From Actinomycetota bacterium (lineage in GTDB: Bacteria > Actinomycetota > Acidimicrobiia > Acidimicrobiales > Ilumatobacteraceae): a stretch of 32,509 nt of DNA. Every line of letters starts with the position of its first letter. Within the stretch, counting starts at the first letter, position 1. Under the pieces are notes generated by a model, which was not told where the DNA came from, made no database searches, and worked only from the letters and a program-made list of their open reading frames with translations. Shown piece by piece: positions 1-32,509 of the stretch. The DNA lies in the NCBI GenBank assembly GCA_009923855.1, contig RFST01000005.1:1-32509 (forward strand). Direction: 5' to 3'. The position numbers were made by a program, and so were the translations under genes.

Positions 1-155
1 CTGGGGTTGATGGTGCCTGCTCTCGCCGCACGATGCCCGTGCCCAGACCACGACCAAAACTCAACGTGGATCGCAGCACGGTGCCGACTCGACGCAATGG
101 TCGGCGGCCGGTAGCGGTGAGGGGTCGGAGGGCGCGCCGAATCTGCGGGGTCTCG

Positions 156-647
156 TCAGGGCTTGGTGACTGTGAACCCATGGTGGGCCACCTCCAGCTC
201 CTCGACGGGGACCTCCTCGGCATCAGCGGAGAAGTCCGGCCCGGTCCAGCGAACCGGGAACGCGTCGATGATGTTCCACGACCGCAGACGCTTGCCGGTG
301 GCGGACAGCATGGTGACCGCACACGTGGATCGATCGAGCACGTTCTTGTTCTTGTCGAACCCGGATCCGACCGTGATGTCAAACCAGTTGAACAGGTTGT
401 TGTCTTCGGTGACACCCCGCTTGAACACCAGGTTCTCCCAGGTGACGCGTCCGGGGAATTTGTGCTCGAAGCCGTTGTTGCCACCTTCGGCATACGACTC
501 GACTTCGACCTGCATCTTCAGGCCGGACACCGCCGTGAATCGGCCGATGCGATGGCCGTCGACCTCCAACAGGAATGAATGCGTGTTGGAGGTGGCCTTC
601 GTGAACAGATGGTCACGGCCTTTGGGTGCAGGTTTGTAGGTCGGCAT
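156..647 (-). CDS. eCIS / phage tail tube protein (T4 gp19-like), paralog 2
   Basis: 163 aa ORF with gp19-like features: 'HSFLLEVDGHRIGRFTAVSGLKMQVEVESYAEGGNNGFEHKFPGRVTWENLVFKRGVTEDNNLFNWF'; adjacent to a second tube and a sheath gene. Confidence 0.9.
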   Translation of the reverse strand: MPTYKPAPKGRDHLFTKATSNTHSFLLEVDGHRIGRFTAVSGLKMQVEVESYAEGGNNGFEHKFPGRVTWENLVFKRGVTEDNNLFNWFDITVGSGFDKNKNVLDRSTCAVTMLSATGKRLRSWNIIDAFPVRWTGPDFSADAEEVPVEELEVAHHGFTVTKP

Positions 648-652
648 GGTCG

Positions 653-823
653 CTATGCGTCACGCAGGTTCTCGATGGATCGCCGATTGAGTTCGGCGAC
701 GATGTTGATCATCCTGACCCGGTCGCGATGCGCCAGGTCGAGAAGTTCGGAGAGAGGCCAGTGCAGGTGGTACGCGAGAAACGCCACCTCGTCCCAGAGC
801 GCGGACTCCGGGTAGCGCTTCAC
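653..823 (-). CDS. small eCIS-associated protein (DUF6760-like), GTG start
   Basis: Hand translation of the minus strand: VKRYPESALWDEVAFLAYHLHWPLSELLDLAHRDRVRMINIVAELNRRSIENLRDA*. Starts at GTG inside a GTGA overlap with the stop of the upstream gene. Resembles the short 'YPxxxLxEEVAxxAYHxHW' proteins of actinobacterial eCIS loci. Not in the supplied ORF track (short, GTG start). Confidence 0.8.
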   Translation of the reverse strand: MKRYPESALWDEVAFLAYHLHWPLSELLDLAHRDRVRMINIVAELNRRSIENLRDA

Positions 824-1359
824 GCCTCGTGTGCCGGCTCGCGCTTGACCTCTTCAATGCGCGCTCGGCGCGGGGCGGTGGCCATCGGGACCTCATCGTC
901 GTCGGCATCATCAACGTTCTCATCGTCGTCAATGTCGTCATCGAAGCGGTCGCCGCCGTCGAAAGCGGCTGCGGTGTCGGACTCGCCACTGTCACCCCGG
1001 CTGGCCGGGGTGACAGTGCGAGCGTCCTCGACGGATCGGACCAAGGCCTCGATCTCGTCGTCCGTACCGAAGTTCACCACGCTGTAGAAGTCCTGGAGAT
1101 ACGCCAGGTCGGCGGCAAAAAGCGCCTCGATATCGCGAGGGGTCACCCGGGACTTGGTGCCCAGGTTGACCACGACTCGCGACAGCACGACGATCGTGAG
1201 ATAGGGGTCGTCAGCATCTCGGACCTTCGGGTCGCGCAACGGCTCGAGTTCATCACGAGCTGTTGCGAGACGCATCGTCCCCTCTCGGTGAAGGGACCCG
1301 TCGTCATCGACGAGGCCCTTCGGAAGAAGGAACTCAAACTCGGTTCGCAATCCTGACAT
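820..1359 (-). CDS. eCIS phage tail assembly-like protein with Asp-rich C-terminus
   Basis: 179 aa 'MSGLRTEFEFLLPKGLVDDDGSLHREGTMRLATARDELEPLRDPKVRDADDPYLTIVVLSRVVVNLGTKSRVTPRDIEALFAADLAYLQDFY', typical of the tail-assembly-like protein between tube genes in actinobacterial eCIS loci. Confidence 0.75.
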   Translation of the reverse strand: MSGLRTEFEFLLPKGLVDDDGSLHREGTMRLATARDELEPLRDPKVRDADDPYLTIVVLSRVVVNLGTKSRVTPRDIEALFAADLAYLQDFYSVVNFGTDDEIEALVRSVEDARTVTPASRGDSGESDTAAAFDGGDRFDDDIDDDENVDDADDDEVPMATAPRRARIEEVKREPAHEA

Positions 1360-1398
1360 TTACCCCACCTCCGTGGTGCCGCCAATCACCCGTTTGGG

Positions 1399-1833
1399 TC
1401 AGGCGCGTTCCATGTACTCGTGAGCGATCGTGACCTCTTCAATCATGATGTCGTCTGAGCCGGCATCGAGGTCGCTGGCGCTCCACTTGGCAATCCAGCC
1501 GTTCTCGAAGTTCCAACGGCCGATCTCAGTCGACGTCTGGTCGTAGATCACGACGGAGCCACTCTTACGCTCAACCTGCCCGTCGACAACGGTCTGGTAC
1601 CACTCGACCAGAGAGTTGTCAGACGACAGACCGCGCTTGAGCACGATGTCGGGGAAGCTGATCCGGCCCGGACGCTTCCGGGTAATCACCTTTCCATCAG
1701 CGAGGGTGTCCTGGAAGGTCACCACTTCACTCTCGTAGCCCAGCCCGGAGACGGCGGTGAATCGAGCAAGCTCGACCCCATCGATCTCCAGACCGAACTG
1801 GGAACCCAGATATTCGGCATCATGTTCGCTCAC
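1399..1833 (-). CDS. eCIS / phage tail tube protein (T4 gp19-like), paralog 1
   Basis: 144 aa; 'GLEIDGVELARFTAVSGLGYESEVVTFQDTLADGKVITRKRPGRISFPDIVLKRGLSSDNSLVEWYQTVVDG...' is the gp19 tube signature. Confidence 0.9.
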   Translation of the reverse strand: MSEHDAEYLGSQFGLEIDGVELARFTAVSGLGYESEVVTFQDTLADGKVITRKRPGRISFPDIVLKRGLSSDNSLVEWYQTVVDGQVERKSGSVVIYDQTSTEIGRWNFENGWIAKWSASDLDAGSDDIMIEEVTIAHEYMERA

Positions 1834-1892
1834 GGCGTGTCACTCCTTCGGTGTGATGTTGTTGTTTGGGACGTATGAAGGTCCCCGGCCGA

Positions 1893-3467
1893 TCAGGCCG
1901 AGGAGTCCTTCAGCTGGCTGATACGGAAGATCACGAACTCCGCGGGCTTCACCGGAGCGATACCCACCTCCACGATCAACTTGCCCTCGTCGATGGACTC
2001 GGGCGGGTTGTTCTCGGCGTCGCACTTCACGAAGAAAGCCTGATCGGGGGTGGCACCGAAAAGCGCACCATCGCGCCACAGGCCACGGAGGAACGCACCC
2101 ACGGTGCGCTTCACGCCCTCCCAGAGCTTCTGATCGTTAGGCTCGAACACCGCGAACTGCGTGCCCTCCATGATCGCGGTTTCGATCATGTTGAACAGGC
2201 GTCGCACGTTGATGTAGCGCCAGTCGGAATCCGACGACAGGGTGCGCGCGCCCCACACGCGGATACCGCGGGTGCCGAACGGGCGAATGCAGTTGATGCC
2301 AATCGGGTTCAACAGACCCTGCTCGGCCTTGGTGATCGGCAATTCAACATCGAGGGCGCCACGAACGATTTCGTTTGCGGGCGCCTTCCAGACACCGCGC
2401 GTCTCGTCGACGCGGGCCCACAGGCCGGCCATGTGGCCACACGGCGGCACGAGGATCTCGTCGTCGCCGTTGGTCGGGACCGGATTCGACACCTTGATCC
2501 ACGGGTAGTAGAAGGCGGCGAAGGCCGAGTCGTACATGGCGACATCGCTGCGCCATTCCTTGATCTGCTGCACCGACATGCCCGGGGGCGAGTCGAGCAC
2601 GGCCATGCGGTTGGCCTGGCCCTCGCAGTGGTTCATCACCGCGGTCTGCACGGCCTTCCACATTCCGAGATCGACCGAACCGTCTTCCTTGGTGGCGGCG
2701 GTGATCAGGTCCGGCACCATCACCATGGTGACGTCGTCGGCGATCACGAGGCCGTTGATGCCGTTGCGAGCAGTCTCGGAGCCGGCGAAGCTGGCGGCTT
2801 TAACCTCAACCGGCTCACGCGGTGCGGGAGCGATCGGGTACAGACCGGGCTTGGGCTGAGCGAGGTTCAAGTCAAGTTCTGGTGTGACGTCGACCTTGGT
2901 GGCGACCTTCACGAACTGCGACTCGGCAAGTGCCGTCTCGATGTTGGTGTCACCTGAGGACAGGGTGAGGCCTTCGTAGGTCTCGACCACAGCGCCGTCC
3001 TTGATGACCTCAAGGTCGATAGTCGGGATCGGATCGCCACCCTCAACCTCGATCGGCGCACCGTTCGACACTCCGACGGTGATGCCATCGGCAGGCCCGA
3101 TGGATTCGAACTCGAGCACCGAACCCAGAGCGCGGTCGGCGGCGGGCAGCGCCATCTGACCGGACTCTTCTGACGGGCGGTTGTGCGGGATGCGCACGAT
3201 GTAGCAGACCGATCCTCCATTGAGGAACCAGCCGTACACCGCGTGCGGCAGCATGGCACCGGGGACAAACCCACCGTAGAGCGATTCGAACTGCGCCCAG
3301 TTCGTAACGAGGCGCGGCTTGAGACCGTCGGGATCGCTGGGATCGTCTTTCGGGGCCTTCTCGGTGAAACCGACAAAGGCGGCGATGGCGGTAGCGCCGG
3401 CGGAGAGGCTGCCCGATCCGGACGGCACCTCCTCGACGTACACACCTGGGGTCAAATAACTGGGCAT
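1893..3467 (-). CDS. eCIS / phage tail sheath protein
   Basis: N-terminus MPSYLTPGVYVEEVPSGSGSLSAGATAIAAFVGFTEKAP and C-terminal 'RRLFNMIETAIMEGTQFAVFEPND..LW..VKRTVGAFLRGLWRDGALFGATPDQAFFVKCD' are sheath hallmarks. Start trimmed from the track's 3515 to an ATG at 3467 preceded by GGAGG. Confidence 0.95.
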   Translation of the reverse strand: MPSYLTPGVYVEEVPSGSGSLSAGATAIAAFVGFTEKAPKDDPSDPDGLKPRLVTNWAQFESLYGGFVPGAMLPHAVYGWFLNGGSVCYIVRIPHNRPSEESGQMALPAADRALGSVLEFESIGPADGITVGVSNGAPIEVEGGDPIPTIDLEVIKDGAVVETYEGLTLSSGDTNIETALAESQFVKVATKVDVTPELDLNLAQPKPGLYPIAPAPREPVEVKAASFAGSETARNGINGLVIADDVTMVMVPDLITAATKEDGSVDLGMWKAVQTAVMNHCEGQANRMAVLDSPPGMSVQQIKEWRSDVAMYDSAFAAFYYPWIKVSNPVPTNGDDEILVPPCGHMAGLWARVDETRGVWKAPANEIVRGALDVELPITKAEQGLLNPIGINCIRPFGTRGIRVWGARTLSSDSDWRYINVRRLFNMIETAIMEGTQFAVFEPNDQKLWEGVKRTVGAFLRGLWRDGALFGATPDQAFFVKCDAENNPPESIDEGKLIVEVGIAPVKPAEFVIFRISQLKDSSA

Positions 3468-3612
3468 GGATACCTCCAACTCGTGTGGGAACCCACACCG
3501 TAGCCCATCTGACACCCCTTGGAGAAAGGTCTATTCCATAAGACAAAAAGTTCAGTCCCACGGCTCACACGCCTTCGACAGCGGGGATTGCCAACCACGA
3601 GCGTCCAGCCGT

Positions 3613-4002
3613 TCATGGCACCATCACCGTGAATTGACCCGGCACCATGATCGAGATCGCACCACCGAATGCGCACATCGCTTTCGATGAGTTGTTCAGT
3701 GCCGGCTTGTTGCCGATCATCACCGTCGGAGAACCAGGTGCCCACGGCCCCGGGACATTTGGGATACAGGGCATAGGCGTCAACACCCCCATCGCTGCGG
3801 CTGTGGCCGACGCAACCTGCGGATTCGCCATCGACATGCACATGCCGAACGGCGCGATGTTGACCATCGGCTTGTTGTCCATGATCGTGGCTGCCGCCGG
3901 ACCACCCGCGTTCACCATGCCCACTGGCAACACGTTCAACGCCGACGGTGCCGCGCCAAACGTGCACATCATCTGTGCGCCCGATGACACCAAAATGCCC
4001 AT
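3613..4002 (-). CDS. PAAR-like (DUF4280-type) spike-tip protein
   Basis: 129 aa 'MGILVSSGAQMMCTFGAAPSALNVLP..TIMDNKPMVNIAPFGMCMSMANPQVA...PCIPNVPGPWAPGSPTVMIGNKPALNNSSKAMCAFGGAISIMVPGQ'; PAAR-like pattern with regular Cys. Confidence 0.85.
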   Translation of the reverse strand: MGILVSSGAQMMCTFGAAPSALNVLPVGMVNAGGPAAATIMDNKPMVNIAPFGMCMSMANPQVASATAAAMGVLTPMPCIPNVPGPWAPGSPTVMIGNKPALNNSSKAMCAFGGAISIMVPGQFTVMVP

Positions 4003-4550
4003 CAGGCTGCGGCCTCCGTGGTTGTGGTGGCCGACACGACCCGCGCGTCACCCGCAACATAGGAACCCACCACTGCACCGCGATCGGGGAAGACCAGCAC
4101 GCAGACCACGGTGCGGTCTTCATCTTTGTTCCAGCCATCGAAACTGGGCAGCAGATACGACACGAACAGCCCGTCGGCCAGTGTCAGGCCGAACTCCGAC
4201 TGCAGTTGAGCAAGGCAGGCAGCATCGGCCCAGAGCGCCAGCTCGGCCGCACCGGGATATGCCGACTCCGTGCTATCGACGAGCGCGAATACCTCTTGGG
4301 TGTGCGGCTCTGCGCACGGCACCAGGGCAACGGAATCGATGTCACCCTCGGCATCGGCCGCATCGATGCAATCGCCCGCGCGGAGATCGAATACCGACCA
4401 TGACCCGGCGGCGATCACCTCGCCGGACTCGGCGCGGATTTCCGCTGTTCCGCCACATCCGACCAGCAGCCCGACCCCGAGAAGTACATACGACAACGCT
4501 CCCACACGAGTCGATCTCGGGGTACCCGGGCGTAACCGGGTGAAGGGCAT
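4002..4550 (-). CDS. septum-formation-like lipoprotein
   Basis: Signal plus lipobox 'GALSYVLLGVGLLVGCGG'; 'FDLRAGDCID...VALVPCAEPHTQEVFALV' is typical of the Septum_form family. Start trimmed to MPFTRL (ATG ending at 4550). Stop overlaps the next start as TGATG. Confidence 0.7.
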   Translation of the reverse strand: MPFTRLRPGTPRSTRVGALSYVLLGVGLLVGCGGTAEIRAESGEVIAAGSWSVFDLRAGDCIDAADAEGDIDSVALVPCAEPHTQEVFALVDSTESAYPGAAELALWADAACLAQLQSEFGLTLADGLFVSYLLPSFDGWNKDEDRTVVCVLVFPDRGAVVGSYVAGDARVVSATTTTEAAA

Positions 4551-4623
4551 GCTGGCCACAGCGGTCAGGCTCCTTCGCTGGGGAAACGCTCCGCGCACAC
4601 CTTTCACAACGTTTCCACAACAG

Positions 4624-5229
4624 ATGTCACATGCCAGATGGCAGACTCGCTACATGCCGGCCGCGGATCCGTCACCACAGCACCCGACATCGGCGGGCAC
4701 AACAACGTCGGCGCTGCTTCATGATTTGCGTGGCCCGCTCCATGCCGTGATCGGGAGATTGGACCTCGCCGCGCAAGGTCTCGATTCCACCGATGTCGAC
4801 ACCGCCCGCCACCTCACCGCCGCACGCACGGCCGCCACCCACATGGCGGAACTGATCTCCGACCACGACAGCGCGGAGCCGGCGCGCCTGGCTGCGATCA
4901 TCGCCGACGCCGTCAACATCGTCGAGGCGCTGCACCCCGATGTCGTGATCACCGAAGTCGGCGAACCATCCGACATCATCCTCAGCGACCACCTCGCCGC
5001 TGTCCGGATCCTCGTGAACCTGATGACGAACAGCGCGCGACACGGATCGCGCACCCTCACCATCACGCACGTGATCGACCCACCAGCGATCGATATCGAC
5101 GACACCGGACCCGGAGCGCACACGGCCGACATCGGTGACGGGCTGACCCTTACGTTGTCCATCGCCGCCGATCTCGGCCTCACCGCGTGTCCCTCACCAG
5201 CCCGGGGCTGGCGGCTGATGCTGCCCTGA
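4624..5229 (+). CDS. minimal histidine-kinase-like protein (H-box plus N/G1 boxes, no sensor domain)
   Basis: 'ALLHDLRGPLHAVIGRLDLAAQ' (H-box-like), 'VRILVNLMTNSARHG' (N-box), 'IDIDDTGPGAHTADIGDGLTLTLSIAADLG' (G1/G2-like). Start at ATG 4624 or 4654; the upstream extension in the track is probably spurious. Confidence 0.65.
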   Translation: MSHARWQTRYMPAADPSPQHPTSAGTTTSALLHDLRGPLHAVIGRLDLAAQGLDSTDVDTARHLTAARTAATHMAELISDHDSAEPARLAAIIADAVNIVEALHPDVVITEVGEPSDIILSDHLAAVRILVNLMTNSARHGSRTLTITHVIDPPAIDIDDTGPGAHTADIGDGLTLTLSIAADLGLTACPSPARGWRLMLP

Positions 5230-5290
5230 CCGGTCCATCCCCACGCACCGTCACAACCACCTCCGGTCGGCGATGTGCGACACTTGACGT

Positions 5291-6187
5291 GTGGCCGACA
5301 TGAAATCTCTCATCCGCCGGCAGGTGCGAAAGCACTCACCCGAGTTGGCCAACCTCGACAACAAGCGACGCCGACTCAGCGGACAGGCTCGCCGCTACAA
5401 GGGCAAAGTCAACCGCTACGGACGTGACATCAAGATGCCGAAGGGGTTCAAGCCGCCCCGCGGAATGAAATTGGTGAACCCCGCCACCGCTGGATCAGCC
5501 ACCACCGATGCCGACACCGAGTCCGATGCTCACACCGCCGCCGACACGCCCCCCGCCGTTAACGGCAACCGGCGACTGATCATCATCGCTATCGCCGTCG
5601 TCGCCATCTTGGCCGTGCTCACGGTGATCGGCCTGGTCGTCATCCCACGAGCCGTGGACTGGTGGCAGGATCGCGGCACCGACGAGAGCGCAGCGACGAC
5701 AACGGTTGCCACCACCGTCGCTCCAACAACCACTGTTGCCACGCCGACCACCACCGTGCCCGTCGTGACGATCACCACATGGGGTCCCGGCAGTTGTGTG
5801 ACCGTCACCGATGACCTGGCTCGTCCATCCACCTGCGATGACGCCACCCTCGTGGTCACTGCCGTCACTGATCATCCGGACACACCGTTGACATCGGACG
5901 AGATCACCGAGGCGCAGACCATCCTCGCCAACCTCGGCGTGGACATCACCATCGACGGCATCCTCGGTCGCCAAACACTCACCGCACTCGATGCCGCCAC
6001 CCTCACTGCGGGGCTTGGCACCGACGTCGACGATCACGCCAAACTCGCCGTGATCAGGTCCATCGGCATTCCCGGCAGCCTGGATCCCGACGGTCCGCGA
6101 CCGTTGCAGACCACGCCAGATGTCTGTGGAGACGGGTCGAGCTGGGTGGCGACCCCAGACGATGTGCTCTGCCTTGGCAGTCGCTGA
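5291..6187 (+). CDS. single-TM protein with basic cytoplasmic N-terminus and C-terminal peptidoglycan-binding-like domain
   Basis: Basic N-terminus, TM 'RRLIIIAIAVVAILAVLTVIGLVVIP', Thr/Pro linker (TTTVATTVAPTTTVATPTTTVP), then 'LTSDEITEAQTILANLGVDITIDGILGRQTLTALDAA' (PG_binding_1-like). Confidence 0.7.
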   Translation: MADMKSLIRRQVRKHSPELANLDNKRRRLSGQARRYKGKVNRYGRDIKMPKGFKPPRGMKLVNPATAGSATTDADTESDAHTAADTPPAVNGNRRLIIIAIAVVAILAVLTVIGLVVIPRAVDWWQDRGTDESAATTTVATTVAPTTTVATPTTTVPVVTITTWGPGSCVTVTDDLARPSTCDDATLVVTAVTDHPDTPLTSDEITEAQTILANLGVDITIDGILGRQTLTALDAATLTAGLGTDVDDHAKLAVIRSIGIPGSLDPDGPRPLQTTPDVCGDGSSWVATPDDVLCLGSR

Positions 6188-8692
6188 TCAGGCACCGATC
6201 GTCGGGACATCCACCGATGTCTCCACACCCGGTGACGGACGCACCGACACTGACGACAACACTGTCGTCGGGTCAACTGGGTCGACGATGACCACGACGT
6301 AGTCGACCGGTGCCGAGAAATCGGTGAGGGTGAACGAGCCATCAGATGCGGTCGTAGCTACCGCCACCGCCGTCGACGCCGGGCCCGCCGCATCGGGCAC
6401 ACGGTGCAGCCGCACCGTGAGCCCAGCGGCCGCCTCAATCACGCGCTCGGGTTCGAGATCGGCATCATCGTCGGCACCCTCACCATCGGGAAGCACTGCC
6501 ACTGCGCGTTCCACAGTGCCGACGACCGATGCCACTGGACCAACGGTCACATCGACAACCACCGGCCCCGGATCGACAATCGTGTCCGGCACCGTCACCT
6601 CGACCACCTCGGTGGTGGCACCCCGACGCTCCACACTCAAGGTGTACCTACCCGGCGCCACACCACCCATGCCGAACGCGCCAGCGGGTGTGGTCACCGT
6701 CATGGTCCGCACCACACGCACCCCATCGGACAGGGTCACCTGCGCACCTGTGACCGGAGTGCCCGCAGCAGTCGCGACCGTGCCCGTCACCGATGAGGTC
6801 GCCGGAACAACTCGCACAACAAGGTCACCACGTCGCGGTACCTCGCGGGAGATCTGCACCTGCTGTGCCGCAGCCCGGCCAGACTCGGGCGCCACGGTCA
6901 CGCTGTAATCGCCCGGCAGCGCCAACCCTTCAACTCTGAATCGTCCCGCGTCCTCACCACTGCCATCGACCGACACCGCCGTGCGCTGCACGCCATCAGC
7001 GGTGACCCGAACAACGACGCCTCCCACGCCAACACCAGCGGTGTTGACAACCCGACCGGCGATCGATCCGGTGGCCGCTGCCAACTCAACATCAACCGAG
7101 GCCGACCCACCTGCTGCAACCGACACACTCGCGGTCTCGGTCGCCAAACCGTCGGCACGAACGGTCACGTTGTACGTCGCCGGTCCGCCGAGGCCTCCAA
7201 TGCTGAACGACCCAACCGCCCCATCGGTCAGGCTGACCGTGCGTCGTTGCACCGTGCCGTCGCCGACAATCACTTCAGCGCCACCCACCGGGCCGAGAGG
7301 GCCCGACACCGTGCCGGTGACCGTCGCGTCCGCACCGAGCACCGTGAGCAGAACCTGATCCACCCGCTCACCTGCCCCAACGGACAGCCGGTGTGCCAGC
7401 ACGTCCTCGCCACCCCTGCGGACGACGAGGTTGTACTCGGCTGGTGCCGCAAGTCCCGACAGACGGAACGCGGTGCTATCGAGAACCCCCGTCACCACCC
7501 GTGCAGTTGGTGCATCGACCACCGGCCGAGCCAGCACCTCGAATGTGCCCTCTTCGGCACCGACGACACGACCGCTGATCTCTGCAACCTCACCCACCAT
7601 CACCAGATCGGCAAGTTCCAACCGTGTCGACGCCGCGACATCACCAGGCGCCACCGACACCGCAACTGCATCCCCGTGGCGGCTAACACCACCGGAGAAC
7701 ACGGTCTCAAAACCCGGAGCCGTCGCACGCAGAACGATGTCGCCCGTCGGCACTCCGCGAACCCTGGCCACACCGTCGGCATCGCTGGCACCCGCAGCCA
7801 ACACCATGACCGGGTCCGAGGCTGCGAGCGCCTCCACACGCGCCCCCACGACCGCTTGACCGGTCGCCGCCGATCGCACCTGAGCCACCATCACCGCTCC
7901 CGGGGTACGCGCCGCCTCCACCGGACGCGGTGACACGATGTCGTCGACCACGGCAGGCTCAGAGTCGCCAAGAAAGCGATCGAGTCCGCCAGCGAGAACA
8001 ATGCCAGCCGATGCCGCCACGAGGACCAGCGCTAGGAGTAGCGAACCGACGACCCCAAGGACCGGTCGACGCACCACGGGAACGTCGATCGTCACATCGG
8101 TGCCCGCATTCACTCCCAGGGTGACAATGGAACGACGAGGGCGACCCACCACCGGCCGGTCGCCCGTGATCGATACCCCGAGCGTGCGCACCGCACCGGG
8201 TTCGACCTCAACCCGCGAGCGCTCGAACGACACCTCCAATGCGCCACGTGGATCGCGTGCAACCGGCGCAACGATCACCGGCGATGCTGCATCGCTGGTC
8301 ACCACCAACCCCACACGCGACCGTCGTCCCCCATCGGCGATGGAGGAATCGGTGGTCACCCTGACCGGTGGTCGATCGACGACGGTCACCGGCAGCCGTT
8401 CGTACACCTCTCTCCCACCGGCATCGACGGAGGTGACCGCCACCACGAACAAGAACTCACCGCTGGGATGATCTGCCGGCACTGACACCGTGGCCGTGAC
8501 ACCCACCGACCCTGATGCCGGCACAGTGGGGGTGGCGTCGTCGAACGTGACCCATCCGTCGGGCGGGCCGAGCACCGCAACACGCACCGGTTGCGCCACC
8601 GGACTTGCATCGGTGTCGACGATGCTGATGTTGACGCTGGCGGTGGCTCCCGCAACGATCTCCAACGAGCCTGGACGCACCCCGATGAACAT
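6188..8692 (-). CDS. large single-TM protein with N-terminal Ig-like region and about six carboxypeptidase-regulatory-like repeats
   Basis: 834 aa. TM 'VLGVVGSLLLALVLVAASAGIVLAGG' after ~220 aa without a signal peptide, then ~80 aa repeats such as 'ATVTGTVSGPLGPVGGAEVIVGDG...FSIGGLGGPATYNVTVRADG', 'GSIAGRVVNTAGVGVGGVVVRV...FRVEGLALPGDYSVTV', 'SSVTGTVATAAGTPVTGAQVTL...FGMGGVAPGRYTLSVERRG'. Confidence 0.75.
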   Translation of the reverse strand: MFIGVRPGSLEIVAGATASVNISIVDTDASPVAQPVRVAVLGPPDGWVTFDDATPTVPASGSVGVTATVSVPADHPSGEFLFVVAVTSVDAGGREVYERLPVTVVDRPPVRVTTDSSIADGGRRSRVGLVVTSDAASPVIVAPVARDPRGALEVSFERSRVEVEPGAVRTLGVSITGDRPVVGRPRRSIVTLGVNAGTDVTIDVPVVRRPVLGVVGSLLLALVLVAASAGIVLAGGLDRFLGDSEPAVVDDIVSPRPVEAARTPGAVMVAQVRSAATGQAVVGARVEALAASDPVMVLAAGASDADGVARVRGVPTGDIVLRATAPGFETVFSGGVSRHGDAVAVSVAPGDVAASTRLELADLVMVGEVAEISGRVVGAEEGTFEVLARPVVDAPTARVVTGVLDSTAFRLSGLAAPAEYNLVVRRGGEDVLAHRLSVGAGERVDQVLLTVLGADATVTGTVSGPLGPVGGAEVIVGDGTVQRRTVSLTDGAVGSFSIGGLGGPATYNVTVRADGLATETASVSVAAGGSASVDVELAAATGSIAGRVVNTAGVGVGGVVVRVTADGVQRTAVSVDGSGEDAGRFRVEGLALPGDYSVTVAPESGRAAAQQVQISREVPRRGDLVVRVVPATSSVTGTVATAAGTPVTGAQVTLSDGVRVVRTMTVTTPAGAFGMGGVAPGRYTLSVERRGATTEVVEVTVPDTIVDPGPVVVDVTVGPVASVVGTVERAVAVLPDGEGADDDADLEPERVIEAAAGLTVRLHRVPDAAGPASTAVAVATTASDGSFTLTDFSAPVDYVVVIVDPVDPTTVLSSVSVRPSPGVETSVDVPTIGA

Positions 8693-10812
8693 CAGGACTC
8701 CACCGACGTGATGCTCAGATCCACCACAAGTTCTGACCCCACCACAACATCGACGAGCGTGGACGCAGAACGGCCGTCTGGGGTGGTGACACCGATGGTG
8801 TGCACACCAGGCGACACGTCGGCGATCGCGTAGGCACCCGCTGGGTCATCGGCACTGACCACGGTACGCATCACCCGGCCATCGTCAACCGTGACCACCA
8901 GTCCGCCGGTGCCCACACCGTCAACGCGCACCACACCGGTCACTGCCACCGTGGCCCGTTCAAGAGTGACCAGCACCTCATCAGCACTGTCCCCAGTCAC
9001 GAGATCGATCGCCACTGTGGCAGCCAAATACCCCGGGGCCGACACGCCGACCGTGTAGGTCCCGGGCACCTCCACTCCAGAAATGCGGAACGACCCTGCA
9101 GGCCCATCAACGGTTGCCGTGCTCGATGAGGTGGCCACCCGTTCGAGGTCGCCACCGCGCAACACCACCCGTGCCGAGCCGACCGGCAGTCCCTGGGCAT
9201 CGAGCACTCGACCGCTCACCACACCACGAGCTGCGGCGAGCACAACGTCGTCGAGGGTCGCCTCACCGCCCGCGTCGACATCGACCGCGCGGGACACCGT
9301 CACATACCCGTCGGCGGTAAACACCACGGTGATCGTTCCCGGCGCGGCGATATCGCCCACACTCCACGATCCGGTGACCGCATCGCTGCTCGAGCGCCGT
9401 TCCGTACCGTCACCCAGCACCGTGATCGACACCCCACCGAGTGGCTCACCAGAGCTGTCAGTCGTGCGTCCGAGCAGCGTCGCCGGGGCCGCTTCGAGGC
9501 GTAGTGGCGGCACCACAAATGCCTCGTCCGCATCGGTGCTGAACGACGTCGACAAAGGAATGTGGCCCGGCGCGGTGACCTCCAGGCGGTGACGACCAGG
9601 GGACGTGACCCCATCGATGCGCCCTCGGGCGCGTCGATCGTCGTCGACCTGCAACGACCCAGACAGCACCTCCGACGAGCCGACTGTCGTCAGGTTGTAG
9701 CTCACGGCGGCGACCGGGGCATCCACCGCTATGACCACCTCCGCCGACGATGTGCGGCCGGCCATGACCACTGTGTCGACGTCGACGTCCGTGGCTGGGA
9801 TCACCACCTCGGTGACCTCGACCGCATCAAATCCTGGACGGGAGAAGCGGAACAGATGTGTACCTCCGGTAATTCCCGTCACCGTCCATCTCCCATCGGC
9901 ATCGGTCGCTGTGGTGGCGACCGATGCCTGGGACCCGTCACCGAGATCGCGGAACACGTCGACCACGACCGACGCGAGTGGCACCTCACTCGCGGCATCG
10001 ATGACCCGACCGTCGACCACCGCCGTTGGCTGCACCTCGGCAACGCCGGCGACGAATCCAGGTGGCACTCGTTTGCCGATGACCTCACGGTCTGCGAGGC
10101 CCAGCACCACCAACGCGGTCACTCCGGCGACCACTGCAACACAGCCAGCGACCGCTGCACGCAAGACAGAGCGACGCACCCGTGGACGGTGCATGAACGT
10201 CACGAACTCCTCAACAGGTGCAACTCCGTCGGCCACTGCCGACACCCCGATGAGGCGTCGCACCGGTGTACCGACCCGGCGAGCCGGTGCCGTGATCGTC
10301 ACGTCCACATCGCGTCGCTCTCCGGCCAACAAACGCGAGTGCGTGATCGACAACCGTGACTGGGTCTCACCGGCGGGGTCACGCGTGGAGTACTGGACCT
10401 CGAGTGGGGTGTTTCCCGTGTTGGTGACCGTGGCCGTGGTCGCCGCGCCCACATGACCCGCAACCACTGACGGTGCAACCACTAAACGCATCGACGGTGC
10501 CGGACCAACCACCAACCGAAGGCGATGCACTGCCACGTCATCTGGGTCGCTCACCGAGGTGGCGCGCAGCACCGCATCGTGCTCCCCGGCGACCACGTCA
10601 TTGCCGACATGGACCTCGACGGTGGTCACCACCGTCTCGGCATGTGAGACCCGCACGACCGGCTGTGACGAGGTCAGCCAGGCCGTTCCGGGCAGGTCGA
10701 CGGACAGCGTGAACATTCCCGCCGTCGGCCGGTCATTGTGCAGTTCGACCGCGAGACGCGAGGGGCGACCGGGACGGAGGTCGATGCGGGTGTGGTCAAG
10801 ACCGATCTGCAT
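8692..10812 (-). CDS. large single-TM protein with N-terminal Ig-like region and about five carboxypeptidase-regulatory-like repeats (paralog of 6188-8692)
   Basis: 706 aa. Same architecture: TM 'VLRAAVAGCVAVVAGVTALVVLGLAD' at ~220 aa, then 'GVVSGRVLDAQGLPVGSARVVLRGG...FRISGVEVPGTYTVGVSAPGYLAATV' type repeats. TGATG stop/start overlap with the next gene. Confidence 0.75.
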   Translation of the reverse strand: MQIGLDHTRIDLRPGRPSRLAVELHNDRPTAGMFTLSVDLPGTAWLTSSQPVVRVSHAETVVTTVEVHVGNDVVAGEHDAVLRATSVSDPDDVAVHRLRLVVGPAPSMRLVVAPSVVAGHVGAATTATVTNTGNTPLEVQYSTRDPAGETQSRLSITHSRLLAGERRDVDVTITAPARRVGTPVRRLIGVSAVADGVAPVEEFVTFMHRPRVRRSVLRAAVAGCVAVVAGVTALVVLGLADREVIGKRVPPGFVAGVAEVQPTAVVDGRVIDAASEVPLASVVVDVFRDLGDGSQASVATTATDADGRWTVTGITGGTHLFRFSRPGFDAVEVTEVVIPATDVDVDTVVMAGRTSSAEVVIAVDAPVAAVSYNLTTVGSSEVLSGSLQVDDDRRARGRIDGVTSPGRHRLEVTAPGHIPLSTSFSTDADEAFVVPPLRLEAAPATLLGRTTDSSGEPLGGVSITVLGDGTERRSSSDAVTGSWSVGDIAAPGTITVVFTADGYVTVSRAVDVDAGGEATLDDVVLAAARGVVSGRVLDAQGLPVGSARVVLRGGDLERVATSSSTATVDGPAGSFRISGVEVPGTYTVGVSAPGYLAATVAIDLVTGDSADEVLVTLERATVAVTGVVRVDGVGTGGLVVTVDDGRVMRTVVSADDPAGAYAIADVSPGVHTIGVTTPDGRSASTLVDVVVGSELVVDLSITSVES

Positions 10813-10818
10813 GACCGC

Positions 10819-11682
10819 TCAGCAGTCGTTGTATTCGAAGGTCCGATTCTCACCGGCTGTCATACCGACCACCGTCAGGTCGGCTGGGTCCGGGGAGCCG
10901 TCCGTGATACCGCCATCGTCATCGACGATCGTGAACGGTTCACCCGACGACACGAGATCGAGATCGATTCCTCCGACCGTGCCATATCCGAACGAGTAGC
11001 AACCACCCCTGAGACTGAGACCATCGATGTCGGCTACGGAGGTGCCGATGCTCACACCATCGACGGTCCGTAGTGCTCCCGCAGCGTCGGTTTGCGACCA
11101 ACCCACAAGCACCAGTTCGGCCGGGCTCGGGCCACCCGCCTCGACGCAGAACTCATTCTCAAAACACGTCTGTCGGCCGTAGGGGTAGGCAAATGAGAAG
11201 TCACCGAATTCGTCGACGTACCTCGAAGCACCCATCACTGGATAGCTGTGGGCGGTGTCCGACAGCGTCGGCCCCAGCACCGCAATCAGAACATCGAGCA
11301 CCGGCGCAATCCCCATTCCGAAGCTCAATGGACCGACGGTGTCGGGCCCCACGAACATCGTCGCTGCAGTCGGCAGTGTGGTGGTCGTCGTGTCAGCCAC
11401 CGTGGTGGTCGGCACCGTGGACGACGGCGCAACGATGTCGGCAACCGGCGTGGTCGTGGCCACCGCAACCGACGTCGCGGGAGCCGGCGGCGCATCGGTT
11501 GCTGTCACCGATGCTGCCGTGATGGCCGTCGACGACTCGGGGGCCGACGTGACGATCACTGCCGACGGTGCGTCCTCTGATCCACAGGCACTCATCACCA
11601 CCGCTACGGCGGCACTCACAAGAAACAGACGGCCAGCCACGACACCAGCCTCGCACCTCACCCGACCGAACACCGACATCAC
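10819..11682 (-). CDS. secreted lipoprotein of unknown function
   Basis: Signal and lipobox-like 'LFLVSAAVAVVMSACGS', Thr/Val/Ala-rich linker, then a ~170 aa globular domain 'GPDTVGPLSFGMGIAPVLDVLIAVLGPT...'. Confidence 0.6.
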   Translation of the reverse strand: MMSVFGRVRCEAGVVAGRLFLVSAAVAVVMSACGSEDAPSAVIVTSAPESSTAITAASVTATDAPPAPATSVAVATTTPVADIVAPSSTVPTTTVADTTTTTLPTAATMFVGPDTVGPLSFGMGIAPVLDVLIAVLGPTLSDTAHSYPVMGASRYVDEFGDFSFAYPYGRQTCFENEFCVEAGGPSPAELVLVGWSQTDAAGALRTVDGVSIGTSVADIDGLSLRGGCYSFGYGTVGGIDLDLVSSGEPFTIVDDDGGITDGSPDPADLTVVGMTAGENRTFEYNDC

Positions 11683-11688
11683 CTCGGG

Positions 11689-12606
11689 TCACTCAGCGGG
11701 AATCTCGCCGTGCACCCACACGGCCGAGCCACGCGGCATGAGATCCTCCGACCAGATCCAATCCATCGCCGCGGTCGACACGCGCACACAGCCATGCGAG
11801 GCCGGATAGTCCGGAATCGAATAGGACCCGTGAACCGCGATACCTCCGTTGAAGTACTTCGGCCGGTAGATCGAACCAAGGTCACCGTCCCACCAGCCCT
11901 CTACACGTTCACGATCGACAGTGAACAGGCCGGGATCGGTGATCGAATCGCCCTGCTCGATCACCGATGGGTCGTTCTGATTCGGCTCCTCGTACGGGAT
12001 CTCCGAACCGGTTGACACATTCAGCACCCACCGCGTCGACCCCTCGACGATCACAAACCCCAGTTGCAGCGACTTGTCGACCTCGAACAGGGTGCCAGCC
12101 TCCGCGCGACCCATCGGCCGTTCGATCGGCCCGGACAGAAGGTCCGCCGTGGCTTGGTCAACCTCACCAGACGTCGTCAGGCCGTGATACTTCTGGAACG
12201 CCATCGTCGCTTGACGGCTCGTGACACCGAATTCACCATCGGTTGACTGCAACCAGAAACCGAGATCCACGAGACGCTGCTGGACTCTGGCAGCCTCCGG
12301 ACCCGAGTCGGTGCCGATTGCGACAAGAGGCTGCGCGAGTGGTGACGCCATCTGGGTCTCGCGCTCGGCGATGGTGGTCGTCGGGGCAGCAGTGGTGGTC
12401 GTCGTCGGTGCCGGGGCGACAGAACTGGTTGTCACAGTTATCTCCGGTACCTGAACCACCACGACCTCGGCCTGGGCCTCAGGCTCAATCAACGTGACCG
12501 CCACCGGTGCCGCCGCACTACTGATCATGGCGGCGCCGCATCCCACGAGCACGAGGGCACCCACGGGAACCGCGGTGAACCACAGAGTGGATGGACGGTG
12601 ACGCAT
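11689..12606 (-). CDS. L,D-transpeptidase (YkuD) with N-terminal peptidoglycan-binding domain
   Basis: Catalytic motif 'GGIAVHGSYSIPDYPASHGCVRVSTAAMDWIW'; PG-binding 'EAARVQQRLVDLGFWLQSTDGEFGVTSRQATMAFQKYHGL'; lipobox 'VGALVLVGCG'. Start trimmed to MRHRPSTLW. Confidence 0.9.
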   Translation of the reverse strand: MRHRPSTLWFTAVPVGALVLVGCGAAMISSAAAPVAVTLIEPEAQAEVVVVQVPEITVTTSSVAPAPTTTTTAAPTTTIAERETQMASPLAQPLVAIGTDSGPEAARVQQRLVDLGFWLQSTDGEFGVTSRQATMAFQKYHGLTTSGEVDQATADLLSGPIERPMGRAEAGTLFEVDKSLQLGFVIVEGSTRWVLNVSTGSEIPYEEPNQNDPSVIEQGDSITDPGLFTVDRERVEGWWDGDLGSIYRPKYFNGGIAVHGSYSIPDYPASHGCVRVSTAAMDWIWSEDLMPRGSAVWVHGEIPAE

Positions 12607-12737
12607 CGTGGACTCAACGCTAGAACGCCCGAACCTCGCAATGCCGTCATTGGTGCGCTCTCGCGATGCATCGTCGCCCAATCGTCATGATGTCGCCCTC
12701 CAACAGCGGCGTATGACCAACAATCTGGTATCGATTT

Positions 12738-12761
12738 TTCACGACATCCGATGTCGATGAA
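12738..12761. promoter_or_regulatory. imperfect inverted repeat upstream of the P450 gene (candidate operator)
   Basis: TTCA-CGACAT-CCG-ATGTCG-a-TGAA: 6-bp perfect arms (10-bp arms with one bulge) 9 bp before the P450 ATG, in the divergent LDT/P450 intergenic region. Confidence 0.35.
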
Positions 12762-12770
12762 GGGGGCGTC

Positions 12771-14138
12771 ATGGGATACGAGCGACATATCAATCATGAA
12801 CTCAGTGTCATGGGATGCCCCATGTCGCTCGACGAGGTCGACCTCTTCGGTGACGGCGCTCAAGAGCACTGGTACGAGGCGTACGAGATCCTTCACCGTG
12901 ATGCACCGGTGCTACGCATTCCGGGCGGCGGCATCACACCAGGCAGCGATGCCTTCGTGCTCACCAAACACGCTGACATCGAGATGGTGGTGCGCGACCC
13001 GGATCGATTCATCAGCCTGACCACCGCACGTCTGCGCCAACTGAGCGAGCAAGGCCTCAGCCCCGAGGAGGTCTACGCCTCCCAGCACAACTTGATGTAC
13101 GCGTCCATGCTGTCGTTGCGACCCACGCAAGAGCTCTACAACCGGCACCGGCGAGAACTGACCGACCCCTGGGTGGGACCCGGAGCATTACGACATCGCG
13201 ACATGATCACAGCGCACGCAAATGATCTGGTCGACGCATGGATCGACAATGACGACGTCGAGTTCATTTCCCAGTTCGCCCGGCCGCTGCCGCAGCGGGT
13301 GATGGCCACCATTCTCGGCTTCCCCCTCGAGGACATTCCCCTCCTGGCCGAGTGGGGCGATGCTGTGGTCACGCCCTTCGTGCATGGCACCGGCCTGCGA
13401 CATGAACTCACACCAGAGCAGAACGCCGAGATGGTGGCCCGTCTCGACGGCTTCCAGGACTACATCTACGACCATGTGACCGCGAAGCGCCGCGACCCTC
13501 AAGATGACATGGTGAGCTTCCTCTGCGGGGTGCACTACGAGGCCCTGGATCGGCCTCTGACCGATCTTGAGATTGCCGGCATCGTCCACGCGATGATCAT
13601 CGGTGGGCTCGAGACCACTCAATACGCCCTCGAGGAGCAGGCCCAGCTGATGTGCGAGCACCCCGGCCTCTTCGACGGTCTTCGCACCGACCGCAGCCGA
13701 CTGCGCAACTTCGTCGAAGAGGGAATGCGCATGCGCTCACCCACCCACGGTCTGTCCACACGGATGACCGCGCACGATGAGGTGTTTCAGGGGGTCGACG
13801 TACCGGCGGGCTCGCTTCTGCATCTACGTTTCGGTGCTGCGAACGTGGACCCCGAAGAGTTCGAATGCCCCTTCGACCTTGACCTCGAACGGCGGGCGAT
13901 CACCCGACACCTCACCTTCTCTGCCGGGCCAAGGGTGTGCCCGGGCGCAAACCTGTCGCGCATCGAACAACAGGCCGCGTGGGGTGTGCTGCTCGACCGG
14001 TTGGATGCCATGGCCTACAGCGACGACAACGACTGGATGCACCAACCCGGCATCATGCTGGGCACACTGCGCCTGAACCTGCGCATCCAGCGCGCCGCCG
14101 AACCCCGAGATCTGGGCATCGGACGTTCGTCGAACTAA
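12771..14138 (+). CDS. cytochrome P450
   Basis: Heme-binding 'LTFSAGPRVCPGANLSRIE', I-helix 'IIGGLETTQYALEEQ', ExxR 'EEGMRMRSP'; ATG preceded by AGGGGG. Confidence 0.95.
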   Translation: MGYERHINHELSVMGCPMSLDEVDLFGDGAQEHWYEAYEILHRDAPVLRIPGGGITPGSDAFVLTKHADIEMVVRDPDRFISLTTARLRQLSEQGLSPEEVYASQHNLMYASMLSLRPTQELYNRHRRELTDPWVGPGALRHRDMITAHANDLVDAWIDNDDVEFISQFARPLPQRVMATILGFPLEDIPLLAEWGDAVVTPFVHGTGLRHELTPEQNAEMVARLDGFQDYIYDHVTAKRRDPQDDMVSFLCGVHYEALDRPLTDLEIAGIVHAMIIGGLETTQYALEEQAQLMCEHPGLFDGLRTDRSRLRNFVEEGMRMRSPTHGLSTRMTAHDEVFQGVDVPAGSLLHLRFGAANVDPEEFECPFDLDLERRAITRHLTFSAGPRVCPGANLSRIEQQAAWGVLLDRLDAMAYSDDNDWMHQPGIMLGTLRLNLRIQRAAEPRDLGIGRSSN

Positions 14139-15043
14139 GCATCACCGGGCACAACCAGGCCGAGGTCCTCACAGGTCACCGTGTGACGCGGCACCTCGGT
14201 GGCGTGAAGAACGCCGACATCGTCCACCCCTAACGATGCGCGCAACCGCGCCGTGACCTGGCCGGCATCGATCCCCGCCGCACCGAGGTCGCTGAGCGAC
14301 GGTGCGCCAAAGCGTTTTGCCAATCGACGACCCTCCGCATCGACAACGAGCGGCACATGCCAATACTCCGGCGTTACCAGTCCGAGTCGTTGCTGGAGAT
14401 GGATATGGCGTGGCGTCGATGAGAGCAGGTCATCACCACGAACCACCTGGGTGACACCTTGGTCTGCATCGTCGACCACGACGGCGAGGTTGTAGGCGGG
14501 CACACCATCGTTGCGTTGCAGCACCACATCATCGACCGCACCGGTGTATCGACCGGCGATGACATCGTCGACGGTGTAGACCTCGGCCGCGGTCCGCAAT
14601 CGCAGAGCCGGTCGCCGACCCTCGCGTTCAAGTTCCTCACGCCGTCGACGAGAGAGCTCGCGACACGTACCGGGGTAGGCGCCGTCGGGCCGGTGGCCGT
14701 GTGGCGCCGACGCGGCGGCGGCGATCTCCGCGCGAATCTCCCGGCGACTGCAGAAACACTCATAGACCTCCCCGGCAGCATGGAGTGTGGCAATGGCGTC
14801 GCGATACAGCTCGAAACGCTCGCTCTGTCGCACCGGTGGCTGATCCGACACCACACCTACCGCTGCAAGATCAGCGAGCTGGCCCTCTTCGTGGGTGCGG
14901 TCGTACTGCACGCGGTCGAGGTCGTCCACCCGGATCAAAAACGCCAGGTCGGCGCCACGCGCCGCCGCTGCCGCTGCGACGGCTGTCCGCAGATTTCCCA
15001 CGTGCAGCTCCCCGGTGGGAGACGGAGCGAAGCGACCAGCCAC
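14135..15043 (-). CDS. gluQ: glutamyl-Q tRNA(Asp) synthetase
   Basis: 'VAGRFAPSPTGELHVGNLRTAVAAAAAARG..FLIRVDDLDR', zinc-type 'ECFCSRREI...DGAYPGTCR', 'RLAKRFGAPSL' (KMSKS-like), no anticodon-binding domain. GTG start at 15043; the longer track ORF is an upstream extension. Confidence 0.9.
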   Translation of the reverse strand: MAGRFAPSPTGELHVGNLRTAVAAAAAARGADLAFLIRVDDLDRVQYDRTHEEGQLADLAAVGVVSDQPPVRQSERFELYRDAIATLHAAGEVYECFCSRREIRAEIAAAASAPHGHRPDGAYPGTCRELSRRRREELEREGRRPALRLRTAAEVYTVDDVIAGRYTGAVDDVVLQRNDGVPAYNLAVVVDDADQGVTQVVRGDDLLSSTPRHIHLQQRLGLVTPEYWHVPLVVDAEGRRLAKRFGAPSLSDLGAAGIDAGQVTARLRASLGVDDVGVLHATEVPRHTVTCEDLGLVVPGDA

Positions 15044-15088
15044 ATCACCATTGTGCGCGCCAGGTCGGACACATGGGAGCATCCAGGG

Positions 15089-15505
15089 GTGCGACCACGA
15101 CGACGCACCACTGGGCCATCGATGCCGCGCAGCAGGCACCTCCCCGATCGCCGGCAGCGAATGGCGATCATTCTCGACCGGGACGGGGCGACGTGTGTGT
15201 GGTGCGGGCGCGCCTTCGATGACCGTCACGTCCAGCCCACCACTGAACACCTCGTTCCGCGTATCAAGGGCGGACCGAGTTGGGTGGAGAACGAGGTCGC
15301 GGCCTGCCGACGATGCAATGGTGAACGTGGGCATCGCACACTCGGGGAATTTCTCGACGAATGTCGAGGTCTCGGACGCGATCCCGATCTCGTGCGCATC
15401 ATCACCTGCCTCGACAACCTCAACGCCGCCATCAGTCAGCGCGGTGGCCAACGACGTGCCCGCCCCTACATCGCATCTCAATTACGGCGACTCCGCAATG
15501 CATGA
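15089..15505 (+). CDS. HNH endonuclease family protein
   Basis: 'RDGATCVWCGRAF...TTEHLVPRIKGGPSWVENEVAACRRCNGERGHRTLGEFL': CxxC...H...N..CxxC HNH signature. GTG at 15089 or ATG at 15122. Confidence 0.8.
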   Translation: MRPRRRTTGPSMPRSRHLPDRRQRMAIILDRDGATCVWCGRAFDDRHVQPTTEHLVPRIKGGPSWVENEVAACRRCNGERGHRTLGEFLDECRGLGRDPDLVRIITCLDNLNAAISQRGGQRRARPYIASQLRRLRNA

Positions 15506-15545
15506 CCCAACCTCGCCCGTCGATGAGGCGATCTAGTCTCACAAC

Positions 15546-16946
15546 GTGGAGTGCCCGTCGTGTACCACCGTTGCCGAGGAGAGCTCCGCGCGTTTCTGCA
15601 CCTCGTGTGGAGCACGTCTGTCCACAACCGGCACCCTCACGAGCAGCCCGTCCGACAGCAGCGACGATGCGACAGGTGAAGTGACCATTGTTCACGACAC
15701 CTTCACTGATGAGCTGCCGACTCATCTGCCTGACGATCGGATCGGTTCGCCACCGCCGGAGGTGTGGGCTGGCATGGCAGCCACCGGCATCGATGGTGCA
15801 CCCGAATGGGGTGACGACCGACCCTTCGACGACACGATCGACGACCAACCGGTGGGGGGTATCACCCTTGCAGGACTGGTTGCCGACGTCATCGCCACCG
15901 AATCCGACCCAACACCGAGCACCGACACCGGCCGAGAACCCATTACTGACGACGCTCTCCCCTCGGTTGGGGGTGACCACGGCACGGCACCACGCCGCTC
16001 ATCTCGGCCACGGCCACAACGCGCGATTCCCAGCGCCGTCGCCGGCATCCTCACCGCAATTGCTGTCACCATCGGAGCAGCTGTTGACCTCCTATCGGTG
16101 AGTTCAACGGCCACCGGTGATCTGCTGCGTACCGCGATCTCCAACGGCTACCGCAGTGGCACCTGGCACGCTGATGATCTGTCGAGCGGGGCAACGTGGG
16201 CAGCGGTGATCTGTGCCGCCGGGCTGGCCGCCGGCGCGGTTGGTTCAGCACTCGGTGTTCGGTGGGCACCCGGCTTGGTTGCTGGATCGGGCCTCAGCGC
16301 CACCGGTCTGTGCGCCGTTCTCATCGCGTTGGCTCAGTCGCCGATACGCGCGGCCGAAAGCGTGGCCAGTCGGGCCGACGGAGATGCAATTGTCGAGGTG
16401 ACCATCACACGCGAGTTCGGATGGTGGACACTGCTGATCGCTGCCGGAGCCGGCCTTGTGGCGTTTTTCGGTTCGCTCGACGATGTTGCAGCCGATTACC
16501 GCAATGACGCGAACCCGATCGTGGCTGCGATTGGCGCATTCTGCGCCCTCGCCGCTGCGGCAGGGCCCACGCTCGCCACCTCCGACGCCTCGTGGCTCGA
16601 CAATCTCACCGTGAATGCCGCAACCACCGGATGGGACCTCATCACGATCATCGCCCGATCAACACAGTTGATCGGCATCGCGACCGCTGGGGTGGTGGGA
16701 TTTCTCATCGTGCGCCGCTCCGGACTGGCGATGGTCGCGGGCATGGTGGTGCCGTCGATGGTGCTGCTGCTCACCGCCTGGGTCGACATGGGAACAGACC
16801 CCGTCGGGCCCGGTCTGCACAACCCCGGGAGCACCCCCGCCGACGTCCACCCGGTCACTCTGGTTGCACTGGTGGCATGTGCGGCCACGCTGGCGGTCGC
16901 CGGCGCGATCGCCTACGACCGCACCGAACGCGGTCGGATCAACTGA
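15546..16946 (+). CDS. zinc-ribbon multi-TM membrane protein of unknown function
   Basis: N-terminal zinc ribbon 'MECPSCTTVAEESSARFCTSCGARL', acidic linker, then several hydrophobic helices; GTG start. Confidence 0.7.
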   Translation: MECPSCTTVAEESSARFCTSCGARLSTTGTLTSSPSDSSDDATGEVTIVHDTFTDELPTHLPDDRIGSPPPEVWAGMAATGIDGAPEWGDDRPFDDTIDDQPVGGITLAGLVADVIATESDPTPSTDTGREPITDDALPSVGGDHGTAPRRSSRPRPQRAIPSAVAGILTAIAVTIGAAVDLLSVSSTATGDLLRTAISNGYRSGTWHADDLSSGATWAAVICAAGLAAGAVGSALGVRWAPGLVAGSGLSATGLCAVLIALAQSPIRAAESVASRADGDAIVEVTITREFGWWTLLIAAGAGLVAFFGSLDDVAADYRNDANPIVAAIGAFCALAAAAGPTLATSDASWLDNLTVNAATTGWDLITIIARSTQLIGIATAGVVGFLIVRRSGLAMVAGMVVPSMVLLLTAWVDMGTDPVGPGLHNPGSTPADVHPVTLVALVACAATLAVAGAIAYDRTERGRIN

Positions 16947-16964
16947 GTCGGCGCGCGTAGTCGA

Positions 16965-17486
16965 TCATTGATCGAGCGGAGTGACACCCACGCCGAGTCG
17001 CGCACCGACCATCATCAGGTTCGCTGCCATCTCGGCACGCTTCTGTTCGAACCGTCCCGTGATGAACTCGTGCTCGCGTTCCGGGTACTTCTCGATGAGT
17101 GGGTCGAGCCCGCTCATACCCGGCCCGAGCTGGAAGGTCTGTACGACGGTCGTCCCGGACGCGTCGGAGGAGAGTTCGTACCCCCACCAGGCCAGAGGGG
17201 GGTCGTTGACCGCCCACCGCAATGACCGTGGGGCATCGCATGCAACAAGCGTGCACGTCGTCGTCCACTCCCCCATGTGGTCATTGCGATTGTGCCCCAA
17301 GAACACCGCCCCGACAGCAGGGCCATCGGCTGGGGCAACCCACTCGACCGCATGCAATTCACCCGAGCCCTCGATGGGAAGCGAGATATCGCTGATCACA
17401 GCCCAGACCTGTGAGATATCGGCGGCGACAACCGCTCGGGCCGACACCGATGGATGATCCGCACGACGCAGCTCCGACGGGCTCAT
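16965..17486 (-). CDS. SRPBCC (polyketide cyclase/START-like) family protein
   Basis: 'SARAVVAADISQVWAVISDISLPIEGSGELHAVEWV...GAVFLGHNRN' SRPBCC pattern; ATGA overlap with the upstream oxygenase gene. Confidence 0.75.
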   Translation of the reverse strand: MSPSELRRADHPSVSARAVVAADISQVWAVISDISLPIEGSGELHAVEWVAPADGPAVGAVFLGHNRNDHMGEWTTTCTLVACDAPRSLRWAVNDPPLAWWGYELSSDASGTTVVQTFQLGPGMSGLDPLIEKYPEREHEFITGRFEQKRAEMAANLMMVGARLGVGVTPLDQ

Positions 17487-18508
17487 GCTCCACCGGCCAA
17501 GATCTCGTTGCGGTAGGAGTGGGTCCCATCGAATCTCGACAGCAGGTAGTCACCGGTGACGAGTGGGGCGTGACGGGCCGGCATGTCGTCGCTCTGACAT
17601 GTCGGTAGACACTCGATGCGCGTGTGGAACCCCGGTTCGACGAAGAACGGGATCGAATAGCGATCGACATCGACGGGGTTCACCACCCGATGGGGATTCG
17701 ATACGTAGCGATCGTTGGTCCAGATGGCCATCAGATCACCGAGATTCACAACGGCGTGACCTACAGGCACCACGATGTCGACCCATTGGCCGCCCCGGGT
17801 CATCACCTGAAGTCCTCCAATGCCGTCGTCACACAGCACGGTGATACTTCCGTAGTCGGTGTGGGTACCACACCCCGGCTGGCCGGGGGCTGGCGTCACC
17901 CGAGAGATCGGCGGGTAATGCAGCATTCGCAAGTGGTACATGAACGGGTCACGACCGCCTGCAGACCCCACATGTTCGAAGTGGTCGGGGTGCAACCCGA
18001 GCGCGAGCGCCACCCCGCGGTGGGCGCGCAGGCTTGCTTCCACAGCCGCGGTGAAATAGGCCGACCAGGCGTCGACGAAACCCGGCAGATCGGGCAGGCG
18101 ATTCGGGCCGTGTAGCGGTGTGCCCGCACGAACTTCGGGGTGATCCGGCCCGTGGTGAACCCCGGAGTCGATGGTTTCTTTGAGGTCACCCACACGTGCG
18201 ACATCAAGGTCGTCGGCGCCTGCAAGCGCCCCGTCGAGCGCTTCGGCTGCGATGCCCACGTAGCCGCGGTGGCAGTCACTGCCAGCGATGGAAATCCGCT
18301 CTTTCTCCTCGGTGGGCAAAGCGAAGAAGTCCCGCATCTGTCCCAGAAGTGCCGACTTCACATCGTCGGCGATGCCGTGGCCAACGGTGAGAAGAAACCC
18401 CATCTCCCGGCACGTCGTGTCGATGATGCGGGCTTGCTCCAGCGCAGCCGCGGACGCGTGGTCGGCACCGGTGGCGAACGGAGAGAGATCCACGGTGACG
18501 ATGTCCAT
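17483..18508 (-). CDS. isopenicillin N synthase-like 2-oxoglutarate/Fe(II) oxygenase
   Basis: 'CGTHTDYGSITVLCDDGIGGLQV', 'NPHRVVNPVDVDRYSIPFFVEP' (HxD...H, RxS), N-terminal 'VDLSPFATG...FLLTVGHGI'. Confidence 0.9.
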   Translation of the reverse strand: MDIVTVDLSPFATGADHASAAALEQARIIDTTCREMGFLLTVGHGIADDVKSALLGQMRDFFALPTEEKERISIAGSDCHRGYVGIAAEALDGALAGADDLDVARVGDLKETIDSGVHHGPDHPEVRAGTPLHGPNRLPDLPGFVDAWSAYFTAAVEASLRAHRGVALALGLHPDHFEHVGSAGGRDPFMYHLRMLHYPPISRVTPAPGQPGCGTHTDYGSITVLCDDGIGGLQVMTRGGQWVDIVVPVGHAVVNLGDLMAIWTNDRYVSNPHRVVNPVDVDRYSIPFFVEPGFHTRIECLPTCQSDDMPARHAPLVTGDYLLSRFDGTHSYRNEILAGGA

Positions 18509-18537
18509 ATGCCCGACCCTACTGTTGGGGCGTCAGG

Positions 18538-19758
18538 TCACCGTGACGGCAACGGCGACGCCACGGCAACGACCGCCACCGTGGCTGGCACCAACGCCGC
18601 GAGGCGCACCGTGGTGGTGAACGACCCCGTCGCATCGGCGATCAGTGAGAACGCATAGGGCGCCAGCGCCGTGGACACGACCATCACCGAGGTCATGCGC
18701 CCGCGCCATGTGCCGAGGACTCCCGCCGGAATCCATCGCGCGATCAGTGCGCCCTCGCTCGCTGCAGTCGCGGCCGCGGCCATGCCCACAGCCACCCCAT
18801 ACGCCGCGGCGCTGAGCGGGGATGACACCCACCCGATGGACACGGCCGCAAGGGCGAGGACCGCCATATTGAATGGCACGACCACGCGGGCAGGTACCCG
18901 GTCCACCAGTCGCCCCACGACCAACGCCGTCACCACGGAGGCCAGACTCTGCGGTACGAAGTTGCCTGCGGCCGCCGACGACGACAGTCCCCGTTCACCC
19001 AAGATGGCGATCTGATGGAACCCAAGACCGGTGGCGACAAACCCGGCCGACACAAAGCCAGCGGTCACCACCGCCCAACCCCACAGCGCATCACGCGTCA
19101 GTCCTGAGGCCTCGTCGCCATCGGCATCGTGTTCGGCGCCAGCCTCGGTGCCGGCACCGATTCCATCGGACTCCAATCGAGCGATGCGACGCGACATCGT
19201 GAGCCCGACCACGGCGACAATCCCTGCAAGCACCCACCACGCGGCCCGCCACCCAAGCGCATCAATCAGGCGATCGCCGAGCAGCGGGGTGGCAGGAATG
19301 GCCGAGCCACCCAGGGCGGTCAGCGCACCGAGCGCAGCACCGCGACGCTCCCGCACTGCTTTGGCAACGAACACCGACGCGGACAGCGGCATACCGGTCT
19401 GCCCGAACGATCGCAGGCCGTAGATGGCAACGCTGAGCATCACGATATTCATTGACGCCGACGCGAGTAGGAGGGCCGCCATGAGCGCGGTACTGACCAG
19501 CCGCAAGCCTCGCCCCACACCAACCCGATCGAGCCGACGGCCAAGCCACCCACCGGTGGTACTCGCCGCCAAGGTGCCCACGAGATAGGCAAAGGTCAAC
19601 GTATTGCGGCTGACGTCGAGGGCCTCGGTGAGCGGATCGACGAACACGGAGAAACCCGCCGTCTGCCCTGGCCCCGACAACGCGATCAGCACCGCGCCTG
19701 AACCGATCACGTGACGTCGACGACGACGGAGCAGATTGTCGTCAGTCGTTGTCGCCAC
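18538..19758 (-). CDS. MFS transporter
   Basis: ~400 aa with about 12 hydrophobic helices, 'GGWLGRRLDRVGVGRGLR' (MFS loop 2-3 motif). Confidence 0.85.
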   Translation of the reverse strand: MATTTDDNLLRRRRRHVIGSGAVLIALSGPGQTAGFSVFVDPLTEALDVSRNTLTFAYLVGTLAASTTGGWLGRRLDRVGVGRGLRLVSTALMAALLLASASMNIVMLSVAIYGLRSFGQTGMPLSASVFVAKAVRERRGAALGALTALGGSAIPATPLLGDRLIDALGWRAAWWVLAGIVAVVGLTMSRRIARLESDGIGAGTEAGAEHDADGDEASGLTRDALWGWAVVTAGFVSAGFVATGLGFHQIAILGERGLSSSAAAGNFVPQSLASVVTALVVGRLVDRVPARVVVPFNMAVLALAAVSIGWVSSPLSAAAYGVAVGMAAAATAASEGALIARWIPAGVLGTWRGRMTSVMVVSTALAPYAFSLIADATGSFTTTVRLAALVPATVAVVAVASPLPSR

Positions 19759-19859
19759 CGTGCCTCCACCGAGATCAGACGCCGGTCGACGCCCCGCGCG
19801 ACGCTAACGCCACACCTGTTGCGCACACGACACCGTCATCGATCGGCAAGACTTCCGCG

Positions 19860-20477
19860 ATGGGTCTCTACAGCGAACGTGTTCTCCCGCGGCTGATTGA
19901 TCGTGCCTGTGGGTCGGCACAGCTTGCCAAGTGGCGCGGCCTCGTCGCCGAGGGTCTCTTCGGTGATGTCGTGGAGATCGGTTTCGGTTCCGGTCTGAAC
20001 GTGCCGGTCTATCCCGCAGATGTACGACGGGTGTGGGCAGTGGATCCGTCGGTGACCGCGCGCCGTCTCGCCGCCGAACGCATCGCCGCCTCACCAGTGG
20101 ATATCGAACATGTGGCCCTGCACGGCGAATCGCTGCCCCTCGACGACGCCACATGTGACGGGGCACTCACCACATTCACCCTCTGCACCGTGTCGGATCC
20201 AGCGGCAGCACTCGCCGAACTGCACCGGGTGCTGCGGCCGGGTATGCGCCTGCACTTCCTCGAACACGGTCTTTCGCCCGATGCTCGAGTCGCCGCATGG
20301 CAACACCGCATCGACCCGATCCAACGGCGTATCGCCGATGGCTGTCACCTCAGTCGAGATCCCGTCGCCATGATCTCTGCGGCCGGTTTCGAGGTGCTCG
20401 ATCACAATTCACGGTATGTGCCACGAGCACCGCGCCCCTGGGGGTGGTTCACCGGCGGCGTGGCTCGCCGCCTCTGA
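19860..20477 (+). CDS. class I SAM-dependent methyltransferase
   Basis: 'GDVVEIGFGSGLNVPVYPADVRRVWAVDPS', 'DGALTTFTLCTVSDPAAALAELHRVLRPGMRLHFLEHG'; start trimmed to ATG at 19860. Confidence 0.9.
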   Translation: MGLYSERVLPRLIDRACGSAQLAKWRGLVAEGLFGDVVEIGFGSGLNVPVYPADVRRVWAVDPSVTARRLAAERIAASPVDIEHVALHGESLPLDDATCDGALTTFTLCTVSDPAAALAELHRVLRPGMRLHFLEHGLSPDARVAAWQHRIDPIQRRIADGCHLSRDPVAMISAAGFEVLDHNSRYVPRAPRPWGWFTGGVARRL

Positions 20478-20492
20478 ACCACCACGGTCAGA

Positions 20493-21989
20493 TCAGGACA
20501 GAATTCGTTCCATGATCGCGGCCGCCCTCAACGTGGCCACATCCCCGAGCGGGTGTCCGATCAATTGAATGCCCATCGGGAGCCCGGTGTCACCGCGCCC
20601 GACCGGCAGCGACACTGCAGGCAGCCCGGCAAATGTTGCGTACAGCGTGACCTCCATCCAGCGGTGGTAGGTGTCCATCTCTCGTCCACCCACCCGTTCG
20701 GGCCAGCGCTGCTCCACCGGAAAGGGCCACACCTGAGCGGACGGCACGGCGAGCACGTCCACATCGGCCAGCGCCGCCATCATCGCCACATAGAAGCGTG
20801 TGCGCGTCTCGGCAGCGGCGGTGAATTCACCTGCAGTCAGCGCGGCACCGCTGTCCATTTCCCACAGGGCTTCATCTTTGACCAGTGCACGCGACCCCGT
20901 GTCGCCGAGGTAAGCGCTGATCGTGGCGGACATGGCGGCCTGACGCCAGTGCAGCCATGCGGTCCACACACGGTCCAGATCGATACCGATACCGGCCTCC
21001 ACCACCTGCACACCGGCACCAGCGCCGTGGTGCAGTGCCGCAGCGCAGATGTCGAGCACACCGGGGTCGAAGGGCAGATGACCGGACAGATCTCCGAGCC
21101 ATCCGATCCGAAGTTCGGCGGGGTCACCCTGCAGCGCCGCGGCAACACCATCGGCGGTTGCAAGTTCGCTGAGGTCCCCGGCGATCGACAGCGGCGCTCG
21201 TGGGTCCCAGCCCGCTTGCGTGCCGAGCAAGCGAGCCGCGTCGGCCACATTGCGTGCCATCGGGCCCTCGGTGGCGCATTGTGACGTGTAGGCGTTGCGC
21301 ATGGGGTAGGCCGGTACTCGCCCTTGACTGGGGCGGTATCCCACCACACCGTTGAACGCAGCCGGATTTCTCAGCGACCCCATGAAGTCGCTGCCATCAG
21401 CGACCGGCACCATGCCGGTGGCGAGCGCAACGGCTGCTCCCCCACTCGAACCACCCGCGGTCCGGGAGGGATCGACAGCATTGCGGGTGGTGCCGAACAC
21501 AGGATTGAACGTGTGCGAGCCAAGACCGAACTCGGGCACATTCGTTTTGGCGATGATGATCGCGCCCTGCGCTCTGATCCGCGCGACCTGCAGCGCGTCA
21601 TACGTCGGCACCCATTCGGACAACAACGGTGACCCGAGCGTGGTCCGCAGACCGGCGGCCTCTGCCAGGTCCTTCACCGCATGAGGAAAGCCATGCATCC
21701 AGCCACGCCACCGGCCAGCCACAAGATCCTCATCGGCCGCAGCGGCTTCGGCCATCAATTCATCGCGATCGCGCAGGCTGATGATCGCATTCACCTCTGG
21801 ATTCTGTTCCTCGATCCGATCGAGGTGTGCCGCCATCACCTCCCGACATGACACGGATCGATCAGCGATCGCTGCGGACAGCTCCTGTGCAGTGGCGGCG
21901 GTGAGATCCACGCCCTCATCGTGACCGATCGCACCGCGGAGAACCGGATCGGATGCGCCAGCGTCGATCACACGATGTTGCGGTGCCAC
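20493..21989 (-). CDS. amidase (amidase signature family)
   Basis: 'HGFPHAVKDLAEAAGLRTTLGS', 'AKTNVPEFGLGSHTFNPVFGTTRNAVDPSRTAGGSSGGAAVALATGMVPVADGSDFMGSLRNPA': Ser-cisSer-Lys signature. True start may be downstream of 21989. Confidence 0.95.
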   Translation of the reverse strand: MAPQHRVIDAGASDPVLRGAIGHDEGVDLTAATAQELSAAIADRSVSCREVMAAHLDRIEEQNPEVNAIISLRDRDELMAEAAAADEDLVAGRWRGWMHGFPHAVKDLAEAAGLRTTLGSPLLSEWVPTYDALQVARIRAQGAIIIAKTNVPEFGLGSHTFNPVFGTTRNAVDPSRTAGGSSGGAAVALATGMVPVADGSDFMGSLRNPAAFNGVVGYRPSQGRVPAYPMRNAYTSQCATEGPMARNVADAARLLGTQAGWDPRAPLSIAGDLSELATADGVAAALQGDPAELRIGWLGDLSGHLPFDPGVLDICAAALHHGAGAGVQVVEAGIGIDLDRVWTAWLHWRQAAMSATISAYLGDTGSRALVKDEALWEMDSGAALTAGEFTAAAETRTRFYVAMMAALADVDVLAVPSAQVWPFPVEQRWPERVGGREMDTYHRWMEVTLYATFAGLPAVSLPVGRGDTGLPMGIQLIGHPLGDVATLRAAAIMERILS

Positions 21990-21997
21990 AATGCCCT

Positions 21998-22732
21998 ATG
22001 GCTCATCCCGATGGGGTACCACCACTACGCGATCATCAGGTTGTGGCGCAGAACCTGCCCGAGCATGCCCGGAACCCGATCCACACCGATGAGGGCGCAC
22101 GGGCCGCGGGTTTCGACCGGGCGCTCGTAGCTGGAGTGACGACCTACGCCTATCTGGCGAATGTGCCGTCACGCGACTGGGGTATCGAGTGGGTTCACCA
22201 CGGCACCGCTGAGGTGCGGTTTCGCCGCCCGATCTTCGATGGGGAACGGTTGGCGATACAGGCAGTGGGTGACGCACACACCCTCGCTGTGACCACAACA
22301 ACCGACGACGACCCACGCGTGCTCTGCTCGATGTCTCTCGCTGGCACACCCGCGGCGGAGTTGCGCGATGGTGAGGAGCTGCCCACCATTGAACGAGAGC
22401 TCGAAGGCGAATACGGCGGTGATTACGCAGCGCGGGCCGGCGACTCCTTGCCGTTGTTCGCCATCGGGGAGATCGTCCACCCCGCGGTGTGGCCGGCACT
22501 GGCCAATGACATGGTGCATCGCCATGTGGCACGGGGTTCGTGGGTGCATACACGCTCGATCGTGCGGCACCACGCTCCCGTTGCCACCGGTTCATTGGCG
22601 AGCATCATCGCCCGGGTGATCGATCGTCGCAACGGATCGCTCGGAGAGCGTGCGGTCCTCGATGTGCACATCACCGTGGAGGGTGTGGTGGTCGCCTCGC
22701 TCGAACATGAGGCATATGTCGCGTTGCGCTGA
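21998..22732 (+). CDS. MaoC/hotdog-fold dehydratase-like protein
   Basis: 'NPIHTDEGARAAGFDRALVAGVTTYAYL' resembles the MaoC hydratase motif; ~244 aa; start trimmed to ATG at 21998. Confidence 0.7.
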   Translation: MAHPDGVPPLRDHQVVAQNLPEHARNPIHTDEGARAAGFDRALVAGVTTYAYLANVPSRDWGIEWVHHGTAEVRFRRPIFDGERLAIQAVGDAHTLAVTTTTDDDPRVLCSMSLAGTPAAELRDGEELPTIERELEGEYGGDYAARAGDSLPLFAIGEIVHPAVWPALANDMVHRHVARGSWVHTRSIVRHHAPVATGSLASIIARVIDRRNGSLGERAVLDVHITVEGVVVASLEHEAYVALR

Positions 22733-22795
22733 ACCCGGTCGGTGCATGACCTTGCTCGGCTGGCGTAACGGCGGATCGCAGCGCAGACTGTGCAC

Positions 22796-24361
22796 GTGAG
22801 CGACACCGTCATCGATGAGCAGGTGGTGACCGAGCCCGATGGGGTGACGAGGTCGCGGGCTGCGGTCGCAGGGGCCACGGCCGCTGCCGTGGCCATCGGT
22901 GTGGGCGAACTCGTCAGTGTGATCGATACCGCTGGTCCCTCGCCGCTGTCGGCGGTCGGCGAGGTGTTCATCGACAGCGTGGGTGTCCGACTCAAAGATC
23001 TTGCCGTGTCGTTGTTCGGCACCGGCCACCGCACCGCACTCGTGATCTCAATGCTCATCGTGATCGTTGGTCTCGGTGCCGTGGCTGGACTGCGCGCGAG
23101 GCACCAACTGCGCAGCGGCGTGATCGCTTTCTCCGTGGCGGGTGCTGCGGGTCTCGCGGCGATGCTGTCGCGCCCCGATGATCTCGCCCCGGTGTCGATC
23201 GTGTCGGTCGGTGCTGCCCTCGCCGCCGGTGTGGGCACGCTGTGGTGGATGCTGCGTCTCGCTCTCAGCGCACCGGCGGCACCAATTCCCATGCCGGGCG
23301 CTGCGGTGGCGGGACGACGGGGATTTCTCACCACATCTGCCGGTCTCGGTGCCGCCGCAGCAGCCGCCGGCATCATCGGACGGATCGCCAGAGGCGGTGA
23401 CCCGGTGCCCGCGGTCACGGCGAACTACGCCCTGCCAAGAGCAGCTCGTCGAGTCGAGGTACCCAACACCGGTATCAACGTGGCCGGCGTCAGCCCCTAC
23501 ATCACTCCAACCGATGATTTCTTCCGCATCGACACGGCGCTGCGGGTGCCGCGTGTTGACCCATCGACATGGACGCTGACCATCGATGGTCTCGTCGATC
23601 GTCCAGTCACCATCGACTACGCCGAGTTGCTGTCCATGGATGCTGTGGAGGTGCCGGTCACAATCGCGTGCGTGTCCAATCAGGTGGGTGGCGATCTGGT
23701 CGGTACCGCGGTGTGGCAGGGCGTGCCGCTACGGGACCTACTTGATCGCGCCGGGGTGCGCGATGATGCCGAACAGGTGGTGGGGCGCTCGGTGGATCGC
23801 TTCACCGCCGGTTTCCCGCTCACCGCCCTCGACGACGACCGCACCGCGATCGTCGCCTACGCGATGAATGGCGACTTCTTGCCGGCACTGCACGGTTTCC
23901 CGGCACGTCTGGTGGTGTCGGGACTGTACGGCTACGTCTCAGCCACGAAATGGCTGTCGCGTATCGAATTGGCGACCTGGGACGGAGTGCATGGCTATTG
24001 GATTCCGCTCGGCTGGTCGAAAGAGGCCCCGGTGAAGATCGCGTCGCGTATCGACACTCCAACCAATCGGGTCGACGCGGGGCGCGTGGTACTCGGCGGC
24101 GTGGCACTTGCCCCCTCGGTGGGTATCTCCGCTGTCGAGGTCAGCATCGACGATGATCCGTGGCAGCCGGCCACCCTTGGTCGCGTGGCCGGCGATGACA
24201 CCTGGGTGCAGTGGATGGTGGAATGGGACGCCGACCCTGGGCTGCACTGGGTGCAGGTCCGAGCGTGGGATGCGATGGGTCAGATGCAGACCGAGGAGGT
24301 CTCCGCACCCGCACCCAACGGCGCGACAGGCTGGCACCGCCGACGCATCATCGTCGACTGA
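22796..24361 (+). CDS. membrane-anchored molybdopterin-dependent oxidoreductase (sulfite oxidase-like)
   Basis: N-terminal TM segments, then 'ITPTDDFFRIDTALRVPRVDPSTWTLTIDGLVDRPVTIDYAELLSM..VEVPVTIACVSNQVGGDLVGTAVWQGVPLRDLLDRAG', with C-terminal Mo-co dimerisation-like domain. GTG start. Confidence 0.9.
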   Translation: MSDTVIDEQVVTEPDGVTRSRAAVAGATAAAVAIGVGELVSVIDTAGPSPLSAVGEVFIDSVGVRLKDLAVSLFGTGHRTALVISMLIVIVGLGAVAGLRARHQLRSGVIAFSVAGAAGLAAMLSRPDDLAPVSIVSVGAALAAGVGTLWWMLRLALSAPAAPIPMPGAAVAGRRGFLTTSAGLGAAAAAAGIIGRIARGGDPVPAVTANYALPRAARRVEVPNTGINVAGVSPYITPTDDFFRIDTALRVPRVDPSTWTLTIDGLVDRPVTIDYAELLSMDAVEVPVTIACVSNQVGGDLVGTAVWQGVPLRDLLDRAGVRDDAEQVVGRSVDRFTAGFPLTALDDDRTAIVAYAMNGDFLPALHGFPARLVVSGLYGYVSATKWLSRIELATWDGVHGYWIPLGWSKEAPVKIASRIDTPTNRVDAGRVVLGGVALAPSVGISAVEVSIDDDPWQPATLGRVAGDDTWVQWMVEWDADPGLHWVQVRAWDAMGQMQTEEVSAPAPNGATGWHRRRIIVD

Positions 24362-24424
24362 CAACGAGCCGCACCACGACCGGTGCTGTCGAGCAGCGGT
24401 CGATCGTGGGAGATAGACGCGTTG

Positions 24425-26119
24425 TCAGCCGTGATTCATCGCGGCCACCGCGGCATCGCGCAGATCGCGGCGCAGCAGTTTGCCGGATCCAGTGCGCGGC
24501 AGCGGGCCATCGTGCACCGTGACGTACCGCGGCACCTCGTGACGTGCCAGACGCCCACGGCAGAACTCCAACAGGTCGTCCACGTCGAGTGCTGCGGTGC
24601 CGTACACGGTGATGCCGACTTCTTCTCCGAGTCGTTCATCGGGAACGGCGTAGGCAACTGCTTCGATCACCTCGGGATGCCCATCAACAGCGTTTTCGAC
24701 TGTGCCGCAGCCGATGTTCTCTCCCCCACGGATGATGAGGTCTTTGATGCGGTCGACGATGTGCAAGTGGCCATCGGCATCGATCAGTGCGACATCTCCT
24801 GTGCGGAACCAGCCATCGTCGGTATGCGCATCGGCGGTGGCTGACGGCTTGTTCCAATATTCGCGGAACATCATCACCCCGCGGACCTGCAATTCGCCAC
24901 GTTCGCCGACGGGGACCTCAATGCCACCGTCGTCGACTACTCGAAGGTCCACAACCGCGAGAGCTGGGCCTGAGCTGAGTGGGTGCGCCAGATAGTCCTG
25001 GCCGAAGATGAGGGTGCCGATGGCGCTGGTCTCGGTCATTCCCCAACCGGTGTTTGGCACTGCAGTGTCGAATGCATCGTCGATCTGGCGTACCTGGTCA
25101 GGAGTGCGCGCAGCCCCACCACCACCCACGGATACCAACGACGACAGGTCACGCCCGCCACGGGCTGCAGCCCGCGCCAGATCGCCGGTGACTGCCGGGG
25201 GTGCCGTGATCGTGACGATTCGTTCGCGCTCGATGAGTTCGACCGCAAGGTCTGGATCCCACTTCAACATGGTCACCACTTTGCGCTGCGAACGCAGCGA
25301 CGCCAGATACACACCGTGGAGCCCCAACACATGAAATAAGGGAATGCCAAGGAGGATCGCCGGCCCATAGCCAGCGGTCTCGGGCGGTGACAGCACAACG
25401 CCGTCGCGTTCAGCGAGAACGGTGTATTCGAGTTCCCATGTGAGGAGAGCCGACACCACATTGCGATGTGTGGTGAGCACTCCCTTGGGATGGCCGGTGG
25501 ACCCCGATGTGTACAGAATCAGTGCCGGGTCATCGGGGGCAATGTCCACCTGGGGCATATCGACCGCAGGAGCTGTCGGCCCCAACAGCGACGCAACATC
25601 GATGGCGCCGCCGAGGTCGCCGGGGCCGAAGCCCACCATGTAGCCCGTCCACCCGGAGGCCGCGGCCGATTGCAGGCGTTCGGCGTCGGCGAAAAGAACT
25701 GTCGCCCCTGAGTCGTCGAGCCCGTAGGCCATCTCGTCGTCGTTCCACAGTGAGTTCATCGCGACCGCGATCGCACCAACGGAGGTGGCCGCGCAGAATG
25801 CCAGCATCCATTCGGGATGATTACGACCCGAGATGGCCACACGATCACCGGGTTGCACACCGAGGTCTTCCACCAGTAGGCGCCCGAGACGCGACGCATC
25901 GGCCCATGCCTCGGCGAAGGTCCACCGCCGCGTGGCATCAACAATGAACGTCGCGTCGCTCAGATTGTCGGTATAGAGCTGACGAATGGAGCGCGGCGCG
26001 CCCGCATATGCGCGCACCGCACCTCGACCAATGTCAACCTCGGTCAGCTCCCATGCACCACCGGGTGCGATGTGCTGCTCGATCAGGGCGCGTCGCTGCG
26101 CCGGTGTTCCGTGCCCCAT
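24425..26119 (-). CDS. AMP-binding acyl-CoA synthetase/ligase
   Basis: 'ALILYTSGSTGHPKGVLTTH' (P-loop), 'GWGMTETSAI', 'GWFRTGDVALIDADGHLHIVDRIKDLIIRGGENI', 'PRTGSGKLLRRDLR'. Confidence 0.95.
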   Translation of the reverse strand: MGHGTPAQRRALIEQHIAPGGAWELTEVDIGRGAVRAYAGAPRSIRQLYTDNLSDATFIVDATRRWTFAEAWADASRLGRLLVEDLGVQPGDRVAISGRNHPEWMLAFCAATSVGAIAVAMNSLWNDDEMAYGLDDSGATVLFADAERLQSAAASGWTGYMVGFGPGDLGGAIDVASLLGPTAPAVDMPQVDIAPDDPALILYTSGSTGHPKGVLTTHRNVVSALLTWELEYTVLAERDGVVLSPPETAGYGPAILLGIPLFHVLGLHGVYLASLRSQRKVVTMLKWDPDLAVELIERERIVTITAPPAVTGDLARAAARGGRDLSSLVSVGGGGAARTPDQVRQIDDAFDTAVPNTGWGMTETSAIGTLIFGQDYLAHPLSSGPALAVVDLRVVDDGGIEVPVGERGELQVRGVMMFREYWNKPSATADAHTDDGWFRTGDVALIDADGHLHIVDRIKDLIIRGGENIGCGTVENAVDGHPEVIEAVAYAVPDERLGEEVGITVYGTAALDVDDLLEFCRGRLARHEVPRYVTVHDGPLPRTGSGKLLRRDLRDAAVAAMNHG

Positions 26120-26188
26120 TGGTTCCCCCCGTTCGCCGGCTCGGACCCTGACACGGTAGCCGCCCCGGAGGGAGCGGCGTCAGCCAGA

Positions 26189-27340
26189 TCAGCCACCGAT
26201 ACGCGGCAGCACCTCGGTCGCAGTGATCTCCAACTGTTCGTCCATCTGCTCGCGGGTGAGGCCCGGCATGTCGAAGAACAGCACGAAGTGCTCAACACCC
26301 ACGTCGGTGCGGAACCGTCCCATGAGATCAGCAACCTGCTCAACCGATCCGATGGCCATGATGCCCTGGTCGATCGAATCCTCGATGGCCGGCTTGTGAT
26401 CGAAGGGGGTCTCGGATCCATCGGGCATCGCGTACGTGCGGAACCGACCGTATGGCGACAAGAACTTGATCCACTCGTCGTGCGGACCACGACCGCTGGC
26501 AATCGCCTCGTCGAGGGTGCGACCCACATGGATGTTCAACGCCAGACAGCGACCTTCGCCATGGCCGAGCTCCCAGCCGTTGGCCGCAGCCTTCTCGGCG
26601 AACATGTCCCAACCGGCCTTGGTGCCCTCGATTCCGCGCGATGGCAGCACCGCATGGTGACGAGCGCGTGCTGCGTAGTCGAATGTGGGTGGGGAGGTCA
26701 CCGCTTGATACACGTCGATCGGTGCAATCGGCTTTGGCACCAAGGTCAGGTCCTTCACCGTGCTGCCGCGGTCGGGGATGCCCGGGGGCGGCAACACGAA
26801 GTGCTTGCCGGTGTAAGAGAACCGTTCGTTGGTCCACGCCGCCTTGATGATCTCCATCGACTCTTCGAAGATCTCACGGTTGATGCGATCGAGTTCGGCG
26901 GACATCTCGTTGTCGCCAGAGGCCACCACACCACCGAGCGATTGGGCTTCGCGCGGCACCGTGCCGCGGCCAACACCGAACTGCATGCGATTACCGGTGA
27001 GGATCTGCATCATTGCGGCATCCTCGGCAAGGCGGAGCGGATGCCACTGCGGCACAACGTTAAACATCTGGCCGAGGCGGAGACGCTCGGTCTCTTTGGC
27101 AAGGTGCAGTCCGAACAAGATCAGGTTCGGGGTGACCTCATAACCCTCGTACTGAAAGTGGTGCTCGGTGAGCCACATGGTGTCGTAGCCCAGACGATCC
27201 ATGGTCTTGGCCCATGCCGTCAGGTTGTCGTAGCAGGCGATGAAATCGGGATTGTCGTAGCGCCGATCGACCGGCTCGGGCCCGCCGTAACCGGCATCGG
27301 GCATCGGGACTCCGCCATAGAAATTCGCATCCACTCGCAT
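26189..27340 (-). CDS. LLM class flavin-dependent oxidoreductase (luciferase-like)
   Basis: 'MRVDANFYGGVPMPDAGY...AKTMDRLGYDTMWLTEHHFQYEGYEVTPNLILFGLHLAKETERLRLGQMFNVVPQWHPLRLAEDAAMMQILTGNRMQFGVGRG'. Confidence 0.95.
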   Translation of the reverse strand: MRVDANFYGGVPMPDAGYGGPEPVDRRYDNPDFIACYDNLTAWAKTMDRLGYDTMWLTEHHFQYEGYEVTPNLILFGLHLAKETERLRLGQMFNVVPQWHPLRLAEDAAMMQILTGNRMQFGVGRGTVPREAQSLGGVVASGDNEMSAELDRINREIFEESMEIIKAAWTNERFSYTGKHFVLPPPGIPDRGSTVKDLTLVPKPIAPIDVYQAVTSPPTFDYAARARHHAVLPSRGIEGTKAGWDMFAEKAAANGWELGHGEGRCLALNIHVGRTLDEAIASGRGPHDEWIKFLSPYGRFRTYAMPDGSETPFDHKPAIEDSIDQGIMAIGSVEQVADLMGRFRTDVGVEHFVLFFDMPGLTREQMDEQLEITATEVLPRIGG

Positions 27341-27433
27341 GCACCGAGTGTCGCACATCAGCGCCCACCGCCTGTCCTCGATGAACGAAAAGTCGATGAA
27401 TGATCTGTTGCAAACCTGTGTGCGGAATCAGGA

Positions 27434-28941
27434 TTAGCCGACGTTGCGTTCGGTGTCGGCCCAAAACGGAGCGCGTAACGCCTTCTTGTCGACCTTGCCG
27501 TACACGGTGACGGGCAGGTCGTCGACGTAGTCGACAGACTTCGGTCGCTTGTAGGCCGCGAGATTGTCGCGGCAGTAGGCCCCGAAGGCCTCACGGTCGA
27601 GACCATCGCGCGCGACGACGACAGCATGTACTGCCTCACCCCAGTCGTCGTGGGGCACCCCCACCACCGCGACCTGAGCCACATCGGGATACGCCGAGAT
27701 CACATTCTCCACCTCGACCGAGTACACGTTCATGCCACCCGACACGATCATGTCGTTCGCCCGATCGACCAGCGTGACAAAGCCCTCTGCATCCATACGG
27801 CCAACGTCGCCCGTGCGCATCCACCTGCCAGCGAATCGTTCCGCGTAGCGCTCGGGATCTTGCCAATACGCCGTCATGACATAGGGCGAGTCGAGGGCAA
27901 CCTCGCCCACCTCTCCGGGGCCGAGTTCATTGCCGTCATCGTCAATGATGGCAACCTCGCACATCAGGGTTGCTTTGCCGCACGATGACAACAGCGCCGG
28001 CTCGTCGAGGGCACGCACATGATCCTGTTTCGACAGCACGGTGGCGAAATTCGGACATTCCGTCTGGGCGTACAACTGTTGGAACACTGGACCGAACACG
28101 TCCATTGCCTGACGAAGGCGTTCAGGCGAGATCGGTGCCGCGCCGTACTGAATGGTGCGCAATGCCGATGGTCGCGTGCCGGTCGCGACGGCTACGTCGA
28201 GCATCCGGTAGATCATCGTCGGCACGGCAAACGTCCATGTGATGCCGTCACGATCCATCGTGTCGAGCACCGTCGCAGCATCGAACGATGCTGCGATCTG
28301 AATGTGGGCTCCCCTCAGCAGCCCGGCCGCGCCAAGGAAACCAGCGGCATGAGGCAGGGGGGTTGTCAGCAACATGTGCTCGTCCCGGCCGATACCCGCT
28401 TCCATGATGTGCGCGAACATGTTCAGCACCATTGGCGACTGATGGTGCACGATGCCCTTTGGTTTGCCGGTGGTGCCGCCGGTGAAACCAACGAACGCAA
28501 GGTCATCGGGGCCGACCGCGCCGATCGCCGGCGGTTCGACCCACGCCGACCCTGGTGGCAGCACTAGGCCGTCGATCTGGCGGCATGCCGGGTCGATCTG
28601 GGTTGCGAGATGATCGAGTGCCGGACTCACCACCGCCACCGTGGGTTCGGTTCGACGCACGATGTCGCCGATATCGGCCGCGGTAAGCATCGAGTTCAGC
28701 GGGATCTTGACCGCGCCAATCGCCATGATCGCGAGGTCATACACCGGATACGACGCCGTGTTCTCCAACAGCAGCACCACCCGATGGGACGCGCACCGGC
28801 GTCGTGCAGGCGTTGCGCAGCGTCGGCCACTGCCACTGCGAGATCTCGGTAGGTCCACGTGGTGCCGTCAACGGTCAGTGCGGGACGGGTGGTGTTCAGC
28901 ATCAACGAGCGGCGAAACGCCTCCCACAGTGTCGACATCAT
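27434..28941 (-). pseudogene. AMP-binding acyl-CoA synthetase interrupted by an apparent single-base frameshift near 28786-28788
   Basis: N-terminus 'MMSTLWEAFRRSLMLNTTRPALTVDGTTWTYRDLAVAVADAAQRLHDAGARP' is in one minus frame (inside ORF 28696..29310) and 'HRVVLLLENTASYPVYDLAIMAIGAVKIPLNSML...GFTGGTTGKPKGIVHH...GRWMRTGDVGRMDAEGFVTLVDRANDMIVSGGMNVYSVEVE...' in another (ORF 27434..28858). One extra base in the GGG run restores '...AGARPHRVVLLLEN'. Confidence 0.85.
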
Positions 28942-29073
28942 GTCTTTCCCCCTTGCGTCGCTTCCACCGCCAGTCTGCCCAACAGCGCCTGTCGGAGAGC
29001 GATCCGACCGACCGTGTGGGTCGTGATCGGGAATAGAAATCCTGCCTGTCGGCTTTGCACAGGCGTGAACTCT

Positions 29074-29826
29074 GTGTCCGTCACCCCCGAACGTCTCTCC
29101 AACCTGCGCACATGGAATCTGGCGCTCACCGTGTTGCACGCGGTGCAGGCGGTGGTGATCGTCGCCATTGCGGGCAGTTTCGCCATCGACATCACATCGA
29201 CATTCCCCGAGGGGCCCCCAGGAACACGCGTGCCAACTGCCGAACCCCTCATCGGTGTGCGCATTGGTGTTGCAATCGGCATTTTCCTGGCACTCGCAGC
29301 GATCGATCACCTGCTGACGTCCACCGTGGCTCGCGGCACCTACGAGCGTGATCTGCGTGGCGGTATCAACCGCTTCCGTTGGGTCGAGTATTCGTTCAGC
29401 GCGACGATCATGGTGCTACTGATCAGCGCCTACTCGGGCATCACCGGCATCTCAGCTCTGGTGGGGATCGCCGGCGCAAACGTGGCGATGATCCTGTTCG
29501 GCTGGCTTCAAGAACGCATCAACCCCCCGGGACGTACATCCACGAATATGACGCCGTTCTGGTTCGGCACGCTGGCCGGGATCGCCCCATGGGTGGCGAT
29601 TGTGATCAATGTGATCGGGTCGGAGACCGTGCCGGGGTTTGTCTACGGCATCGTCGTTGCCGAGTCCCTGCTGTTCTTCAGCTTCGGGCTGAACCAGTGG
29701 CTGCAGTACCGCGGTGTCGGCCGGTGGCAGGACTACCTCTACGGCGAGAAGGTGTACCTGGTGCTGAGCCTTGTGGCGAAGTCGGTGCTCGCTTGGTTCA
29801 TCTATTTCGGGTCGCTGGGCGACTGA
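29074..29826 (+). CDS. heliorhodopsin
   Basis: ~250 aa, seven hydrophobic segments. Heliorhodopsin motifs: 'NLALTVLHAVQAVVIVAIA', 'FRWVEYSFSATIMVLLIS', 'NVAMILFGWLQERIN', 'PFWFGTLAGIAPWVAIVI', 'VPGFVYGIVVAESLLFFSFGLNQWLQYRGVGRWQDYLYGEKVYLVLSLVAKSVLAWFIYFGSL'. Start GTG 29074 or 29065. Confidence 0.95.
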   Translation: MSVTPERLSNLRTWNLALTVLHAVQAVVIVAIAGSFAIDITSTFPEGPPGTRVPTAEPLIGVRIGVAIGIFLALAAIDHLLTSTVARGTYERDLRGGINRFRWVEYSFSATIMVLLISAYSGITGISALVGIAGANVAMILFGWLQERINPPGRTSTNMTPFWFGTLAGIAPWVAIVINVIGSETVPGFVYGIVVAESLLFFSFGLNQWLQYRGVGRWQDYLYGEKVYLVLSLVAKSVLAWFIYFGSLGD

Positions 29827-30626
29827 TCAGCGCCTCGCGGTGGCCACACCACGGGGAACAACGCGTGATTCATCAGCGCGCCTGCCGGTAGTTCGGCCTC
29901 AAGACCGGGAAACGGCGGCGACGTTGCCCACGTCCGTGGCGCATGCACCATGTCGTCGCCGAGGAATCTGAGCGACAGCACCCGTCGCCGACCCGGGCCG
30001 GGGTTGCCCGCCGCGGTGTGCAGGGTCTGCATGTGGAAACAGACCACGTCACCTGGTTCCAGTTCCCAGCCGATCACCCGGTACTGCGCCGGATCGCCGT
30101 CGATATCGGGCAGTTCGGTGAGTGAGCCTTCGGGAAACCATCGGGCCTGCGCATCGAGAAAGGTGCGCGGCATGTACCACGGGCCGCGATGGGAACCGGC
30201 GACGAATTCAAGGGTGACCGCGCGAGGTACCGGATCGACCGGGATCCACATACTCAGGTTCATCGTCCCGTCGACGTTGTAATAGGGAATGTCCTGATGC
30301 CACGGCGTGCGTTGTGCGGTGCCGGGCTCTTTCACCAGCACGTGGTCATGGAACAGACGCACCGTGTGCGCACCCATCACATCGGCCGCGATCGCGGCCA
30401 CGGGTGACGTCGTGATGAACCGTTCCATATCAGCGATGCGTGACCACGAGCAGAAATCCTCGACGAACGCTCCGTCAGCACTCTCGCTCGCCCGTTTCGC
30501 CAATGGTGACAGGTCGGCCAAATTCGCCTCGATGGCGCGTTCGGCGCATGCGATATCGCCGGGCTCGAGTGCACCTCGAACACAGATCGCCCCGTCGCGA
30601 TGCCAGTCCCCCTCGATGTGACTCAC
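29802..30626 (-). CDS. phytanoyl-CoA dioxygenase (PhyH) family protein
   Basis: 'RTPWHQDIPYYNVDGTMNLSMWIPVDPVPRAVTLEFVAGSHRGPWY', 'LEPGDVVCFHMQTLHTAAGNPGPGRRRVLSLRFLGDD' (HxD...H...R). GTG start at 30626 overlaps the nth stop (GTGA). Confidence 0.9.
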   Translation of the reverse strand: MSHIEGDWHRDGAICVRGALEPGDIACAERAIEANLADLSPLAKRASESADGAFVEDFCSWSRIADMERFITTSPVAAIAADVMGAHTVRLFHDHVLVKEPGTAQRTPWHQDIPYYNVDGTMNLSMWIPVDPVPRAVTLEFVAGSHRGPWYMPRTFLDAQARWFPEGSLTELPDIDGDPAQYRVIGWELEPGDVVCFHMQTLHTAAGNPGPGRRRVLSLRFLGDDMVHAPRTWATSPPFPGLEAELPAGALMNHALFPVVWPPRGADQSPSDPK

Positions 30627-31267
30627 GACATCTCCTGACGGATGCGTGTCTTCGTCGCCGCCCACGAACAGATCGGGCATGTCGTCAGATCATGATGACG
30701 AGCCGGGCAGTACTCACGGCCGAAGAAAATGATCTGGAGATGCCGGCGGTTCCACGTCTCACGCGGGAACACCGCTTTCAGATCTCGTTCAGTGTGTTCA
30801 ACGCTGGTGCCCCGACTCAGACCCCAGCGGGCGCCCAGGCGATGAATATGGGTGTCGACCGGAAATGCCGGATGTCCGAATGCCTGTGACATCACCACGC
30901 TGGCGGTCTTGTGGCCCACACCGGCGAGCGACTCGAGGAACTCCCAGTCGTCGATGACCTCACCGCCGGCGTCGATGATCTGTTCGGCCATGGTGCGCAG
31001 GTTGCGCGCCTTGGTTGGCGCAAGACCGATCTCACGGATGAGTTCGAGGATCTCACTCGGTTCGAGTTGCACCATCTTGTCGGGGGTATCGGCGACGGCG
31101 AAGAGGCCCGGAGTCACCTCGTTCACCTTCTTGTCCGTGGTCTGCGCCGAGAGCGCCACAGCAACGAGCAATGTGTAGGGACTGCTGTGGTCGAGCGGCA
31201 CCGGTGGGTTGGGATACAGCTCGTCGAGCATGCGACCGATCCGGTCTGCCTTGTCCTGTCGGCGCAT
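30623..31267 (-). CDS. nth: endonuclease III-like DNA glycosylase/AP lyase
   Basis: 'LVAVALSAQTTDKKVNEVTPGLF', 'IREIGLAPTKARNLRTMAEQII', 'LESLAGVGHKTASVVMSQAFGHPAFPVDTHIHRLGARWGLS' (HhH with catalytic K and D). Fe-S motif atypical. Confidence 0.95.
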   Translation of the reverse strand: MRRQDKADRIGRMLDELYPNPPVPLDHSSPYTLLVAVALSAQTTDKKVNEVTPGLFAVADTPDKMVQLEPSEILELIREIGLAPTKARNLRTMAEQIIDAGGEVIDDWEFLESLAGVGHKTASVVMSQAFGHPAFPVDTHIHRLGARWGLSRGTSVEHTERDLKAVFPRETWNRRHLQIIFFGREYCPARHHDLTTCPICSWAATKTRIRQEMS

Positions 31268-31313
31268 GGCGGCAGGCTACGACGTGCACGTGCACCACGC
31301 GAGGTGTCGACGC

Positions 31314-32204
31314 TCAGCCAAACGAGTGCGCCGCATGCACGGTGAGCATGTGGAGCTCAACAACATCAGCAATACCGAAGCCATGGCGGGCATAGCCGCC
31401 GGCCAACGCGAAAGCGATCGGCACGTCATGATGCGCGGCCCACGCGAACACCATCTGCTCACGGTCACGAATCACCTCTGTTGTGATTCCTGCAACTCCA
31501 CCGGCTGACTCATGAGGATCCATACCCGCGTTGTAGATCACCAGATCAACGCTGTCCGGTGTGGCGATATCCGCCAGCTCACGCTCGATCGCCTGCAGGT
31601 AGTTGTCGCCAGCAGCCATCACGAGGCGCGAGCAGCGATCGGTCTGATACGAGTCGAACCCGATCACCGATACATCGACCTGTTCGATGCCGTTGTGATT
31701 GGCAATGATCGCCGCTGTTCCACCACCGCAGTGAGCGTCAAGGTCAAGAATCAGCACGCGGCTGGCACCGGCGTCACGGGCCGCCAGCGCGGCCAGGGCC
31801 AGACCATTCACGGTGCAAAAGCCAGCACCGCGTTGCGGCCCCGCGTGGTGCAGGCCACTTGACAGCGATCCGGTGGCGCGATGTTCGCTGAGTGCACAAA
31901 GTGCAGCGTCACGCATGCCGCCTGTTGACGCGAGCACCCCGGTGAGCAGGTCGGGCGTCCATTCGAAACCGTTCGACTCGGCGAGGCCAGCCGGCGTACC
32001 AGTGATGAGGGCATCGACATATTCCGCTTCATGAATACGCCGTAACTCGTCGATGTCCGCGCTGCGCGGAGCCGCCAACGACACCGCCGGCAACTGCTCG
32101 GTAATTGCCGAAGCGACGCCTGCAGACTTGATGTGCGTATCGAATGTGGCACCGACGTGGTTGAACGCGGGTGAGTGAAACACGGTTGTAAGGGTGGCGA
32201 GCAT
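31314..32204 (-). CDS. histone deacetylase/acetoin-utilisation family hydrolase
   Basis: 'SLSSGLHHAGPQRGAGFCTVNGLALAA', 'RVLILDLDAHCGGGTAAI', 'LVIYNAGMDPHESAGG', 'AFALAGGYARHG': HDAC-fold active-site motifs. Confidence 0.9.
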   Translation of the reverse strand: MLATLTTVFHSPAFNHVGATFDTHIKSAGVASAITEQLPAVSLAAPRSADIDELRRIHEAEYVDALITGTPAGLAESNGFEWTPDLLTGVLASTGGMRDAALCALSEHRATGSLSSGLHHAGPQRGAGFCTVNGLALAALAARDAGASRVLILDLDAHCGGGTAAIIANHNGIEQVDVSVIGFDSYQTDRCSRLVMAAGDNYLQAIERELADIATPDSVDLVIYNAGMDPHESAGGVAGITTEVIRDREQMVFAWAAHHDVPIAFALAGGYARHGFGIADVVELHMLTVHAAHSFG

Positions 32205-32308
32205 GTCATCTCCAATCGATCTGCGGCCTGCCGGACATAACGCCGTGGCGGGGCATTGGTGTGACAGCGACGGTGCGCAGTGGGCCTCGTCACACCTCGA
32301 CCCCCTAG

Positions 32309-32497
32309 CTGCGTTACCCCCATCACGGCGCTCCGGCCGTCGCAGCCGACATCCGTCGCAAGGTTGAGATTGGTTCCTATGAAGGTATCCGCCACCGCAA
32401 GGGACTTCCAGTCCGCGGACAGCGCACCAAGACCAACGCTAGAACCCGCAAGGGTCCAAAGCGCACGGTCGCCGGCAAGAAGAAGGCAACCCGCTAG
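32309..32497 (+). pseudogene. rpsM: 3' fragment of 30S ribosomal protein S13 (uS13)
   Basis: Frame reads ...[52 protein letters not shown] (stop 32495-32497), the S13 C-terminus. In-frame TAG at 32306-32308 and no ATG/GTG start; S13 similarity begins only at ~32336-32339. Confidence 0.85.
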
Positions 32498-32509
32498 TCG
32501 CGGCTTGAT

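What the first reader, a model, noticed from the sequence alone, without database searches (positions are those of the whole stretch)
156..12606. Contractile injection system embedded in an envelope-docking module
Sheath, two tubes, tail-assembly protein, DUF6760-like and PAAR-like genes lie beside five envelope proteins: septum-formation lipoprotein, PG-binding TM protein, two giant N-in/C-out repeat proteins, and a lipoprotein plus L,D-transpeptidase pair. Cytoplasmic CIS of Streptomyces are known to use a membrane protein to associate with the membrane; this set could be an analogous dock/wall-opening module in another actinobacterial lineage. Baseplate, ATPase and effector genes would lie left of the window.
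Basis: partly seen in the sequence, partly recalled or inferred. Interest (0 to 1): 0.7.

Follow-up and report, generated by a model that had tools for sequence, protein, structure and literature searches.

The report
Bacterial injection system with surface stalks
A marine actinobacterium encodes a phage-tail-like injection machine next to two long, apparently membrane-anchored repeat proteins that turn out to be rapidly diverging relatives of proteins already linked to this machine in Streptomyces, here expanded to five copies and joined to adhesin-like stalks.

Summary
The window holds one end of a contractile injection system (CIS) locus of an Ilumatobacteraceae MAG. A sister genome joins it, across about 4.5 kb, to baseplate, cap and further genes on contig C304 of the same genome. 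The two "repeat proteins" (RepA 8692-10812, RepB 6188-8692) are real, and their conserved N-terminal half is tightly linked to CIS. That half (two predicted Ig domains plus a transmembrane helix) is homologous to a protein beside the sheath in Streptomyces CIS loci with the Sco4256-4258 architecture. Published work calls Sco4256-4258 effectors. So the family is known. New here: each window-type locus carries a conserved trio of them after the cap gene, the third giant (about 2,600-3,900 aa, adhesin-type domains), and this genus adds RepA/RepB before the sheath.

The "envelope module" only partly holds. A Septum_form lipoprotein is linked to CIS across the family, a PG-binding-like membrane protein only in this genus. 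The L,D-transpeptidase is ubiquitous, and its lipoprotein partner also occurs in CIS-negative relatives. A tail-anchored zinc-ribbon protein at the CisA position is a separate dock candidate. Best reading: RepA/RepB are membrane-embedded CIS accessory proteins with outward stalks, more likely contact, docking or trigger parts than injected cargo. No function was shown.

The parts
156..647 (-). gp19-type tube protein (tube-initiator position)
   Evidence: Pfam PF06841 9.7e-39; only 65% identical to a near-clonal sister genome
653..823 (-). DUF6760 CIS protein, 56 aa
   Evidence: Pfam PF20546 1.2e-8
820..1359 (-). tail-assembly-chaperone-like protein
   Evidence: PHROG 508 9e-5; conserved between tube and DUF6760 in most compared CIS loci
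1399..1833 (-). gp19-type tube protein
   Evidence: Pfam PF06841 2.3e-35
1893..3515 (-). contractile sheath
   Evidence: Pfam sheath domains 4.7e-22 and 4e-20; best PDB match 8bky, 4.6e-141, a model deposited with the Streptomyces CIS paper
3613..4002 (-). DUF4280 / PAAR-like protein
   Evidence: Pfam PF14107 6.4e-34
4002..4607 (-). Septum_form lipoprotein, CIS-linked in relatives
   Evidence: Pfam PF13845 5.4e-8; close to sheath, cap or trio genes in 14 CIS-positive genomes
5291..6187 (+). single-TM protein with weak PG-binding match; strong relatives only in the four genomes of the genus that carry RepA/RepB
6188..8692 (-). RepB: N-domain, TM, CarboxypepD_reg repeats (834 aa)
   Evidence: Pfam PF13620 6.7e-34; N-domain profile
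8692..10812 (-). RepA: N-domain (two predicted Ig sandwiches), TM, about five CarboxypepD_reg-type repeats (706 aa)
   Evidence: Pfam PF13620 1.5e-33; AlphaFold2 of residues 1-250, pLDDT 91.8; repeats modelled at lower confidence
10819..11682 (-). lipoprotein, not CIS-specific
   Evidence: no Pfam family; relatives next to the LDT in CIS-negative genus members, but also directly before RepA in G044
11689..12681 (-). YkuD L,D-transpeptidase, neighbour, not CIS-specific
   Evidence: Pfam PF03734 1.8e-12; relatives in all 54 genomes tested

Best explanation
RepA and RepB belong to the same family as the CIS-associated membrane proteins found beside the sheath in Streptomyces (Sco4256-4258 type). 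Each has a conserved head of two Ig-like domains predicted to be in the cytoplasm, one transmembrane helix, and a variable outer part, here a stalk of beta-sandwich repeats. In this lineage the family has expanded to a trio after the cap gene, whose third member is a giant adhesin-like protein, plus the RepA/RepB pair before the sheath. Proposed mechanism: the head faces or binds the cytoplasmic CIS particle (inferred), while the stalk reaches through the wall to the surface (inferred) and helps position or trigger the machine at the envelope on contact (inferred). Shown here: homology, CIS linkage, order of the trio, domain make-up, faster divergence than the machine. Not shown: location, any binding, any role in firing.
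For: Homology: a profile from four N-domains (window and G044) finds the Streptomyces-type proteins beside the sheath over nearly its full length (G407 1.3e-18, G581 1.3e-16; S. griseus 2.5e-15, S. mutabilis 1.7e-15). The S. mutabilis and S. rochei members end in a ricin-type lectin, as reported for Sco4257/4258. The G407 sheath is a close match to PDB 8bky. Linkage. Trio: members group by position across families in the tree, trio3 in two clades. Outer parts are adhesive or carbohydrate-binding types (CarboxypepD_reg, Invasin_D3/Big_1, fn3, ricin lectin). The fold comparison of the N-domain gave Ig-type folds and no enzyme or toxin among the top matches. Sco4256 was recovered as a membrane glycoprotein. 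A separate cargo candidate exists: an eCIS_core protein between the second tube and the LysM gene in relatives; in Streptomyces lividans a DUF4157/eCIS_core protein is reported to bind a cargo effector. RepA/RepB diverge faster than the sheath against G044 (37-51% versus 92% identity).
Against: In S. coelicolor the triple deletion sco4256-4258 leaves most CIS lumens empty, and each protein lowers E. coli viability when expressed, which the authors read as effectors. Sco4256 was found in purified particles. Membrane orientation is not settled by charge: K+R is higher before the TM helix than after it in only 33 of 72 members, though both window proteins fit N-in. Orphan paralogs without CIS genes nearby exist in some relatives, so the head is not strictly CIS-bound. 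No interaction was tested. Fast divergence also fits toxins.
Confidence: 0.5

Rival explanations
1. They are CIS effectors: the proteins are loaded into or onto the particle and delivered, their outer parts acting on a target membrane or wall, as proposed for Sco4256-4258.
For: Casu 2023: empty lumens and loss of cell death in the triple mutant, reduced viability of E. coli expressing them; Vladimirov 2023: Sco4256 in particle preparations, some homologues with toxin- or lectin-like C-termini. Same N-domain here.
Against: Family members reach about 3,900 aa with long adhesin repeats, an awkward cargo; no catalytic domain found in the members scanned; Sco4256 recovered as a membrane glycoprotein; eCIS_core proteins are available as cargo.
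Confidence: 0.25
2. They are the dock itself: the heads recruit the CIS baseplate to the membrane, replacing CisA.
For: CIS linkage, a TM helix and a conserved Ig-type head. The zinc-ribbon protein at the CisA position has almost nothing after its TM helix in most members.
Against: A membrane protein at the CisA position is conserved in these loci, and in S. coelicolor CisA is required for contraction in situ although Sco4256-4258 are also encoded. Several paralogs per locus are more than a dock needs.
Confidence: 0.15
3. They are ordinary cell-surface adhesins that sit near CIS genes through shared inheritance, without working with the machine.
For: Orphan N-domain paralogs near hem biosynthesis genes with no CIS genes nearby; the lipoprotein and LDT beside RepA are not CIS-linked.
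Against: Strong association across a phylum, conservation of the trio after the cap gene in several families, and the CIS loss-of-function phenotype of the Streptomyces homologs.
Confidence: 0.1

Closest known systems
Sco4256-4258 family of Streptomyces CIS (Casu 2023, PMC10066040; Vladimirov 2023, PMC10020575)
   Same: Homologous N-domain of two Ig-like domains, one TM helix, variable C-terminus, CIS-linked
   Different: Five copies instead of one to three; outer parts are CarboxypepD_reg stalks and, in the trio, giants up to about 3,900 aa with invasin-type repeats in one species; sits in a 2 Mb genome of another class
CisA (Sco4242), membrane adaptor of S. coelicolor CIS (PMC12237407)
   Same: Single-pass membrane protein of a CIS locus with the N-terminus in the cytoplasm
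   Different: RepA/RepB were not compared with a CisA sequence; CisA is described with a disordered N-terminus and a solute-binding-like outer domain. The better positional match is the zinc-ribbon tail-anchored protein after the baseplate genes
Class IId (cytoplasmic) CIS of Streptomyces
   Same: Sheath 48-50% identical to Streptomyces-type sheaths, with tubes, DUF6760, spike, gp25, J and I baseplate proteins and a Pvc16 cap
   Different: AAA ATPase on another contig in close relatives; a Septum_form lipoprotein and the trio are locus members
T6SS trans-envelope complex
   Same: Membrane proteins tied to a contractile machine
   Different: No homology was looked for; named as an analogy only

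Membership tests
Contractile injection system of the class IId / Streptomyces type | Sheath, tubes, spike, gp25, J/I baseplate proteins and Pvc16 cap in one locus | tested here: met
   Sheath and tubes in the window; LysM/tube, spike, gp25, J, I on G039:C33; Pvc16_N on own contig C304; joined in sister genome G039
Contractile injection system of the class IId / Streptomyces type | AAA+ ATPase in the locus | tested here: inconclusive
   Close relatives carry a 40-42% relative on another contig; only weak generic AAA hits in the own, 86%-complete draft
Contractile injection system of the class IId / Streptomyces type | eCIS_core (DUF4157) cargo-associated protein | tested here: inconclusive
   Met in G110, G207, G190, G124; in G044 the slot is a 1308-aa Arg/Ser-rich ORF; in the own genome it falls in the gap
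Sco4256-4258 family | Homologous N-terminal domain followed by a TM helix | tested here: met
   Near full-length profile matches to named Streptomyces proteins; TM in the model
Sco4256-4258 family | Direct similarity to the S. coelicolor sequence Sco4256 | not tested
   That sequence was not at hand; other Streptomyces proteins of the same position and architecture were used
Sco4256-4258 family | CIS linkage, rarely outside CIS-encoding regions | tested here: met
   22 of 24 window-like-sheath genomes against 5 of 373 others, of which 2 have CIS genes adjacent and 3 do not in the stretches read
CisA | Outer solute-binding-like domain after the TM helix | not tested
   No CisA sequence or model was compared; described from the paper. 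RepA/RepB outer parts match CarboxypepD_reg
CisA | Cys-rich (zinc-ribbon) segment before the TM helix, gene after the baseplate genes | tested here: inconclusive
   Met by the tail-anchored protein on C304, not by RepA/RepB; matches to Streptomyces-type loci are weak, so homology to CisA is not established

The most novel reading that the evidence does not exclude
Some CIS of unicellular actinobacteria use a set of membrane-anchored, fast-evolving surface stalks, including adhesins of thousands of residues, as fixed receptors that aim or trigger a cytoplasmic injection machine at a touching cell or surface, a function that free particles give to tail fibres.
Probability: 0.3. Interest if true: 0.8.

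Novelty: new variant of a known kind. Interest (0 to 1): 0.5.

Why it matters
How cytoplasmic CIS meet the membrane and choose when to fire is open. This family is widespread with class IId-like CIS and is currently called effector. Members that look like long adhesin-type surface proteins make the alternative, a contact or trigger role, directly testable in Streptomyces and in cultured Ilumatobacter relatives.

Tried and rejected
Reading LDT and lipoprotein as CIS parts was rejected. Homology of the zinc-ribbon protein to CisA was tried by iterated profile and by a stricter profile and left open, because the iterated search also gathers general zinc ribbons. Positive-inside counts did not settle orientation. 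A fold comparison of the N-domain gave Ig/ASH-type folds (ciliary proteins, CEP192, intimin domains) and no function. A full-length RepA model from two sequences was poor around the second Ig domain and the TM region. Two literature searches found no paper joining Acidimicrobiia or membrane-anchored adhesins to CIS.

Full report
What is there. The window is a complete 32.5 kb contig (C282) of a 2.1 Mb, 86%-complete draft genome. Its family is Ilumatobacteraceae by one matching named record: the G128 contig and the named MAG contig of locus L181 have the same length and match position. On the minus strand lie, in order of transcription, an L,D-transpeptidase, a lipoprotein, RepA, RepB, then a Septum_form lipoprotein, a DUF4280 protein, sheath, tube, a tail-assembly-like protein, DUF6760 and a second tube; a TM protein with a weak PG-binding match runs the other way.

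The rest of the locus. Sister genome G039 (sheath 99% identical) carries the window's CIS part and the genes of contig C304 on one contig, with about 4.5 kb between them. There follow LysM/tube, VgrG-type spike, gp25, Baseplate_J and Tail_P2_I, then a zinc-ribbon tail-anchored protein, a Pvc16_N cap protein on C304, and a trio of proteins related to RepA/RepB, the last of 3,068 aa in this genome and 3,916 aa in G044. In relatives the slot between the second tube and the LysM gene holds an eCIS_core protein. The AAA ATPase is on another contig in G039 and G044.

What RepA and RepB are. The first 250 residues of RepA form two Ig-like sandwiches and a TM helix in a confident model, with Ig/ASH-type folds as nearest structures. 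A profile built only from the window and G044 pairs finds proteins beside the sheath in Streptomyces-type loci over nearly its whole length, and members from S. mutabilis and S. rochei end in ricin-type lectin domains, as published for Sco4257/4258. The G407 sheath closely matches PDB 8bky, which was deposited with the Streptomyces CIS paper. Sco4256 itself was not compared, as its sequence was not at hand.

Linkage. In 222 family genomes RepB's N-domain occurs in 18 of 28 with a sheath and in none of 194 without. In 397 Actinomycetota genomes a family profile is strong in 22 of 24 with a window-like sheath and in 5 of 373 others; in two of those five the fetched stretch shows CIS cap, baseplate or ATPase relatives beside it, and in three it does not, with the protein near hem biosynthesis genes and next to a large secreted beta-propeller/Ig protein (gene names for the hem neighbours are my reading of the sequences). 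The tree groups trio members 1 and 2 by position across families, though not every such branch is well supported, trio 3 in two clades, and the pair as separate branches. The Septum_form lipoprotein lies beside sheath, cap or trio genes in 14 CIS-positive genomes (read). The PG-binding-like protein has strong relatives only in four genomes of the genus, all with the pair. The LDT is in all 54 genomes tested, and the lipoprotein+LDT pair occurs in CIS-negative genus members, although the G044 lipoprotein relative lies directly before its RepA.

How it may work. In S. coelicolor Sco4256-4258 are called effectors because their loss empties the tube lumen and abolishes stress-induced death, and because each lowers viability of E. 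coli; Sco4256 was also recovered as a membrane glycoprotein. Members with thousands of residues of adhesin-type repeats, and the presence of eCIS_core cargo candidates, make a membrane-embedded stalk with a CIS-facing head the likelier reading here, at about 0.5, with effector at 0.25 and dock at 0.15. Against G044, RepA/RepB are 37-51% identical in the head and outer parts while the sheath is 92% identical, as expected for exposed or contested parts; toxins would also show this. Orientation is inferred from domain types and, for the two window proteins only, from charge.

The link of repeat proteins to CIS was a good call. The wider five-gene envelope module does not hold as stated, and the repeat proteins belong to a described family and are not a new analogue of CisA.

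Noticed in passing
window 156-823: At the left contig end the tube protein is 65% and DUF6760 89% identical to sister genome G039 while the sheath is 99%, suggesting exchange of the cargo-side cassette.
   Followed up: partly
L264 8805-10040, L266 7863-9170, L268 8013-9245, L265 3749-5017: Orphan N-domain proteins of about 410-435 aa in some Acidimicrobiia, near apparent hem biosynthesis genes, each next to a protein of about 807-830 aa; Pfam found PD40 propeller and ASH-type Ig matches in the L264 and L266 partners.
   Followed up: partly
L092 12702-16628: Arg/Ser/Pro-rich, apparently disordered 1308-aa ORF in the slot where relatives encode an eCIS_core protein.
   Followed up: no
L145, L147 (G284, G429): CIS of two 1.7 Mb genomes with sheaths 83-85% identical to the window's although of another family; the G284 contig appears as Nitriliruptoraceae in a named record: possible horizontal transfer.
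   Followed up: no
window 4270-5229 (+): Small histidine-kinase-like ORF (HisKA 5e-5, below the curated cut-off) between RepB and the sheath side.
   Followed up: no
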